Assembly: GCA_002085155.1 (NCBI GenBank)
Contig: NASX01000006.1
Location: forward strand, 1 to 64,000
Source of the DNA: Sorangiineae bacterium NIC37A_2
GTDB lineage: Bacteria > Myxococcota_A > Polyangia > Polyangiales > Polyangiaceae
Length of the DNA stretch: 64,000 bases
Reading direction: 5' to 3'
Shown: piece after piece, positions 1-64,000 of the stretch
Position numbering within the stretch: the stretch's first letter is position 1
Layout of the letters: each line of letters starts with the position of its first letter
Notes under the pieces: generated by a model
What the model was told of the DNA's origin: nothing
Databases searched by the model: none
What the model saw: the letters and a program-made list of their open reading frames with translations, nothing else
Program-made: the position numbers and the translations under genes

Positions 1-705
1 CCCCTCCCTCTCCAGCTCCAAGCGATCAAGCTCGACGTCCCCGTAATGATCGCCTCAGCCGTCGGCCTCTACTTGATGGCCCTCGACGGGGTTCTCAATA
101 GACTCGAAGGGACCATTCTTGTGGCCGCGGCGATCGCGTACACGGCGACGCTCATTCGCTGGAGCAAGCGAGAGAACGCCGAGACGAAGCAGGAGTTCGC
201 CGAAGAGTTCAGCCCGGAGGCCCTGGGAGCAAAACGAGGCTTTGCTCACGGAGCTTGGAACACCCTCCTCTTGGTTTCCGGCATGGGTCTGACCGTCCTC
301 GGAGCGGACCTCATGGTGGGAGGCGCCGTCAGCATCGCTCAGATGTTCGGCGTCTCCGACGCCATCATTGGCCTGACCATTGTGGCCGTTGGCACTTCTG
401 CACCGGAACTCGCGACCACGGTCGTGGCCACCTTGAAGGATGAGCGGGACGTCGCCGTCGGCAACCTGATCGGCAGCAGCATCTCGAACATCCTGGTCAT
501 CCTCGGGTTGACCTGCATCGCGGCTCCCCGCGGCATCGACGTCAGCGAGGACGTGCTGAGGATCGACCTGCCGCTCGCCGCCGCGGTCGCGATCGCCTGT
601 TATCCGGTGTTCCGGAGCGATCAGCAGGTTTCTCGCCGCGAAGGCATCGTGTTCTTTTTGATATACCTCGCCTACATGACCGCGCTCATTGTCTTCCGCA
701 CCTGA
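1..705 (+). CDS. Calcium/sodium antiporter of the CaCA family, C-terminal part (5' end outside window)
   Basis: Inner-membrane cation/Ca2+ exchanger. The reading frame is open from base 1, and the residues before the first Met (LQLQAIKLDVPV) fit the family, so the Met at 46 is internal and the gene begins upstream of the window. The visible part is the second CaCA repeat: hydrophobic segments with the alpha-repeat signature (GLTIVAVGTSAPELATT at about 375-425) and the following GNLIGSSISNILVILGL, as in YrbG-type antiporters. A soluble charged loop (RENAETKQEFAEEF) precedes it. It converges on mrpG with only 12 bp between the stops, so two cation antiporter loci meet here. The family assignment is secure; the transported ion is inferred. 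Confidence 0.88.
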   Translation, partial: PLPLQLQAIKLDVPVMIASAVGLYLMALDGVLNRLEGTILVAAAIAYTATLIRWSKRENAETKQEFAEEFSPEALGAKRGFAHGAWNTLLLVSGMGLTVLGADLMVGGAVSIAQMFGVSDAIIGLTIVAVGTSAPELATTVVATLKDERDVAVGNLIGSSISNILVILGLTCIAAPRGIDVSEDVLRIDLPLAAAVAIACYPVFRSDQQVSRREGIVFFLIYLAYMTALIVFRT

Positions 706-717
706 GGCGCCCGAGGC

Positions 718-1071
718 TCAGGAGTCGTCCGGACGCGTGAGCACCGGCGGCGTATTCGGCTCGCCGGCGACGCGGCGGCGAAACAGCGCCACTCGGGCTA
801 AGAGCACCGTCGTCACCGGTACTGTCATCGACAGCATGATGATGATGAGCCAGGGGTGCAGCGTCAGGCGCTCGCTCAGCATCGAGAAGTACAAGATTCC
901 AGCCAGCGTCACACACCAGCTCCCAAAGGTGTAGGCGAGCGCCGGCGGATGCATGCGCAGGAAGAAGTCCTGCAAGCGGAGGAAGCCGAGCGCCGAGATC
1001 AACACGAAGAGGCCACTCAAGACGAGAAGGGCAGCCACAACCACTTCAACCCAAAAGGGCACCTCGCTCAC
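718..1071 (-). CDS. mrpG: Na+/H+ antiporter subunit MrpG/MnhG
   Basis: Last gene of the mrp operon; 117 residues with three membrane segments, the usual MnhG/PhaG size. The motif ALGFLRLQDFFLRMHPPA in the first third is typical of the family (the G-x-x-R-x-D-x-Y/F-x-R-x-H pattern). The product is a small membrane subunit of the multi-subunit Mrp complex that exports Na+ in exchange for H+ and supports pH and salt homeostasis. Its start overlaps the mrpF stop by 4 bp (ATGA), so translation is probably coupled. The charged, proline-rich C-terminus (RRVAGEPNTPPVLTRPDDS) is not conserved in my memory of the family. Confidence 0.9.
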   Translation of the reverse strand: MSEVPFWVEVVVAALLVLSGLFVLISALGFLRLQDFFLRMHPPALAYTFGSWCVTLAGILYFSMLSERLTLHPWLIIIMLSMTVPVTTVLLARVALFRRRVAGEPNTPPVLTRPDDS

Positions 1072-1346
1072 TCAATCACCTCCCCGCGCAGAATGAACTT
1101 CGCCATGGCGAGCGAGCTCACGAAACCGAACAATGCGATGAGGAGAGCTCCCTCGAAATAGACGTCGCTCTGATTGCGAATCCCGAGCACGAGCATGACC
1201 AGCATCGCGTGGAAATAGAGAAGGTCGAGAGCGAACACTCGATCTTGTGCCCGTGGTCCTCGAATGAGCCTATGCAAGACGAGGACGGACGCGAGCGCGT
1301 AACAGCCGAGAGCAAACCGGATCGACCAATACAAAAAGGGACTCAT
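1068..1346 (-). CDS. mrpF: Na+/H+ antiporter subunit MrpF/MnhF
   Basis: 92 residues with three predicted membrane helices, matching MnhF/PhaF in length and order. The motif HRLIRGPRAQDRVFALDLL after the first helix is the recognisable family signature (RGPxxxDRVxAxD). It overlaps mrpE upstream and mrpG downstream by 4 bp each, the tight coupling expected for subunits made in stoichiometric amounts. It acts in the inner membrane as part of the Mrp complex. Confidence 0.92.
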   Translation of the reverse strand: MSPFLYWSIRFALGCYALASVLVLHRLIRGPRAQDRVFALDLLYFHAMLVMLVLGIRNQSDVYFEGALLIALFGFVSSLAMAKFILRGEVIE

Positions 1347-1834
1347 TCGAAGATCTCCCGAAGGGGCGCTTCGTAGCGGGCCTTGAAGCGAGTGATGAAC
1401 TCCTGTTCATCGGAGACATCCCAGACATGGAGCAAGAGGGCGCTCCGATCGAGCGCGAGCTCCGACCAGACGGTCCCAGGGACCACCGTCGTCACCATGG
1501 ACAGCGCGGCGAGACCGAGCGGATCTTTGAGCTCGAGCGGTAAGACGACGAACTTCGATTGGGGACGGCGGAAACGCCAGAACACAACCCCCAAGGCCAC
1601 CTCGAAATTCGAGACCAGCACATCGTGGCCGACCCTGAGGATGAAGCGGGCGATCACGAGCGGATGGCGCACTCGGACCCGCGTCGGACGGAGTCTCGAG
1701 GTCAGCCAAGGCGCCACGAGCGCCAAGATGAGCCCGAGCAAGATCTGGCCCATGCTCGTCGAGCGCGCGAGCGCGAGCCACAGCGCGAGCAGCGCGGCCG
1801 ACATGAGCGGAGAGGGAAGCAAGCGCTGGCGCAT
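1343..1834 (-). CDS. mrpE: Na+/H+ antiporter subunit MrpE/MnhE
   Basis: 163 residues, the usual MnhE/PhaE length. It has two or three N-terminal membrane helices followed by a soluble domain containing the conserved TTVVPGTVWSEL stretch (family pattern ITLTPGTVxxxv) and a final charged helix. It is a structural subunit of the Mrp antiporter. It is separated from mrpD by 3 bp and overlaps mrpF by 4 bp. The protein contains the usual P-x-V-x-L-P-L-type segment just before the TP/VP motif. Confidence 0.9.
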   Translation of the reverse strand: MRQRLLPSPLMSAALLALWLALARSTSMGQILLGLILALVAPWLTSRLRPTRVRVRHPLVIARFILRVGHDVLVSNFEVALGVVFWRFRRPQSKFVVLPLELKDPLGLAALSMVTTVVPGTVWSELALDRSALLLHVWDVSDEQEFITRFKARYEAPLREIFE

Positions 1835-1837
1835 AAC

Positions 1838-3493
1838 TCAGGGCTCTCCTTCCGTTTCGGTCGAACCGCCGCCGCGAAGAACCGGGTTCGCCGACAAGAC
1901 CGTATCGATATAGAATTTCGGCCCGTGCAGACCGGACGCGGCGGCCGTCGTGTAGCGGAGCACCGGTTCGGCCCCAAAAGCGAGGCCAAAAGTCCCCGCC
2001 AGGAGCACAACCACCGCGATGCCCTCAACGCGAGTCGCCTTCGCCTGTCCGCCGCCGGACGACCAGAAAGAGCGGATGCCCACGCGGACGAGCGCGACGG
2101 TGCTCGCGAGACCCGAGAGCAGGAGCAGCCCACACAGCACCCAGCCCGCTGACACTCCTAAGGCGCGCTCGGTCGTATCGGCGCCCACGATCGCGGAGAG
2201 CAGCGAGAGCTTCGCGACGAATCCGGAGAGCGGCGGGATCCCAGCGATGACCATCACAGCGGCCATAAAGCCGAGCGCAATGAGCGCCGTCGAGACCGGA
2301 AGGACCCGTCCGACCAAGGGGCGCTCCTGATCGTCGAGGTTCGTGTCCTCGCCTGTCAGTCGGTCAGCATCATCGATATCGGCGAGAGGCGTCTCGTCGC
2401 TGTCGGTGATGCGTTCGATGAGCTCGACCAAGAGAAAGAGAGCGCTCGCAGCCAAAGTGCCGCTCAGGAGGTAGTAGAGGGCGGCCGCGGTCACCGCAGG
2501 ACTGCCCATCCCGAGCGCCGCGAGCAACGTGCCGGAAGATACGATGAGCGAATAACTCGCGAGGCGCGCGAGGCGCGCTGACGCGAGCATGCCGAAGGTC
2601 CCGAAAGCGATCGTGAGGAGGCCACCGCCGAGCAGCACCGACTGTCCGAAGCCCGCCGAGTCCCCGGCTTCCTCCGAGAAGAACAAAGTCCAAAGTCGCA
2701 GCAGCGTGTAGATGCCGACTTTGGTCATGATCGCAAAGAGCGCCGCCACGGGGGCGCTGGTCGCCGAATAGGCAGGTGCGAGCCAAGCGTTGAGCGGCCA
2801 GATCGCCGCCTTGATCAGGAAGGCGAGCGCCAAGATCGCAGCTCCCGCGTGCATGAGCCCCCGGTCTTGCGCCGCGACGAGAGCGACCTTGTCCGCCATA
2901 TCCGCCATCGTCAGGGTCCCGAGAACTCCGTAGAGAACCGAGAGCCCGATCAAGAACAGCGACGAAGCGACGAGGTTGACGGCGATGTAGTGAAGCCCCG
3001 AGCGCACCCGCGCGCGTCCCGAGCCGTGGAGCTGGAGCCCGTAGGACGCCGCCAGCATCACCTCAAAGAACACGAACAAATTGAAAAGATCGCCCGTCAA
3101 AAAGGCGCCGCAGAGCCCCATGAGCTGGATCTGGAATAGAGGATGAAAATAGACGCTCGCACGCATCCAGCGCGACTCGGCGTAGAGCGCAGAACATACG
3201 CCGACCACACTTGTCAGGACGAGCATGAGCGCCGAAAGCCGATCGGCCACGAGCACGATCCCGATGGGCGCGCGCCAGTTCGAAGCCAGATAGACGTGGA
3301 GGTTGCCCGAGCCGCTGCCATGGTCGACCCGGTTCAGGATCGTGACGGCCACGACGAGCCCGAGCAGCGTTGAGCTGACGCTGAGGATCGATTTGAGACG
3401 GCGACGTTGATCGTCGAGAAAAAGGAGCACCGCCGCGGTCAAGAGGGGCAGCACGATCGGCAGAACGATCAGATGCTGAAAGAGGAAATTCAC
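1838..3493 (-). CDS. mrpD: Na+/H+ antiporter subunit MrpD (NuoM/NuoN-like)
   Basis: 551-residue polytopic membrane protein of the proton-conducting complex I/antiporter family. The core (roughly residues 120-430) has the landmarks TGDLFNLFVFFEVM, AAILALAFLIKAAIWPLNAWLAPAYS (conserved Lys and the P-x-x-x-W-L-P/A-x-A-Y/H motif), and the following SAPVAALFAIMTKVGIY. These place the ion-path Glu and Lys residues in the expected helices. An acidic insert (about residues 365-395, TDSDETPLADIDDADRL) lies between helices and lengthens the protein relative to many MrpD proteins. The start overlaps mrpC by 4 bp. Confidence 0.93.
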   Translation of the reverse strand: MNFLFQHLIVLPIVLPLLTAAVLLFLDDQRRRLKSILSVSSTLLGLVVAVTILNRVDHGSGSGNLHVYLASNWRAPIGIVLVADRLSALMLVLTSVVGVCSALYAESRWMRASVYFHPLFQIQLMGLCGAFLTGDLFNLFVFFEVMLAASYGLQLHGSGRARVRSGLHYIAVNLVASSLFLIGLSVLYGVLGTLTMADMADKVALVAAQDRGLMHAGAAILALAFLIKAAIWPLNAWLAPAYSATSAPVAALFAIMTKVGIYTLLRLWTLFFSEEAGDSAGFGQSVLLGGGLLTIAFGTFGMLASARLARLASYSLIVSSGTLLAALGMGSPAVTAAALYYLLSGTLAASALFLLVELIERITDSDETPLADIDDADRLTGEDTNLDDQERPLVGRVLPVSTALIALGFMAAVMVIAGIPPLSGFVAKLSLLSAIVGADTTERALGVSAGWVLCGLLLLSGLASTVALVRVGIRSFWSSGGGQAKATRVEGIAVVVLLAGTFGLAFGAEPVLRYTTAAASGLHGPKFYIDTVLSANPVLRGGGSTETEGEP

Positions 3494-3834
3494 TGTTCCT
3501 CCTTGGTGCCGTCGACGTGGTCAGTCCCGTTCAGACCGCGAGCAGCCAGAAGCACGACGAGAAAGAGGGCCGTCGTGGCAAAGCCGATCACCACTGCGGT
3601 CAGCACGAGCGACTGGGGCAACGGGTCCGTGTAGTGCTCAAGATCGGCAGGAACGCCCGGTTTCACCAGGGGGGGCTTGTCGGTGAAGATGCTCCCCATG
3701 CTGAAGATGAAGAGGTTCACGGCATAGGAGAGGAGCGTGAGCCCCATGATGACCTGAAAGGTACGCGGGCGGAGCACGAGCCAAACCCCGGCTCCGCCGA
3801 GCACTCCCACGACGAGCGCGAGGACCGCCTCCAT
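3490..3834 (-). CDS. mrpC: Na+/H+ antiporter subunit MrpC (NuoK-like)
   Basis: 114 residues, three helices, NuoK-like fold. The segment GLTLLSYAVNLFIFSMG matches the family (GLxLLsnAvNLlL), and the later helix VLTAVVIGFATTALFLVVL matches the TAIVIgFAxTAfxlvl pattern. A small loop with DKPPLVKPGVPADLEHYTDPLPQSLVLTA separates them, which is diagnostic for MrpC rather than NuoK. The initiation codon shares a base with the stop of mrpA, and its stop overlaps mrpD by 4 bp. Confidence 0.92.
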   Translation of the reverse strand: MEAVLALVVGVLGGAGVWLVLRPRTFQVIMGLTLLSYAVNLFIFSMGSIFTDKPPLVKPGVPADLEHYTDPLPQSLVLTAVVIGFATTALFLVVLLAARGLNGTDHVDGTKEEQ

Positions 3835-6749
3835 TACTCGGGCCTCCTCGGCAGCATCGAAGCGGCGCTCCGTCTCTGTTGTCCGTGAACGCGGATGGAT
3901 TGGTGAGCAAGGGCCGTCAAAATGAGCAGGGTCGAACCGACGACCACGGCAAATACCCCGAGATCGAAGAAGGCGGCGCTCGGGAAATGGACCTCACCCA
4001 CGAGCGGCAGCGTGAAGTGGGCCGTGTGGCTGGTGAGGAAAGGAAAGCCCACAAAAATGGCGCCGAGACCCGTTGTGACCGCGGCGAAGAGGCCGAAGCC
4101 GAGCCAGCGCACCGGACGGATTCTCGTGTTGCCTTCGACCCACAGCGTGCCGGAGGTGATGTACTGCATGACCATAGCGATCGTGACGATGAGCCCAGCG
4201 ACGAAGCCCCCGCCCGGTTCGTTGTGGCCGCGGAGGAAGAAGTGCATCGCGACGACGAGCGAAACCGGCAAGAGCAGGCGCGTGATCACCGCGGGCACCA
4301 TCAGATAGCCACGAGCCGCGTCCGCGGCGGTGCGCGGCTTGACGAGATCGGTGACGATGTCCGCCGGCAGCACACGCTGTTGTTTCGGGGACTCGACGCT
4401 TTCGCTCGGGGGGCGGAAGCGTCGCAGGAGCGCGTAGACCGTGAGCGATACGGCGCAGAGGACAGTGATCTCGCCGATCGTATCGAACGCGCGGAAATCG
4501 ACGAGCATCACGTTTACGACGTTCGTTCCTCCGCCCTCCGGCAGCGCCCGGCTCAAGAAGAACGGTGCGATGCTGAAAGGCGCAGGACGCGTGAGCATCG
4601 CGTAGGAGAGCGCCGCGAGGCCCCCTCCTGCCGCCACAGCGAGCACGAAATCGCGCGTGCGACGCGCGTGATCGCGCAAAGTGATCCGATCGCGCATCTC
4701 TTCTTTTCGCATCGGGAGCCAGCGCAAACCGAGCAAGAACAGGGTGGTCGTGATCACCTCGACGACGATCTGCGTGAGCGCGACATCCGGCGCCGAGAAC
4801 CACATGAACGTCAGGCAGGTGACGAGGCCTGCTCCGCCGACAAGCGTGATCGCCACAAGCCGATGAAACTTTGCAAACCCCGCGGCTCCCAGCGCGCAGG
4901 CGCCTCCGATCAGCCACAAGATCGCGAAGGCGGGCGAAGCCGCCAAACGCTCCCGCTCTCCCCAAACCAAAGGCACGTCCCGAGAAGCGAAGAACGACAG
5001 GACCAGCGCAGAGGCGATGATCGTGAACATCTGGGTCTGGAGGCGTCGAGTGCCGAAGACCCGAAGAGCCGAGCGGGAGCCTTTGGTCGCTAAGATCAGC
5101 CCGGCCTCGAACAGCTTCCGACCGTTCAAGCCGCGGAGGAAAGGCGGATCCTGCAAGAGGCCGCGCTCTTGGTACGAGCGCAGCCACACGTAACCGAGCA
5201 CACCGCCGACGATGGCAACGAGGCTCATGATGAGCGGCATGTTGAAGCCGTGCCAAATCGACAGGCTGTACTCGGGGAGCTCACCACCGACCACCGGGCG
5301 CGCAGCCGCGGCCAACGACGGTCCGATCGAGGCCGCTGGTGCCACCCCGACCACCACACAAGCCACGACCAGGAATTCAATCGGCGCCCGCATCCAGCGG
5401 GGAGGCTCCTCCGGCGCCCGGGGCAAATCCGTAGAGGGCGGCCCAAAGAAGATGTCGTAGCCGAAGCGCAGGGAGTAGATGACCGCGAACATCGCCGCGA
5501 TCGTCGCCAAGACCGGAAGCCCAATCTTGATGGACGGGCTCACGTGTAAGAAGACCGTCTCCGCGAAGAACATCTCTTTCGAGAGGAAGCCGTTCAAGAG
5601 CGGCACCCCAGCCATGGCGCCGCTCGCCACGAGCGCGAGAGTGCCGGTCCGCGGCATGAAACGCATCAGTCCATTGAGGCGACGAATGTCCCGGGTGCCC
5701 GTCTCGTGATCGACAACCCCTGCCGCCATGAAGAGCGACGCCTTGAAGGTCGCGTGGTTCATGATGTGGAAGACGCCTGCCACCGCGGCGAGCTTGCTGT
5801 TCAGACCAAAGAGCAGCGTGATGAGCCCGAGGTGGCTGATCGTCGAGTAGGCGAGCACCCGCTTCAGGTCATGTTGGAACATGGCGATGTAAGCGCCGAG
5901 GAGGAGCGTGATGAGCCCGGCACCGCTGACGAGCGAGAACCAGAGAGTCGTTCCGCTCAAGACGGGCCAAAGGCGCGCCAAGAGAAATACGCCGGCTTTC
6001 ACCATGGTCGCCGAATGCAGGTAGGCGGACACCGGGGTCGGCGCCGCCATCGCGCGGGGAAGCCAGAAATGGAACGGGAACTGAGCGCTCTTCGTCAGGG
6101 CGCCGATCAGGATCAGCACGAGCGCCGGGGGATAGAGGACGTCCTCTCGGACCGCATCGCCCGCGCTGAGGACGGCGTCGAGCTCATAGCTCCCGACGAT
6201 CTGACCGAGGATGATCACGCCCGCGAGCAGGGCGAGGCCTCCCGCTCCGGTGACCGTGAGCGCCATCATCGCTCCCCGTTGCGCGTCTTTCCGATGGTGC
6301 CAGTAGGCGATCAGAAGGAACGAGAAGATGCTCGTCATCTCCCAGAAGACGACGAGCTGGATCAAGTTCCCCGAGAGGACGACGCCGAGCATCGCCCCCA
6401 TGAACGCAAGAAAGAAGGAGAAGAAGCGCGCGACCGGATCGTCCGGCGACATGTAATAACGCGCGTAGAGGCAAACCAGCGCGCCCACCACGGTCACGAC
6501 GACCGAGAACATCCACGCGAGTCCGTCCATACGCAGCACGAGATCGAGCCCCACCGACGGCACCCAAGGCAGCGCGTGGAGGATCACTGTGCCTTCGCGC
6601 ACAACGGGGAACAGGCTGAGCACAAGGAACGCAGCCACGGCCGCGACAAGCCCTGCGAAGATCGAGAGCAGGTTCCGCGCGCGCGTCGGCAAGACGGACG
6701 TCACCAGAGCGCCGACAAAGGGCAAAAGTAGGAGGACGAGTAAGGTCAC
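3834..6749 (-). CDS. mrpA: Fused Na+/H+ antiporter subunits MrpA-MrpB
   Basis: 971 residues, the first mrp structural gene. The N-terminal part (about 1-500) is NuoL-like, with FWEMTSIFSFLLIAYWHHR, the LTKSAQFPFHFWLPRAMAAPTPVSAYLHS signature (given in two pieces: LTKSAQFPFHFWLP and AMAAPTPVSAYLHS) and IMNHATFKASLFMAAG. A middle MbhD/E-like region (about 580-760) includes APDVALTQIVVEV. The C-terminal 140 residues are a complete MrpB domain with the hallmark GHNEPGGGFVAGL. A stand-alone mrpB is therefore absent, as in the PhaAB-type operons. The start is GTG at 6749, preceded by a strong GGAGGGG Shine-Dalgarno sequence with 5-nt spacing, and it overlaps a possible small upstream reading frame by 4 bp. 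Confidence 0.94.
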   Translation of the reverse strand: MTLLVLLLLPFVGALVTSVLPTRARNLLSIFAGLVAAVAAFLVLSLFPVVREGTVILHALPWVPSVGLDLVLRMDGLAWMFSVVVTVVGALVCLYARYYMSPDDPVARFFSFFLAFMGAMLGVVLSGNLIQLVVFWEMTSIFSFLLIAYWHHRKDAQRGAMMALTVTGAGGLALLAGVIILGQIVGSYELDAVLSAGDAVREDVLYPPALVLILIGALTKSAQFPFHFWLPRAMAAPTPVSAYLHSATMVKAGVFLLARLWPVLSGTTLWFSLVSGAGLITLLLGAYIAMFQHDLKRVLAYSTISHLGLITLLFGLNSKLAAVAGVFHIMNHATFKASLFMAAGVVDHETGTRDIRRLNGLMRFMPRTGTLALVASGAMAGVPLLNGFLSKEMFFAETVFLHVSPSIKIGLPVLATIAAMFAVIYSLRFGYDIFFGPPSTDLPRAPEEPPRWMRAPIEFLVVACVVVGVAPAASIGPSLAAAARPVVGGELPEYSLSIWHGFNMPLIMSLVAIVGGVLGYVWLRSYQERGLLQDPPFLRGLNGRKLFEAGLILATKGSRSALRVFGTRRLQTQMFTIIASALVLSFFASRDVPLVWGERERLAASPAFAILWLIGGACALGAAGFAKFHRLVAITLVGGAGLVTCLTFMWFSAPDVALTQIVVEVITTTLFLLGLRWLPMRKEEMRDRITLRDHARRTRDFVLAVAAGGGLAALSYAMLTRPAPFSIAPFFLSRALPEGGGTNVVNVMLVDFRAFDTIGEITVLCAVSLTVYALLRRFRPPSESVESPKQQRVLPADIVTDLVKPRTAADAARGYLMVPAVITRLLLPVSLVVAMHFFLRGHNEPGGGFVAGLIVTIAMVMQYITSGTLWVEGNTRIRPVRWLGFGLFAAVTTGLGAIFVGFPFLTSHTAHFTLPLVGEVHFPSAAFFDLGVFAVVVGSTLLILTALAHQSIRVHGQQRRSAASMLPRRPE

Positions 6750-7009
6750 GCGGTCCCCTCCCCCAGCCCCCAGCGCGGCCCAGCGCCCGCTCCCGAAGGA
6801 ACGTCGAGGTCAAGGCGGCGGCGCTCACAACGGGAGACCAGTTCACAGAATGCCTGCTCGGTCTCGCGCTCAAAAGCTCTACGCACGGCCAGCATACTGC
6901 CTTCAACCCAATGGACAGTGAAGGCTCTTTGTTCCCGAGAACCCCCGTCCGAAAAAGCTGACAGCTCTCCGCGGCAGAGGGCCGTTGGGGCTCTCGTGAG
7001 GGCCTCCAT
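6746..7009 (-). CDS. Possible small protein translationally coupled to mrpA
   Basis: An 87-residue reading frame immediately upstream of mrpA. Its TGA overlaps the mrpA GTG (GTGA), the same coupling seen throughout the operon. The only notable sequence feature is a central amphipathic stretch (LAVRRAFERETEQAFCELVSR) with the look of a helix. I recognise no family. The 353-bp space between mrpA and the arsR-type gene (6750-7102) otherwise holds only the presumed mrp promoter; I could not pick a convincing -35/-10 pair. It could equally be a chance frame in high-GC DNA. Confidence 0.3.
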   Translation of the reverse strand: MEALTRAPTALCRGELSAFSDGGSREQRAFTVHWVEGSMLAVRRAFERETEQAFCELVSRCERRRLDLDVPSGAGAGPRWGLGEGTA

Positions 7010-7102
7010 GCCGCCCGAATCGGCGCGAAAGAGCGCGCCCGCAGCTCACGGGCCGGCAAAATTCACGCGCTTTTTGCGCCCGCCCGGAGCTCGCGCCGTT
7101 TC

Positions 7103-7423
7103 TTATTCGACGAAGGCGCGCAGTCGCTCGATCGCTGCGTCCCATTGCCGCGAGATGCTGTCGAGGTGCTCACGAGCCTTGTCGAGGGGACGCTGATCGA
7201 GGGCCCAGATCGTCTCGCGGCCGGACTTCTCTGAGCGCGCCAGGCCCGCCCCTTCGAGGACCCGCAAGTGCTTCGTGACGGCTTGGCGCGTGATGCCGGT
7301 TCCTTCGGTCAAACGGGCCACGGACATGGGTCCGTTCTGACAGAGACGGGAGACGAGCAGGATCCGCTGGGGGTCGCCGAGCGCCGCAAAGACCGGCGCG
7401 GAAGCAGTGAGCCGAGTTGCCAC
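7103..7423 (-). CDS. ArsR-family transcriptional regulator (SRPBCC-linked)
   Basis: 106-residue winged-helix protein. The DNA-binding unit spans about residues 10-85: LGDPQRILLVSRLCQNGPMSVARLTEGTGITRQAVTKHL. The -TRQAVTKHLRVLEGAGL- recognition helix is the form seen in ArsR regulators that sit beside AHSA1/SRPBCC genes. No CxC or other metal-binding Cys pair is present (a single Cys), so it is not a metal sensor of the ArsR/SmtB type. The start is GTG, 3 bp after the SRPBCC stop. It probably represses its own operon through the two repeats at 7913-7968. Confidence 0.85.
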   Translation of the reverse strand: MATRLTASAPVFAALGDPQRILLVSRLCQNGPMSVARLTEGTGITRQAVTKHLRVLEGAGLARSEKSGRETIWALDQRPLDKAREHLDSISRQWDAAIERLRAFVE

Positions 7424-7426
7424 GGG

Positions 7427-7906
7427 TCAACTTTCTCGAGCGAGGTATTTGGCGATGAGCGAGAGCTGAGCTTCCCAGCCTCCTTCGTTGTCGGAGAAGG
7501 CCTTGGCGCGCCTCTCGAGGGGAATCGCCTCGAAGCCTGATTCCACGATGGTCAGGCGAGTTCCCTCGGGAGCTTCTTCGATTTCAAAGGTCACAAGGGT
7601 CATCGGAGCGTTCGGCCCGACGTCGGGGTCGCCCCCCGGGTGCCAGCGGAACGAGAAGAGCCGGAGGGGAACGACCTTTTCGATCCGCAGCTCACAGCGC
7701 ACGCCGACGTAGGGCTCCTGATACTTGGCGATCTCGTCGTCGACCTGGGTCATTGCGATCGCGCCATAGACCGTCTGTCCCTCGACAAACGGGCCTTCGA
7801 GCTTCATGCCAAACCAGGTCCCAAAGGCCTCCGAATCGCTGAGCGCTCTCCAAACCTTCGCGAGCGGGGCCTTCAAAATCTTCGTCTTTTCAATCTTGTC
7901 CGTCAC
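7427..7906 (-). CDS. SRPBCC (AHSA1-like START-superfamily) protein
   Basis: 159 residues when started at the GTG at 7906 (VTDKIEKTKILKAPLAKVW). This start gives the canonical SRPBCC N-terminus, has a GAGG 10 nt upstream, and lies just downstream of a good promoter; the longer frame to 7987 would run through that promoter and the operators. The domain covers the whole protein: beta strand plus APxxxVWxALsDxexFxxWFG, a central FRWHPGG segment, and the terminal helix GFEAIPLERRAKAFSDNEGGWEAQL (in two parts). The family binds hydrophobic ligands; the ligand here is unknown. First gene of a two-gene operon with the ArsR regulator. Confidence 0.85.
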   Translation of the reverse strand: MTDKIEKTKILKAPLAKVWRALSDSEAFGTWFGMKLEGPFVEGQTVYGAIAMTQVDDEIAKYQEPYVGVRCELRIEKVVPLRLFSFRWHPGGDPDVGPNAPMTLVTFEIEEAPEGTRLTIVESGFEAIPLERRAKAFSDNEGGWEAQLSLIAKYLARES

Positions 7907-7912
7907 AATTCC

Positions 7913-7968
7913 GCAACCTCTTGGTTGCATATACTGCCCCGGCCGCCAATAAGCAACCATTTGGATGC
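7913..7968 (-). promoter_or_regulatory. Promoter and paired operators of the SRPBCC-arsR operon
   Basis: On the minus strand -35 TTGCTT (7951-7956) and -10 TATATG (7928-7933) are 17 bp apart. A perfect inverted repeat GCAACC-tctt-GGTTGC (7913-7928) begins at the -10 and covers the expected start site. A second copy, GCAACC-attt-GGATGC (7953-7968, one mismatch), covers the -35. The repeats are 40 bp apart, about four helical turns, which suits cooperative binding of a dimeric winged-helix repressor such as the ArsR protein encoded in this operon. Confidence 0.7.
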
Positions 7969-8024
7969 ACATTTGCGTTGGATGCATCTTGGCGGCCGGA
8001 GGCAGTCCATGGACGGAAAGAGCC

Positions 8025-8795
8025 TCAGCTTTCGGCCCGGTGGCGAATGGCCGCGATGAACCAGGCCGTGAGCCCCGGGGCGTAGCGATCGATGTTCTCT
8101 TGGAACCGGGCGTCCGCCTCGTACATGGCGGCGAGCCCGGCGTGCATGGCCTTAGAACAGGGATAGAACCAGCGGTCGATGGAAAGGCGATGGCGCTCGA
8201 CGATGGCCATTACTTCGTCGCTCTCCGGAGAAACTCCCGAGCGAAAGAGCCTGGCTGCTTCGCTCATGATCTCATTTGCCTCCGCCTTGTACCGCTGCCA
8301 GTCGTCCTTCGTATATTGGCTCGTCCGCCGCGCCGATTCCCGATAAGCGTCGGTGTTCCCCCAGCGCTCCTGAACCTCGTCTTCGTACTTCGACGGATCG
8401 AAGCCCTCAAACAGCATCTTCGGCTCCTCTTGATTCATTTCTACTTCTCCTCCTTTGGTGAGAGCTCGGAGGGCCGCGTCCACCGCACGAAGCATCGCTT
8501 CCGTGCGCTCAGCTCGCGCCAAGAGCTCCTGCCGTTGTTTCTCGAGGGCCGCCCGGTGATCGAAATCCGGATCGTCGAGGGAGCGCTGGATCACTTCGAG
8601 GGAAAGGCCGAGCTCGCGACCAATCAAGATCTGCTGCAGACGCAGGAGATCCTGATCCCGGTACAGGCGGTAGCCCTTCTCCGTCCGCCCCGAGGGTTTC
8701 AGCAGCCCGATATCGTCGTAGTGGTGGAGCGTACGCACGGACACACGCGCGATGCGCGCGACCTCTTTGACTTGGTAGGTGCGGCCCTTGTTCAT
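8025..8795 (-). CDS. MerR-family regulator with TipAS antibiotic-recognition domain
   Basis: 256 residues. Residues 5-75 form the MerR winged helix (YQVKEVARIARVSVRTLHHYDDIGLLKPS, given here in parts: VARIARVSVRTLHHYDDIG). A long dimerisation helix runs to about 115. The C-terminal half (about 130-250) is a TipAS-like all-helical ligand domain (FEGFDPSKYEDEVQERWG, YTKDDWQRYKAEA, then HRLSIDRWFYPCS and MYEADARFQENIDRYAPGL), as in TipAL, Mta and SkgA, which sense thiopeptides or other drugs. It probably activates its own promoter. No obvious target gene is adjacent other than the divergent DUF488 gene. Confidence 0.9.
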   Translation of the reverse strand: MNKGRTYQVKEVARIARVSVRTLHHYDDIGLLKPSGRTEKGYRLYRDQDLLRLQQILIGRELGLSLEVIQRSLDDPDFDHRAALEKQRQELLARAERTEAMLRAVDAALRALTKGGEVEMNQEEPKMLFEGFDPSKYEDEVQERWGNTDAYRESARRTSQYTKDDWQRYKAEANEIMSEAARLFRSGVSPESDEVMAIVERHRLSIDRWFYPCSKAMHAGLAAMYEADARFQENIDRYAPGLTAWFIAAIRHRAES

Positions 8796-8802
8796 GCTGA
8801 GA

Positions 8803-8833
8803 ACCGTACGGTCTCACGTCGCGTGAGGGTCAA
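8803..8833 (-). promoter_or_regulatory. MerR-type promoter with 19-bp spacer; probably leaderless mRNA
   Basis: Minus strand: -35 TTGACC (8828-8833), -10 TACGGT (8803-8808), spacer exactly 19 bp. A perfect inverted repeat CTCACG-tcg-CGTGAG (8813-8827) fills the spacer. The over-long spacer with a central dyad is the hallmark of MerR-activated promoters, and the dyad resembles operators of TipAL-like regulators. The ATG of the merR gene is at 8795, 7-8 nt below the -10, so the transcript probably starts at or next to its start codon. Confidence 0.75.
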
Positions 8834-8902
8834 GAAAAATTTGCGCGCCGAACAGCGAAATGAGCTCGTGGCACTCCGGTCGACCTGCGCTAAGGAATCG
8901 CT

Positions 8903-9349
8903 ATGGCACGAGGGGCGCTCTTCACGATCGGCTACGAAGGCCGGTCGCCGGACGAGTATTTCGCACTGCTCAAAGAGGCCCGCGTGACCCTGCTCGCGGA
9001 CCTGCGAGCCAATCCGAACAGCCGCAAGAAAGGCTTTGCGAAGCGGGCGCTCGCAGAGCGCTCGAGCGCCGAGGGCATCCGCTACGAGCACATCCCCGAG
9101 CTCGGCATCGTCTCAGCAAAGCGAAAGGGCGTGAAGACACGGGCCGACTACGACGCGCTCTTTGAGCGCTACGAGCGAGAGTGGCTCCCGGAGAACGGAG
9201 AGGCCCTCGACAGGATTCGCGCATGGCTCCGCAAGGGAGAGCGCGTTGCGCTCACCTGTTTCGAGAAAGCCCCCGAAGAGTGCCATCGCCACTGCGTCGT
9301 CGACGCGCTCGACCTGCCCGCAAAGCACCTGGGAGCAGAAGAGACCTAA
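8903..9349 (+). CDS. DUF488 family protein
   Basis: 148 residues covering a complete DUF488 domain: FTIGYEGRSPDEYFALL at the N-terminus, LADLRANPNSRKKGFAKRAL, YEHIPELG, and the C-terminal Cys/His motif ALTCFEKAPEECHRHCV. The family is small, cytosolic and of unknown biochemical function; the conserved TIGYxGR start, DxR and C-x6-C-H-R-x-x-(I/C/V) residues suggest an active or ligand site. It is transcribed divergently from the MerR gene with 107 bp between them, so the MerR promoter region may affect both. Confidence 0.88.
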   Translation: MARGALFTIGYEGRSPDEYFALLKEARVTLLADLRANPNSRKKGFAKRALAERSSAEGIRYEHIPELGIVSAKRKGVKTRADYDALFERYEREWLPENGEALDRIRAWLRKGERVALTCFEKAPEECHRHCVVDALDLPAKHLGAEET

Positions 9350-9407
9350 CAATCGCGGGACCCATCCCCCCGCCCCCGATGCTCGACGCGGAAGGTCTCC
9401 TCACCCC

Positions 9408-9959
9408 TCACGACGCTTCCGCTCCGCTTCGCTCGCTCTCCTCAAAGCATCCGCGTTCCTCACAAGTACAGGAAAGACACTGAGCCAAGGTCTCGACGCC
9501 GCAGTGGGAACGCACCCGATCCCGGAGCGCGCGCCGCGCGCGGTGGAGCCGCACAGCGGCGTTTCCCGTAGCGATCTGGAGATCGCCCGCGACGTCGGCG
9601 AGGGGCGCCCCGTCGATGTCGACACGCCTGAGGATGTCTTCGTAAGACTCGGGGAGCGAGTTGACGAGCGCGAGGGAACAGGAGCAGACGTCCCCTTCAG
9701 GCGTCGGCGGAGCTTCGACTTCATGGTCGTCGGGGAGCGCCACCTCGCGGCGGCGCTCCCGGAGAAGGTCGAGCGCGGAGGTCACGGCGATCCGCCGGAT
9801 CCAACCGTCGACTCGGTCCCGCTCTCGGAGGGATGCAAAGCGCTCAAGGGCGCGGAGGGAGGCCCGCTGGTACACGTCTCCCGCGTCCAGCGTCGGATAA
9901 CGACGCTGGATCATCCGCACGACGCTGCCGCGGAGGCGCGTCAGCGCCTCCGCGACCAC
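9408..9959 (-). CDS. ECF-type RNA polymerase sigma factor with Cys-rich C-terminal tail
   Basis: ECF sigma factor. A sigma2 helix region (VVRMIQRRYPTLDAGDVYQRAS, in parts RMIQRRYPTLDAGDVYQ and LRALERFASLRERDRVDGW) is followed by a Cys-containing linker (GDVCSCSLAL), a sigma4 helix-turn-helix (GAPLADVAGDLQIATGNAAVRLHRARRAL, in parts) and a tail with six Cys (CGVETLAQCLSCTCEERGCF). Cys in the linker plus a C-terminal Cys cluster is the layout known for the metal-sensing CorE-type factors of myxobacteria, so direct metal control without an anti-sigma factor is inferred. The frame stays open to 10109, but the extra N-terminus is Ala/Pro-rich and antiphase to a better-supported small gene. I therefore place the start at GTG 9959; it is uncertain. 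Confidence 0.75.
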   Translation of the reverse strand: MVAEALTRLRGSVVRMIQRRYPTLDAGDVYQRASLRALERFASLRERDRVDGWIRRIAVTSALDLLRERRREVALPDDHEVEAPPTPEGDVCSCSLALVNSLPESYEDILRRVDIDGAPLADVAGDLQIATGNAAVRLHRARRALRDRVRSHCGVETLAQCLSCTCEERGCFEESERSGAEAS

Positions 9960-9969
9960 CGCCCGTGCT

Positions 9970-10134
9970 TCACTTTCGCTTTGCGCAGGTGCAGCCACAC
10001 TCGGGTCCACAGGTGCAGGGGTTACAGGCGCACGAGCCGCCGCAGCGACATTCGGGCGCCGCTTGGGGCTCTTGGCCGCGCTGAGCTTCGGGGGTTCGAC
10101 AACAGGCACAAGTCTGATTCTGGTTTTCGATCAT
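9970..10134 (-). CDS. Metallothionein-like Cys-rich small protein
   Basis: 54 residues with 12 Cys: start MIENQNQTCACC, then PECRCGGSCAC, NPCTCGPECGCTC and a basic end AKRK. CxC, CC and CNPCTCG spacing is typical of bacterial metallothioneins, which sequester Zn, Cd or Cu in the cytosol. The start ATG at 10134 has an excellent Shine-Dalgarno (AAAGGAG, 6 nt away), the best in this part of the window. It ends 11 bp before the GTG proposed for the Cys-tailed sigma factor, so the two would form one operon. It overlaps the N-terminal extension of the longer sigma reading frame, which is why it is easily missed. Confidence 0.75.
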   Translation of the reverse strand: MIENQNQTCACCRTPEAQRGQEPQAAPECRCGGSCACNPCTCGPECGCTCAKRK

Positions 10135-10296
10135 GGTGATCTCCTTTCACCCGAGAGACGCAGCCACCCGTCGATCATTACACCCCCGAACAACAAAATC
10201 TTTCGAAGACTCCGATCGAGGTCCCGTTCTCAGAGACGGCCTCGCCCCGGCCCCCCGAGCGGCCTGGCTCCCGCCTCGACGAGAGCCGGCTCGTCG

Positions 10297-10342
10297 AATA
10301 TTACCCGGGTAATATTGACGACGAGTTTTACCCGGGTAATAT
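10297..10342 (+). promoter_or_regulatory. Promoter with two palindromic operators upstream of DUF2239 gene
   Basis: A perfect 20-bp palindrome, AATATTACCCGGGTAATATT (10297-10316), is followed by a second site with a 12-bp core TTACCCGGGTAA (10328-10339); centres are 27 bp apart. -35 TTGACG (10315-10320) and -10 TAATAT (10337-10342) are 16 bp apart, so the first site abuts the -35 and the second covers the spacer and -10. The GTG start of the gene (10350) is 8 bp below the -10, consistent with a leaderless transcript. The cognate regulator is not identifiable in the window. Confidence 0.7.
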
Positions 10343-10349
10343 TCCCCCC

Positions 10350-10940
10350 GTGGAAACAACGCCCCTCTATGCCGCCTTCGCCGGGCCCAGGCGCCTCGCG
10401 CTCGGACCTCTCCGCGAAGTGCTCCCCGTCCTCAAACAGCGCTTCGATGAAGATGGCTCCGATCTCCCTCTCGTCTTCGACCTCGAAACAGGTCGCCAGG
10501 TCGACTTCGATCTGCGCGGTTCCCTCGACGAAATCCTGGAGCGAGAGGCGCCGCTCCCGGTGCGCGGTCCCGGCCGACCCAAGCTTGGTGTCACGAGCCG
10601 CGAGGTCTCCCTCTTCCCTCGCCACTGGGAGTGGCTCGAAGCCCAGCCGAGTGGGATCTCCGGCGCTCTCCGTCGCCTCGTCGAACAGGCGATCAAGACC
10701 GAGCCGGGCAAAGAGCGAGCCCGCCGCGTACGTGAAGCTCTCGGTCGCTTCTTGTCCACAATGGCCGGCGACCGACCTCACTACGAAGAGGCAACACGAG
10801 CTCTCTATCAAGGAGATCTGAAGGCCTTCGAAGAGCTGATCCGCCGCTGGCCCAAGGATATCCGCGACTACGCCCTCGAACGTGCCCAGCAGGCCGCTCG
10901 TCTGGAAGAGGGCGACAGGAGCCCCGGGCACGCCCCCTGA
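10350..10940 (+). CDS. DUF2239 family protein
   Basis: 196 residues matching DUF2239 over its length: [18 protein letters not shown] at the start, [17 protein letters not shown], then [24 protein letters not shown] and the basic helical region [10 protein letters not shown], ending with a helix-rich segment. The GRPKLGV...EVxLxPRHWxWLxxQP motif resembles short DNA-binding or adaptor proteins, but the function is unknown. The start is GTG directly below a strong, doubly operator-covered promoter, so expression is expected to be tightly repressed and inducible. No Shine-Dalgarno is visible. Confidence 0.85.
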
Positions 10941-11028
10941 TCGCGCAGGCGGACGGCTCTCGAGCGGACCCGTGATACCCTGGTGGGGGCGCATCGGGCG
11001 CCAAGACGGAAGGGTGGGATACTCAGAG

Positions 11029-11478
11029 ATGGCGACGACCAAGAAGGTGACTCGGGCCGCGCAGGCGAAGACTCAAGCCCAGGCTTCTTCGGCTCGGACA
11101 GCGAAGACCCCCGCCCAGGCCGACGAGAAAAAACGGCAGCGGATCTTCGGCTACTCGTTCTCGAGCGTCTATCCCCTCTACCTGCAGAAGGTCGAGAAGA
11201 AGGGCCGCACGCGTGAAGAGCTCGACGAAGTCATCGCCTGGCTCACAGGGTATCGCGGCCGCGAGTTAGCTCAGGTCCTCGAAGATCGGCGCGATCTCGA
11301 GACCTTCTTTGCCCAAGCGCCGCGCATGAACCCCAAGATGAGCTTGATTCAAGGGGTGGTCTGCGGCGTGCGGGTCGAAGAGCTGACGGACCCGCTCATG
11401 CAGAAGATCCGCTACCTCGACAAGCTCGTGGATGAGCTCGCGCAGGGCAAAGCGATGGAGAAGATTCTTCGCGCATAG
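11029..11478 (+). CDS. DUF2200 family protein
   Basis: 149 residues from the ATG at 11029. The first 40 residues are a low-complexity basic extension (Ala/Lys/Gln/Thr-rich, [20 protein letters not shown]). The DUF2200 domain follows: [65 protein letters not shown] (in parts) and [24 protein letters not shown]. The family is of unknown function, and the native domain normally starts close to the N-terminus, so the basic leader is an add-on. The gene is alone on its strand, converging with the VOC gene (20 bp between stops). Confidence 0.85.
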
Positions 11479-11498
11479 CGGGAAGTGTGAGCGTCTCG

Positions 11499-11912
11499 TT
11501 AGGCTCGCCTCGGTCCGATCACACAGAATCCGTTGCCGAAGGGGTCTGCGCAAAACCCCGCGGGTTTCGGCCCTTGGTCCCGAAACTCCCGCTCAATCGT
11601 CCCGCCCTCCGCGCGCACCTTCTCCAGCGCCGCATCGAAATCTTCGACGTGGAGGTCCAAGTGCACCGGGGTCCAGTGACGATCGTAGTGGCGCGTCGCC
11701 GTGGGTTCTCCGGAGCTCAGCGTGCCCGCGGCTTTTTCGTGCATGCAGACGGTGACGTTGTTGCCGTCGAGGATCGCCATCGTCGGAAACGGGCGCGCCG
11801 TTTCGACGAACCCGAATACCTCTCGATAAAACCTGAGCCCCTGCTCGAGGTTCGGGACATCGATGCTCACGTGGACGGTGGGGCGCGTCTCATCGGTGGG
11901 TTGAGTCGTCAT
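11499..11912 (-). CDS. VOC-family (glyoxalase/bleomycin-resistance fold) protein
   Basis: 137 residues from the ATG at 11912, which has a GGAGGGA Shine-Dalgarno directly upstream. Two beta-alpha-beta-beta-beta modules are seen: VHVSIDVPNLEQGLRFYREVFGF at the start and VHLDLHVEDFDAALEKVRAEGG in the middle (each given in short form), ending with DPFGNGFCVIG. The conserved His at the start of each module and the Glu/Asp near each end are candidates for a metal site. The substrate cannot be predicted. The upstream frame extends further, but the sequence beyond the Shine-Dalgarno is compositionally non-coding. Confidence 0.85.
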   Translation of the reverse strand: MTTQPTDETRPTVHVSIDVPNLEQGLRFYREVFGFVETARPFPTMAILDGNNVTVCMHEKAAGTLSSGEPTATRHYDRHWTPVHLDLHVEDFDAALEKVRAEGGTIEREFRDQGPKPAGFCADPFGNGFCVIGPRRA

Positions 11913-12327
11913 GGGTCCCTCCTTTTGCGCGGAGCCGCCCGGAAGGAGAGTCCCTCTGGGGCCCGCTGCCTCAAACTGAGAGACATTCCTAACGCGGCGC
12001 GGCTTCGCGCGAAAGCAAGGAGGAGGTCGGCCCTCGGTGCTCACGGGCCAACGCGGGCCCTCGCCCGAGCCCCCCGAGCGGGCGGACTCAGACGAAGGCT
12101 CGGTGGAGCTCATGTGCGAGCTCTCGCGCCGGGGCCAAAAACAAAAATGCGTCCCCCTGCTGTCACCGAAGCGTGCTGGGCGCGGTCTCTCCCGAGCCCA
12201 AGGCTCTCTCCCGCCGAGCTCAAGGAGCGCGCCCAGGAAGTTCATCGGACCGACGACCGCGTAGGCTGAAGCTCGCGCCGAAGAGCGACACATCACGCCG
12301 AAGAGTATCGCGCCGAAGAGCGACACA
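11913..12327. other. Intergenic region without recognisable gene
   Basis: 415 bp between the VOC gene start and the aldo/keto reductase stop. No reading frame here shows a plausible protein. The right end holds a duplicated 28-bp sequence, listed separately. The sequence is purine-rich with several CGCG/GAGC clusters. No clear terminator is visible. Confidence 0.5.
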
Positions 12328-12335
12328 TCACGCCG
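12273..12335. repeat. Two direct copies of a 28-bp sequence, period 35 bp
   Basis: Identical copies beginning TCGCGCCGAAGAGCG and ending CATCACGCCG occur at 12273-12300 and 12308-12335, with a related partial GCCGAAGAG between them. The second copy runs through the stop codon of the aldo/keto reductase, so the duplication probably began at the 3' end of that gene. Confidence 0.8.
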
Positions 12336-13251
12336 CCTTCGTCGGGTCTCCCGAGGGCCAGGCCACGCCATCTCCGCGGTCCTCCTTCGCGATGAGCTCC
12401 ATGTCAGCGTCGTCGATCGAGAAGGAGAAGAGGTCGGCGTTTTGGCGGATGCGCTCAGGGTTGGTGCTCTTCGGGAGTACGGGGTACCCCTTCTGAACGC
12501 CCCAGCGGAGCAAAATCTGAGCTTCGGTGACCCCGTATTCCTTCGCGAGCCGCTTGAAGAGAGAGTCCTCCCGCTGGCTGTCCGCCTGCATCGCCTCACT
12601 CTTGGCGCTATTTTGGCCGGGAGCCGTGCGCCAGGTCGAGAGCGGTACGAGGCTGCTGTAGGCGATCGGAACGATACTATGCTCGTCCAAGTAGCGGACC
12701 AACTCGGGCTTCTGGGACCAGGGGTGGAGCTCGATTTGGTTCGCCTGAGGACGCGGGAGGCCCGCCGCGACGAGCTCTTCGATGTGTGAAATATTGAAGT
12801 TACTGACGCCGATGGCGCGTGTCTTCTTCTGCTCTCGGAGCTCTACGAGGCCGCGCCATTGAGCGATCCTCTGCTCCCGGTCGAAGGGCGCATGGATCAA
12901 ATAAAGATCGACGTAGTCGAGGCCGAGTCGCTCGAGGCTCTCTTCGAGGGACCTGATCGTCGTTTCGGTCGTCTTCGGTGTTTGACCCCAGGCGGCGTTG
13001 CCGGGAAAGAGTTTCGTCGTCACGAAGACGTCTCGCCGCGACAGTCCTTCGCTCTCGAGGCCGCGGCGGAGTCCCTCCCCGACTCCTTGCTCATTTTTAT
13101 ACACCTCGGCAGTGTCGATATGCCGGTAGCCAGCTCGGAGAGCGGCGTAGACGGCGGACGCGGCTTCGCTGTCCGGGATCAGGTAAGTCCCGAATCCGAG
13201 AAGGGGAATTTTCACATCGGGGCCGAGAATTCGTTCTTTCTGCTGTTTCAT
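12328..13251 (-). CDS. Aldo/keto reductase (AKR5-like)
   Basis: NADPH-dependent carbonyl reductase of the TIM-barrel AKR superfamily, about 307 residues from the second Met (MKQQKERILG), which has GGAGAGACC just upstream; an alternative start lies 15 bp earlier at 13266. The catalytic tetrad is visible: Asp and Tyr in AGYRHIDTAEVYKNE, Lys in VFVTTKLFPGN, His in VDLYLIHAPFD. Cofactor-binding sequences GVSNFN, NQIELHPW and LPKSTNPERIRQN are present. It is divergent from the AraC-type gene (13381), whose product probably controls it, and lies 130 bp away. Confidence 0.92.
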   Translation of the reverse strand: MKQQKERILGPDVKIPLLGFGTYLIPDSEAASAVYAALRAGYRHIDTAEVYKNEQGVGEGLRRGLESEGLSRRDVFVTTKLFPGNAAWGQTPKTTETTIRSLEESLERLGLDYVDLYLIHAPFDREQRIAQWRGLVELREQKKTRAIGVSNFNISHIEELVAAGLPRPQANQIELHPWSQKPELVRYLDEHSIVPIAYSSLVPLSTWRTAPGQNSAKSEAMQADSQREDSLFKRLAKEYGVTEAQILLRWGVQKGYPVLPKSTNPERIRQNADLFSFSIDDADMELIAKEDRGDGVAWPSGDPTKAA

Positions 13252-13380
13252 GGTCTCTCCTTCCATCGGCGGGGTCCGTCCCTCATCGATGTCGACAAGG
13301 TAGCCGGAAAGCGCCCCCGGATGCCTGCCTGATGGTCTCGCAGATTTGCCTAATCCTCTCTTCCGGAGCAGAATTGCAGA

Positions 13381-14346
13381 GTGCAGCGCGTAATCTTTCC
13401 GTCAGCGTTCCTGCAGGGCTGTGAGCGCTGCTTTCGCTCAGCGCCTGAGGAGAACCAGCGCGGCCCGACCTTCGTTTCCCCGCTGCCCGGCCTTCGGCTC
13501 CTCGGATATCCTGGACGCACGGAGTTCGAAGCGACGCTCTATGAGCCGATTGTTTGTGTGGTGCTCCGCGGACGAAAAGAGACGACCTTCGGAGATCGGA
13601 CGCTTCAGGTCGGTCCGGGCGACTCCCTCTTAGTGAGTCACGATCTGCCCACTGTATCGCGCATCGTGGAGGCCCCTTACCTCGCTCTGCTCCTCAGCGT
13701 GAACCTCGAGACGCTCCGGAGTCTCTATGACGAGCTCGGTCCGGCGGCCCACGACAAAACCGAGACGCGGGCGCTCGAGGTCGAACGTGCGACGCCCGCG
13801 CTCATCGACGCTCTCGCCCGCTATTTGGCCCTCGCGGACGCGCCGATGGACGCCCGAGTGCTCGGCCCCATGCTCATCCGCGAGCTGCACTATCGCCTCC
13901 TCACCGCGCCCTTCGGCGGGACCTTGCGCAGCCTCATCCGCTACGATAGCGCCGCCAGCGCCATCGCTAACGCCATCGCGGCAATCCGGGAGCGCTACCG
14001 CGCGCCCCTCGCCGTCGCCGAGCTGGCTCGTGAGGTAGGAATGAGCGTGTCGGCGTTCCATCGCCATTTCAAGGCGGTCACTGCCTCCTCGCCGCTCCAG
14101 TACCAGAAAGACCTTCGCTTGCTCGAGGCGCGACGGCTACTCCGCACCGGGATCGTCACGGTCACGACCGTCGCCTTCGAAGTCGGCTACGAGAGCCCGA
14201 GTCAGTTTAGCCGCGAATACGCGCGCAAGTTCGGCCACCCGCCGAAAAAAGACCTCACGCGGCCGACGGAGGCCCACAATCCCCATCCCGACGAGCAGGA
14301 GAAGCCCGAAGCGAGACGAATCGCCGCGACCGCCCGCGTGCACTGA
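13381..14346 (+). CDS. AraC-family transcriptional regulator
   Basis: 321 residues with a GTG start. The N-terminal half is the AraC_N-type cupin-like ligand domain ([30 protein letters not shown] in pieces, then [15 protein letters not shown]). The C-terminal double helix-turn-helix spans about 195-290: [22 protein letters not shown] and [22 protein letters not shown]. The layout is that of the regulators paired with short-chain or aldo/keto reductases, and the divergent AKR gene is the likely target. The last 40 residues (after KKDLTR) are Pro/Glu/Arg-rich and lie opposite the 3' end of the metallopeptidase-like gene, a convergent overlap of 210 bp. Confidence 0.9.
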
Positions 14347-15450
14347 GATCGCGCAGCCTTGTGTCGAAGTCTCACCTGTGGGCGAAGTCGACGTCTCGTC
14401 GAGCGTTGCACAAGACGCTCCTTCGGAGACCACGTTCTCGAGCGACAGGTGACCGTCGGTTGCGCTGGAGAAGACCTCGAGCAGCTCGGCCGTGAGCCGA
14501 CTGAAGCTCCCACAATTCTCTGAGGTCAAGGCGGGCTCTTTCTCGTCGACCACCAAAAACGCCACGCTGAACGAGCGGCGAGCATCCGCGGCGGCAGGCT
14601 CCCGAGCACCCTCCGCTGCGATCACGTCGGCCACGGTGATCGTCCTCAAAGTTCCGGGGACAGAAAGGGGTTCACAGCGCTGAGGCGGGGAAGCCGGCGA
14701 CAGCCGGCGACCGTTACAGTCGAGGAGGTCCCCCCTGAGAGCCGCAGGCTCGAGCAAACGAAGAGGAGGCACTTCGTCGGGCTCGAGGGCACCCATGAGA
14801 TAGAGATCGAGGGGCGAGTAGTGGAGCGGATAACGGGGAGCAGAAGCGACCGGCGGGTCCTCCTCAGACCATAGATTCCCCTCGAGGGGCGAGACCCCCG
14901 GGTCCAAGAAATAGGACCAGTGTTCATCGTCGCGCCCCGTCAGCGAGACGTCTTCCTCCCCCACACGCGCGTGCACTCGAGTCAGCCAGCGGTGACCGAT
15001 CTCGTGCAAGAAGGCGCTCTTCAGCTCCTCGGACTCTTGGAGCCAGTAAGGAAGATCATTCAAGAACGCGATGCCCTCGAGCCGCTTTCCGGGTGCGTCG
15101 TCAAAGAGCTCCGATTCATGGGTTCGCTGGTAGCCGATGCCGCGAACATCGTTCTTCACTGGTACGTAATAGATCGAGGAGCAGGAAAGCGGCGCCGCCG
15201 TGAGGACTACCACAAGATCAGGATCGAGGCTGACCTCGTCCAGCGCGCTGATGGTCGTCTCCAGAAGCGACTTGCCCACGACCAAAGGGGGCAGACAGCC
15301 GACCTCCGCGCGGCCGCTCGGAACGTGGACAAAGCCTTCGATGGACGCCGCGGCGATCGGCGTCTCTGCGGCGAGGGGGTTCCCCGGAGAAAGAAGAGAA
15401 GCCACTACGAAGGCCGGGGCGCAGATTCGCGGAGCCACCAGCAGCATCAT
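14137..15450 (-). CDS. Exported metallopeptidase-like protein with MYXO-CTERM-like tail
   Basis: 437 residues. An N-terminal signal peptide (hydrophobic to about residue 28, ending [11 protein letters not shown]) is followed by a globular domain with HEIGHRW (about residue 168), a zinc HExxH site, and further [13 protein letters not shown] and DEVPPLRLL stretches seen in secreted myxobacterial peptidases. Near the C-terminus a single Cys ([11 protein letters not shown]) precedes a hydrophobic helix [14 protein letters not shown] and an RRPR cluster: the arrangement of a MYXO-CTERM sorting signal. Unexpectedly 40 residues follow, read from the antisense of the AraC gene. A 1-nt shift would give TGA right after RRPR, so a lost stop by indel is possible. 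Confidence 0.7.
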
Positions 15451-15461
15451 CGGCGAGGAAC

Positions 15462-15497
15462 AAAAAAACGAAAGGCCCCGCGTGGGGGCCCTTCGCT
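15462..15497 (-). terminator. Rho-independent terminator of the lipoprotein gene
   Basis: Minus strand: stem GAAGGGCCCC / GGGGCCTTTC around a short CACGC-type loop, then seven T residues in a row. It lies 22 bp after the lipoprotein stop (15519) and just before the next minus-strand start (15450), separating the two transcripts. Clear example of an intrinsic terminator. Confidence 0.85.
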
Positions 15498-15518
15498 TTC
15501 CGACAGGAGCTCTCGAGA

Positions 15519-16259
15519 TCAGATTTCGTCGAGGGCGTCCTCGAGGTCGTTCTTCTTCTTTCCGGAGTCCGCGGTGAATTCGAAGGAGTCGCCGGCGCTG
15601 CTCTCACAGGAGCCCGCGTCGTTCTGGTAAGTGCAGGTCCAGCTGCCGTTCGCGCCGGTGATATTGAGGGTACCGTTACCGTTATTGTAGCTCCCCGTTA
15701 CGCGGTAGGTCTCACCAGCGTAGTCGACGAGGTATTCAAAAGTCCCGCTTTCGCCCAAACATCCGGAGAATGCTGCGCGCATGGACGCAGCGGCCTCCTT
15801 ACAGGAAATATCGAGGTCGTAACTGACACAGCTGCTCCAGTCGCCCATCTTGCTGCCGAAGGAGGCCAGACTTCCGTTGATCGTACAATCCGTGCCCATG
15901 TCGCAGTTGTTGTACTCCACGGTCAGGTCCACGGAGTCCCCTTCCACGTTCACGTGGGCCTTGTAGTTTCCACCGGCCTCACAGTCGACCGTCGCGGACT
16001 GGGACTGAGCGAGCTCTTTCTGGCGCGATCCAGCGGCGGGGTTCTGGCTCATGCCGTTCATGCTCACCTGGAACTCCTTCGCCACCCCAACGGCCGTCTC
16101 AGGCTGCACCTTGCCGGTCGGCGCTTCGAGGGCGTTCGCGAGCGACTTCACGTCTTTGAACCCGGTGGCCTTCGAGGAATCTCCCCCGCCTCCCCCACAA
16201 GCCGCTACCAAAAGAGCCACGCCGCCCAAAAGCACCCAACCCGACTTCTTCTCCATCAT
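15519..16259 (-). CDS. Lipoprotein of unknown function with Cys-rich periplasmic/surface domain
   Basis: 246 residues. Type II signal peptide MMEKKSGWVLLGGVALLVAACGG with lipobox VAAC; Cys after about residue 20 is the lipidation site, followed by a GGGGGDSS linker. The mature domain has about nine Cys in pairs (VDCEAGG, NNCDMGTDCTING, SSCVSYDLDISC, SGCLGES, TCTYQNDAGSC) and many short beta-strand patterns (NYKAHVNVEGDSVDLTVEYNN), suggesting a disulfide-stabilised beta-sandwich. An acidic end (NDLEDALDEI) closes it. No family recognised. Both ATG 16259 and 16256 are possible starts. It has its own terminator at 15462-15497. Confidence 0.8.
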   Translation of the reverse strand: MMEKKSGWVLLGGVALLVAACGGGGGDSSKATGFKDVKSLANALEAPTGKVQPETAVGVAKEFQVSMNGMSQNPAAGSRQKELAQSQSATVDCEAGGNYKAHVNVEGDSVDLTVEYNNCDMGTDCTINGSLASFGSKMGDWSSCVSYDLDISCKEAAASMRAAFSGCLGESGTFEYLVDYAGETYRVTGSYNNGNGTLNITGANGSWTCTYQNDAGSCESSAGDSFEFTADSGKKKNDLEDALDEI

Positions 16260-16649
16260 TGCTCAATCCTCCTCGAATCAGTTTCTTGTCTTGGCCGAAT
16301 CCCTCCGCCCTTGTGACGGCCGGCCGGGTCACCCCTACGCTCTTGCCCCCGGGAGGCTTCCCCCTCCGGTGAGAAAAACGAGCTTCGGAACCGCGCAGGA
16401 GCGGTCATCCCACCCCACGCTGGGGCTGCAGAACGTCCCGAAACTCCACCTCTTTAGACGATTGTTTAACTTTTTAACATATCAAAATGCAGAAAGGGAG
16501 GGGCTTTCAGCAGACGTCCGCACCCTGTCTGCATCGCTCGACTCCATGGCGTCGGGAAGTCGAGCCTCTCCCTATGCTGCAGCCGAAGTGGCCGGGAAAC
16601 TTGCTTCCCGTAGCGCGCGGCCCACCGCGAGCGTACCGCTCCGCGGAGC
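16260..16649. other. Intergenic region with an AT-rich segment
   Basis: 390 bp upstream of the lipoprotein gene. A markedly AT-rich stretch at about 16450-16490 (GTTTAACTTTTTAACATATC) stands out in otherwise GC-rich DNA, with GTTTAAC/GTTAAA dyads. It looks like a promoter or regulator site, but I could not fit a standard -35/-10 pair with confidence. I see no coding sequence. Confidence 0.4.
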
Positions 16650-16823
16650 TCACTCGGACGGCGCGCGGAGGCCGATAGCTCGATGAGAGCCGTCGCAGAA
16701 AGGTTTGTTCTTTGATGCGCCGCAGCGACAGAAGGCGGCCTTGGTGCAGCGATCGATGGTGCGTCCGGTGCCGCTCACGATCTCCATGCTGCCCGGAGAC
16801 GAGGAGCGGACCGTCTCCTCCAC
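16650..16823 (-). CDS. CDGSH iron-sulfur domain protein, probably frameshifted at 5' end
   Basis: A 57-residue frame (GTG at 16823) ending with the full CDGSH motif: GRTIDRCTKAAFCRCGASKN then KPFCDGSHRAIGL. The C-x-C-x-n-C-x-x-x-H ligands for one 2Fe-2S cluster are all present. The natural N-terminus is probably in another frame: from ATG 16830 the phase reads MRRGGDGPLLVSG, which joins this family's expected GPLLVxG-xMEIVSGTG order if one base is removed near 16790. So either a sequencing indel or a young pseudogene. An AAAGGAG lies 13 nt above that ATG. Confidence 0.7.
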   Translation of the reverse strand: MEETVRSSSPGSMEIVSGTGRTIDRCTKAAFCRCGASKNKPFCDGSHRAIGLRAPSE

Positions 16824-16890
16824 GTCTCATGAGGCTGATGGTACTCCTTTCGGTCGCAGGGTGTGAGCACTAATGGTACCGTAGGTCCTT

Positions 16891-17784
16891 ATGGCTCCCT
16901 CGACGTCTCCCGCCGCTCCCGAGGCCCGTCCCCAACCGGCCGTCTTCTTCGGCCACGGCAGCCCCATGAACGCGCTCGAGGAGAATCGCTATACGAAAGC
17001 CTGGCGCAACTTCGGCGCAACCGTTCCAGTGCCGCGAGCGATCCTCGTCGTTTCGGCCCACTGGTACATCAACGCGACCGCCGTCACGGCCATGGCGCGC
17101 CCCCGCACCATCCACGATTTCTACGGCTTCCCGAAGCCGCTCTTCGACGTCCAATATCCCGCCCCCGGCAGCCCCGAGCTCGCCGAAGAGATCGCTGACG
17201 TCGTCCAGCCGACCCATGTCGGTCTCGACCACGATAGCTGGGGCATCGATCACGGAACCTGGTCCGTCCTCGTCCACGCTTTCCCGAAAGCGGACATCCC
17301 GGTCGTTCAGCTCTCCATTCACGCTCAGCGGGACTTCGACGCACACTTCGAACTCGGCATGCGCCTCGCGCCCCTCCGCGATCGCGGCGTGCTCATCGTC
17401 GGCAGCGGAAACGTCGTTCACAATCTCCGCGCCCTGAACTGGAGCGCACCGGAAGCCGCCTTCGACTGGAACAAGCGCTTCGATGAAACAGCGCGGAGTG
17501 CGCTCACCGAGGCCCCGAGCCGTGTCCCCGCTCTTCAGGCACATCCGGACTACAAGATGAGCTCGCCGACCCCGGACCATTTCATCCCGCTCCTCTACAT
17601 CGCTGGGCTCGCAGAGGCCGCCGGTCGACCTCTCAAGTCCCTCGTCGATGGTTACGCCTACGGTTCCCTCTCGATGGCCTCGTATACCCTCGACGCCGAG
17701 TGTCCGGTCGAAACGGGCGACACCCGCGCCGCTGCCGAGTTCCCCGATCCTGCGATCGTCCCGCCGGACGACACGAACGTCTAA
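16891..17784 (+). CDS. DODA-type extradiol dioxygenase (YgiD/LigB-like), cytosolic
   Basis: 297 residues. Class III extradiol dioxygenase fold as in 4,5-DOPA dioxygenase/YgiD: metal-site regions VFFGHGSPMNALE, ILVVSAHWYINATAV, IDHGTWSVL, VVQLSIHA and LIVGSGNVVHNL, and SPTPDHFIPLLY near the end. The family opens catechol rings with Fe2+ or binds Zn2+. The first 15 residues are a Pro/Ala/Ser linker with no export signal. A paralogue with an export signal lies 4 kb downstream (21049). The frame ends in an acidic tail (DPAIVPPDDTNV). Confidence 0.9.
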   Translation: MAPSTSPAAPEARPQPAVFFGHGSPMNALEENRYTKAWRNFGATVPVPRAILVVSAHWYINATAVTAMARPRTIHDFYGFPKPLFDVQYPAPGSPELAEEIADVVQPTHVGLDHDSWGIDHGTWSVLVHAFPKADIPVVQLSIHAQRDFDAHFELGMRLAPLRDRGVLIVGSGNVVHNLRALNWSAPEAAFDWNKRFDETARSALTEAPSRVPALQAHPDYKMSSPTPDHFIPLLYIAGLAEAAGRPLKSLVDGYAYGSLSMASYTLDAECPVETGDTRAAAEFPDPAIVPPDDTNV

Positions 17785-17807
17785 CATCTCAGCGGCTCAC
17801 GTTCACC

Positions 17808-18286
17808 ATGAGAGTTCATCTCGAGCGTATGACCCCCGCCACAGCTGCCGCCCTCCTCGAAGGGAAGCTTCCGCCGGACATCGCCGTCGCCGACGACTAT
17901 CCGACCGAGTTCTCCCAGGGCGTCGCGGCTCAAGTCGCGCACGCAGCGACCTCGGGCCCTACGTCATCGAATCACCGACTGAGCCTGTCGTCGTCGGAGA
18001 AATCGGCGGCGCGTTCACTGGCCCCGGTACCGTCGAGATCGGCTACGCGGTCGTCCGGTCCCATTTTGGCCGCGGCATCGCGACAGCAGCGGTTCGAGAG
18101 CTCGTTTCGATTCTGCGCGGCATGCCGGAGGTCGAGCGCATCGTGGCCCACACACCTTTCGATCACCCGGAGAGCGCGCGCGTAGTCGAAAAAGCCGGGT
18201 TCACGTTGGTAGGAGAGATCGAAGACTCCCATGAAGGGCAGACGATCCGCGTGCAGGAGTGGGAGCTCAGGATTGAACGCCCGTGA
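17808..18286 (+). pseudogene. GNAT acetyltransferase split by a frameshift
   Basis: The ATG at 17808 opens MRVHLERMTPATAAALLEGK, a typical GNAT N-terminus, in one frame to about 17945. The domain then continues one base out of phase: DLGPYVIESPTEPVVVGEIG, EIGYAVVRSHFGRGIATAAV (acetyl-CoA pyrophosphate loop) and VEKAGFTLVGEIEDSHEG to 18286. The switch lies in the GCAGCGACCTCGGG stretch around 17950. A single indel would restore a 158-residue enzyme. It may be a real inactivation or an assembly error. Confidence 0.8.
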
Positions 18287-18330
18287 GCGCGAGGCGCGAG
18301 CTCAGAGCCGGCAGAGGCGTAGGAGCGAAC

Positions 18331-18445
18331 CTGAGTGCTGGGTCGGACGACCGTGAGCGGAGCGAACCTGAGTGCTGGGTCGGACGACCGTGAGCGAAGC
18401 TGAGTGCTGGGTCGGACGACCGTGAACGAAGCTGAACAGCGGTCG
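18331..18445. repeat. Short tandem repeat after the acetyltransferase
   Basis: The unit begins CTGAGTGCTGGGTCGGACG and recurs at 18331, 18368 and 18400 (periods 37 and 32 bp), with a degenerate fourth copy at 18432. Units differ by loss of 5 bp in the GTGAGCGGAGCGAAC linker. The region is intergenic; GTGAGCG/GGGTCGG give weak dyads. No coding function is seen. Confidence 0.8.
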
Positions 18446-18486
18446 GCGAACCAAGCACGCGCGCCCCGCACCTCGGCGGAAGCGAT

Positions 18487-18972
18487 CTAGAACCGACCCA
18501 TCAGCCGCCAGTCCCACGCGAGGGACTCCCCTTGCCCGAGCGCATCCCAGCGCTCTTTGGCTCGGTCGAGAGCCACACAGGCGACTCGGATCTGCTCGTC
18601 GGACAGAAGCGCAGGCTCCGGTTCGAGTCCGCGGCCCGAGGTGCGTTGCCCGCTCCAGACTCTATGGGCCCAGGAGACCTTCAGTTCTGCAGGGAAGGTT
18701 CGGTCGGCGAAGCGACGGAGCGCCTTCAGCCCCGCGCGGCGATGGCGCTCGGGCTCGAGGAGCCGAAAGTCTTCGAACATCACTCCCTGATCCACCGCTG
18801 CCCAAAACCCATCCTGGAGGCCGAGCGCCTCTTCGACCGCTGCATGCGCGAGATCGTGAGGAATGGTTCGCCCGGTCTCCCGCGGCAAGCGGCGCAAGTC
18901 GGGCCCATGAGCGCGTCCCCTGACGACGATGTCGTGTCTCTCACCGGGCAGCTTCGAGAAGAGAATGAGCAT
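18487..18972 (-). CDS. Hypothetical protein
   Basis: 161 residues from the Met at 18972 (MLILFSKLPGERHDIVVRG); the frame continues to 19038 with an Arg/Trp-rich leader that I judge less likely. Recognisable features: a basic N-terminus, IPHDLAHAAVEEALGLQDGFW in the middle, then FEDFRLLEPERHR and a Trp-rich C-terminal helix. The HDLAHAAVE run recalls a small metal-binding or nuclease-like helix, but I do not know the family. Coding bias is good. It is isolated between repeats and the start of a divergent lipoprotein gene. Confidence 0.65.
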   Translation of the reverse strand: MLILFSKLPGERHDIVVRGRAHGPDLRRLPRETGRTIPHDLAHAAVEEALGLQDGFWAAVDQGVMFEDFRLLEPERHRRAGLKALRRFADRTFPAELKVSWAHRVWSGQRTSGRGLEPEPALLSDEQIRVACVALDRAKERWDALGQGESLAWDWRLMGRF

Positions 18973-19199
18973 GGGACGCCAAGGATAGCGCAGAAATGGT
19001 TCTCTCCTCGTCGTCCAGCGCATCAGGCCGAAGCTCACCAGCCACGTCTCGTCGATTGTCGCTTTTCAGCCGTGGAGGGGGTCATTTCTCCATCTCGGAC
19101 TGCTGAGCAGCGGACCAGGAGGGGACTACCTCGAAACAAACGTGCCGCAAAAAGCCCTGACGTTGCACATGAGAGGATCGGTGATAGAAGCCCCGCACC

Positions 19200-19787
19200 A
19201 TGCTTTGGGGTTTTTCTGTGCCGAGTCGTATTTCTATCCATCGTTCCGCCATTTGTGCGCTCTTGATTCTTCCCCTGGGGGCGCTCGCCTCCGGCTGTGA
19301 AGGAGATGATCCCTCGACTGATGACACCAGCCAGGGCGGTCACGGCGCCCAGGCTGGCGAGGAACCCACGGGCGGTCAGGGTGGACAGACATCCTCCGGT
19401 GGCCAGGGTGGACAGACATCCTCCGGTGGCCAAGGGGGCCAGGGTGGTCAGGGCGGCAGCGACTCGGAGATGGACAAGATCAAAAAGGAGCTCGAGAGCC
19501 TGCGCAACGAAACGAGGAAGCTCGCCGAGGAGAACCTCACGTGCAGCAAGGACTCCGATTGCGACGCTGTCGCCTTCGGCGACAAGCCCTGCGGCGGCCC
19601 CTGGGATTACCTCCCCTACTCGAAGACCGGTGAAAGCGTCGACGAGCTCCTCGAGACCGCTGAAGAGCTCCGCAAGCTCGAGGATCAGTACAACAAGGAC
19701 GCGGGCATCAGCTCGGACTGCGCCTACGTCGTGAAGCCGGAAACCGAGTGCGCCTCGAAGAAGTGCGTCGCGGTGACCGAGGAGTGA
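19200..19787 (+). CDS. Lipoprotein with Gly/Gln repeats and Cys-rich C-terminal domain
   Basis: About 195 residues. N-terminal signal with hydrophobic core ICALLILPLGALASGC; Cys near residue 33 (27 if the GTG at 19218 is used) is the lipidation site. A repeat linker follows, made of GGQGGQTSS units encoded by two near-identical 27-bp copies. Then a helical segment (EMDKIKKELESLRNETRKL) and a small domain with paired Cys (TCSKDSDCDAVAFGDKPCGG, SSDCAYV, ETECASKKC). Myxobacterial GGQGGQ-type lipoproteins look like this; the function is unknown. The ATG sits in a CCCC-N-GGGGTTTTT hairpin, so the GTG start may be the true one. Confidence 0.75.
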   Translation: MLWGFSVPSRISIHRSAICALLILPLGALASGCEGDDPSTDDTSQGGHGAQAGEEPTGGQGGQTSSGGQGGQTSSGGQGGQGGQGGSDSEMDKIKKELESLRNETRKLAEENLTCSKDSDCDAVAFGDKPCGGPWDYLPYSKTGESVDELLETAEELRKLEDQYNKDAGISSDCAYVVKPETECASKKCVAVTEE

Positions 19788-19844
19788 AGAAGTAGGGCGG
19801 AGCGCCTCCCCGCTCCCCAAACTGCGCCGGGTCGACTACAAGGG

Positions 19845-21032
19845 ATGGCGAATCGCGTGAAACTGTCGCGTCCCATCTTCCTTGTGTCGGCCGCCCTGGC
19901 TTCGCTCTGCGTGAGTGCCCTCGCCTCCCCGGCGCTCGCCGATCCTGCGCCCGCCTCTGCTCCATCGAAGGAGCCTCCGCCGAAGAAGAAGCTCTACTTC
20001 CATAGTGAGCTCGATTACGGGAGCGACAGCCAGTTCCATCCCATCCAGGCGTCGATTCACGTCTCCTTCGACATCTTGAGGAGCGCTTCTTACCAGAGTA
20101 ATCCCTTCGAGATCGACTACGAGACGGCGTTCTCAAACGTCGCTCATAACATCGCGCATCCTTTCGACGCGATCGAGGGGACCGGAGGCGCTGATGAGTT
20201 CATCGCGCACGAGATCTTCCCTTACAAAGGGCTGAGCGGCGAATACGGACAATGGATCCCGAACTATTCGCTGCACATGATCGGCGAGGGCCTGCTCTAT
20301 CGGAAGCTCTCGAGCTGGTACGAGGCGCACAACGTCCCCGCTCCGCGCCTCGTCGGGCTCCTGAACCTGGCCGCGGCGCAGTTCATGAACGAAGTCTCTG
20401 AAAACGGTAGCTTCACCGGGCCCAACTCCGATCCTGTCGCCGATTTTTTCATCTTTAATCCCCTCGGCTACATCCTCTTCTCCTTCGATCCCGTGGCCGA
20501 GTTCTTCTCGACCACGGTGAAGACGAGCTACTGGCCCGACCAAGCAGCCATCGACATCACGAGCGGTCGCTTGCTCAACGTCGGGAGCAACTACAGCTTC
20601 AAGATCCAACTCCCGCTCACCGACTGGCGCCTGTTCTACTACACCGGCTCGAGCGGCCTGCTCGGTCTCTCCGTCCCGATCTCCCGAACGGAGAACATCT
20701 CCTTGGGCGGCGGCACGCGCATGTTCACGATGAACCCGCGCTACACGGACGCCGGCGGGCGCACGATGATTCCCGACGATCTCCAGCCGGAGCTCGGCGT
20801 CTTCTGGGACCGAAACGATTCGCTGCTCGCCTCGCTCATCCTCTCGGGCCCCGAGCACCCACGCATCGCCGTGAACGTCTACCCCGGCCTCCTCCATTTC
20901 CAGGGATTTACAGCGGGATTCTTCGCTGCCGCGGGGCACTACGACGGCCTCTCCGCGGGCGTGACCTTCTCCTGGACGCCCCTTGGCCTCGGCTTCGGCA
21001 TGAACGAGCGCACGAGCCAACAGTGGCTATGA
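19845..21032 (+). CDS. Exported protein, probably outer-membrane (DUF3943-like)
   Basis: 395 residues. Signal peptide (MANRVKLSRPIFLVSAALAS, cleavage near ALADPAPA) and a Pro/Lys-rich linker, followed by NIAHPFDAIEG, IAHEIFPYKGLSGEYGQWIPNY, MIGEGLLYRKLSSWYEAHNVP and FSTTVKTSYWPDQA. The C-terminal third has alternating hydrophobic residues and ends GLGFGMNERTSQQWL, consistent with a beta-barrel or membrane-associated beta-domain. The layout (HP..Y, WE/GE, NP..N) is reminiscent of DUF3943 outer-membrane proteins, but I am not certain. It lies 16 bp before the exported dioxygenase and may share its transcript. Confidence 0.7.
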   Translation: MANRVKLSRPIFLVSAALASLCVSALASPALADPAPASAPSKEPPPKKKLYFHSELDYGSDSQFHPIQASIHVSFDILRSASYQSNPFEIDYETAFSNVAHNIAHPFDAIEGTGGADEFIAHEIFPYKGLSGEYGQWIPNYSLHMIGEGLLYRKLSSWYEAHNVPAPRLVGLLNLAAAQFMNEVSENGSFTGPNSDPVADFFIFNPLGYILFSFDPVAEFFSTTVKTSYWPDQAAIDITSGRLLNVGSNYSFKIQLPLTDWRLFYYTGSSGLLGLSVPISRTENISLGGGTRMFTMNPRYTDAGGRTMIPDDLQPELGVFWDRNDSLLASLILSGPEHPRIAVNVYPGLLHFQGFTAGFFAAAGHYDGLSAGVTFSWTPLGLGFGMNERTSQQWL

Positions 21033-21048
21033 TGTTCCGAAGCTGTTC

Positions 21049-21972
21049 ATGGGCAAGCCTCATCCGCGCCGCCACTTCCTGACCTCCCTCGGGGGAGCTG
21101 CTCTCGCTGTCCCCTTCGGGTGTCGAGGACGCGGCGCAACAGACAGTCTCGAAGAGGAGAGCCGGACCACAGTTCATAAACAAGAGCCGAGCCCCGGCCG
21201 CATGCCCGTGCTCTTCGTGGGCCATGGCTCGCCCATGAACGTCATCGAGGACAACCGCTGGAGCCAAGGTTTCGCCGCGCTCCGGGAGCTCATACCGAGG
21301 CCGCGAGCGATCCTGGCTGTTTCCGCGCACTGGTTCGTGGACGGAACCTACCTGACCGACAACAGCCGTCCGAAGACGATCCACGATTTTTCCGGCTTTC
21401 CCCGGGCTCTCTACGAGATCGATTATCCCGCCCCCGGGAGCGTCGACCTCGCGAAACGCGTGCGCACGATGCTCGGCGAGGAGCGCGCGGCGCTCAGCAG
21501 CGAATGGGGCCTCGACCACGGCACCTGGAGCGTCCTTCGGCGCATGTACCCCGAAGCGAACATCCCCGTCCTCCAGCTCAGCATCCACCGCCGCCTCGCT
21601 CCCGCTCGTCATCACGAGCTCGGACGCAGCCTCGCCGAGCTGCGCGAAGAAGGCGTCTTGATCCTCGGCAGCGGCAACATTGTCCACAACCTGCGCGACG
21701 CCTTCCAGCGCATGCAGACGGGCTCTACCGAAACGCCCGACTGGGCGCGACGCTTCGATGACTCGGTCCAGAGTATCGTCACGCGGCACGACACGAAGAG
21801 CCTCCTCTCCCTCTGGCCCTCGGACGACGGTCGCCTCGCTCATCCATCACCGGATCATTGGCTCCCGTTGATCTACGCCCAGGCCGCGACCGACGACCGA
21901 GATCGCGTCCGTTTTCCGACGGAGGGCTTCGACATGGGTTCGGTCTCGATGAGGAACATTCTCTTCGGGTAA
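21049..21972 (+). CDS. DODA-type extradiol dioxygenase with Tat-like/lipoprotein signal
   Basis: 307 residues, a paralogue of the protein at 16891. The catalytic fold begins at residue 50: VLFVGHGSPMNVIEDNRW, ILAVSAHWFVDG, LDHGTWSVLRR, ILGSGNIVHNLRDAF, and SPDHWLPLIYA. The N-terminus reads RRHFLTSLGGAALAVPFGCRG: a twin-Arg and hydrophobic segment ending in a Cys, so it is probably exported by Tat and may be lipid-anchored. A folded metalloenzyme would fit Tat export. Start ATG at 21049. The export signal is absent from its paralogue, so the two act in different compartments. Confidence 0.88.
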   Translation: MGKPHPRRHFLTSLGGAALAVPFGCRGRGATDSLEEESRTTVHKQEPSPGRMPVLFVGHGSPMNVIEDNRWSQGFAALRELIPRPRAILAVSAHWFVDGTYLTDNSRPKTIHDFSGFPRALYEIDYPAPGSVDLAKRVRTMLGEERAALSSEWGLDHGTWSVLRRMYPEANIPVLQLSIHRRLAPARHHELGRSLAELREEGVLILGSGNIVHNLRDAFQRMQTGSTETPDWARRFDDSVQSIVTRHDTKSLLSLWPSDDGRLAHPSPDHWLPLIYAQAATDDRDRVRFPTEGFDMGSVSMRNILFG

Positions 21973-22066
21973 CTCCTCGTCCTACACGCAGCGACGCGCA
22001 CAGGACGAACCCCAGCGCCGGCTTTCTCACCCCGACCGCGGAGGTACGGCAGGACGCGGGCGCCCT

Positions 22067-23191
22067 TCAAGGCAACGCCATCACCTCGAGGATCTCGAGC
22101 TCAAGGTAGGCATAGTCGCCTTCCGGCGGGGCGTAGCGGCCTTCTCCGCGCGTCGCGAGGCGCAGGGGGCCCCGGATTCCGTACTCGCGGAGGGGCGTCG
22201 ACCAGCGCGCCGGGGTCATCGTCTTCCCGTCTTCGCCGAGCATGGGTCGATCGTCGGACCAGAAGTCGACGAGAGCTCCTGATTCGTCGAAGACGAGAAC
22301 GGCGCGGACCGTGTGAGGGCCGTTCGTGAGTGTGGCTTCGACACGAAGCGGGTCGAGCTCGCGCCAGGCGATTCTCGAATCGAGGAGCGCTCCGGGCGCG
22401 AAGATCGACATGTCGTTCAGGATCGTCACGGTCTCGGTTCTCATCGCCTCGGGCCCTTGCAGGTCGACCGCCGGAATCATCGAGAGCACCCGCACCCGCA
22501 TGCCTGCGTCGTTCGCCCCGTAGGCGTGCAGCACGTCGACCGGAAGCCCCGCGCGTTTCGCGTCCATCCAGAAATAGCGCCGAATCGAGTCGTAGAAGTT
22601 CACCTGCTCGGCCTCGAAGGACATCCAATCGGTCCTCTCTGACGAGCGGATCCTCCCCTTCATGCGCGCGCGAAAGCCGAGGGGCCGCGGCTGCCCCACG
22701 GCGCCCACGAAGCGCAGGTAGCGCTGAACCGGAGACGGCAAGGGCGCGAGGTCCTCCTCGGTCACGACCTTCGGCGGAGGGGCGCTCGCCATCCGCTCCA
22801 TGCTCTCGTGCACCAGTCGCTCGTATTCCGTGCGCAGCCCAAAAGGCCCCCAGGCGAAAGCTCCGTAGATGACACCCGCAAGGAGCAGCCCATTCGCCAC
22901 AGTCCCGAAGCGCGCATCGCTCCAGGAGCAACAGATGACCATCTGCGACGCGACGAGCCCCAGCGCTCCCAAGGCCCAGAACCACCTGGGTGCGAAGAAG
23001 AGCGCAGCGACCGTGAGCGCGATCAAGATCGCCGCAATCAACCACAAGATCCCCATCGGACGCGCAATCGGCGCTCGGAGCTGCTCGAGGGGCGCGAGCC
23101 CGAAAGCCTTCACAAACCCGAGGAGGTGGATCAACCCATGCCCCAAGACAACCACGGCAAAGACGGCGCGCAGCATGAACTCACAAGACAC
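22067..23191 (-). CDS. DUF6544-like membrane-linked protein
   Basis: 374 residues. N-terminal part (1-120) with four hydrophobic helices (FAVVVLGHGLIHLLGFVKAF as the first, then ILWLIAAILIALTVAALFF). The soluble C-terminal part (about 150-370) starts with LPSPVQRYLRFVG, followed by FEAEQVNFYDSIRRYFWMDAK, MRTETVTILNDMSIFAPGALL, IAWRELDP and FWSDDRP. This order of motifs is that of DUF6544-type proteins (putative lipid/hydrophobic ligand binders). Function unknown. Its start has no obvious partner gene. Convergent with the dioxygenase gene at 21972. Confidence 0.75.
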   Translation of the reverse strand: MSCEFMLRAVFAVVVLGHGLIHLLGFVKAFGLAPLEQLRAPIARPMGILWLIAAILIALTVAALFFAPRWFWALGALGLVASQMVICCSWSDARFGTVANGLLLAGVIYGAFAWGPFGLRTEYERLVHESMERMASAPPPKVVTEEDLAPLPSPVQRYLRFVGAVGQPRPLGFRARMKGRIRSSERTDWMSFEAEQVNFYDSIRRYFWMDAKRAGLPVDVLHAYGANDAGMRVRVLSMIPAVDLQGPEAMRTETVTILNDMSIFAPGALLDSRIAWRELDPLRVEATLTNGPHTVRAVLVFDESGALVDFWSDDRPMLGEDGKTMTPARWSTPLREYGIRGPLRLATRGEGRYAPPEGDYAYLELEILEVMALP

Positions 23192-23333
23192 CAGCTCGCG
23201 GCCGAGGTCGAGAGACGATGAGAGTGAGCGCAGGCTTTGCGCGTTGGTTCAGCCAAGCGCTAGGTCACTCTGAGTCAACGGGCGGCGCCACAGGCTCAGG
23301 AGCGTTCGCTGCGCCCTCCGCCGCGCCCTTCGC

Positions 23334-23810
23334 TCAAGGCGCCGGCTCACCCTGCGCTTGAGGGTCCGTCTTACCGTGCGCTTCAGGCGCCGGCTCACCC
23401 TGCGCTTGAGGGTCCGTCTTACCGTGCGCTTCAGGCTCCGTCCCACCCTTCGCTTCAGGGTCCGTCTCGCCGTCCGCGCTCGGAGCCGAGTTTTGCGCTG
23501 AAGGGTTTGCTGTACTGCGCGGGACACAGGTGAAGCCGACGCTCAGTTTCTCGCACACCTGATCCTGTCGACACGCCGGGTCACAGGTCACCGCGACGCA
23601 AAGGCCCGATTCCTTGTCGCAGACCTTCCCCCCGGAACACTGCCCCCAGCAGGCCCCAGTGACGGCACGATTCACAGCGTTCGCCGACACAAGCGCCGCC
23701 GCCCCCGCCAGAGCTGCCCCCGGTGAGGATCCGGTTGAACGCGGCGCACACCCCTCAGCCGCGCCGACCACTAGCACGCAAGAAGCCCAAAGAAGTCGCG
23801 TCGGTATCAT
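23334..23810 (-). CDS. Lipoprotein with Cys domain and 16-residue acidic repeats
   Basis: 158 residues from the ATG at 23810. Signal peptide MIPTRLLWASCVLVVGAAEG ends in a lipobox-like AEGC. A small Cys-rich region follows (GACWGQCSGGKVCD, LCVAVTCDPACRQDQVCEKL), EGF-like or dickkopf-like in spacing. The C-terminus is a repetitive acidic tail of 16-residue units (GEPAPEAHGKTDPQAQ), listed as a DNA repeat. The remaining frame upstream of 23810 lacks a signal peptide and is unlikely to be translated. Function unknown; probably surface-exposed. Confidence 0.75.
   Translation of the reverse strand: MIPTRLLWASCVLVVGAAEGCAPRSTGSSPGAALAGAAALVSANAVNRAVTGACWGQCSGGKVCDKESGLCVAVTCDPACRQDQVCEKLSVGFTCVPRSTANPSAQNSAPSADGETDPEAKGGTEPEAHGKTDPQAQGEPAPEAHGKTDPQAQGEPAP
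23341..23436. repeat. Tandem copies of a 48-bp unit in the lipoprotein tail
   Basis: Two adjacent identical 48-bp copies (23341-23388 and 23389-23436), with diverged units beyond (to about 23475). 48 bp encode 16 residues, so unit-number change would not shift the frame. Likely a slippage hot spot. Confidence 0.85.
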
Positions 23811-23947
23811 GAATTCACTCTCTGCGCGCGGCCCCACGTACACCTCCGCCCTGGGCGATGCTAACCAAGGGAGATGGCGCAAGGCAACGCTTCGCTCGAA
23901 GCCACTCTCGTTCGGATGATCGACCATGCGTCCGAAGGGTTGTCCCT

Positions 23948-24460
23948 GTGAAGACTTGGGTGGCGCTCTTGCGCGCGGTGAATGTCGGCGGGTTTACGCT
24001 CGAGATGGCCGCGGTGCGCGCGGCCTGTGAGGCAGCGGGTTTTTTGGACGTACGGACCTATATCGCGAGCGGGAACGTCGTTGTGCGCAAGGCGGGCGAC
24101 GAGAGGAAGGTGAAGCGGGAAGTCGAAGCGGCCCTCACGAAACTCGCCAGTAAGCAGGTCGACGTCCTCGTGCGCACGGGCGCGGAGCTCGAGACGGTCC
24201 TCGCGAAGAATCCCTTCGCCAAGTCCGCCCCGAATCGCGTCGTCGTTCTCTTCCTCAACGAGGCGCCGCCCGCCGACGTCCTAAAGACCGCCAAGAATGT
24301 CCAAGGCGAGCGCATCGCCCTCGGTCAGCGCGAGATCTACATCGACTACACCGACGTCGGCGGCCAAGGAAAATCGAAGCTCCAGCTCCCCGCGGCCAAG
24401 ACCGGGACTGGACGCAACATCAACACCGTCGCCAAGCTCGCGGTGATGGCGAAAGAGTAG
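23948..24460 (+). CDS. DUF1697 family protein
   Basis: 170 residues from GTG 23948. Family landmarks: WVALLRAVNVGG at the start, FLDVRTYIASGNVVV, FAKSAPNRVVVLFLN, and the end QLPAAKTGTGRNINTVAKLAVMA (in short: TGTGRN-x-NTVxKL). The whole domain is present, of the usual length (about 175). The biochemical function of DUF1697 is unknown. The frame extends upstream to 23858, but no start is better placed than the GTG. It converges on the AKR gene with 4 bp between stops. Confidence 0.88.
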   Translation: MKTWVALLRAVNVGGFTLEMAAVRAACEAAGFLDVRTYIASGNVVVRKAGDERKVKREVEAALTKLASKQVDVLVRTGAELETVLAKNPFAKSAPNRVVVLFLNEAPPADVLKTAKNVQGERIALGQREIYIDYTDVGGQGKSKLQLPAAKTGTGRNINTVAKLAVMAKE

Positions 24461-24464
24461 GCCC

Positions 24465-25448
24465 TTACCGTTCACTATCCAGCGTCGCCATCTGAGCTTC
24501 AGGGTACCTGCTGCCTTGGAAGGCGCCTCGCGGCAGGAGCGCGTCGAGCTCGGCTTTTTCAGCGGCGGAGAGCGGACGAGCGACCGCGTCGAGGAGATCG
24601 AGCTGCGCCGGAGTGCGCGCGCCGGTGATCGGAACGAAACCCGGCTGCTCAGCGAGCACCCACGCGAGGCAGACCTCGGCCGGGGTTCGGTCGTGTTTCG
24701 TTGCTAAGGCGCGGAGCTTGTCGACGTGGATCGCGTTTTCCTTACCGGCGTCGCCGGAGAAGCGAGGAAGATGAGCGCGGGCGTCGTTTGGGCTGATCGG
24801 TTTGCTCCCGCTGAGCAGCCCGCGCGCGAGGACACCGAAGAGGGTCGCGCCGATGCCGAGCTCGCGGAGCACGGGGAAGACCTTGTCTTCGGGAGTGCGC
24901 GTCGCCAGGGAATATTCCATCTGCACGTCGGCGATCGGATGGACAGCGTGAGCGCGACGAATCGTCTCGGCCCCGACCTCCGAGAGCCCGACATAGCGGA
25001 CGTAACCCGCCTGAATCAGCTCCGAGATCGCGCCGATTGTGTCTTCGATCGGAACGTTCGGGTCGAGGCGCGCGGGGCGATAGATGTCGATGACGTCGAC
25101 GCCGAGGCGCTTCAGGCTGTAGGTCGCGAAGTTCTTGACGGCAGCGGGACGCGCGTCGATGCCGAGCATTTGGCCGTTTGGGCCGCGGAGCATTCCAAAC
25201 TTCACCGACAAGAGGACCTTCTCTCGCCGCCCCGCGATCGCGCGCGCGACGAGCTGTTCGCTCTCTCCGTTTCCGTAGAAGTCGGCCGTGTCGAGGAGGG
25301 TCACGCCGCGCTCGAGGGCGGCTTGGATCGTTCGGGTTGCCTCGTCGTCACTCGAGGGTCCAAAAGGACCCGAACGACCGAGTGCGAGAGAGCCGAGACC
25401 CACCGCCGAAACGATAGGTCCGTGAGTGCCGAGTTGTGTTGTTTTCAT
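24465..25448 (-). CDS. Aldo/keto reductase (AKR13-like), catalytic His not at usual place
   Basis: About 327 residues from MKTTQLGTHG (ATG 25448). AKR barrel: VTLLDTADFYGNGESE (Asp, Tyr of the tetrad), VLLSVKFGM (Lys), VRYVGLSEV, VQMEYSLATR, ITGARTPAQLDLL. The stretch normally carrying the catalytic His (LYYQHRVDP in close relatives) reads IDIYRPARLDPNVPIEDT, so the His is replaced; members with this PAR variant exist in my recollection, and activity may be changed. Divergent from the LysR gene, with 65 bp between the starts. Confidence 0.88.
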   Translation of the reverse strand: MKTTQLGTHGPIVSAVGLGSLALGRSGPFGPSSDDEATRTIQAALERGVTLLDTADFYGNGESEQLVARAIAGRREKVLLSVKFGMLRGPNGQMLGIDARPAAVKNFATYSLKRLGVDVIDIYRPARLDPNVPIEDTIGAISELIQAGYVRYVGLSEVGAETIRRAHAVHPIADVQMEYSLATRTPEDKVFPVLRELGIGATLFGVLARGLLSGSKPISPNDARAHLPRFSGDAGKENAIHVDKLRALATKHDRTPAEVCLAWVLAEQPGFVPITGARTPAQLDLLDAVARPLSAAEKAELDALLPRGAFQGSRYPEAQMATLDSER

Positions 25449-25503
25449 GTCATTCAACATGACGCCCGGCCCGGCTCTACACAATCACCCCATTTCGGAC
25501 CAT

Positions 25504-25526
25504 ATTGGTACGCATGGAGTACCAAT
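25504..25526. promoter_or_regulatory. Inverted repeat embracing the lysR start codon
   Basis: ATTGGTAC-gcatgga-GTACCAAT: perfect 8-bp arms with 7-bp centre, 25504-25526. The centre carries the ATG (25514) of the LysR gene. It fits a LysR-type binding site or, in RNA, a hairpin that presents the start codon in its loop. It lies in the short divergent region shared with the aldo/keto reductase gene, so it may control both. Confidence 0.65.
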
Positions 25527-26443
25527 CGGACGACGCCCTCGAAGAACTCCGAGCTTTCGTGGCCGTGGTCGAGGCGCAGGGCTTTCGCGCAGCGGCGCGG
25601 GTGACGCGAGGAAGGAAGGCCACGCTCAGCAAGCGGGTCCAAGATCTCGAGCAGCGCCTCGGAGTTTCTCTGCTCGCGCGCACGACGCGCTCGATGCGTC
25701 TGACGGAAGAAGGGCGCGCGTACTTCGAGCACGCTTCACGAGCGCTCGAGGCCGCGCGCGACGCGGAGTCGGCGGTGCTCGCCGCAAAAGCGGCGCCCCG
25801 AGGCGTCCTGCGCGTGACGGTAGCGACGGCGATCGCGACGGAGGTCTTCGATGCGGTCCTCCCCCGCTACCTCAGGAAGTATCCCGAGGTCCGCGTCGTG
25901 CTCCAATCTGCCGAGCGCCGCCTCGACCTCATCCGCGAGGGCTTCGACCTCGCCATCTGGGGCGGCCCCCTCGAAGACTCCTCCCTCATCGCCCAAAAGC
26001 TCGGCACCGCCGGCGGCGGCTACTTCGCCAGCCCGAAATACCTCGCCCAGCGCCCCGCCCCGAAATCCCCCGACGACCTCGCCGCCCACGATCTCATCAC
26101 CATCACCAAGGACCGCGGCGCCACCGAATGGCCCTTCGTCTCTGGAGGCAAGCCCAAGCGCATCCCGATCCGCCCCCGCCTCATTCTGAACGACCTCGCG
26201 CTCACCGTCCGCGCCGGCCTCGCCGGCCTCGGCATCATCCCCGCGCCCCTCTCCCTCGCCGCCCCTCACGTCCAAAAGAAACACCTCATCCAGCTCCTCC
26301 GCCCCTTTACCCCTCCCCCCGTCGACCTCCACGCCGTCTACCCTCCCGGCGGCGCGCTCGTGCCCAAGACGAGAGCGTTTTTGGAGATGCTGCAGGAGGG
26401 GGTGGGGGTTGCCGGACGGGCTCTCCCTTCAGCTCAGTGGTGA
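25514..26443 (+). CDS. LysR-family transcriptional regulator
   Basis: 309 residues. N-terminal winged helix: LEELRAFVAVVEAQGFRAAAR, ATLSKRVQDLEQRLGVSLLAR, TTRSMRLTEEGRAYFEHA. The effector domain starts near residue 90 (RGVLRVTVATAIATEVF) with LIREGFDLAIWGG and LAGLGIIPAPLS. Divergent from the aldo/keto reductase, as in many LysR-enzyme pairs; that gene is the probable target. From about codon 150 the codons are strongly C-ending and Pro/Arg-rich in other frames, indicating no frame change. Confidence 0.9.
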   Translation: MEYQSDDALEELRAFVAVVEAQGFRAAARVTRGRKATLSKRVQDLEQRLGVSLLARTTRSMRLTEEGRAYFEHASRALEAARDAESAVLAAKAAPRGVLRVTVATAIATEVFDAVLPRYLRKYPEVRVVLQSAERRLDLIREGFDLAIWGGPLEDSSLIAQKLGTAGGGYFASPKYLAQRPAPKSPDDLAAHDLITITKDRGATEWPFVSGGKPKRIPIRPRLILNDLALTVRAGLAGLGIIPAPLSLAAPHVQKKHLIQLLRPFTPPPVDLHAVYPPGGALVPKTRAFLEMLQEGVGVAGRALPSAQW

Positions 26444-26771
26444 GAGCGGCCCCGCCTCTTCCCAATCCCGACGGAGCCTCTTCCCAACCCCGACGAAATA
26501 GTCATCCAGCAAATTCACTTGAGGACACGGCCGCCTCATGTACCCTGACGACTGCCAACCTCTATCCAGGGGAAGCCCGGCAAGGGTGCCGGGCGAGATA
26601 GGTCGCATGCCTCACGTCGCCCAGCTGCTGAAAGTCGCCAAGAAAGCCGTCCGAACGGTGGCGCGGAAGGGAGACCCCCGGCTATCGAGGCGCGGAGCTC
26701 TACCCCAGGTTCATGGAGCGAACCTGGGCACCCGTATGGAGCCGAGGGACGACAACGCGAACTGAGCAAGA
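26444..26771. other. Intergenic boundary region before the restriction-modification operon
   Basis: 328 bp. Contains two near-identical copies of a CCTCTTCCCAAYCCCGACG sequence (about 26455-26492) and a perfect stem GCCCGGCA-aggg-TGCCGGGC (26575-26594) flanked by CTATC/GATAG. A short frame ending before hsdM (FMERTWAPVWSRG) could be the remains of another gene. No integrase, tRNA or clear terminator T-run is seen. It marks the left edge of the accessory island. Confidence 0.5.
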
Positions 26772-28385
26772 ATGACGAGTAAGACGGAAGCGAAGAAACG
26801 AGGACGCCCGAAGCTGGCAGAGAAAGGCGCATCCGAACCGCCCCCGAGCGACGCCACAATCGGGTTCGAGGCGAAGCTCTGGCAGGCGGCGGACAAGCTG
26901 CGCAACAACATGGACGCGGCCGAATACAAGCACGTCGTCCTCGGGCTCATCTTCCTCAAGTACATCTCCGACGCCTTCGAGGAAAAACACGGCGAACTCG
27001 AAGCCGATAAGAAGTCCGGCGCCGATCCCGAAGATCCCGACGAGTACCGGGCCGAGAACATCTTCTGGGTCCCGAAGGCGGCTCGCTGGTCGTTCCTCCA
27101 GGGTAAGGCGACGCAGCCGACAATCGGCAAGCTCCTCGACGACGCCATGGTCGCCATCGAGCGCGACAACCCAACCTTGAAGGGCGTTCTGCCCAAGGAC
27201 TACGGCCGCCCCGCCCTCGACAAAACGCGCCTCGGGGAGCTGATCAACCTGATCGGGACGATCGGCCTCGGCGACAAGAACAACCGCTCCCGCGACATCC
27301 TCGGCCGCGTCTACGAGTACTTCCTCACCAAGTTCGCTTCGGCGGAAGGCAAGAACGGCGGTCAGTTCTATACGCCCCGCGGCGTCGTGCGCCTCCTGGT
27401 CGAGATGCTCGCGCCTTACAGGGGCCGAGTATTCGACCCCTGCTGCGGCTCCGGCGGCATGTTCGTCCAAAGCGAGAAGTTCGTCGAAGCCCACGGCGGC
27501 CGCATCGGCGACGTCAGCATCTACGGCCAAGAGTCGAACCACACGACCTGGCGCCTCGCGAAGCTGAACCTCGCCATCCGTGGCATCGACGCCAACATTG
27601 CGCACGGCGATACCTTCCACGCCGACGCCCATAAGGATCTCAAGGCCGACTACGTCCTCGCGAATCCGCCCTTCAACGACAGCGATTGGGGCCAGCCCCG
27701 CCTCAAGGAAGACGTGCGCTGGAAGTACGGCGTTCCCCCCGCAGGCAACGCCAACTTCGCGTGGGTGCAGCACTTCATCCACCACCTCTCACCAAGGGGG
27801 GTGGCCGGCTTCGTGCTCGCCAACGGCAGCATGTCGTCGCAGCAGTCGGGCGAAGGCGAGATCCGCAAGGCCATCGTCGAGGCGGACCTCGTCGACTGCA
27901 TGGTCGCGCTCCCGGGACAGCTCTTCTACTCGACGCAGATCCCCGTGTGCCTCTGGTTTCTCGCACGGGACAAGAAGAACGGCCTCGGTGGTCGCGGCAA
28001 GAAGATGCGCAATCGCCGGAAGGAGACGCTGTTCATCGACGCACGCAAGCTCGGCAAGATGGTCGATCGTGTCCACCGCGAGCTGTCCGACGAAGATATC
28101 GCAAAGATCGCCCACACCTACCACAGCTGGCGCGGCGACGGCTCCGGCAAGTACGAAGACACTCCCGGCTTCTGCAAAAGCGCGAACACGGAAGAGATGG
28201 CGTCACATCAGTTCGTGCTCACCCCTGGCCGGTACGTGGGAGCAGAGGAAGTAGCGGACGACGGAGAGCCCTTCGACGAGAAGATGAAGCGCCTCGTGGC
28301 AACACTCGAAGAGCAGTTCGCCGAGGGGGCGAGACTGGAAAAGGAGATTCGGAAGAACCTGCGGGGGCTTGGGTATGGGGGGTAG
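26772..28385 (+). CDS. hsdM: Type I restriction-modification methyltransferase subunit HsdM
   Basis: 537 residues; N6-adenine methyltransferase subunit. The N-terminal helical domain (30-190: [33 protein letters not shown] in two pieces, [15 protein letters not shown] and [18 protein letters not shown]) recruits HsdS. The catalytic domain has the SAM motif [15 protein letters not shown] (about 221-235), [16 protein letters not shown] and the target-base motif NPPF (298-301). A basic start ([16 protein letters not shown]) precedes it. The stop lies inside hsdS (17-bp overlap). Together with HsdS it modifies host DNA; with HsdR it forms the restriction complex. Confidence 0.95.
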
Positions 28386-29700
28386 TTGGCGCGAGTTTAG
28401 GCTCAACGAGGTCTACGACTTTCGATCGGGCCTCTCCAAGCCGCGTTCAGCGTTCGGCGCTGGCTACGGATTCCTCACTTTCAAGGATGTCTTCTACAGT
28501 ACGTTTACGCCCGATCGGCTCGGCGACCTTGTCGACTCAACGGATCGTGAGCGTGACCTCTGCTCGATTCGTCGCGGAGACGTGTTCCTGACGCGGACGA
28601 GTGAAACGCAGGACGAACTAGGAATGAGCTGCGTCGCGCTTCGCGACTACGAGGCAGCGACGTTCAACGGCTTCTGCAAGCGTCTTCGACCCAAAGACGG
28701 AGCCGAGATCGTTCCCGAGTACGCCGCGTATTTCTTTCGCGGGCCCGCTTTCCGACGAGCCGTTACGGCGATGTCGTCCCTATCGACGCGGGCGAGTCTG
28801 AACGAGGAGATGCTCGAACGTCTTACGATCGTACTCCCCCCGCGCGAGACGCAGACTGCGATTGGCAGTATCCTCAAGACCCTCGACGACAAAATCGAGC
28901 TGAACCGCAAGATGAACGCGACGCTCGAGGCGATGGCGCGGGCGCTCTTCAAGTCGTGGTTCGTCGACTTCGATCCCGTGCGAGCCAAGGCCGAGGGCCG
29001 GGCGCCAAGCGGCATGGACGCCGAGACCGCGAAGCTGTTCCCGAGTGAGTTCGTCGATTCGGAGCTGGGGCCGATTCCGAAGGGGTGGAGCGTAGCCTCC
29101 ATCGGAGACCTCGCCGAGATCGTCGGAGGCAGCACTCCGAGCACGAAGGAGCCCGCTTACTGGGACGACGGCGTTCATCACTGGGCAACCCCGAAGGATC
29201 TTTCGGCTCTCGCGACGCCCGTCGTCGCGACGACCGAGCGCAAGATCACCGACGAAGGCCTTCGTCAGATCAGCAGCGGTCTTCTGCCGGTGGGCACGGT
29301 ACTTCTCTCGTCGCGGGCCCCCATCGGATACCTCGGCATCGCGGAAGTACCTCTCGCGGTGAACCAGGGCTTCATCGCGATGAAGCCGCAGCCCGGTATC
29401 TCCGCCCAGTTCCTCCTGCGATGGGCTGAGGCTGCGCACGAGGAGATCGTCAGCCGCGCCAACGGATCGACCTTCCTAGAAATCAGCAAGTCGAACTTCC
29501 GTCCCATCCAACTCGTTCATCCTTCCGCGCCGGTGCTTGATGCCTTCCACGCCCTCGCCGATGGCCTGTACCGACGCGTTGTCACCAACGAGCAGCAGTC
29601 CCGGAGTCTCGCACGTACTCGAGACGAGCTTCTCCCGCGCCTTCTCTCGGGTGAGGTATCGGTCGCGCACGCGGAGCGCGAAGTGGGAGCCGTAGCATGA
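28369..29700 (+). CDS. hsdS: Type I restriction-modification specificity subunit HsdS
   Basis: 443 residues with two target-recognition domains: the first at about 1-150 ([18 protein letters not shown]), the second at about 220-400 ([22 protein letters not shown]). They are separated by conserved coiled helices, [29 protein letters not shown] and the C-terminal counterpart [36 protein letters not shown] (given in short form). The second TRD motif GGSTPS/TK and the helix placement set the two half-sites of the bipartite recognition sequence. The site itself cannot be read from the sequence. The gene ends with an ATGA overlap on the next gene. Confidence 0.94.
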
Positions 29701-30554
29701 GCTCGGCTGCCCTGAACCAGCTTGATCGCGACGTGATCGAGTCGGTCCTTCAAATGGGAAGCGGCTACGTGCTGGACTTCTCGGATCGAACCTTTGCCGA
29801 GTTTTTTCGCGATTTCGCCGTAGAGATCGACGACGAAAAGTATCGCGTCGATGGATCCTCGAAAGCCCGCCGGCTCAGAGCTTTTCTTCGAACGGCTCCT
29901 CCTACGCTTGCGGCAAAGGTTCTTCATGCCCTCCTCGAGCGGCGCCTGCTGAAGCTCCCAGACGGTGTCAATCAGAACGAGGTTGCTCACTATCGTGCGA
30001 TCATCCAACGACTCAGCGGTCAGATGACGCGCGGGGCATCGGGTGGCGCTTCTCACGCGCTCGATCCCGAGAGCGAACTTCTTAAACGGGTCTTCCGGCC
30101 CGAACTGCTGGCGCGACTGCCACTGGACGCGACGCTGGCAGCTGCTCTGAAAGCGCGGATGAAAGAGGCGCATGCCTGCATCGAAGGGAAAGCTTACCTC
30201 GCTGCGGTCATTCTTTCGGGTAGCGTTCTCGAAGGGCTCTGTCTTGGCTACGGTAGTCGCGTGCCTGAGCGAGTGAACCGAGCTTACGCGGCTCAGTACT
30301 GTAAGTCGGCACCGCCGTTTCATGAGTGGAAGCTCCGCGAATGGATTGAAGTGCTCGGCCGGCTTGGTGACCTGTCGCCCAACGTCGAGAAGTTCGGGCA
30401 AGCGCTGCGAGATTTTCGCAATTATGTGCATCCAGCAGAACAGCTTGCTCGCTGCTTTACGCCGGACCAGCACACTGCCCGGATTGGCTTCCAAGTCGTC
30501 ATCGCTGCCATCGAAGACCTCGCTCGAGCGTGTGAGAGGAAAGGCGCACCATGA
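29697..30554 (+). CDS. HEPN-like protein embedded in the restriction-modification operon
   Basis: 285 residues; overlaps hsdS (4 bp) and hsdR (4 bp) and is thus co-translated with the restriction genes. N-terminal domain: [20 protein letters not shown] then [33 protein letters not shown] and [12 protein letters not shown]. The C-terminal half is helical and contains [13 protein letters not shown] and ending [12 protein letters not shown], an R-x6-H that satisfies the HEPN R-x4-6-H pattern. HEPN domains are usually RNases or NTP-linked nucleases in defence. I do not recognise the full family name. A role as an accessory or backup abortive effector of the type I system is inferred from the coupling. 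Confidence 0.75.
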
Positions 30555-33500
30555 ACGGAGCGTTGACGGAATCCGTCGTCGAACAAGCCGCCCTCGAGTG
30601 GTTCGAGGCACTCGGCTACACGATCACCGGAGGACCCGCGCTCGCCCCCGGCGAGCCCGGTGAGGAGCGGCAAACGTACGCCGACGTCGTGCTCGACGGC
30701 CGCTTGCGCGACGCGCTCGCGCGGTTGAATCCCACGGTTTCGCGCGAAGGCCTCGACGAGGCGTTCCGAAAGCTCACGCGGATCTCGTCGCCCCAGCCGG
30801 TCGATGCGAACCACGAGCTGCACTACTACCTCGTGAACGGCGTCAGCGTGGAGTACCTGCGCCATGACGCCACCATCGGCTACGACGCAGTTGCTTATGA
30901 TGCGGTGCGCGTCATCGACTTCGACGTGCCCGAGAACAACGACTGGCTCGTCGTCAACCAGTTCACTGTGACCGAAGCTGGGCACACGCGCCGGCCGGAC
31001 ATCGTAGTGTTCGTCAACGGCCTGCCGCTTGCGCTTCTTGAGCTGAAGAGCGCGGCCTCCGAAAACGCCACGATCTGGAGCGCGTTCCGGCAGTTCGAAA
31101 CGTACAAGAAAGAGCTACCGGGACTCTTCGTGTTCAACGAGCTCCTCGTCATCAGCGATGGACTCGAAGCGCGCGTCGGTACGCTCTCGTCGAACAAGGA
31201 GCGTTTCCTGCCCTGGCGCACCGTCGAGGGCGAGGCGCTCGCGTCGAAGGCGATGAGCCAGCTCGAGGTGCTCATCCGCGGCGTGTTCGACAAGCGGCGG
31301 CTCCTCGACCTGCTCCGCTACTTCATCGTGTTCGAGGACGACGGGGACACGGCCATCAAGAAGATGGCGGGCTACCATCAGTTCCACGCCGTGGCGCGGG
31401 CGCTGGACGCCACGATCTCGGCCTCGCGCCCGCAGGGCGACCGTCGCGTCGGCGTGGTCTGGCACACGCAGGGGTCGGGCAAGAGTCTCACGATGGCCTT
31501 CTACGCGGGCCGCGTCGTGCTGCACCCGGAGATGCAGAACCCGACCTTGGTCGTGCTCACGGACCGCAACGACCTCGATGAGCAGCTCTTCGGTACCTTC
31601 GCGCGTTGCAAGGACCTGCTCCGGCAGAGCCCCGAGCAGGCTAGGGACCGCGGGCATCTCAGAGAACTGCTCAAGGTTGCCTCGGGCGGAGTCGTCTTTA
31701 CGACGATCCAAAAGTTCACGCCGGAGACGCGCGGGGACACATTCCCGCTCCTGTCCGACCGCTCGAACATCATCGTGATCGCCGATGAGGCGCATCGGAG
31801 CCAGTACGATTTCATCGACGGCTTCGCGCGCCACATGCGCGACGCCCTGCCGAACGCATCCTTCATCGGCTTCACCGGCACGCCCATCGACGCGGCCGAC
31901 AAGAACACGCGCTCGGTCTTCGGCGACTACGTCAGCGTTTACGATATCCAGCGCGCAGTCGAGGACGGGGCCACCGTCCCCATCTATTACGAGAGCCGCC
32001 TCGCCAAACTTCAGCTCAAAGATGAGGAGAAGCCTCACCTCGACGAGGCCTTCGACGAGCTCACCGAAGGAGAGGAACTCGAGGGGCGCGAAAAGCTCAA
32101 GACAAAGTGGTCCGCGCTCGAGGCTTTGGTCGGTACAGATCGACGCCTCGCGCTCATCGCAGAAGACCTGATTCAGCACTTTGAAACACGGCTGGAGGTC
32201 ATGGACGGCAAGGCCATGGTCGTTTGTATGAGCCGGCGCATCTGCGTCGAGCTCTACAGGGCCCTCGTGAAGCTGCGTCCGGAGTGGCACGACCCGGACG
32301 ACGACAAAGGCGCGCTCAAGATTGTCATGACGGGCTCGGCCTCGGATCCCGTCGAATGGCAAGGCCATATCCGAAGCAAGCAGCGTCGAGAGACGCTCGC
32401 CAAGCGCTTCAAAGATCCCACTGACCCTCTCAAGCTCGTCATCGTCCGCGACATGTGGCTGACGGGATTCGACGCTCCGTGCATGCATACGATGTACATC
32501 GACAAGCCCATGCAGGGGCACGGACTGATGCAGGCGATCGCGCGGGTGAACCGCGTATTCCGGGACAAGCCTGGCGGCCTGGTCGTCGACTATCTTGGGC
32601 TCGCTGACCAGCTCAAGGAGGCTCTCCACACGTACACGGAGAGCGGCGGAAAGGGTGAAACCGCTCTCGACCAGGGCGAGGCGGTGGCCGTGATGCTCGA
32701 ACGCTACGAGGTCTGCTGCAACATCTTCCACGGCTTCGACCGGAGCGCCTGGACCAAGGGCTCCCCCGCTGAGCGACTGTCGCTACTCCCCCCCGCGCAG
32801 GAGCATGTGCTCGCACAAGAGGAGGGCAAGAACCGCTTTCTTCAAGCCGTCACGGAACTGTCAAAAGCGTTCGCCCTCGCCGTACCTCACGAAGAGGCCA
32901 TACGCGTCCGCGACGACGTGGGATTCTTCCAAGCAGTGCGCGCGGCCATCGCGAAAACGTCCGCTAGCGGCCGCAAGGACTCCGGGGATCTCGACCACGC
33001 CATTCGTCAGATCGTCTCGAGGGCAGTCGTCTCCGATCAGGTCATCGACATCTTCGCCGCTGCCGGCTTGAAGAACCCGGACATCTCGATCCTTTCCGAC
33101 CAATTCCTCGCGGACATCCGCGACATGCCGCACAAGAACCTCGCGGTCGAACTGCTCCGAAAACTCCTGAACGACGAGGTCAAAGCACGCTCCCGACACA
33201 ACCTCGTGCAGTCCCGCTCCTTCGCCGAGCTCCTCGAAAAGTCGGTCCGGCGTTACCAGAACCGCGCAATCGAAGCCGCCCAGGTCATCGAAGAGCTCAT
33301 CGAGCTCGCCAAGGAGATGCGCGCTGCCCAAAAGCGCGGCGAGCAGCTCGGACTCACGAAAGACGAGCTCGCCTTCTACGACGCACTCGAGGTCAACGAC
33401 AGCGCCGTCAAAATCCTCGGAGACGACGCCCTCCGCACCATCGCCAAGGAGCTCGTGGAGACCGTCAAAAACAACGTCACCATCGACTGGACCGTCAAAG

Positions 33501-33646
33501 AATCGGTCCGCGCCAAACTCCGCGTCATCGTCAAACGCATCCTCCGCAAGTACGGCTACCCCCCCGACAAGCAAGAATCCGCAACGAACACAGTTCTGCA
33601 ACAAGCCGCGCTCCTGTCAGAGTTCTGGACGGAGGCGGGAGTGTGA
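30551..33646 (+). CDS. hsdR: Type I restriction endonuclease subunit HsdR
   Basis: 1031 residues. N-terminal nuclease core: conserved Asp at about residue 150 ([11 protein letters not shown]) and ELK (about 164-166) in a PD-(D/E)XK arrangement. SF2 translocase motor: motif [14 protein letters not shown] (Walker A about 306-312), DEAH box at 412-415 ([11 protein letters not shown]), motif [12 protein letters not shown], and later [21 protein letters not shown] with [15 protein letters not shown] as motif VI. The C-terminal helical part binds the methylase core. It cleaves unmodified DNA after ATP-driven translocation. Last gene of hsdM-hsdS-HEPN-hsdR. Confidence 0.95.
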
Positions 33647-33786
33647 GGGAGGACCGTGAGCACTGGACACCCTCACAGGGCCGAATCACCACCGGTCCCC
33701 CGACTGGACGAGATTCCAGCTGAGGAATACCATTGACCCATTGTCGGTTTTGCTTAAGCCTGGCGTCTTCGGTACGCGTAAAGCCA

Positions 33787-34536
33787 ATGTCCGAGATTAA
33801 TTTCGATTTCGTGACCCAGTTTCTGGTTCGCGTATTCCATTCCCGGCAAGCCTCGGCACCTAGTCTGACCAAGGCATCGGGGGAATTCGGGGAGCGAATT
33901 GACGCCGAGGGGTGGAATTATGTGAATCAACTCGATGTTGAGCCGGGCGGTGGCACGCGCCCCGTCTCAGCCCTTAGCGATGCCTCTCATCAATGGTCTG
34001 TCCGGTTCGGACCAAGATTCATCGATGTGAACTATCAGCAGGTTCTGAAGTTAGAAGGATCTGAGACGCAGCCATCCGAACCGATCTCGTTTCAGGCATT
34101 CCTCGACCGTGCTCACCAATATCTAAAGGAGGCGATTGCTGTGTTCCCCGTTACGGCAACGCGCCTCGCTACAGTTCGAACGGGCCTGGTATTTTCGTTT
34201 GACATACCAACCGTCCGTCAGAGTCTCTGCACTTCCCCCGGGTCAATGCCCGAACCCTTCGAATGGGATTGGCGATGCGCCTGGAAGGTACAGCGCTCAT
34301 TCGATGGGCGCTCCGAGAACACGAACACGATCGCAAGCGTTAAGGGTGTGGAAGCCAATCTGGGCGCAAGGAGCCGCGACGGTCTTCTCATCACCACCGA
34401 TGTGAACACGGTGCCCGAGAACGACGAGCCGCGATTTGACCTGGCCGCCTTAGCTGGATTTGTAAAGGAAAGTCCCGGCTGGCACCGAGACATTGACTCG
34501 CTCCTCCAGGCGACCTTCAATCGGTTTGGGGCATGA
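33787..34536 (+). CDS. Unknown protein, first gene of a lower-GC three-gene module
   Basis: 249 residues from MSEINFDFVT; a longer frame starts at 33733. The GC content is visibly lower than in neighbours. Landmarks: FHSRQASAPSLTKASGEFGER, HQWSVRFGPRFIDVNYQQV, FLDRAHQYLKEAIAVFPVTA, ASVKGVEANLGARSRDGLL, then LITTDVNTVPENDEPRFDLA and a Phe-rich end. The alternating strand pattern in the last 100 residues loosely recalls the TIGR04255 family, without certainty. Its stop overlaps the following gene by 4 bp. It lies 140 bp after hsdR, so it belongs with the accessory island. Function unknown. Confidence 0.65.
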   Translation: MSEINFDFVTQFLVRVFHSRQASAPSLTKASGEFGERIDAEGWNYVNQLDVEPGGGTRPVSALSDASHQWSVRFGPRFIDVNYQQVLKLEGSETQPSEPISFQAFLDRAHQYLKEAIAVFPVTATRLATVRTGLVFSFDIPTVRQSLCTSPGSMPEPFEWDWRCAWKVQRSFDGRSENTNTIASVKGVEANLGARSRDGLLITTDVNTVPENDEPRFDLAALAGFVKESPGWHRDIDSLLQATFNRFGA

Positions 34537-35018
34537 CCGCTTTTCAGGCTCAGACCGCATCGGTGGACTACGTGCCACCGGCCATCATTCGCCCGGCAGA
34601 TACGACCGTCAGCTCGTTCCCGGTTTGCCTGGTCGACTATTCGAGCGAGGTCCTGCGAAGGCCAGCCAACGCCAGAACGTCGGACCCTCCCGCCTGGCCA
34701 GGCCCGCTTGACGCATTCCTGTCTCGTCTCAGGACGATGAGGACAGTCCCAGCTACGAAGTTTCTTGAAGAAGGGTTCGCCGCAATCACCGAGCTCATGA
34801 CCGGCAAGAATCCGCCAGTCGCCCACATGGTGTACAATGAAGAGGAGCAATCGCTGACGCTTGAGCTGATCGGCCGTGATCGTCGCCTGGGTTTCTCCGT
34901 TGAGGATGGTGATGCCTGCTGGTTCTACGTTGAGAATGGAGGGCAACGGCGAATCGATTCGGGCAATGTCAACGCCAATACTGATTTTTCTGAACTTGTG
35001 TCCCGGATGAAGAAGTAG
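34533..35018 (+). CDS. Unknown protein, second gene of the module
   Basis: 161 residues, start ATG overlapping the previous stop. Landmarks: VDYVPPAIIRPADTTV, FPVCLVDYSSEVLRRP, LDAFLSRLRTMRTVPATKFLE, then a short beta-rich domain MVYNEEEQSLTLELIGRDRRL and WFYVENGGQRRI. The last 60 residues look like a small beta-sandwich. No signal peptide or membrane segment. It shares the lower GC of the flanking genes. I cannot assign a family. Confidence 0.6.
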   Translation: MTAFQAQTASVDYVPPAIIRPADTTVSSFPVCLVDYSSEVLRRPANARTSDPPAWPGPLDAFLSRLRTMRTVPATKFLEEGFAAITELMTGKNPPVAHMVYNEEEQSLTLELIGRDRRLGFSVEDGDACWFYVENGGQRRIDSGNVNANTDFSELVSRMKK

Positions 35019-35029
35019 CCAAGCCCGAA

Positions 35030-35506
35030 GTGCCTGTGCGGAAGTTTTTTCATAGACTCCTCCGGTCTTGCTTTGGTGAGGACAGTCGTCCACTACCATC
35101 AACCTTCTTGCGCGGACTGCGCGCAAGCTCCTGCATCGCCCCTGGCCCAGTCGTGGCGACCGAAGCATTCACCCCATCTAAGAAAGCGCAAAACGAGCGA
35201 GAGGCGGCTGGGTTTGAACCTAAGGGCGCCGACATTTCCATCAACTGGGAGGACACTCCGGACGCCCTGATGCAGATCCGGCGAAACAAGAACAACTCGG
35301 GCCACGGAGTCGCACGGGTTCTCTTGTCGGACCTGGAGGCCGTACGAAAGACATCGATGTTCGCGACGGGCCTCTACTGGGAGAGACGACAGATCCCGGA
35401 TAACCCATATCACGGCAACATCATCTACGGGGTTGAACTTCCGAAGCATGCCGTAAAAGCGGGCGCCGCCTTCTTGGCAGCCAGTGCCAAGATCGTTTCT
35501 GAATAG
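35030..35506 (+). CDS. Unknown protein, third gene of the module
   Basis: 158 residues from GTG 35030 (11 bp after the previous stop). N-terminus basic and hydrophobic: VRKFFHRLLRSCFGE. Core: ADISINWEDTPDALMQIRRNK and SGHGVARVLLSDLEAVRKTS, with YWERRQIPDNPYHGNIIYGVEL and a C-terminal helix AGAAFLAASAKIV. The NWEDTPDALMQI segment suggests a small alpha-beta fold. No recognisable catalytic motif. Co-transcribed with the preceding two genes by spacing; the three may be a self-contained accessory cassette. Confidence 0.6.
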   Translation: MPVRKFFHRLLRSCFGEDSRPLPSTFLRGLRASSCIAPGPVVATEAFTPSKKAQNEREAAGFEPKGADISINWEDTPDALMQIRRNKNNSGHGVARVLLSDLEAVRKTSMFATGLYWERRQIPDNPYHGNIIYGVELPKHAVKAGAAFLAASAKIVSE

Positions 35507-36402
35507 CGGTAGCTCCATCGCACCCCCCGCCCCATACGGGCATATATGAGTGACCTGCCTGGCTTCTTCGGACCAAAGGCAACACTTCGAACCAGCCACC
35601 CATCTGCCGGTTCGCCAAGACCCGCTGCCCCGGCAACCCAGTCAGCCACCTAGCAAAACCCTCTCCCACCTCCCCCCCCAACCCAGCCCGCTGCCTCAAA
35701 TCACCGCCCCAGTTCCTCAGAAAACAGCCAGCTGCCCCGACGGAACCCTGCGACCATCTCCAAGAGCAGCCAGCTGCCTCAGAAAACCATCCTCGCCCTT
35801 CTCCGAAGCAGCGAGCTGCCTCCGGACACGCCCTCTGGATACTCCGAAAGCAGCTAGCTGCCTCGAAACGCGAGCCTTAGTTCCTCAGAAAGCAGCCAGC
35901 TACCCCGAGGGAACCCTTCTTCCGTCTCCAGAAGCAGCCAGCTGCCTCCGGACACGACCTCTGGATATTCCGAAAGCAGCTAGCTGCCTCCCGGGAACCA
36001 TCGTGATGTCATCGTCAGCAGCTCACTCCTGATTCGCTGCCAGATCACAACAAGACGCTCTCCGATCCCTGCGCTCAAGTCGCGTCTGTTCCGCCCTCAC
36101 TGCGCACGCACCCCGCCGCCCGAGCAACTCAGCCACCGCCCCGCGAGCATTCAGCCCATCCGGCCCGCCATCCAGTAGCGCTCCGTGAGCGCACCCCCAT
36201 TTGACCCGTCGTTCAAACGTCGCTCCGCAAGCGCATCGCTTGAGCCAAAACGAGCCACCTCACGAAAACTCGCACCCTCGGGCCCTGCTGTAGGGAATTT
36301 TCGCCCTGCTCCACACGAATGAGTTGTTCAGGAGTGCGCTGCTCGGGCCGAGCGTGGTGCTGGGGATTGGGGAAGCGCCTTTTCAAAGAAGGAACAGCAA
36401 CA
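35507..36402. other. Long region without a supported gene, holding a repeat array
   Basis: 896 bp between two transcription units. The middle is occupied by a 42-bp tandem repeat (see the repeat entry). The right part (36030-36400) is GC-rich DNA with no repeat, hairpin or convincing reading frame. A frame through the repeats (about 35550-36032) is probably incidental. Confidence 0.6.
35640..36026. repeat. 42-bp tandem repeat array with palindromic core
   Basis: Core CAGCYAGCTGCC occurs at 35724, 35766, 35808, 35850, 35892, 35934 and 35976, each exactly 42 bp apart, with weaker copies at about 35643, 35683 and 36018. Two copies (35850 and 35976) hold the perfect 12-bp palindrome GCAGCTAGCTGC. 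The intervening sequence is of several kinds, and the order shows a larger duplication: units ending at 35724, 35766 and 35850 reappear as those ending at 35892, 35934 and 35976, with one unit missing. 42 bp is 14 codons, and one frame gives KAASCL-type repeats. I do not recognise it as CRISPR, iteron or known repeat. Confidence 0.85.
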
Positions 36403-37323
36403 ATGGCAGAGATTGATTTTACGCCCGCGGAGTCGCCTTTTGGGGACCAGAGTTTGGCTGATGCTTTTGAGAATGTCGTCGGGGAGCTCGAGGCGCTCGC
36501 GCCCCAGACGCTCGTCGCGATCAACCTCGACGTCATGTCCGCCGTGAACACGGCGGCAGGCGTAATTCCGGAGGTGAATAGGCTGCGGGACAAGATTGTC
36601 GCGGACTTGCCCTCCTTCGACATCAGGAGCCTCGATCGCCTCGGCGAGTATGCGATGGCGCTGGCTTTCGCTCACACGGCACACCTCGTCGCTTCTCAGC
36701 CCCAGGATCACCTGCGGCCGATGTTCGAGGAGGCTGTCAGGCTCCGGGAGCTCCTCGTCGCCGACGCGACAACTCTCGCCAAACGCGGGCTCATCAGCGG
36801 GGACGGGCTCCAGAACCTCAAGGGCGCGAACGGCTACAAGAACGTGCAAGCGGACCTGCAGATGCTCGTGCACGTCTTCCGGGCCAGCTGGGACAGTATC
36901 ACCGGGAAATGTGCCACGACCGAATCGGAGCTCGCGCGCGCTGAGAAGCTCGTAAGCTGGCTCATTCAGGCGGTCGGTCTCCGCGAGCAGGGCCCCGCCG
37001 AGATCGCCAAGAGCGGTGACCTGCGCGTGCGCGCGTTTAGTCTCTTCGTGAAAGCGTATGGGGACCTGCGTCGCGCCGTCTCCTACGTGCGCTGGAACGA
37101 GGGCGACGTCGACACCATCATCCCGAGCCTCTACCAAGGCCGCGGCGGGCGCAAAAAGGAAGCCCCCGCTCCCACCGCGGACAGGTTCCAGGCAGCGACA
37201 GCTGAGCCGGACGCAGCAGCAGGCGCCGCGATTCCGGCGGCCGTTCCTGACGCGGCCGCGGCCATCGCGGCGGGCAGCGCGAGCTCCAACGCCGCGAGCA
37301 CCGGAGGTCCATTCGTTTCCTAA
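36403..37323 (+). CDS. Unknown protein upstream of a HerA-like ATPase
   Basis: 306 residues from ATG 36403 with an AAGGA 9-10 nt upstream. Mostly helical and acidic in the first two thirds: MAEIDFTPAESPFGDQSLAD, VVGELEALAPQTLVAINLDV, LDRLGEYAMALAFAHTAHL, SWDSITGKCATTESELARAEK, ELARAEKLVSWLIQAVGL and YGDLRRAVSYVRWNEGD. Then a low-complexity Ala/Pro tail (PAPTADRFQAATAEPDAAAG) to the end. No known motif. It probably cooperates with the ATPase 82 bp downstream. Could be a DNA-binding or scaffold partner; not determinable here. Confidence 0.7.
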   Translation: MAEIDFTPAESPFGDQSLADAFENVVGELEALAPQTLVAINLDVMSAVNTAAGVIPEVNRLRDKIVADLPSFDIRSLDRLGEYAMALAFAHTAHLVASQPQDHLRPMFEEAVRLRELLVADATTLAKRGLISGDGLQNLKGANGYKNVQADLQMLVHVFRASWDSITGKCATTESELARAEKLVSWLIQAVGLREQGPAEIAKSGDLRVRAFSLFVKAYGDLRRAVSYVRWNEGDVDTIIPSLYQGRGGRKKEAPAPTADRFQAATAEPDAAAGAAIPAAVPDAAAAIAAGSASSNAASTGGPFVS

Positions 37324-37336
37324 CGCTGAACAAGTG

Positions 37337-37363
37337 AGGGCGCGGAGGGGTTCTCCGCGCCCT
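37337..37363 (+). terminator. Strong stem-loop between the two genes
   Basis: Perfect 10-bp stem AGGGCGCGGA-ggggttc-TCCGCGCCCT (37337-37363), 14 bp after the stop, followed by a pyrimidine-rich tract (TCTCCTTTCC) without a true T-run. It could act as a partial terminator or attenuator that sets the ratio of the upstream protein to the ATPase. Confidence 0.55.
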
Positions 37364-37405
37364 TCTCCTTTCCTTCCTCAGGCAAACCAAACCCACAGGT
37401 CCCTC

Positions 37406-38881
37406 ATGAAAGCTCCTCACTTGAATCTTGGCGCCTATCGGTCGATGCGCGGGCTCGCAGGCGGGCCGAGTCTCCTGCTCCCGGCCAAACATCTCGTCAC
37501 CCATGGCGTCGTCGTCGGCATGACGGGTAGCGGAAAAACCGGCCTCGTGACCGTCGTCGCAGAAGAAGCGCTCCGCGCGCGAATCCCAGTCATTGCTATC
37601 GATGTCAAAGGCGACCTCCCCAACCTCCTCCTCTCCTTCCCTGACTTCGAGCCGGACGCTTGGGCTCGCTGGCTCCGTCGCGACGACACGCCTCTGAGTG
37701 ACGAGGCGCTCAGGGCAGAGCTCGACAAGCGCCGCACTGCGCTCCAAGCAGCGAGCATTGAGGAACGAGAGCTCCACAGCTTTCACCGCTCAACCGAGCT
37801 GCGCGTCATCACGCCAGGCTCGACCGCCGGCGAACAGCTCCACGTGCTCTCGCCCCTCGAGCGCCGCTCTCCCCGCTGGGACAGTGATCCTGAGTCGGCG
37901 CGCGACGCCTTGAGCGCGGCGGTCAGCCTCGTCTTGCGCCTGCTCGGACGCGATCCTGATCCTGCCCGGAGCAAGGAACACGTGCTGCTCAGCGTCCTCG
38001 CTGAGCGCCGCCTGGTCGCGGGAGGTCACGCTGACATTGGCGTGCTCATGGAGGACCTTTCGAATCCACCGATCACAACGATTGGCGCGCTGCCGATCGA
38101 TGCATTCTTCAAAAAGAGCGAGCGGCTCAGTCTCGCGGCCGCCCTGAACTCTCTTCTCGCGTCGCCGACCTTTTCGAGCTGGCGCGAGGGGGCAAGCTTG
38201 GACGTGAGCGAATGGGTCAAGCCAAAAGACGGCCGAACGCCGGGCGTCATCTTGAGCGTGGCGCACCTCGACGACGAAGAGCGCGCGCTCGTGCTCGGTG
38301 TGGTGCTCGAGGAAATCCTGTCCTGGGTCCGCGGTTTGCCCGGCAGCGGTCAGCTCAAAGCGCTCGTCATCTTCGACGAGGTCTACGGCTTCCTGCCGCC
38401 GCACCCCGCAAATCCGCCCACCAAGCGGCCCATGGTCGCGCTCATGAAACAAGCGCGAGCCTTCGGGGTTGGCGTGGTCGTCGCGACTCAGAATCCCATG
38501 GACCTCGACTACCGGGCGCTATCGAACGCGGGCCTTTGGTGCATTGGCCGCCTCCAGACCGACGCCGATCGCGCCCGCGTCGTCGACGGCCTCGCCTCGA
38601 GCTCCACCGCCGGCGGCGACCTCAAAGAACTCAACCAAACCATCGGCCGCCTCGCCCCGCGCTGGTTCGTGGTCAGAAATGCCCATGTCCCCGAAGCCGG
38701 CAACGTTCTGCTCAATCCCCGTCACACGATGAGCATCCTGAGAGGCCCGCTCACGCGTGGCGAACTCAAAGAAGCGAGGGAGACTCGTGCGCCGCATTCC
38801 CAGCGCGACACCGGCCCGTCCTCGGGGGTACAAAGCAAGCATGGAACCTCGCCTGAACTTCGTGACCCTGGTGGTGGCTGA
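37406..38881 (+). CDS. HerA-like (FtsK/HerA superfamily) ATPase
   Basis: 491 residues from ATG 37406. Walker A VVVGMTGSGKTGLVTVVAEE (about 38-45), IDVKGDLPNLLLSF, Walker B KALVIFDEVYGFLPPHP (about 319-325), then VVVATQNPMDLDYRALSNAG and LWCIGRLQTDADR, the sensor and arginine-finger regions of HerA/VirB4-type hexameric motors. These motors translocate DNA and in defence loci work with nucleases or SIR2/DUF effectors. Here the partner is the unknown protein at 36403. The N-terminal barrel present in archaeal HerA is short. Overlaps the VOC gene start by 41 bp. Confidence 0.85.
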   Translation: MKAPHLNLGAYRSMRGLAGGPSLLLPAKHLVTHGVVVGMTGSGKTGLVTVVAEEALRARIPVIAIDVKGDLPNLLLSFPDFEPDAWARWLRRDDTPLSDEALRAELDKRRTALQAASIEERELHSFHRSTELRVITPGSTAGEQLHVLSPLERRSPRWDSDPESARDALSAAVSLVLRLLGRDPDPARSKEHVLLSVLAERRLVAGGHADIGVLMEDLSNPPITTIGALPIDAFFKKSERLSLAAALNSLLASPTFSSWREGASLDVSEWVKPKDGRTPGVILSVAHLDDEERALVLGVVLEEILSWVRGLPGSGQLKALVIFDEVYGFLPPHPANPPTKRPMVALMKQARAFGVGVVVATQNPMDLDYRALSNAGLWCIGRLQTDADRARVVDGLASSSTAGGDLKELNQTIGRLAPRWFVVRNAHVPEAGNVLLNPRHTMSILRGPLTRGELKEARETRAPHSQRDTGPSSGVQSKHGTSPELRDPGGG

Positions 38882-39248
38882 TCTCGAGCGCGCTCGACGA
38901 TTCTACGTCGAGGGCCTCGGATGGCAGGCTGCCTTTACCGGCGGCGAGGTGTTCATGATCCAGGTCGGGGACAAGCTCGTGCTCTCGCTTTGGTCCGAGG
39001 CTGGAGCGCGCGAGGAGATCGGCGAGGTCACGCGCGGTGGCACGTTGCCTTTCACGCTCGCGCACAACGTCCGTTCACCCGCGGAGGTGGACGCGGTGCT
39101 CGCGACCGCTCACGCCGCGGGAGCAAAGGTCCAAGACGGCCAACAGCGGGCCTGGGGCGGCTATAGTGGGTACTTTTTCGACCCGGACGGCTTCGCCTGG
39201 GAAGTCGCCTATAACCCGTACCCCATCGGCGACGTCACATTCCCCTGA
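38841..39248 (+). CDS. VOC-family (glyoxalase/bleomycin-resistance fold) protein
   Basis: 135 residues from ATG 38841. Two VOC modules: [20 protein letters not shown] at the start and [20 protein letters not shown] in the second half, ending with [20 protein letters not shown]. The DPDGFxWE motif is the conserved metal-site Glu region. The first 41 bp overlap the HerA-like gene end, so the start could be reached by coupling. Substrate unknown. A longer frame to 38757 exists but lies inside the ATPase gene. Confidence 0.85.
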
Positions 39249-39378
39249 CCAGAGACGACGTACTTTACTTCTGACCCCCGCGTCCATAGCGCCGGACCGC
39301 TCCTTTCAGCACTCCCCGCACTCGGTAGGACAGCGCGGCCCTCTTGGGGTACTCTCGTCACTTGAAAGGGGGAGCTGG

Positions 39379-40836
39379 ATGAGCTCGCACAAAGACGATC
39401 AGGGGCCGACGAAACTGACGACCGATTTTGGCGCTCCGGTGCCGACGAATCAGGACAGCCTCACGGCGGGGCCGAGGGGACCGCTTCTGGCCCAGGACGT
39501 TTGGCTTCACGAGAAACTCGCGAACTTCGTGCGCGAGGTCATTCCTGAGCGGCGCATGCACGCGAAGGGCTCCGGCGCTTTCGGAACCTTCACGGTTACG
39601 CATGACATCACGCGTTACACGCGCGCCAAGATCTTCAGCGAGGTCGGCAAGAAGACCGAGATGTTCGCGCGCTTCACGACCGTGGCCGGGGAGCGCGGCG
39701 CCGCCGACGCTGAGCGAGACATTCGCGGCTTTGCCCTGAAGTTTTACACGGAAGAGGGCAACTGGGACATGGTGGGCAACAACACGCCCGTCTTCTTCAT
39801 CCGCGATCCGCGCAAGTTCCCGGACCTCAACAAAGCCGTCAAGCGCGATCCGCGCACGAACCTCCGCTCTCCGACGAACAACTGGGACTGGTGGACGCTT
39901 CTTCCGGAGGCCCTGCATCAAGTCACGATCGTCATGAGCGATCGCGGCATCCCCGCGAGCTACCGACACATGCACGGCTTCGGGTCTCACACCTATTCCT
40001 TCTGGAACACGAAGGGCGAACGCTTCTGGGTCAAGTTTCATTTCAAGACCCAGCAGGGCATCAAAAATCTCACAGACGAGGCGGCCGCGGCCCTCGTCGG
40101 ACAAGACCGGGAGAGCCACCAGCGGGACCTCTACGACGCCATCGAGCGCGGCGACTACCCGAAGTGGACCATGTTCATTCAGGTCATGCCCGAAACAGAC
40201 GCGGAGAAGGTTCCTTACCATCCCTTCGATCTCACCAAGGTCTGGCCGAAGGCCGACTACCCGCTGATCCAGGTCGGCGAATTTGAACTCAACCGAAACC
40301 CCGAGAACTTCTTCGCCGACGTCGAGCAGGCGGCGTTTTCGCCGAGTAACCTCGTCCCCGGCATCAGCGTTTCCCCGGACAAGATGCTGCAGGCGCGCCT
40401 CTTCAATTACCCGGACGCGCAACGCTACCGCCTCGGCGTCAACTACCAGCAGATCCCCGTCAACCGCGCGCGCTGTCCCGTTCACAGTAACCACCGCGAC
40501 GGCCAAGGACGCGTCGACGGGAACTACGGCAGCCGACCCCACTACGAGCCGAACAGCTTCGGGCAGTGGCAAGAACAGCCCGAATTTCGCGAGCCGCCGC
40601 TCAAGATCAACGGCGACGCAGATTTCTGGAACTTCCGCGACGACGACAGCAACTACTACAAGCAGCCGGGCGATCTGTTCCGGCTCATGAACCCCGAGCA
40701 GCAACAGGCCCTCTTCGACAACACGGCCCGGAACCTCGGCGACGCCCCCGAATTCATCAAGCGCCGCCACATCGAAAACTGCGCGAAGGCGGATCCCGCC
40801 TATGGCGCAGGCGTAGCCAAGGCTCTCGGTTTATAG
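39379..40836 (+). CDS. katA: Monofunctional haem catalase (small subunit, KatA-type)
   Basis: 485 residues from ATG 39379 (GGGGGAG about 6 nt upstream). Catalytic residues are visible: His61 in [12 protein letters not shown], Asn of [12 protein letters not shown] (about 133-135), and the haem-ligand Tyr in [14 protein letters not shown] (about 344). Other signatures: [17 protein letters not shown] and [12 protein letters not shown]. The clade 3 size (about 480 residues, no flavodoxin domain) fits. It disproportionates H2O2 in the cytosol. Followed 17 bp later by an SDR gene that has its own Shine-Dalgarno. Confidence 0.95.
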
Positions 40837-40853
40837 AGGAGAACACCATCACC

Positions 40854-41606
40854 ATGAAGCTCAAGAATCAGGCGCTCATCGTCACCGGCGGAGCGAGCGG
40901 CATCGGCGCGCGCTCCGCCGTCGCCCTCGCAGCGGAAGGCGCAAACCTCATCGTCGCCGACTATAACATCGACGGCGCCACCCAAGTCGCCAGCGAGCTG
41001 ACCCAGAAAGGCGTCAAGGCGTTCCCGTTCAAGGTCGACGTGTCCAAAAGCGCAGAGGTCGAGGCGATGGTCGACTTCGCAGTGGAGAAGCTCGGGACGC
41101 TGAACGGCATGTTCAATAACGCCGGCATTGGCCTCGTAAAACCGTTCCTCGAGATGGACCCTGGGAGTTACCTCAAGGTCATCGAAGTCAATCAGCACAG
41201 CGTATACTACGGCATGCACTACGCGGCGAAGAAGATGGTCGCGCTCGGCGCCAAGGGAACCTTCGTGAACACGGCGTCGATCTACGGGACGACGGCGGCG
41301 CTCGGTAGCTTCAACTACAACGCCGCCAAGGCAGCGGTCATCATGATGACCCGCTCCGCAGCCCTCGAGCTCGCGCCTCACGACATCCGCGTGGTCGCCG
41401 TGGCCCCCGGCTTCATCAACACGCCCATCCTCGGCAGCGACGCGGGCATGAAAGAGATGCTCGGAAGGCAACACCTCCACGGCAAGCTCATCGAGCCCGA
41501 GAAGGTCGCGAGCGTCGTCGCGTTCCTTTTCACCGACAGTGCATCCGCCATCAACGGCTCGACGATCCCGGTCGAAGACGGCTACCAGGTCTTCAAAAAC
41601 AGTTGA
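40854..41606 (+). CDS. Short-chain dehydrogenase/reductase (SDR)
   Basis: 250 residues. Rossmann motif VTGGASGIGARSAVALAAEG, NNAGIG, catalytic Ser in FVNTASIYGTTAALG, Tyr and Lys in SFNYNAAKAAVIM, and the PGFINTPI loop. It begins 17 bp after katA with AGAGGAG just upstream; co-transcription with the catalase is likely. Substrate unknown: ends with GYQVFKNS. A classical SDR with NAD(P)(H) preference undetermined (Asp at the end of beta-2, VADYN, suggests NAD). Confidence 0.92.
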   Translation: MKLKNQALIVTGGASGIGARSAVALAAEGANLIVADYNIDGATQVASELTQKGVKAFPFKVDVSKSAEVEAMVDFAVEKLGTLNGMFNNAGIGLVKPFLEMDPGSYLKVIEVNQHSVYYGMHYAAKKMVALGAKGTFVNTASIYGTTAALGSFNYNAAKAAVIMMTRSAALELAPHDIRVVAVAPGFINTPILGSDAGMKEMLGRQHLHGKLIEPEKVASVVAFLFTDSASAINGSTIPVEDGYQVFKNS

Positions 41607-41614
41607 GAACGATT

Positions 41615-41860
41615 ATGTCGAATTCATCACCCCTTGAGTCCCCTGGCCAGATCACCGCCGCTCGACCCGCACCAGACCTGCTCGCCATCGAACGCTGGGA
41701 GAGCGAAGGAGGCAGACCTCTCATGTTCGAGGAGCCTCTCGCTCGGCCCGCGCCAGAGCTCCTCGCCGTCGAGCGCTGGGAAGACGAAGGAGGCAGCCCC
41801 CCAGGGCTCAAGGAGTGCCTCAGTAGCCCTCCTGACGCACTTTCCAATGACAGCGGCTAA
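41615..41860 (+). CDS. Small protein with an internal 27-residue duplication
   Basis: 81 residues (ATG 41615), 8 bp after the SDR stop. The segment RPAPDLLAIERWESEGG occurs again 27 residues later as RPAPELLAVERWEDEGG; the DNA copies (period 81 bp) differ mainly at third codon positions, so the peptide sequence appears selected. It has no signal peptide and no Cys pair. No family recognised. The opposite strand also has an open frame, but its repeats (SQRSTARSSGAGRA) look like a shadow. Confidence 0.55.
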   Translation: MSNSSPLESPGQITAARPAPDLLAIERWESEGGRPLMFEEPLARPAPELLAVERWEDEGGSPPGLKECLSSPPDALSNDSG

Positions 41861-41976
41861 TCCACGACCAGCTCCCGCCGTCCTCGCCGTCCTCGACTCC
41901 CACTTCACGTCCCGGCAATAGTGACCGGCTTAAGAGCGCCATTGCGAGCGGGCGCACGATTTGCGATCCTGGCGGG

Positions 41977-43566
41977 ATGGTGAAACTTAGACGGCAGAGA
42001 ACGGCGGCGTTCATCACGGCGTGCGCCATGGCAATGGGTCCTATGGTTGCCTGCGGAAGCAGTGGCGACGATGACGGAGATGGCCGTGGGGACGCCGGGG
42101 CCAGCGCCGACGACGGAGATGGGAGCGGGACCGGAAGCAAGACCGGCAGTGGCGGCAGGAGTGGCAGCGGATCCGGCGGCAAGAGTGGCAGCGGATCCGG
42201 TGGCAAGAGCGGCAGCGGATCGGGCGGCAAAGGCGGCAACGCCGACGATGAGGGCGGCACTGTCACCTATGCAGACCTCGTGAGCGCGGCGAAGCTGATT
42301 TATGACGACCTCGAGAACACCGAGGGCGAGCCCGACGACGACAAAGCTCCGCACATCGATCACCTCACTTCCCACATCGCAGGAGCCCTCGAAGCCTTGG
42401 GCTTCCCCTTCATCGATGAGGATGAACTGAGCGAGGACGAGATCACCGAAGAGGTTGAGGCCTTGCTCGACGAAGGAAGGCCCTTCGTCACCACGACTTT
42501 GGCGTACCAAATCGCGCGGGCCTACGAAGGCGGCATGCTCGTGGACGTCCCCGGATACTTTGAAGGCCTGGACGAGCAGGGTGTTTCGACGTTGCTCGGC
42601 GACCTGATCGGTCTGCAGGACTGGGTGGGTTCGCAGGTGTATTCCCAAGGTCTCACCGGGTCTCTCGACACAACGGCTCCCGTCGACCCCCAAAACATCA
42701 CGGCCGCCTTCCTTTGGGCTCTGGGGCAGGAACGTTCGGCCCGTCTCGAAATCATCGATGACCCGATTTGGGGTGACAACCGGCTCGACCCGCTGCAGTT
42801 CACGCTGCTGAACTACACGATCCTCTCCGCCCCCGGCACTAAGGACCGAACGCAATCGTTCCGCCCCCCCAAGGTCAGGCCAGCCTTCCTCGGCAAGTTC
42901 ATCAAGAAAGGCGCCAAAGACTTCATCAAAGAACAGCTCAAGGACCAACTGAAGGACCAGGTCACCGACGTCCTGCAGGACATCCTCGAGGTGCCCCTCG
43001 ATCCGCTCGAGGGAGCACAGGTCAGCGTCTGCGCCTCCATGTTGCTCTATGGCCACAAGGTGTACATCGAGAACGACCCGAAGGAGATTTGGCACAAGAA
43101 CTCCGGGTCCCCGAACTCCACGACCGTCAACCTCCTTTTGAACTTCGAAGACGACTACTCGAACAACACCAAAGGGCAGGTCGCGGCCTGGCTGAGCGAA
43201 TGTGAGCTTCCGGCCAAGGGTTACGTGCCCGGCAAGAAGATCAGAGAGTGGTCGGTGGCGGGCGGAATCGTCGGCCACGGCGAGTTCACCGAGAAGGACA
43301 CGGTCACCGATGAGCTCGGCACCGCCAGGGCCACTTGGGAGACCATCGAAGACAACATCAAAGAGTCTTGCAAGAAGGACGACGTCATGAACTACATCGT
43401 GGATGGCGTGACCCAGGCCAAGGTCAGCGGACTCCTTCCCAACTGGGGCAATCTCGAGACCATCGTGACCTTCCTCAATCCGAACACAGGCGCGGAGGGC
43501 TACGCCTCTCTGGCCGTGCGCTACAAAGCGCAGAGGAACGACCGGAACTGCCACTATCCGGATTGA
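41977..43566 (+). CDS. Large lipoprotein with Gly/Ser-rich linker
   Basis: 529 residues. Signal with lipobox MGPMVACGSSG, then an acidic and Gly/Ser repeat linker (SGSGSGGK units, about residues 50-90). The domain beyond (about 100-530) is mostly helical early, with DELSEDEITEEVEALLDEG and GYFEGLDEQGVSTLLGDLIG, and beta-rich late: VSVCASMLLYGHKVYI, NLLLNFEDDYSNNTKG, WSVAGGIVGHGEFTEKDTV, VTFLNPNTGAEGYASL. The C-terminal segment contains Ig-like strand patterns. No homologous family recalled. Its stop overlaps the start of the O-antigen-ligase-like gene by one base, suggesting a joint role at the cell surface. Confidence 0.75.
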   Translation: MVKLRRQRTAAFITACAMAMGPMVACGSSGDDDGDGRGDAGASADDGDGSGTGSKTGSGGRSGSGSGGKSGSGSGGKSGSGSGGKGGNADDEGGTVTYADLVSAAKLIYDDLENTEGEPDDDKAPHIDHLTSHIAGALEALGFPFIDEDELSEDEITEEVEALLDEGRPFVTTTLAYQIARAYEGGMLVDVPGYFEGLDEQGVSTLLGDLIGLQDWVGSQVYSQGLTGSLDTTAPVDPQNITAAFLWALGQERSARLEIIDDPIWGDNRLDPLQFTLLNYTILSAPGTKDRTQSFRPPKVRPAFLGKFIKKGAKDFIKEQLKDQLKDQVTDVLQDILEVPLDPLEGAQVSVCASMLLYGHKVYIENDPKEIWHKNSGSPNSTTVNLLLNFEDDYSNNTKGQVAAWLSECELPAKGYVPGKKIREWSVAGGIVGHGEFTEKDTVTDELGTARATWETIEDNIKESCKKDDVMNYIVDGVTQAKVSGLLPNWGNLETIVTFLNPNTGAEGYASLAVRYKAQRNDRNCHYPD

Positions 43567-45551
43567 TGCCGCGCCTGTCCGCCGGTCCGGCCCTGGTCAT
43601 CTGTCTGACAGCGCTCTTTGCGTTGCCGCAGATGGCCGGGGGCTACCGGCTCACTAAATGGGGCCTTTTGGGCCTCGGGCTAGCCACGCTGGCTCTCGGG
43701 TTGCTCGTGCGCCTTCGGGCGTACGGGCAGCTGCGTTTTGTGCCGTGGCTCGCGTGGGTGCCATCGGCGGCGTTCGTCGCGGCGGCCGTCCTTTTGCCTT
43801 TGGCTGCGTCCTCTTTCGCCGCGGCGCACTGGCCTCTCGCTCTTGTCCTCCTCACGGGGCTCGGCTTCTTCTTCGTCACCAGCGTCGCGCTTCGCGAGGC
43901 CGCTGACCCAGCGCGCGCTCGGCGAAGCAGCGTTCTCTTGCTGACAGCTACGGGCGCGCTCTGCGCGGTGCTCGTATTGCTCCAAGCGGCGGGCCTAAGC
44001 TGGATGACGGAGGGGGTACCGGATGGGCTCGAGTTTCGTGCGCCGGGAACCTTCGGAAACCCGAACTGGGCCGCGGCCTTTCTTGCTCCTTTGGTGCCCC
44101 TCTCACTCGCGCTCGGGGCGACGGCAGCTGGCGCTCGAGAGCGCCGGTTGCACCAGGGCCTGGCTGCTCTGCTCGCCATCGCTGTGGTGGCGACTTTGTC
44201 GAAGGACGGAGCCGCAACACTTGTGGCGGGCGTACTTTCGTACCTGCTCTTGGACAGAGGAGCGCCACGGCGCAGGCGAGTGGCGCTGCTCAGCGTAGGG
44301 TTCGCGGGAGCCGTGGGCATATGGATCGCGGCGTGGCAGCTCGATTGGCTCCAGAGCGCGCCTTGGCTGCGGGGACGTTGGTTCGTTTGGCAAGCGGCGC
44401 TCCTCTTAGCGTGTCACCATCCGCTCACGGGCCTCGGACTTGGAGGCTTCCTCCCGGCCTATGGGGAGGCCGCTCGAGAGCTCCAGCGCGCGCATCCTGA
44501 TCTCTTCATGCCACTGTCCGTCTTGGATGTAGCGCACAACGATGTGCTGCAGTTTGCAGCCGAAGGGGGCTTCCTCACGGCTGCGGGCTTTTTGGCTGTG
44601 GTGGCCTCGGCGCTCCTGCTCTCGTGGCGGGAGGGCTCACCGCTCACGCGCGGGGTAGGCGCAGCGATCGCGGCGCTTTTTGTCAATGGTCTCGCGGACC
44701 CGCCGCTCCGCATGCCGGTGACGTTTGCGCTCTTTTTCTTCTTGCTCGGATGGCTGGCGGCGGCTGCGTCACAGAGCGAAAGGCCGGGCGAGGGGCGGCC
44801 TGATGCGGCGGGCGCAAAAAACGAGCGCAACACAGCGAAAGCGGACAGAGCGGCCCACAGCACGACGGAAGCGAACCCGACCGCACACAGCGCGGCGCAG
44901 TACAACGTGACAGCATCCGTTGCCAGACACGTCCTGCTCATCAGGTTCTTGCTGATCGCCTCCTTCGCGCTCGGCGCAGTACAGGGCGTGCGCTACTTGG
45001 CGGGCAATCTTTACTGGACCTGGGGTCGTGATGCGCTCGACCGAGAGGGCCCCATCGAGCCGACGATTCAGCACTATGAGCAGGCGCGCTTCTTCTTGCC
45101 GGAGCACGGGCGCATAGCTTTAGAACACGCTCGGGCGCTCGCCCGCGCAGGAAAGCTCGACGAGGCTCTCTTGGCTTCGAAAGCTGCTTCGGCGCTGCGC
45201 TTCGATTGGGACGATGAGCTGTTTCGAGCGGACGTGCGGGCCCATCAGCTCAAGCCGGATGAGGTGGTCCAGATGTGGCAGGACCTTTCCGCGCGTTATC
45301 CGATGCTCCTCACGCCGCACCTGCGCCTCGGCGCACTCTACGCGCAAGCTGGTAACGTAGCCGCGGCCATCCACGAGTACGAAGCCGTGCTCGCTCGTCC
45401 GCAGGCGACGCGCGCTGGCGCATCCGCCCAAGCGCAGGCGACAAGTGCCCTCCGCAAACTCCGTGGGGAAGAACCGGCCGAAGAGCGCCTGAAGAGGAAG
45501 CGGCCCAGCCAGCGGCCCTCGAAGCTGCGGAGACCTGGGGAAGCGCGCTGA
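43566..45551 (+). CDS. O-antigen ligase/polymerase-like membrane protein with C-terminal TPR
   Basis: 661 residues from ATG 43566, sharing one base with the previous stop. About ten hydrophobic segments fill residues 1-400, with the Wzy_C landmarks EFRAPGTFGNPNWAAAF (about 160) and LTGLGLGGFLPAYGEAARELQ followed by DVAHNDVLQFAAEGGFL, the conserved glycan-ligase loop. A soluble C-terminal region (about 470-640) has TPR-like helices: IQHYEQARFFLPEHG, AHQLKPDEVVQMW and LRLGALYAQAGNVAAAIHEY. It joins or polymerises surface polysaccharide or glycosylates protein. A Thr/Ala/Asn low-complexity loop (about 420-445) separates the parts. Start at 43566 preferred over earlier frames. Confidence 0.85.
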   Translation: MPRLSAGPALVICLTALFALPQMAGGYRLTKWGLLGLGLATLALGLLVRLRAYGQLRFVPWLAWVPSAAFVAAAVLLPLAASSFAAAHWPLALVLLTGLGFFFVTSVALREAADPARARRSSVLLLTATGALCAVLVLLQAAGLSWMTEGVPDGLEFRAPGTFGNPNWAAAFLAPLVPLSLALGATAAGARERRLHQGLAALLAIAVVATLSKDGAATLVAGVLSYLLLDRGAPRRRRVALLSVGFAGAVGIWIAAWQLDWLQSAPWLRGRWFVWQAALLLACHHPLTGLGLGGFLPAYGEAARELQRAHPDLFMPLSVLDVAHNDVLQFAAEGGFLTAAGFLAVVASALLLSWREGSPLTRGVGAAIAALFVNGLADPPLRMPVTFALFFFLLGWLAAAASQSERPGEGRPDAAGAKNERNTAKADRAAHSTTEANPTAHSAAQYNVTASVARHVLLIRFLLIASFALGAVQGVRYLAGNLYWTWGRDALDREGPIEPTIQHYEQARFFLPEHGRIALEHARALARAGKLDEALLASKAASALRFDWDDELFRADVRAHQLKPDEVVQMWQDLSARYPMLLTPHLRLGALYAQAGNVAAAIHEYEAVLARPQATRAGASAQAQATSALRKLRGEEPAEERLKRKRPSQRPSKLRRPGEAR

Positions 45552-46056
45552 GCGGACGCGATGCGCGCACGATAGGCGCGCTCCATTCCTTGGGGGGCCT
45601 GACCTGTCCCACGCGGCGCTCATCGCGCTCGCTCGGCGCTCTCTGCGAGCACGCGCGAGAGCGGCGCCGCAGCACGCGCAGCGCGCGGAACGCCCGGAGT
45701 TCTCGGGAGAAACGGCGAAGCCCCTCGATCGCTCCTTGGGGGCTTCTGTTTACCGACCCTCGCCGAAGGTTAGCGACGAGAGAAAAATGGCTCGGGGTGT
45801 AGTGGCCTCTCACGGGGGCCGATTTCACAGGGGCTCGCGGGACGCCGAGAGTCGCCGAATCGCCGTCCATCGCGCTCTTGGCTGCGCGTAGGTGCCGACG
45901 ATATCACGGCCGAACTTGGTGGACAGAGTTCGCGTGCAGGACGCCTCTACAGAATTCGCATTGGGCTCCGGCTCTTCCCTCAGCGACCTCGCGCGTAGCG
46001 CCTGCGCGAGCGGGACGCGGTTCATGTTGCGCGAGCCGACCCGCATCTGAACGCCG
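45552..46056. other. Intergenic region, probably degenerate
   Basis: About 500 bp with no convincing coding frame. Composition remains GC-rich, with scattered fragments such as GSGSSLSDLARSA (about 45960-46020) that may be the remains of a gene whose 3' end is the next entry. It begins a 5-kb stretch in which nearly every gene is broken. Confidence 0.45.
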
Positions 46057-46222
46057 GTTCCCATCTACGCGATGGACGTTCGCGCCGACGGCGCCTTGCG
46101 GCCCTACAACAGGCGTCTGCCCGAAGACGGTCGTCGAGCTCATCGCGCGGCAGGAGAGGCAGCGCGCGAGAGAGGAGCGCGAACGCGCCAAGCAGGAGCG
46201 CGAGCAGAGACGAGGTGGGTGA
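46057..46222 (+). pseudogene. Fragment of an unknown gene with a frameshift
   Basis: A stretch reading VPIYAMDVRADGALRPYNRR then LPED, followed in a different phase by VVELIARQERQRAREERERA and a Lys/Glu/Arg-rich helix to the stop at 46222. One extra base near 46128 (GACGGTCGTCG) separates the parts. It is preceded by an in-frame TGA, so only the C-terminal end remains. Confidence 0.4.
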
Positions 46223-46279
46223 GGTCATCGCTCGCGGTTCTTCTGGACTTGTTCCGATCCGTGAGCGTGTGTGATGCGC

Positions 46280-47174
46280 ATGAGCGACGCGCCTACGCCC
46301 AGGCTCAGCAAGGAGCAGATCGAGGACCTACGACGTCGTCGCAGTGAGGCCGCCGACGTTCTCGCCCAGACGCTCCTCGACATGTGGAAGGCCGAGCAGC
46401 GCGCTAAGCGTCGAGGCGTCCCATGGCCTCCACCTGCCGAAGTGCCGACGGCCCCACCCGAGGTGCCGAGGACACGCGCTCGCCGCGGGCCTGACAAGCC
46501 GCTGCAGCGCGTGTTCCGTGAGTACCAGCGCGACGACGCCGACACCGTGAAGGCGATACTCGACACCACGTGGTTTCCCGCGTCAGAGCTGGAGTCCGAG
46601 CCCGAGGGCGGACAGCGCTACCGCGTCGTGCTGAACCTCGGTCGCACGCGCGCGGGCGTCGCCATCCTCGACGCGTACGGCGAGGTCGCCGTGCTCCGGG
46701 CGATCGCGGTTCGGCTCTCCCATCGGCGAGAGAGGCACGGCAGTGCGCTCGGCGCCTTCATGATCCAAATCGCCCACGAGCTGGGCGTCGCCCGTCTCTA
46801 TGCGGCCGCAGCGACGACCGGCTTCCCCGATGCACTCGGCTTCGAGCCGTGCGAGCGCGCGCTGCTGCCCGCCGCTGCCCGCCGCTGCGAGTGCGCTCCC
46901 TGGCATCGCAGAAGCGCCCGCCGCTGCGCTCATCTTCGAGCTCGTGCCATCGGGGCATGCGCACCGCGAATCCTCGGCGCGGAAGGAGCCGAGCAGGCCG
47001 GTGGTGAAGAGGCCGCCGAAGAGGATGTCCCGCAAGCAGGCAGCGGAGTCCGCGCTGGCGTTCCTCGCGACGCTGACCGATCCGAAGACCGGCAGGCCTG
47101 CAAGAACGACTGGACCATCGGCGGAACAGAAGCGACAGGACCACGCCGAAGGAGAAGACCATGAGCGACGATGA
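46280..47174 (+). pseudogene. GNAT-domain protein broken by a 10-bp duplication
   Basis: Start MSDAPTPRLSKEQIEDLRRR; GNAT-like core in one frame: LNLGRTRAGVAILDAYGEVA, VRLSHRRERHGSALGAFMIQ and ARLYAAAATTGFPDALGFEP (ArsN-like order). At 46868-46887 the sequence CCCGCCGCTG is present twice in tandem; the second copy shifts the phase. Removing one copy joins the GNAT frame with a downstream frame of strong codon bias (PGIAEAPAAALIFELVPSG, then RPPKRMSRKQAAESALAF) ending at 47174. The original gene was therefore about 295 residues. Function unknown apart from the acetyltransferase fold. Confidence 0.65.
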
Positions 47175-47271
47175 ACTGCCCAAGTACGGCCCGAAGGAGG
47201 CCGACCATGTGTCGGTCGGTGAGAAGTGCGCCGCGTGCAGGAAGCCCTTCGTGGACCGAGCCCTTCGATGA
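47161..47271 (+). CDS. Short, truncated conserved-type protein
   Basis: 36 residues with AAGGAG and good spacing upstream: MSDDELPKYGPKEADHVSVG then EKCAACRKPFVDRALR. The YGPK-x-x-DHV-x-VGEKC-x-AC start recalls longer (70-80 residue) small zinc-ribbon-like proteins, so a stop appears to have arisen early. It overlaps the end of the previous broken gene. Likely a remnant. Confidence 0.4.
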   Translation: MSDDELPKYGPKEADHVSVGEKCAACRKPFVDRALR

Positions 47272-47371
47272 CCTCGATGGCTGGTGACGGCGCTAGGAAC
47301 GAATCCTTTACTAGCGGCGGCCGCTAGGAACGTCGGCTTGACTAGTGTGGCAATGTTGCCTGATATCAGCC

Positions 47372-47458
47372 TGTTGCACGATGTGCGCAACTGTGACATT
47401 CAGAGCAACCTGCTCCCATCGTTGCCTAGAATTAGGCTGTTGCACGAGACGCGCAACA
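47372..47458 (+). promoter_or_regulatory. Two operator-like inverted repeats before the AbiEi-type gene
   Basis: TGTTGC-N9-GCAACT at 47372-47392 and TGTTGC-N9-GCAACA at 47438-47458; the second reaches the A of the ATG at 47458. Centres are 66 bp apart. AbiEi antitoxins are known to repress their operons by binding inverted repeats upstream, so these are the probable operators. Confidence 0.65.
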
Positions 47459-48477
47459 TGGATTTTAAACACAACACGATCGTTCGGGAGGGGCTTCAGG
47501 AGCTTCGACGCCGCCTTCCGCCTGGCTGGAGCGCCAAGCCGCAGGACGGGACTACGGTCGAGGTTGCCGCGCCTGATCGGCGAACGGGCGCGATCGTGCT
47601 GGAAGCCCGGGCGCGGCTGGCCCCGAAGGACGTCCTGCCCCTGGCCGACAGGCTCGTCGAGGGGCGCGAGACACCGGTGGTAGTCGCTCCCTTCCTCACC
47701 GAGAACACTCGCGCCCGCCTGCGCGAGCGTGACGTCGGCTACCTCGACCTAACCGGCAACGCGCGCATCGTCTTGCCCGAGCCGGGGCTGTTCATCGAGA
47801 CCCAGGGGGCCTCCGAAGATCCGAACCGCGAAGAGCGGCCCGCTCGTTCACTGCGTGGTGCGAAGGCCGGTCGTGTCGTTCGAGCCCTCATCGAGCTGAA
47901 GACGCCGCCCGGGGTTCGCGAGCTGGCCGCGCTCACCAAGATCGACGCGGGCTACGTCTCCCGCGTGCTGTCGTTCCTCGACTCCGAGGCGCTCATCACG
48001 CGCGTCGGGCGCGGCCGCATCGAGAGCGTCGACTGGCCCGCGCTGCTTCGACGCTGGGCGCAGGAGGCGCCGCTCGACGCGCGCGGCAGGCTCCGCACGT
48101 TCCTCGAACCGCGTGGGCTGACGGCGTTTCAGGCGCGCCTCGCCAAGTTCGACGGCCTGTACGCGATCACCGGAAGCCTCGCGGCAGCCACCCTGGCGCC
48201 GGTTGCCCCTGCTCGACTCGCGACGGTCTGGATTCCCGACGTCAACGCGGCCGCGACGAGCCTCGCGCTTCGCCCGGCCGATGTGGGCGCGAACGTGGTG
48301 CTCGCCGAGGCTCTCGATGACACCGTCTTCGAAGGCGTGGTCCAGCGCGACGGCCTTTGGTACGCGGCGCCCACGCAGGTTGCGGTAGACCTGCTCACGA
48401 GCCCCGGGCGCGGTCCTCAGGAGGGCGAGGAGCTGATCGACTGGATGAAGACGAACGAGGACCCATGGCGACGATGA
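47458..48477 (+). CDS. abiEi: AbiEi-family antitoxin / transcriptional regulator (type IV TA)
   Basis: 339 residues from MDFKHNTIVREGLQELRRRL (ATG 47458); an upstream extension to 47284 crosses the operators and is unlikely. Landmarks: LTENTRARLRERDVGYLDLTGNARI (in parts: RDVGYLDLTGNARI), then a winged helix PPGVRELAALTKIDAGYVSR and VLSFLDSEALITRVGRG, and the C-terminal domain LYAITGSLAAATLAPVAPA. The Y-L/F-D-L-T/S-G-N-A-R-I motif marks the AbiEi group. It overlaps the following nucleotidyltransferase gene, as in other AbiE pairs. It should autoregulate through the 47372-47458 repeats. Confidence 0.8.
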   Translation: MDFKHNTIVREGLQELRRRLPPGWSAKPQDGTTVEVAAPDRRTGAIVLEARARLAPKDVLPLADRLVEGRETPVVVAPFLTENTRARLRERDVGYLDLTGNARIVLPEPGLFIETQGASEDPNREERPARSLRGAKAGRVVRALIELKTPPGVRELAALTKIDAGYVSRVLSFLDSEALITRVGRGRIESVDWPALLRRWAQEAPLDARGRLRTFLEPRGLTAFQARLAKFDGLYAITGSLAAATLAPVAPARLATVWIPDVNAAATSLALRPADVGANVVLAEALDDTVFEGVVQRDGLWYAAPTQVAVDLLTSPGRGPQEGEELIDWMKTNEDPWRR

Positions 48478-49305
48478 ACGACTTCGACGAGCTGTACGTC
48501 ATGGCCCGGCGCGTGCTGCTCGATGCGCTCAACGCGCTCGGCGACCACCGCGACGCGATCGTCCTCGTCGGCGCGCAGGCCGTGTACCTCCGCGTAGGCG
48601 ACTCTGAGCTCGCCGTCACGCCGTACACCACCGACGGAGATCTCGTGATCGACCCTGCCGTGCTCGCGGAGATCCCGCCGCTCGAGCGCGCGTTGATGGA
48701 CGCGGGCTTCTACCCGAAGGCCAAGGACTCGGTGGGCGTGTGGCTCACGACGCGTAAGACGAGCAAGCAGGTGGACGCCAGCATCGCGGTCGACCTGCTC
48801 GTTCCAGCCTCCGTGAGCCCAGGAACCGGGCGTCGTGCTGCGCCTCCCCGGGCACGACACCCGCGCCGCCCGCATCGTGCGCGGGCTCGACGGCGCGATC
48901 GTCGACGCCGATGTCATGCGCCTCGCCGCGCTGGAGGAGGGGGACGCACGCTCCGTCGATGTGCGCGTCGCGGGCCCGGCTGCGCTGCTTGTCGCTAAGG
49001 TCCACAAGATCGACGACCGCAAAGGCTCGGACCGCTCGAGCGACAAGGACGCGCTCGACGTGCTTCGCCTCCTGCGTGGCACCGAGACCGAAGACCTCGC
49101 AGCGCGCTACGCGATGCTGTTGGGCGACAAGCGCTCCGAGGGAGCCGCCCGCCGTGGTCGCGAGCTGCTGGAGGCGCAGTTCGCCAAGGCGCGCAACGTC
49201 GGCGTCGAGATGGCGATCCGTTCGGCGGGCGTCGTCGGCAACGCGGAGGAAATCGGCGCGCAATTCGAAGCGCTCGTCGGTGACCTGCTCACCGCGCTGA
49301 AGTGA
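48465..49305 (+). pseudogene. AbiEii-like nucleotidyltransferase toxin, frameshifted
   Basis: First part: MATMNDFDELYVMARRVLLD, IVLVGAQAVYLRVGDSELAV, YTTDGDLVIDPAVLAEIPPL, with a DxD-type metal motif (DGDLVID) of nucleotidyltransferases, in one frame to about 48830. The rest (LPGHDTRAARIVRGLDGAIV, GPAALLVAKVHKIDDRKGSD, AQFEALVGDLLTALK) is out of phase by one base. The overlap with abiEi (12 bp) and the fold fit AbiEii. As read, the toxin would be inactive; a single indel restores about 280 residues. Confidence 0.75.
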
Positions 49306-49468
49306 CGATGTGACGATCTTCGAGCTCGGCGTTCCATGAACGAGCCTGTTTCGCAGGATGCGGAACAGCAACCTCGGGCTTCATCGGTGCTACTTCGGCA
49401 GCCTCTTGAACGTCTCACGATGCCTGGATGCTTCTTGGTCATTTCGTCGTTTCCTCGTCGACGTCGCT

Positions 49469-50437
49469 CTAGCGAGCGTAGCCGCCGAACTCCTCAGTGA
49501 GCCGCGTCAGCTCGCGGAGTCCTTCGCGGCGCCAGGCGTCGTGCTTCGCTTCGAGCAACTCGCGCAGGCGCTCGGCAGCTTCGGGCGCGCGCTCCGGGTG
49601 GCCCTTGAGGTCGACGTAGGCTTGCGCGGGATGGACGCAGCTCACCGAGCCCACGAAGTCCGTGTGCTGGAAGACGCTCTCGTCGTCGGGGATCACGAGC
49701 CAGAGGTTCGCGCCGCGCGGCTCCTCGCGGAAGCCGAGCTTCGCGCGCAGCTCCTCCGACGGCGGCTCGGCGACGTAGAAGGTCGCGATGCGGAAGGCCG
49801 CGAAGAACGAGTGCAGCCACGCCGCAGAGAGGCCCGTGGCCGCATGCTGGAAGCCCTCGGCCGCGAAGGTGTCCGAGACGAAGCGCGTGAGCGCGTCCCC
49901 CGAGCGCGCCGCGACGCCGCCCATGAGGATCGTGTGCCGCTCGAAGCAGTCCTCGTCGCGCCAGGCATCGGCGAGGAGCACGGGGCTCTTCACGCGGTAC
50001 TCGTCCTGGCTGGCTCGCGCGAGGTGCTCCTCCTGTTCGAGGCGGTCGACGAGCTTGGTCACGGTGGTCTCGGGCAGCCCCGTTGCGGTTGCGGCCCATG
50101 CCGGGGTGAAGCTCCTCGTCTCTGAGGTCAACAACCAGCGTACCAAGCACGCACGGCTCCTCGCCGCCGTGCTCGTCGGGCGGGGCTGCCCTCGAAAGCG
50201 GTTCGGTCGTCCATCAACGACGACGCGGAGCCCGGACGTGACGATCCGCGCGTTGCCGCTCAAGTCGAACCACGAGAGCTTCGCGTCGGCACACGCCCGC
50301 CGACCGTCGTCGGTCATGAAGGGCACAGCGATCACCGGCGTCGCCTCCCGCTGTCGTGCCGCCGCCTTGAGCGAATCGACGCTCGCGACGATCGCAGTGG
50401 GCGAGCTGGTAGAGAGGAGGCGCCGAACTCGACGCAT
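49469..50437 (-). CDS. Second AbiEi-like regulator, N-terminus probably truncated
   Basis: 322 residues; paralogous to the 47458 product in motif order: PVIAVPFMTDDGRRACADAK, then LSWFDLSGNARIVTSG, winged helix FTPAWAATATGLPETTVTKL and VDRLEQEEHLARASQ, and a C-terminal half with ILMGGVAARSGDALTRFVSD. The first 60 residues present in its paralogue (upstream of ATPVIAVPF) are missing or replaced by a basic stretch; the start lies at the same place where a truncated YggL begins on the other strand. No toxin partner is adjacent. Probably an incomplete antitoxin. Confidence 0.65.
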   Translation of the reverse strand: MRRVRRLLSTSSPTAIVASVDSLKAAARQREATPVIAVPFMTDDGRRACADAKLSWFDLSGNARIVTSGLRVVVDGRPNRFRGQPRPTSTAARSRACLVRWLLTSETRSFTPAWAATATGLPETTVTKLVDRLEQEEHLARASQDEYRVKSPVLLADAWRDEDCFERHTILMGGVAARSGDALTRFVSDTFAAEGFQHAATGLSAAWLHSFFAAFRIATFYVAEPPSEELRAKLGFREEPRGANLWLVIPDDESVFQHTDFVGSVSCVHPAQAYVDLKGHPERAPEAAERLRELLEAKHDAWRREGLRELTRLTEEFGGYAR

Positions 50438-50655
50438 TCGTCGACCGGCTCGTCGACGCCGTCGAGACGCGGAAGCTCGCCTTCGGCGGTGGCGTGGGGC
50501 GCGATGACAAGCTCGATGGGTTCGTCACGCGCATGGGGCGCGGCAGCGCCACCGAGGCTGACCGCGCCGCCATCATCGCGTTCCTCGCGGGCGACGACGC
50601 CGTCGTTCGTCACGAGGTCGGCGCGTTGCGCGACGCTTGGTACGGCTGGGACTGA
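50413..50655 (+). pseudogene. YggL-family (DUF469) gene fragment lacking its 5' part
   Basis: The frame gives ELDAFVDRLVDAVETRKLAF, GGGVGRDDKLDGFVTRMGRG, SATEADRAAIIAFL and EVGALRDAWYGWD, matching the C-terminal two thirds of YggL 50S-ribosome-associated proteins. A TAG just upstream (50410-50412) leaves no start codon; the basic N-terminal part is gone. The break coincides with the truncated end of the minus-strand AbiEi-like gene, so a rearrangement joined the two. Confidence 0.7.
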
Positions 50656-50811
50656 ACGCGGCGGGCGCTCAGCCCGCCAGCGTCTTCACGGCCTTCACCG
50701 TCCCCGCCGAGCTGCGCCGCGCGCCGTGCGGCTGGTTCGCCATCGCCGGCGAGCCGCCGATGCTGTACGCCGCGCGGGCCGGTGAGCTGGCGGCGATGGG
50801 ACTCCTGTGAT
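50656..50811 (+). other. Unassigned coding-like remnant
   Basis: A plus-strand frame with strong codon bias gives VFTAFTVPAELRRAPCGWFA then IAGEPPMLYAARAGELAAMG and stops at 50810. No start codon fits and I do not recognise it. It lies between the YggL fragment and the reductase gene and looks like a further gene fragment. Confidence 0.3.
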
Positions 50812-51369
50812 TCAGCGCGCGCGGCGGTAGTGCATGGCGACCGCGCCGCAGCGGAGCGGCTTCGCCGAGACCAACTCGAGCCGTCGCGTGCTGGGCAGCC
50901 CGCTCTGGTACAGGGTCGGGCCGTGGCCGGCGATCCTGGGGTGGACGAGGAACTTGTACTCGTCGATCAGATCCAGCCGGTCCAGCTCGGTCGCGAGCTT
51001 GCCGCTGCCGAGGAGCACGCCGGCCGGGGTCGCGTCCTTGAGCTTCTGCACGCCCGTGCGCAGGTCGCCGGCGATATGGTGGCTGTTGGTCCATGGGAAG
51101 TCCTTGCGCGCCCTTGACACCACGTACTTGGGCTTGGCCTCCAGCTTGACCGCCCACTCGCGCATGGCCGGCGGCGCCTCCTCGTCGCCGCGGGCGACCG
51201 CCGGCCAGTAGCTCTCCATCATCTCGTAGGTGACGCGGCCCCATAGCATCGCCCCGCCCTCGTCCATGAGGCGGGTGAAGAAGGCGTGTGTCTCGTCGTC
51301 GGCGATTCCCTCCTGGTGGTCGACGCAGCCGTCCAGGGTGAGGTTGAGGCTGAAGGTGAGGAGTCCCAT
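50812..51369 (-). CDS. Dihydrofolate reductase family (RibD C-terminal-like) protein
   Basis: 185 residues from MGLLTFSLNLTLDGCVDHQE (ATG 51369). RibD_C/DHFR-like fold: start LTLDG, MLWGRVTYEMMESYWPAV, PKYVVSRARKDFPWTNSHHI, LLGSGKLATELDRLDLIDEY, LVHPRIAGHGPTLY. NADPH binding around the LLGSG loop is expected. The substrate is unknown; these proteins are often linked to stress or antibiotic loci. The longer frame to 51417 adds only Ala/Ser-rich residues. Confidence 0.88.
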   Translation of the reverse strand: MGLLTFSLNLTLDGCVDHQEGIADDETHAFFTRLMDEGGAMLWGRVTYEMMESYWPAVARGDEEAPPAMREWAVKLEAKPKYVVSRARKDFPWTNSHHIAGDLRTGVQKLKDATPAGVLLGSGKLATELDRLDLIDEYKFLVHPRIAGHGPTLYQSGLPSTRRLELVSAKPLRCGAVAMHYRRAR

Positions 51370-51438
51370 AGCCGGCGAGTCTAACGCCGGGCTGCGCGAC
51401 GCGGCCACATAGGCCAACGTCGGCGCTCGTGGCGCGCG

Positions 51439-51600
51439 TCAGAGCGCGACCACCGCGAAGCGCAGGCCCGGGTTCATCGCCTCGAGGGCGGCGCGGCGAA
51501 TCGAAGCTTCCTCGGCGGTCACGAACGCGTCGTACCGCCAGTCGTCGCGGGTGGGCTTCATGCGGCTGATGCTGCCGTCCTTGTTCACCCGCTTCACCAT
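51439..51600 (-). CDS. Small hypothetical protein
   Basis: 53 residues from ATG 51600: MVKRVNKDGSISRMKPTRDD, WRYDAFVTAEEASIRRAALE, ending MNPGLRFAVVAL. Basic N-terminus and one helix; no motif. The reading frame continues upstream without a better start. Weak support, but composition is protein-like. Confidence 0.4.
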   Translation of the reverse strand: MVKRVNKDGSISRMKPTRDDWRYDAFVTAEEASIRRAALEAMNPGLRFAVVAL

Positions 51601-51621
51601 GAAGCGTGCGGTGGTGGCGCT

Positions 51622-51918
51622 GTGAGTACGCCGAGGACCACGGCCATGACGAAGAGCGTGAGCCAGGGCGAGAGCCGCTACGGAACGCCCGAGCCGCAGA
51701 TCGCGCTCCGCTTCCCGAAGGGCACCAGCTACCGCGTCGTGAAGGCCGCCCTCCACAAGCTCGCCGCCGAGATCGAGCTGTCGACGCCCGCGAGCGAGCG
51801 CTGGTGCGTGAGCACCGAGGACGAAAGCGAGAGCGGGCGCGTGTACCTCGAGCTCGCCGACGCGACGCCCGCCGAGACCGCGCGCGGGATGGCGCTGCTC
51901 ACGAAGCTGGTGGGGTGA
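51622..51918 (+). CDS. Small hypothetical protein
   Basis: 98 residues: MSTPRTTAMTKSVSQGESRY, TPEPQIALRFPKGTSYRVVK, ALHKLAAEIELSTPASERWC, RVYLELADATPAETARGMAL. Alpha-beta pattern with two helices; no family known to me. An internal Met (51646) is possible. It precedes the ars operon by 70 bp and may share the region's promoter, though no ars-like role is evident. Confidence 0.5.
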   Translation: MSTPRTTAMTKSVSQGESRYGTPEPQIALRFPKGTSYRVVKAALHKLAAEIELSTPASERWCVSTEDESESGRVYLELADATPAETARGMALLTKLVG

Positions 51919-51975
51919 GCCTGCGGAGCCCAGGCGACCGTGCACCCGCGGATTGACGGGGGGTGCTCGGTGGTC

Positions 51976-51993
51976 CATCGTAGAGGAACGATG
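51976..51993 (+). promoter_or_regulatory. ArsR operator overlapping the arsR start
   Basis: CATCGT-agagga-ACGATG: perfect 6-bp arms, 6-bp spacer, 51976-51993. The spacer is the Shine-Dalgarno sequence and the right arm contains the ATG (51991). Bound repressor, or the mRNA hairpin, would block expression. A matching site occurs in front of acr3 (52362). Confidence 0.7.
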
Positions 51994-52338
51994 AAGTCGA
52001 CCGCCCAGGCATCCGAGCCCTGTTGCCCGCCCGCGAAGGAGCAGGCCGACCTTCGTCCCGTCGAGGGCGATGAGGCCGACGAGGAGCTAGCGACGCTCGC
52101 GAAGGCGCTCGCCCATCCGGCGCGCGTGAAGATCGTCCGCATCCTGATCCGCAAGAACGCCTGCATCTGCGGCGACATCGTCGATGAGCTACCGCTCGCT
52201 CAGTCGACGGTCTCCCAGCATCTCAAGGTGCTCAAGGACGCCGGCCTCATCCGCGGCGACGTAGACGGGCCACGGGTCTGCTACTGCATCGAGCCGCACG
52301 CGCTCCGTCGGCTGCGAGCGCTCGTCGGGGGGCTCTGA
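51991..52338 (+). CDS. arsR: ArsR-type arsenite-responsive repressor
   Basis: 115 residues from ATG 51991 (AGAGGA upstream). An N-terminal Cys-containing stretch ([13 protein letters not shown]) precedes the winged helix: [59 protein letters not shown]. The CxC in ACICGD at the DNA-binding helix, plus the N-terminal CC and a CYC near the end, can bind As(III)/Sb(III). Heads the operon arsR-acr3-arsCN-arsM. Repression is probably at the two CATCGT-N6-ACGATG sites. Confidence 0.92.
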
Positions 52339-52361
52339 TGCTGCCCCTTCTGCACCCTAAG

Positions 52362-52379
52362 CATCGTTCATCGACGATA
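52362..52379 (+). promoter_or_regulatory. Second ArsR operator before acr3
   Basis: CATCGT-tcatcg-ACGATA (52362-52379), the same layout as the arsR site with one mismatch in the right arm. It lies 53 bp before the acr3 start, so the efflux gene can be controlled separately from arsR. Confidence 0.65.
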
Positions 52380-52431
52380 AAAGAAGGCGCGTCGTGAAGA
52401 CTGCTCGCGTGACGACAAGGACTGACCTTCC

Positions 52432-53538
52432 ATGACCCACAGAAGCGCCGGGCTGCTCGGCAAGCTCTCGTTCCTCGATCGCTACCTGACGCTGTGGATC
52501 TTCGCCGCGATGGTGGTCGGCATCGCCCTCGGCTTCCTCGCGCCCGGCTTCACGACGGCGCTCAACAGCATGAGCGTGGGCACGACCTCCATCCCGATCG
52601 CGCTCGGCCTCGTGCTGATGATGTACCCGCCGCTCGCGAAGGTCCGCTACGAGGAGCTGGGGAAGGTCTTCCGCAACAAGCGCGTGCTGACGCTGTCGCT
52701 CGTGCAGAACTGGATCATCGGCCCGCTCCTCATGTTCGGGCTCGCCGTCGTGTTCCTGCGCGACAAGCCCGAGTACATGCTCGGCCTCATCCTGATCGGC
52801 CTCGCGCGCTGCATCGCGATGGTCATCGTCTGGAACGATCTCGCGGAGGGAGACACCGAATACTGCGCGGGGCTGGTCGCGTTCAACTCGATCTTCCAGG
52901 TCCTGTTCTTCTCGGTCTACGCGTACTTCTTCGCCACGCTCCTGCCGACGTGGCTGGGCCTCGAGGGCGCGATCGTGAACATCACGATCGGCGAGATCGC
53001 CAAGAGCGTCGCGATCTACCTCGGCGTCCCGTTCGCCGCGGGCTTCCTCACCCGACGCGTGCTCGCGAGGGCCAAGGGACGCGACTGGTACGAGAAGCAC
53101 TTCGTGCCGCGCATCAGCCCGGTGACGCTCATCTCGCTGCTCTTCACGATCGTCGTGATGTTCTCGCTCAAGGGTGGGGCGATCGTGCAGCTCCCGCTCG
53201 ACGTGCTCCGCATCGCGGCGCCGCTGCTCATCTACTTCGTGGTGATGTTCGCCGTCTCGTTCTTCAGGAGCAAGCGCGTGGGCGCCGACTACAAGCAGAC
53301 GGCGACGCTCTCGTTCACGGCCGCCTCCAACAACTTCGAGCTCGCGATCGCCGTCGCCATCGCGAGCTTCGGCATTCACAGCGGCGCAGCGTTCGCGGCG
53401 GTCATCGGGCCACTCGTCGAGGTGCCCGTCCTCATCGGCCTCGTGAACGTCGCCCTCTGGGCGCGGCGCCGGTTCTTCCCCAACGCAGAGCTTCAGGTCG
53501 CGGCCCCCGGGTGCGCGACCGACGCATCGGAAGCCTGA
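52432..53538 (+). CDS. acr3: Arsenite efflux permease ACR3
   Basis: 368 residues, ten membrane helices. Family landmarks: [20 protein letters not shown] at the start, [40 protein letters not shown] with the essential Cys, [15 protein letters not shown], and [20 protein letters not shown] near the end with [15 protein letters not shown]3 exports arsenite (and some antimonite) driven by the proton gradient. It is followed after 3 bp by the arsC-arsN fusion, so reduction and export are coupled. Confidence 0.95.
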
Positions 53539-53541
53539 ACC

Positions 53542-54411
53542 ATGAGCAACGAAACCCAGAGCGTCCTGTTTCTCTGCGTGGCCAACTCCGCGCGCAGCCA
53601 AATGGCCGAGGGACTCGCCCGCATGATCTTCGGCGACCGCGTGCCCGTCATGAGCGCCGGCAGCGAGCCCTCGAAGGTGAATCCCTACGCGGTCGAGGTC
53701 ATGCGCGAGCTCGGTTTGGATCTCGCCGCGCATCGCTCGAAGTCCGTGCAGACGATCGAGCCGGCGACCGTCGGCACGGTGATCACCTTGTGCGCGGAGG
53801 AGGTCTGCCCCGCGTTCCTGGGCAAGGCTCGGCGACTGCACTGGCCGATCCCGGACCCAGCGAGCAAGGACCCATCGATCCCGCGAGAGGAGATGCTCAC
53901 GCGCTTCCGAACGGCGCGCGACACCATTCGCGAGATGCTCGAGCGCTTCGCTGCAGAGGAGCTCCTTGTGGGTGGTGTGACCATTCGGCCTGCGCGTGCG
54001 GAAGACCTGGCCGCCGTCCGCCAGCTCGTCGTGGCGGCGGGGCTCCCGGACGCGGGCATCGCCGACCACTTCCCCGGCGGCTACGTCGTGTTCCACGAAG
54101 GCGAGACCCTCATCGGGACTGCGGGGCTCGAGGTTCACGGTGAGTCCGGTCTCCTGCGGTCCGTGGCGATTGCGCCCTCGCATCGAGGAATGGGCCTGGG
54201 GCCGAAGCTCGCCGAAGACCGGCTACGAACTGCGCGAGCACGGGGACTGACCAGCGTCTACTTGCTCACGACGACGGCGCCGGAGTTCTTCAGGCACCTT
54301 GGGTTCGAACGCGTCGCTCGCGAGAGCGCACCCACTTCGCTGCAGAGATCCTCCGAATTCGCCACGCTCTGCCCAGCGTCAGCCATCTGCATGGTCATGA
54401 GGCTCCGGTGA
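53542..54411 (+). CDS. arsC: Fused arsenate reductase (ArsC, LMW-PTP type) and ArsN-like GNAT acetyltransferase
   Basis: 289 residues. Residues 1-140 are a thioredoxin-type Ars[21 protein letters not shown] with the CX5R active site, [40 protein letters not shown] and [19 protein letters not shown] short linker leads to a GNAT domain (about 150-270): [60 protein letters not shown]. The [15 protein letters not shown] end is that of ArsN, reported to acetylate arsinothricin-like compounds. The two genes are usually separate, so the fusion is notable. Both parts look intact. Confidence 0.93.
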
Positions 54412-54462
54412 GCTGCGTCCTTTCGGCGAGGTCCCCGTCTTGATGAACAGGAGGCTACGAAG

Positions 54463-55305
54463 ATGAACGAACAGACGAAGGACGAGGTTCGCACCACGGT
54501 GCGTGAACAATACGGCAGCATCGCCCGCTCCACGACCGGGGCGAGCTGCTGTGCGCCGGGGAGCTACGGGCCCGGGGCCAACGCGAGCTTGGCACTCGGC
54601 TATTCCGCCGAGGACCTCGCCGCGGTCCCCGAGGGCGCGAACATGGGCCTCGGCTGCGGAAACCCGCAGGCCATCGCAGCGCTGAAGACCGGCGAGACGG
54701 TGCTCGATCTCGGCGCTGGAGGAGGCTTCGACTGCTTCCTCGCGGCCAAGCAGGTCGGGCCGAGTGGGCGCGTCATCGGCGTCGACATGACGCCCGACAT
54801 GGTGTCGAAGGCGCGAGCAAACGCGCAGAAGCTTGAGGCGAAGAACGTCGACTTCCGGCTCGGCGAGATTGAGCACCTGCCGCTCGCCGACGGCACGGTC
54901 GACGTCATCCTGTCGAACTGCGTGATCAACCTGAGCCCGGACAAGGGCGCCGTGTTCCAGGAGGCCTTCCGCGTGCTGAAGCCCGGAGGTCGCCTCGCCA
55001 TCTCCGACGTCGTGAAGACCCAGGCGCTCCCGGAGTCACTCGAGAACGACGTCGCTGCGCTGACGGGATGCGTCTCGGGCGCGGCAAGCGTGGAGACCAT
55101 TCGCGCGCTGCTTCGCGTGGCTGGCTTCGAGAGCATCCGCGTCGATGTGAAGGAGCAGAGCCGCGAGTTCATCCGCGACTGGCTGCCCGGCTCGGGCGTC
55201 GAGAACTACGTCGCCTCGGCCACCATCGAAGCCGTGAAGCCGGGCGGCGGGAAGTCGTGCTGCGGCCCGTCCTGCTGCGCGCCGGAGAATAAGCGGGGGG
55301 ACTGA
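54463..55305 (+). CDS. arsM: Arsenite S-adenosylmethionine methyltransferase ArsM
   Basis: 280 residues. SAM motif [20 protein letters not shown] and [20 protein letters not shown]; arsenite-binding Cys in [29 protein letters not shown] and ALTGCVSGA. The C-terminal extension has a further Cys run ([12 protein letters not shown]) that may bind metal. The protein methylates As(III) to volatile or less toxic species. 51 bp after the fusion gene; last of the ars operon. Confidence 0.95.
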
Positions 55306-55386
55306 GCGGCGGCTGGGGTTGACCCAAAAAGAAGCGAACGCTTATCGTTGCCCGGGCATGGGAAGCTATCGCTTCCTTGGAGCGCC

Positions 55387-55703
55387 ATGACCCGGACGAC
55401 CGGCACATACGAGCGCAGCACCGTCGCCGGGGAGCCGCGGCGGCGCAGCGCCGTCATCGAGCCAGGCGAGGACCTCGCCAGGCTGTTTCTGCGCGCCGCG
55501 AGCGGGTCGGGCTCCTCGATGGCGACCGCGTCACCCTCTGCGAGATCCTCGCCGAAGCGAGTCGGCCAACCTCGCTCAAGCTCGGAGGCGTGGACTTCGT
55601 GAGGTTCTCCGCGCGGGGCGGGGTCGAGCCTGCGGTCGTCACGGACATGGATGATCCCGACGTGCCCGCGGTGATCGCCTCGCCGCGTTGGGGACCGCCA
55701 TGA
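55387..55703 (+). pseudogene. Possible remnants: Fic N-terminus and an unknown C-terminal fragment
   Basis: MTRTTGTYERSTVAGE at 55387 resembles the start of Fic-family proteins, but the match stops after about 15 residues. Another frame further on gives VGLLDGDRVTLCEILAEASR then LKLGGVDFVRFSARGGVEPA and stops at 55703, overlapping the next start by 4 bp. Neither is complete. I read this as a junction of gene pieces. Confidence 0.35.
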
Positions 55704-57199
55704 CGCCCAACGGCTGGTGCCAGACCCTCGGCATCTCGCCGCCGAAGCTCGAGGCGGTCGCAGGCCACCGCGAGGCGAACACGTTCGCGCTTCTGCTCGT
55801 GACGTTGCTGGAGCGCGGCGAGCCGATGACGCTGGCCGACGTGGCCGCCCGCTTCCAGGAGGCCGGCATCGCAGAGCGCTCGCGCGCGCTGCTCTCGCTG
55901 CAGCGCTGCAAGCCCGGGCGCCCGCCGGTCTACCGCGAGGGCGACCTCTACCACCTCGACCCGCACGACGACGAGCTCGACCTCTGGGTGTTCCGGCTCG
56001 GGCTGCGCCCACCGAAGGTCGCTCGGACTCCGCCGGAGCTGGTCGAGGCCGCGCCGCTCCCCGGGCCCGATACCGCGCTCACCGCCGGCGAGCTGGACGA
56101 GGCGTGGAAGGACGCGAGCCTCTCCAGCTGGTCGGCCCAGCGTCTGGCGGTCGCGGTGCTCGACGCCCATGGCGGGCCGCTCACGCCCGCCGAGGTCGTG
56201 GCGGCCGTCGCGGCGCGCACGAAGTGGCATGGCCTCAAGGAGGACGCCGCGAAGTTCAAGCGGCGCGGCAGCGCCGTCGAGGTGCTCGCGGACGGCCGCT
56301 GGGCGATCACCGCGGACGCGGACGCGGCCGTGAAGCAGGCGCGGGCGGCGGTCCGCGACAGGCTCGCCGTCTCTCGGCGGCACACGACGATGCGCACCGA
56401 CCCTGCGGTGGTCGAGCAGCGGCGCGCGGAGTGGGAGAAGAAGCGCGCCGCACACGGGGCCGAGCTCGCGAGCCTCTCTCGCGCGCTGCTCGTCGCGTTC
56501 CCGCCGCCCCGGCCCCAGGCGGTGGCGCTCCTCGACGTCGGCGAGCACGAGCTCACGACCTTCGTCGGCGACGAGCTCTCGTCGCTGCCGTCGCGACTCG
56601 CCGCGTTCGACATCCTCGGCGCCATCGACGTGCGCGGGCTGTTGCGCGCGCTCGGCTTCGATCCCGGCGAGCGCCGGCTCGCCGAGCTCGGCCCGCCGCA
56701 GAAGACCAGGAAGCTCAATCAGCGCGGGCGCACGTTGAAGATCACCACCGCGCTGCTCGTGCAGGGCTCGTGCGGCATCTCCAAGCCCTTCGGCGACGAG
56801 AAGAAGCTCGCCGAATACCTGGCCAAGGGCGACGAGACCAAGCTGCGTCGCCGGCTCGAAGCCGACGTGAAGTCGCTCTACGCGCTCTACGAGTACGGCC
56901 GCCTCCACGGCGCGGTGCGGCTGCGCTGGGGCTTCCTCGACGAGCGCATCCCGGCGCCGTGGGTCCACCGCGACGAGCTGATGCTTCACGACCTGAAGCG
57001 GTCCGCGCTGGCGATGAACGTGCCGCTCGAGGTGGTGGTTGGCAGCGCGCCGGGGTGGGGCGAGCCGTGGTCCCGCGTCCGCCTCGCGCACGTCGAGCAG
57101 GACGACAGCGGCTGGCGCACTTGGCTCGTCGGCGACGACGGCTTCCCGATCGACGAGGACGAGGTGCAGCGCGCCAGGCTGCCGATGGCGCTCCACTGA
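55700..57199 (+). CDS. Large uncharacterised protein with winged-helix-like N-terminus
   Basis: 499 residues from MTPNGWCQTLGISPPKLEAV (ATG 55700). N-terminal part: AGHREANTFALLLVTLLERG, EPMTLADVAARFQEAGIAER, LSLQRCKPGRPPVYREGDLY, suggesting a winged-helix (HARE-HTH-like) fold. A second such region is at about 130-200 (HGGPLTPAEVVAAVAARTKW). The middle is charged (RRHTTMRTDPAVVEQRRAEW). The C-terminal part includes RLRWGFLDERIPAPWVHRDE and WRTWLVGDDGFPIDEDEVQR. No enzyme motif is visible. Possibly DNA/RNA binding. Family not named; I recall similar proteins in myxobacteria without assigned function. Confidence 0.7.
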   Translation: MTPNGWCQTLGISPPKLEAVAGHREANTFALLLVTLLERGEPMTLADVAARFQEAGIAERSRALLSLQRCKPGRPPVYREGDLYHLDPHDDELDLWVFRLGLRPPKVARTPPELVEAAPLPGPDTALTAGELDEAWKDASLSSWSAQRLAVAVLDAHGGPLTPAEVVAAVAARTKWHGLKEDAAKFKRRGSAVEVLADGRWAITADADAAVKQARAAVRDRLAVSRRHTTMRTDPAVVEQRRAEWEKKRAAHGAELASLSRALLVAFPPPRPQAVALLDVGEHELTTFVGDELSSLPSRLAAFDILGAIDVRGLLRALGFDPGERRLAELGPPQKTRKLNQRGRTLKITTALLVQGSCGISKPFGDEKKLAEYLAKGDETKLRRRLEADVKSLYALYEYGRLHGAVRLRWGFLDERIPAPWVHRDELMLHDLKRSALAMNVPLEVVVGSAPGWGEPWSRVRLAHVEQDDSGWRTWLVGDDGFPIDEDEVQRARLPMALH

Positions 57200-57776
57200 C
57201 GCGCGCCGAGAGCCTGCGCGTTGCCCCAGATTTCCGCCCGCCGCGTGTCCCACTCGGCGAAGTCAACCAGGTGCTCTTTGGTGTTGAGCGCCGCGGAGGC
57301 GTCTCGGCGCGGCTCTCGACTGTCGAGAGCCCAGATCGACCCCGAGAGCACCTCGGGGAGCGTCTCGGACGAGACGTGCGCGCTCCCGACGAGAGCACCG
57401 CGGCCGCTCGTCGCTTGTGCCGCATCGCGCGGCAGCCCCGGAAAAATAGGGCCAAGACGGCGAGAGCCCCGACGGGGTGACCGTCGAGGCTCTCTGTAAA
57501 CCGCCCACCGTCGATGACTCGCGGTGGGGTAAAATGGCTCCCCACTTGCGAGCTTGTTGCCAACGCATACCACAGAGCCCCCGCCAAGGCATAGAAATCA
57601 TGCGATCCCGCGGGGTTGGGTGCGGCGAGCGTGAACAGGCGGAGGCCATCCGCGGGACGACCCGACTCGGGGCCGTGGCCGGGGCGTGGTGGGCCTGAAG
57701 AGCCGGCGGTGGGGTCTGGGGCCGGCTGGCGGGTGGTGGCCGGGGTGGGGCAAACGTGGGTCCGGCCAGGGGGGCG
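57200..57776. other. Gene-free region with hairpin and G-rich tract
   Basis: 577 bp. An almost perfect hairpin (GAGAGCC and CGACGG arms, 57462-57494) stands in the middle. A G-rich part (57680-57775) has many GGG runs (GGGGCGTGGTGGG, GGGTGGTGGCCGGGG). A segment at 57515-57545 (CGGTGGGGTAAAATGGCTCC) resembles the terminal sequences of IS21-type elements, but no transposase is present. It separates the ars side from the defence cluster. Confidence 0.5.
57462..57494. terminator. Long stem-loop
   Basis: GAGAGCC-c-CGACGG-ggtga-CCGTCG-a-GGCTCTC: 13 paired bases with one C/A mismatch and a 5-nt loop. A T-run (TTTTTCC on the minus strand, 57441-57447) lies 15 nt beyond on the minus side. It may be a bidirectional terminator between the plus-strand gene ending at 57199 and the minus-strand nuclease ending at 57777. 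Confidence 0.55.
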
Positions 57777-58919
57777 TCATTGCCACTCGCCCGGCCGCGA
57801 GACGATCACCACGTCGGCGATCCCGTCGAGCTTGCGGATGCCGGCCTCGATCTCGGCGTGGTGGTGTGTCGATCCAGTAGCGTCCCAGATGAACGCGATG
57901 ATCGTGTCGTAGCCCGAATCCTTGGTTCGGTAGATCGCGGTGTCGGCAGCGATCTCCTCGATGACCCTTGCCCGAGCAGACTGCGTTGCTTCACGAACGT
58001 ACTTGACCTCGATCACCAGGCGGAGAGAAGGAACAAGGAGGTCGGCGCGTGGATGTTTGTGCCCCAGTGACGGCAGGTTCTCCTCGTCCTCCAGCCCCGG
58101 GAAGACTGGACGAAGCACTGCCCAGGCCAGGCTCTGAACGTGGTACTCGTGCTGGATGTCCCATCGCTGAGCAGTCACGTCCTTGTGTTGCGTCTTGGCC
58201 TTGTCTTCCCACGGCCACCGTTTCAGAGCCGGCGAGATCCCACGAAGGAGCTGAGCGACCTGCCCGATCGTGGGCTTGGCGAGATCGACGGAGGCTTCCA
58301 ACGCAAAGATGGAGGTCAGTGCGGCCTGATGAAAGATCGCCATCTCGGGTGCGACGCTGACAGTTGCCAACACGCTTTTCAGCGCAAGCCGATGGTCGTC
58401 CGCAGTCGGCTCGGTCCGCAGCCTTCGGGCGCAGGCAACCCTCATCAAGGGCGCAGTCTCGGCCCAGAGGGCATCACCAGCGGCTACCGCTCGCGTCAGC
58501 TTGAACAGCTCGATCCGGTGCTCGCAATTTTCCTCGCCGAGTGCCTTCCCGGCGATATCGACCAACCACTGCCCCGCCACCGTGTCACCCAGTGACTCGA
58601 TCCCGGCCGCGAGCGCCAGGCAAGCTACGGGATCGGCCTCGAGGCTCTTTGGCTGTCCCGGTACAAAGAACCTCCGCCGGCGAAGCCATTCGAGGCCGTC
58701 GGTGAAATACTGTCTCGCGCCGCCGTCCCCGGTTGCTGCGAATACGATAGCTGCATCCGCTACGCCACCGTATTGGCGTAGTCCACTCGGCGGGACCCAG
58801 GTGGTGGCTTCGTCGAAAACCCCAATCCACAGCCCAAGGTGGGCGAGAGTGATTGAGCGGTGAGCCTCGTCAAGTTGGGCGTCGATTCGCTCCCTCACGA
58901 GGTCCAAGACGGCCGTCAT
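57777..58919 (-). CDS. PD-(D/E)XK nuclease, putative effector of the Argonaute operon
   Basis: 380 residues from MTAVLDLVRERIDAQLDEAH (ATG 58919, overlapping the Argonaute stop by 4 bp). A helical N-terminal 270 residues (LADPVACL-type helix repeats, no membrane segment) are followed by a nuclease core: Asp293 in HPRADLLVPSLRL, Glu304 and Lys306 in VIEVKYVR, plus a downstream strand YDTIIAFIWDATG. The ADL-x8-IEVKY arrangement is that of the DpnII/MboI-like restriction nuclease domain (PF18742 type). The catalytic triad looks intact. The position at the end of the operon fits an abortive or target-triggered effector activated by the Argonaute. Confidence 0.85.
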   Translation of the reverse strand: MTAVLDLVRERIDAQLDEAHRSITLAHLGLWIGVFDEATTWVPPSGLRQYGGVADAAIVFAATGDGGARQYFTDGLEWLRRRRFFVPGQPKSLEADPVACLALAAGIESLGDTVAGQWLVDIAGKALGEENCEHRIELFKLTRAVAAGDALWAETAPLMRVACARRLRTEPTADDHRLALKSVLATVSVAPEMAIFHQAALTSIFALEASVDLAKPTIGQVAQLLRGISPALKRWPWEDKAKTQHKDVTAQRWDIQHEYHVQSLAWAVLRPVFPGLEDEENLPSLGHKHPRADLLVPSLRLVIEVKYVREATQSARARVIEEIAADTAIYRTKDSGYDTIIAFIWDATGSTHHHAEIEAGIRKLDGIADVVIVSRPGEWQ

Positions 58920-61216
58920 AGAAACCACCTCGTCCTGCCGATGCGGCCAATGATCGCATCATCGGACCAGCCCGAAACCGTGCTGAGGTTCCTGAGTCCC
59001 TCAGCCACGAGCTGCGAGTAGAGGATCGTGATCGGAACTGGCGCAGGAAGAAAGCTACGCCAAGAGTGGCAAGCGAATGCGTACGCTTGCCGCCCGAGAT
59101 AGGTGAGATCACGAAAGGTCGAATCTCGATGAAGCCGCAGGAGGAGAGGAGCCGGGTGCCCGTCGCCTGCTTGCTTGAGCTCGCGTGCCCCTTTCAGACA
59201 AAGAAGCGCGTCACGTCGCGACAGGTGAACCATCAGGCCCCGGGGCGGCGCCGCGATTCCCTTCTTTGCCCCGCGTCCAGCAGGCTGTCCCTGTTGGTTC
59301 TCGTCGAAGATCTGGAACGGATGGGCATCCGCGACGTGAAGGAATGCATACTCTGCATGTGGGATCGCGAGCTCGTTCATCAGCGACCGAACCGCTTGCG
59401 CCTCGACGTCCTTCATCGGCTTGAACGCGTGGAAGACTAGCCGCACGGGATCGCCCGACGACCAGGCGAAGTCAGAGCGCACGCGCTCCACGGCAGCCCT
59501 GACTGCCTGCAGCATCGCGCTGCCATACTCCGAGAATGGTACGGCCCGCGTCCTGCTCTCCAGCAAGTAACGACCATCTCCGGAGAAGACCGTCGTGATT
59601 CCTACGTACCGATCGCCGACACCGAAGCGCGAACTCCTCTCATGGTGGCTGCCGATGCCGACCACCAACTCGTGCGCTACGGCCTGGTCTGACGGCAACA
59701 GCCACGGCACGCCCCCGAGCTTTGCGTAGCAGGCAAGCCCAACGTTGTTCAGCGAATAGGCGCGCTGTCTCGGCGCCTGGTTCATCGTCTCGAAGTGAAC
59801 ATGCTGAACGGCTATGCCCTTCGAGAGAAAGAACGCCTTCGTGGTGAGGTATGGATTGTCGTCGCCGCTCAGTGCCTCCATGGCTTCCTCGGTCTGAACA
59901 AGCGCGAGGTTCCATGACTCGCCGCGATCAGTAATATGCTCGACCGCAGCAATACCCGCGCGGCGGTACTCTGTCGCGGTGGCGTTCGCGGCGACGAACA
60001 CCTTGATGTACGGCTTCTCCAACGCAAAACGCCTCAGGAAGCCGACATCCCCTCCCTTTGCGTTGGGCACCCCGTTGAGGAGCTGTTCCACGAACTGCTC
60101 GACCCTTCCCTGCAATTCCTGCTGGCAGATCACCGCGATAGACAGACGCTTCGGGTTGAACTGGTAGCGGTCGAATGGGCCGTGTTGATCCAGGCCGCCC
60201 TGGTTCCACCGATTCGTTCGCTTCCCATCGGGGTCGAAGATCAGAGCGGGCTTCGGAACGATCTCGTACTTCGGAAACCTCCGCTGACTTGCGATCAACT
60301 TTCCGAATTCCCCCACGTGGCCGTCGAGCAGAAGGGGGGCTTGCTTCCGAAGGTACTGAGCCATTGACCGGATGCGCTTCAATTGCTCCTCGCCGGTCGA
60401 GATTCGCCCCGCCTCCGCGCGCAGCCTTTCGAGCACTTCGCGCGGCGAGCCCGATGCCGGCCTCAGATCGGAAAGGACTTGGGCGAGAACCTCCATCCGG
60501 GGTTCCAGTCTCGCCTCGTGAATCGGAATGGTGGCCCACCCGTCGTCGTGATCAGTAAGCACGAGAGTCCCGCTCTCGACGCGTTCCACGCGACCGGTCA
60601 AGCGTCCGTGATCCGCCAGCCTCGGATCGCCAGTAGGGTCGGCGCGGCGGACATACAACCCCTCGAGCGACACGCCCGCGGCAAGAAGCTCGTTGAGGGG
60701 TGTGTCGATGCGCGGGCGCGTCCGGGAATCGAGCGCAAGAAAGACCTGCGCCTTCCCGGCGGGCCGCTCTACACGAACATCGAGGTCGAACGCCGCTTGA
60801 AAGGCGAGTCCTTCAGGCAGCGAAGCACCGCGCATTACGGACCGCAGGAAATCATCGTCGGGCCGATTGGAAACCACCACGAGGGACCGCCGACGCCTGA
60901 ACAGCTGACGGCCCGTTGTGGCGAAGTGCTCGATCAGCCAATCGGAAAGGCGCCACGCGAGAAGATCCGTCACATCGCCTAGACGAAGCTCAACGACCTC
61001 GTCTGCGCGAATCGCCAACGCTGGTTTCGCAGCCGCCAGTTCCAGGCTTGCACCGCGGCGGCGCACAACGCAGTCGGGGCCGAGCTCGTCTCGAATTCGG
61101 TCAAGCTGAGCACCGTCGACATAGTCAACGCGGCCCACGCGCACCTTAGCATCCCAGTCTGCACGGAGCGCCACCGCGTTGAGGACCAGACTGGTACGCG
61201 GGTGGTGCGAGCTCAT
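58916..61216 (-). CDS. Long prokaryotic Argonaute with apparently inactive PIWI domain
   Basis: 766 residues from MSSHHPRTSLVLNAVALRAD (ATG 61216, AGGAAGG upstream). N-terminal and PAZ-like regions (1-370) are poorly marked. MID (about 375-490) has NPYLTTKAFFLSKGIAVQHV with the Tyr/Lys/Gln guide-5'-end contacts. PIWI begins at CYAKLGGVPWLL (about 496) and runs to the end, with SHHERSSRFGVGDRYVGITT, LHRDSTFRDLTYLGRQAYAF and PVPITILYSQLVAEGLRNL. Where active enzymes carry the first and second catalytic Asp (G-I-D and R/K-D-G) this protein has GIGS (520-523) and FHAFKP (597-600). It should bind guide and target without cutting. Flanked by Mrr and a nuclease gene. Confidence 0.9.
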   Translation of the reverse strand: MSSHHPRTSLVLNAVALRADWDAKVRVGRVDYVDGAQLDRIRDELGPDCVVRRRGASLELAAAKPALAIRADEVVELRLGDVTDLLAWRLSDWLIEHFATTGRQLFRRRRSLVVVSNRPDDDFLRSVMRGASLPEGLAFQAAFDLDVRVERPAGKAQVFLALDSRTRPRIDTPLNELLAAGVSLEGLYVRRADPTGDPRLADHGRLTGRVERVESGTLVLTDHDDGWATIPIHEARLEPRMEVLAQVLSDLRPASGSPREVLERLRAEAGRISTGEEQLKRIRSMAQYLRKQAPLLLDGHVGEFGKLIASQRRFPKYEIVPKPALIFDPDGKRTNRWNQGGLDQHGPFDRYQFNPKRLSIAVICQQELQGRVEQFVEQLLNGVPNAKGGDVGFLRRFALEKPYIKVFVAANATATEYRRAGIAAVEHITDRGESWNLALVQTEEAMEALSGDDNPYLTTKAFFLSKGIAVQHVHFETMNQAPRQRAYSLNNVGLACYAKLGGVPWLLPSDQAVAHELVVGIGSHHERSSRFGVGDRYVGITTVFSGDGRYLLESRTRAVPFSEYGSAMLQAVRAAVERVRSDFAWSSGDPVRLVFHAFKPMKDVEAQAVRSLMNELAIPHAEYAFLHVADAHPFQIFDENQQGQPAGRGAKKGIAAPPRGLMVHLSRRDALLCLKGARELKQAGDGHPAPLLLRLHRDSTFRDLTYLGRQAYAFACHSWRSFLPAPVPITILYSQLVAEGLRNLSTVSGWSDDAIIGRIGRTRWFL

Positions 61217-61232
61217 GGAGCCTTCCTCGAGG

Positions 61233-62717
61233 TCACGCTTCCCCCTCCAGGTCGCCGAACGCGTCCGGGTCGACCGCAAGTACCTCGAGGGTCCGCTTGC
61301 GGACGCCGATGCCGTGCTCGATCAGCAGGTCGATCAGCTTGTCGCCGTCGATGAGGGTAATCGGGGCGGCGCCGCCGGCGAAGGCGGCCTCCTCGGTACC
61401 CTTCGAGAACCGCGAGGTGGCGATGATGGTTCCTCGGACCGCGTTGAAGCGGTAGAGCGAGCCGCGGAGGGCATCGAGGTCCTTGCGCTGAATGGTTCGC
61501 CTGTGGCGCTTGGCTTGAACCACCTCGCGCACGGAGGTGATTCCGAGCTCGATGTCGGCCACCACGTCGACGCCGCCGTCGCCGGAGCGGGTCGTGACCT
61601 CGACGTTCTGGTAGTCCATCTCTTCTAGCAGCCGCTTGACGAGGTGCTCGAAGGCGAAGGAGTCCATGTCGAGCAGCAGCTCGCGGAGGCTCTCCCGGAC
61701 GGAGGCCTCCTGCTTCTTGGCCAGAGTCCAGAGCTCTTGCTGCTCATCACCACCGAGCGCCTCCTCGGTGCCCACACGGCGCAGGTAGGACAGCCCGGCA
61801 TCGGTCACCGAGTACATGGTGCTCTTCCGGTCAACGAGGCCGCGGTCGAGCAGGTTGTTCAGTCGCCGCCGGAGGGTGTCGCGGAAGGTCGAGGGACTGC
61901 CGAAGGACGAATGTCGGTTGAGATACTCGGTCCACTCCTCGAGGATGCCGCCGGCGCGGGTCGGGCCGTTGTCAGCGACCAGGGCGAGGAGCTTGGCCAG
62001 CCCCTCCTGTTCGTCGAGGAAGACCTCAGCCTCGCCGCCCTCGTGCTCGATGAAGTCGCGGGCACGATCGGTAAGCGCCAGGGTGCCGTCGGGTCCTTCC
62101 TCGATGAGCTCGTACTTCTGGCTCAGCAGCCAGTGCCCGTACGTGTGGCGCGGGTTGACCGTCTTGCCGCTCTTCGCCCAGATTGCGCTCGCAAGGTCCG
62201 CGTCGTCGCCCGAGAGTCGCTCCGGGATCCACGTGTCGGGGTCGGTCCAGTCCACCGTGCTTTGCGGTGTCCCACGGAGCTCGCCGAGAGTCGCCTGGAG
62301 GCCGGTGATCTGTTTCCGGGGCCGACCGGGCCAGACCTTCAGCAGATGGCGCACCTCGCGGTAGGTCGGGAACAGCGGCGTGCGCACGCGCTGCTCGGTC
62401 TCGTCCTTGCTGGTCCCATCAGCGGAGTCGTCCGGCTTCGGTTCCGAGGTGGCGGGGCCGTCGGCCTTGGCACCGGCGGCATGCAGAGCCCGCAAGCCAA
62501 ACACGCCCGGTCGCACGCGCACGAACTCGCTCTTGTTGGCGTTGCGCTTGATGTCGACGGCGATCATGGCGTTCAGCGACGCCGCCGGTGTCTTCGATGA
62601 CGACGTTGCAAGGCCGCGAGCGAGGATCTGGTGGGTCAGCTCCTGGTAGTGGGTGGGACCGAGCTCTTGGAGCAGCTCGACCGCCGCCTGTCGCAGGGTC
62701 TTGGGGCTCTCGCTCAT
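61233..62717 (-). CDS. mrr: Mrr-type restriction nuclease with HARE-HTH domain
   Basis: 494 residues, ATG 62717. N-terminal HARE-HTH (about 5-75): LRQAAVELLQELGPTHYQEL and MIAVDIKRNANKSEFVRVRP. A disordered acidic linker and winged-helix (Mrr_N-like) segments follow (about 110-310). The C-terminal Mrr_cat domain (about 350-460) has FEHLVKRLLEEMDYQNVEVT, GDGGVDVVADIELG with Asp384, and VVQAKRHRR with Gln401 and Lys403, the QxK variant typical of Mrr enzymes. Mrr proteins cleave modified DNA. The stop is 16 bp before the Argonaute start, so they are one transcription unit. In other systems Mrr-like nucleases appear beside Argonautes. Confidence 0.92.
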   Translation of the reverse strand: MSESPKTLRQAAVELLQELGPTHYQELTHQILARGLATSSSKTPAASLNAMIAVDIKRNANKSEFVRVRPGVFGLRALHAAGAKADGPATSEPKPDDSADGTSKDETEQRVRTPLFPTYREVRHLLKVWPGRPRKQITGLQATLGELRGTPQSTVDWTDPDTWIPERLSGDDADLASAIWAKSGKTVNPRHTYGHWLLSQKYELIEEGPDGTLALTDRARDFIEHEGGEAEVFLDEQEGLAKLLALVADNGPTRAGGILEEWTEYLNRHSSFGSPSTFRDTLRRRLNNLLDRGLVDRKSTMYSVTDAGLSYLRRVGTEEALGGDEQQELWTLAKKQEASVRESLRELLLDMDSFAFEHLVKRLLEEMDYQNVEVTTRSGDGGVDVVADIELGITSVREVVQAKRHRRTIQRKDLDALRGSLYRFNAVRGTIIATSRFSKGTEEAAFAGGAAPITLIDGDKLIDLLIEHGIGVRKRTLEVLAVDPDAFGDLEGEA

Positions 62718-62769
62718 GGCGCCCTCCGACTCGGCGCCGGTCGGGCGCCGTATCCATGAGCGAGGTGGG

Positions 62770-63474
62770 TCATACGTCGAGCCCCGCTCCGTTCTTGCGC
62801 AGCCAGTCCTTCCGCTCGCGGAAGTCGGGCATCACCTTGTCGACCTCGTTCCAGAATGCGTCGGTGTGGTCGCGGTGGTGGAAGTGGCAGAGCTCGTGGA
62901 CGACGATGTAGTCGATAATGGTCTGCGGAGCCATCATGCACTTCCAGTGGAAGGAGAGCTTGCCCGAGGTGGAGCACGAGGCCCACCGGTGGCCCAGCTC
63001 CTTCACCTCGACGCCGGCCGGCTCCACGCCGACCTTCGGGGCGTAGTAGTCGACGCGGCTGCCCAGGCGCTCGAGACCCTTGGCGACGTAGAACTCGCGG
63101 AAGGCGGACTTGGCCGCAGCGATCTCGCCCTGCTCGACGAAGTCGCGGCGCAGGGTGAATCGGCCGTTCTTGAGCTGCAAGGCCTCGTCCTGATCGCTGA
63201 CGAGCAGGAGCCGGTAGGCGCGACCGAGGTACAGGAAGCCCTCGCCGTTCTTGTACTCGCGGAGCACCCGGGTGGCGTTCAGGTCCCGCCACTCGGCGAG
63301 GCCCTGGTAGATCCAGTAGTGCTTGGATTCGACGATGTTGGCGACCTGCTCGTCGTCGGCCCACTCGGGGGCTCGGACGAGCACGCTTCCGTCGCGCTCG
63401 ATGATGATGTCCGCCGTTGAGCGACGGCTGCGGATCACCTCGTAGGGGATCTGGTTGTCTTGCGACGCTTTCAC
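62770..63474 (-). CDS. YgjP-like (DUF45) metallopeptidase-fold protein
   Basis: 234 residues, start overlapping the HsdR stop by 4 bp. The YgjP/SprT-like core: YEVIRSRRSTADIIIERDGS at the start, KELGHRWASCSTSGKLSFHW, then MMAPQTIIDYIVVHELCHFH and HRDHTDAFWNEVDKVMPDF. HELCH with the later His in RDHTDAFW gives the zinc site. Such genes often follow hsdR in type I loci, and the family is described as a metal-dependent hydrolase. The role in restriction is unknown. The operon probably continues into mrr (52 bp gap). Confidence 0.9.
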   Translation of the reverse strand: MKASQDNQIPYEVIRSRRSTADIIIERDGSVLVRAPEWADDEQVANIVESKHYWIYQGLAEWRDLNATRVLREYKNGEGFLYLGRAYRLLLVSDQDEALQLKNGRFTLRRDFVEQGEIAAAKSAFREFYVAKGLERLGSRVDYYAPKVGVEPAGVEVKELGHRWASCSTSGKLSFHWKCMMAPQTIIDYIVVHELCHFHHRDHTDAFWNEVDKVMPDFRERKDWLRKNGAGLDV

Positions 63475-64000
63475 TTGATCAACTCCTCGTGGCGCTTCTC
63501 GGCGAGTTTCACGATCTCGACCGCTAGCCGCTCATGCTTAGCGTTGAGCGCCGGGATGTTCGCAAGGAGAATCTCGGTGTCGATGTTGCCGCGTAGCTTT
63601 TTCACCTCGATGGGCTTCTTCCAGAAGTCGAGGACGTCGATGGTGTCCTGCAGCATGTCCACGATGCGCAGCATCAGCTTCTTCAGCGGCGTGCGGTCGT
63701 CGGCCGGCACCTTGGCGCCGTCGTAGGCGAGCTGCAGCACGTAGTCGTAGAAGGTGGTCGCCTCCTTGGTGAGGCCCTCGACGGCGTCGGTGCGCCCCTC
63801 GATGGCATCCTTGCGGAGCTGCTCGAGGTCGTCCGACAGCGACTTCCAGTTGTCGCGGTGCTGCTCGATGAGTTTCTCCAGCTTTTCGCTGAGCTTGGTG
63901 TAGAAGGCTGGGTCCTCGTCGAAGTGGACCGTGCAGTGTTTACGGATGGCGTGCTCCATCTCGCTCGCCTTGGCCTCGTCACTCCCCTGGGAGTGCTTGT
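63471..64000 (-). CDS. hsdR: Type I restriction subunit HsdR, C-terminal part (start outside window)
   Basis: Frame open to the window edge; the visible 176 residues read KHSQGSDEAKASEMEHAIRK, HFDEDPAFYTKLSEKLEKLI, HRDNWKSLSDDLEQLRKDAI, LRIVDMLQDTIDVLDFWKKP. This is the helical C-terminal part of HsdR that contacts the methyltransferase core. It is unlike the HsdR at 30551 in sequence, so a second type I system lies to the right of the window. The Met at 63959 is internal. Confidence 0.85.
   Translation of the reverse strand, partial: KHSQGSDEAKASEMEHAIRKHCTVHFDEDPAFYTKLSEKLEKLIEQHRDNWKSLSDDLEQLRKDAIEGRTDAVEGLTKEATTFYDYVLQLAYDGAKVPADDRTPLKKLMLRIVDMLQDTIDVLDFWKKPIEVKKLRGNIDTEILLANIPALNAKHERLAVEIVKLAEKRHEELIK

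Follow-up and report, generated by a model that had tools for sequence, protein, structure and literature searches.

A metallothionein-like gene paired with a CorE-like ECF σ factor: a conserved operon, probably autoregulated and metal-sensing

Introduction

The described regulators closest to the one reported here are CorE and CorE2 of Myxococcus xanthus (ECF44, now placed in ECF238). Like the σ factor of this study they are ECF σ factors whose linker has a CxC motif and whose C-terminus is extended by a Cys-rich tail, and no anti-σ factor is linked to them. The Cys-rich domain of CorE is essential for copper-dependent transcription (PMC3107203), and both the Cys-rich domain and the CxC motif are essential in CorE and CorE2 (PMC8999054). 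In both proteins metal acts as the switch (PMC3107203, PMC8999054). Four Cys of the CorE tail are invariant (181, 184, 192 and 194); C184 is the main inactivation residue of CorE, and C174 sets the Cd/Zn choice in CorE2. CorE is partly autoregulated and governs an oxidase, ATPases and a protein with a heavy-metal domain; its promoter has a conserved G in the −10 element, 16–18 residues from the −35 triplet (PMC3107203).

We analyzed a locus in the window, a stretch of 64,000 nucleotides from Sorangiineae bacterium NIC37A_2, where a sequence-only reading had proposed that a metal-sensing σ factor controls its own metal sink. The locus shares features with several other known systems. OrbS of Burkholderia cenocepacia is likewise an ECF σ factor with an on-board metal sensor in a Cys-rich tail (PMC9023288), but it senses and is inhibited by Fe(II), its targets are siderophore genes and its Cys motif is not the same. 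SmtA and the Pseudomonas metallothioneins are small Cys-rich bacterial proteins like the one in the window, which, however, has no His, whereas theirs hold Cys-His clusters; the gene for SmtA also adjoins that of its own metal-dependent regulator (PMC7387436). That regulator, SmtB, is a divergently transcribed repressor, while the regulator in the window is a co-transcribed σ factor. A further comparison is MymT of Mycobacterium tuberculosis, a cytoplasmic metallothionein under the metal-sensing RicR (PMC10141476); RicR is a CsoR-type repressor with a five-operon regulon, whereas the predicted regulon of the window σ factor is its own operon.

Results

The window encodes a 54-residue Cys-rich protein

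The features of the locus are collected in Table 1. The small reading frame (9970–10134, minus strand) encodes MIENQNQTCACCRTPEAQRGQEPQAAPECRCGGSCACNPCTCGPECGCTCAKRK, a protein of 54 residues with 12 Cys, several CxC motifs and no His. It is small and Cys-rich as bacterial metallothioneins are, and it probably binds metal. In 40 Markov-1 random sequences of 64 kb with the dinucleotide make-up of the window, no stop-to-stop segment had 10 or more Cys per 45 residues. One further dense segment lies near 42.0 kb of the window (about 42043–42262, minus strand); it is Arg- and Cys-rich with 11 Cys in 45 residues and probably arises from reading repetitive sequence out of frame.

Table 1. Positions of the features of the locus in the window
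Feature	Position	Strand	Basis or detail
Operon promoter, predicted ECF type, TGTAATGAT-N13-CGTC	10157–10182	−	−35 at 10182–10174; −10 at 10160–10157
Shine-Dalgarno AAAGGAG of the small gene	10147–10141	−	6 nt 5′ of the ATG; read from sequence
Metallothionein-like gene	9970–10134	−	ORF; homologues upstream of clade σ genes; purifying selection
CorE-like ECF σ factor	9408–9998	−	Pfam σ regions 2 and 4; start GTG 9998 or GTG 9959
CSC motif in the σ2–σ4 linker	9678–9686	−	Both Cys kept in all 20 relatives aligned
Cys tail C-x7-C-x2-C-x-C-x4-C	9447–9503	−	First four Cys kept in all 20 relatives aligned

Searches of Pfam and NCBIfam with the window protein and 8 relatives gave no match beyond PF02067 at an E-value of 0.38. 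The nearest solved structure was a wheat-type Ec metallothionein (E 7.7), a match that reflects shared Cys spacing and nothing more.

Relatives of the small protein are mostly about 43–60 residues long and consist of CxC and CxxC repeats; their conserved positions are Cys almost throughout. For the small gene dN was lower than dS in all nine close pairs, for example 0.08 versus 0.66 in L128/L130 and 0.32 versus 2.54 in L034/L039; the ratio for L001/L032 is rough because this pair is diverged (dS 1.23). At most one Cys column was lost in seven of the nine pairs, and TGC/TGT changes are seen in six. The pairs L001/L032 and L005/L053 kept 11 of 15 and 11 of 16 Cys columns. This substitution pattern is that of a gene evolving at the protein level. 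With its conserved Cys pattern, purifying selection, Shine-Dalgarno sequence and promoter, the 54-residue, 12-Cys gene picked out by the sequence-only reading is real, and so is its overlap with the longer σ frame, which has a GTG at 10109.

The neighboring gene encodes an ECF σ factor with a Cys-rich linker and tail

The σ frame, which runs from 9408 to at least 9959 on the minus strand, matched Sigma70_r2 (PF04542) and Sigma70_r4_2 (PF08281) above cut-off, and its product resembles ECF σ factors in the PDB in both sequence and fold. A structure model (mean pLDDT 86.6) shows two confident domains joined by a disordered linker. Both of the Cys-rich regions claimed for the σ factor were recovered, the CSC motif in the linker and a tail that reads HCGxxxxxxCxxCxC....C.

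The start had been proposed to be the GTG at 9959–9957, which lies 10 nt beyond the stop codon of the small gene. This start is plausible but is not conserved in the nearest relative (L032, 71% identical), which has GCC at that place. The GTG common to the window and L032 lies 29 nt inside the small gene (9998–9996 in the window) and may be a by-product of the conserved GAG-TGT-GGC codons of that gene. At L005, L007 and L030 the two genes overlap or abut at the σ start, an arrangement which suggests translational coupling.

The gene pair recurs in unrelated bacteria

To collect the σ family we searched 59 genomes at the protein level and scanned 84,980 species genomes. At many of the σ loci a Cys-rich ORF lies directly upstream on the same strand. 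We found the pair in Myxococcota, Alpha- and Gammaproteobacteria and Acidimicrobiia, with hosts that include Polyangiaceae, other Myxococcota, Roseibium, Hyphomicrobiales and Acidimicrobiia; one gammaproteobacterium carries a second module.

We then built a tree of 106 nonredundant CorE-like σ factors, each having both the linker CxC and a Cys tail, using the cores only with the tails removed, and scored upstream stretches without annotation against antisense and downstream stretches as controls. The window σ factor belongs to a clade of 33 (SH-aLRT 98 in a quick search with midpoint root). The small gene lies directly upstream at 27 of the 33 loci in the clade, counting a 31-residue version at L065, versus 3 of the 73 outside it, fractions that describe the sample and not nature because resemblance to such σ factors was how the loci had been chosen. 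The control stretches never reached 10 Cys. The small-gene label changes 9 times on the tree versus 26.4 times when shuffled, and none of 500 shuffles was as low.

Four of the 33 clade members (L003, L017, L046 and L126) had no small gene that we could find. In another member (L120) the small gene lies one MerC-like gene further upstream; the order at L169 of G288 (about 1500–3000) is small Cys gene, MerC-like gene with His-rich stretches, σ gene, and at no other locus seen are the small gene and the σ gene parted by a third. In G169 the small gene (L168) is on a different contig than the σ gene (L129).

Across 377 Myxococcota genomes the small-gene profile gave 14 matches, 11 of them directly upstream of such a σ gene; the pair is absent from G001, which is of the same genus as the window genome. 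Samples of two other classes had strong σ-profile matches in 3 of 289 and 1 of 247 genomes, counts that take in the centre genomes and are not all of the small-gene type. This σ type is thus rare in broad samples of these two classes. On plasmids all σ relatives were below 42% identity to the L034 query, and tblastn, whose low-complexity filter may hide such a protein, gave no small-gene match.

The window σ factor falls in a clade apart from CorE and CorE2

In our set CorE is L088 (Cys 181, 184, 189, 192, 194 and 206) and CorE2 is L064 (Cys 173, 174, 178, 181 and 183), both matching the published numbering. Both fall outside the 33-member clade when tails are removed. Unlike the window, neither M. 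xanthus locus has a metallothionein-like gene in the operon. The window tail has the equivalents of CorE Cys 181, 189, 192 and 194 but not of 184, and the clade tail C-x7-C-x2-C-x-C-x4-C(C) lacks both C184 of CorE and C174 of CorE2. Since these equivalents are missing, we placed the window σ factor in a putative sister clade and did not file it as CorE. The comparison with CorE-type tails suggested beforehand therefore holds for the architecture, but the Cys tail itself is different.

The pair shares a predicted ECF-type promoter that is kept when the genes are separated

The pattern TGTAA-N15..19-CGTC stands ahead of the small gene at 23 of 29 loci (0.08 expected), and with the −10 element relaxed to GTC alone a promoter is present at 28 of these 29. 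L030 has the small gene with no promoter match, and at L169 the promoter was not found. The spacing agrees with the description of the CorE promoter. In the 5.0-Mb window genome the longer, strict pattern TGTAAKRAT-N11..14-CGTC has a single exact match, ahead of the window operon. The promoter is not specific to the 33-member clade, since TGTAA-N15..19-CGTC also lies ahead of the σ gene at 10 of the 77 CorE-like loci that lack the small gene (0.14 expected). Seemingly, then, it is the promoter through which a wider CorE-like group regulates itself, with the small gene inserted between promoter and σ gene.

In two genomes the genes have come apart. At L168 of G169 the small Cys gene has no adjoining σ gene and carries the promoter TGTAAGAATTGCAGGACCGCTACCGTC at 1425, and the separated σ gene of the same genome has also kept the promoter. 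In G381 the small gene is 3.5 kb from a σ gene and again has kept the promoter. Because these separated small genes keep the promoter, they are our best evidence, beyond neighborhood, that the σ factor acts on the small gene.

A search of the window genome for a wider regulon gave four looser matches, about as many as a reversed-pattern control, and by eye no obvious metal gene among them. Ten strict sites were found in 16 other genomes, six before such operons or a CorE-like σ gene and four without a clear target.

Neighboring genes differ between loci

The window operon is flanked by genes for DUF488 and DUF2239 proteins, which are not metal genes. No conserved third operon gene was present across the loci scanned, and the scanned neighbors in relatives gave no match to an anti-σ family. 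Since the neighbors differ between loci, the pair behaves as a unit. Single loci have a copper-type RND efflux system (L042), a DUF326 Cys-rich protein below the Pfam cut-off (L037), a ZIP zinc transporter (L039) or MerC (L169) nearby, and these neighbors agree on no metal.

Between the operon promoter and the DUF2239 gene the window has two copies of a palindrome, TTACCCGGGTAA, at 10297–10343. The palindrome occurs nowhere else in the 5-Mb genome, and the two copies are possibly the operator of some other regulator.

Discussion

Our data show that the small gene is real, that its linkage to the σ gene is conserved, that the two share a promoter and that the promoter is kept upon separation. 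For these reasons a metal-sensing σ factor with its own metal sink, as the sequence-only reading had it, is the best reading of the pair; conservation of the pair across classes, the ECF-type promoter, the separated small genes and protein-like evolution all support it. We consider it likely that the pair is an autoregulated operon in which the σ factor makes its own metallothionein sink. What we infer beyond this is that either protein binds metal, that metal activates the system, that the σ factor itself recognizes the promoter and that the feedback is negative, together with the identity of the metal and the response to it.

By analogy with CorE and CorE2, the σ factor would itself detect a surplus of a thiophilic metal, with the linker CxC and the Cys tail as its sensor and no anti-σ partner, and metal binding should activate it. 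The metal-loaded σ factor would then recruit RNA polymerase to the TGTAATGAT-N13-CGTC promoter, and transcription of the operon would yield metallothionein and more σ factor. As the metallothionein binds surplus metal, free metal would fall, the σ factor would lose its metal and the operon would turn off. A stronger version is tentative and to us rather doubtful: the metallothionein would be the off-switch of the σ factor, stripping metal from the thiolate site in place of C184 and Cu(I) in CorE, and the two proteins would form a thermostat without repressor or anti-σ factor. The equivalent of C184 is missing in all small-gene-linked clade members except L005.

The same operon could also answer another signal, with the tail sensing iron or thiol oxidation and the small protein acting as a redox or metal-storage buffer. 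Such a role is suggested by OrbS, in which a Cys-rich tail senses the Fe(II) that inhibits it (PMC9023288), by the lack of the CorE and CorE2 specificity Cys in the window tail and by neighbors that give no agreed metal. We think it improbable: the OrbS motif differs, inhibition by its own metal fits iron uptake and not a sink, and the linker CxC is common to the clade and to CorE-like σ factors.

For the small protein to be a zinc-binding anti-σ factor (ZAS, as RsrA) that frees the σ factor upon metal or oxidation is more improbable still, even though its gene, for a protein small and rich in Cys, shares an operon with an ECF σ factor and so occupies the usual position of an anti-σ gene. ZAS proteins need H-x3-C-x2-C within a helical body. 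The window protein lacks this motif, as it has no His, and its relatives are CxC/CxxC repeats of 43–59 residues. CorE, moreover, functions without a detected anti-σ factor (PMC3107203), and a small gene that leaves the σ gene yet keeps the promoter is better suited to a target gene.

There is very little likelihood that the small gene encodes a modified peptide of the bufferin type, which binds copper and is made by an MNIO enzyme. Such peptides often share a locus with ECF σ factors, and bufferin clusters do combine Cys-containing precursors with σ factor genes, but the precursors bear Sec signal peptides (PMC12452194), whereas the N-terminus here, MIENQNQTC, has none and is not hydrophobic. 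The only MNIO gene of the window genome (MbnB_TglH_ChrH; contig C79, 76545–77318) is far from the operon, and none was among the neighbors scanned. Just as implausible is a small ORF that is not a gene, with the σ factor beginning at a long N-terminus from 10109: although that frame is open, the small ORF and its Cys pattern recur in several phyla, and the ORF is under purifying selection, is present in G169 without an adjoining σ gene, and has a promoter and Shine-Dalgarno sequence directly before its start. On these points we rejected the anti-σ, bufferin and spurious-ORF readings of the small gene.

In a literature search that covered subscription papers thinly, we found no metallothionein paired with an ECF σ factor and no description of this operon. 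The kind of sensor is known, while the metallothionein–σ pairing and the tail type appear to be new. If the metal-sensing operon is as we propose, it would be the first metallothionein under a σ factor within the papers searched, and a metallothionein family outside Pfam and NCBIfam. The same pair in unrelated bacteria suggests a compact metal-defense circuit, and a self-contained sensor and sink of two genes, present in phyla that are not related, would be a ready-made metal reporter circuit. The residues tied to shut-off and metal choice in CorE and CorE2 are different in this tail, which makes it directly testable how Cys spacing sets metal specificity.

Other arrangements are present among the CorE-like σ factors. 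L143 of G287 is of the classic CorE-like type and apparently has two Cys-rich ORFs upstream, one on each side of the promoter. Five alphaproteobacterial CorE-like σ factors without the small gene (L076, L077, L089, L103 and L111) have a longer tail with extra Cys, a third tail type.
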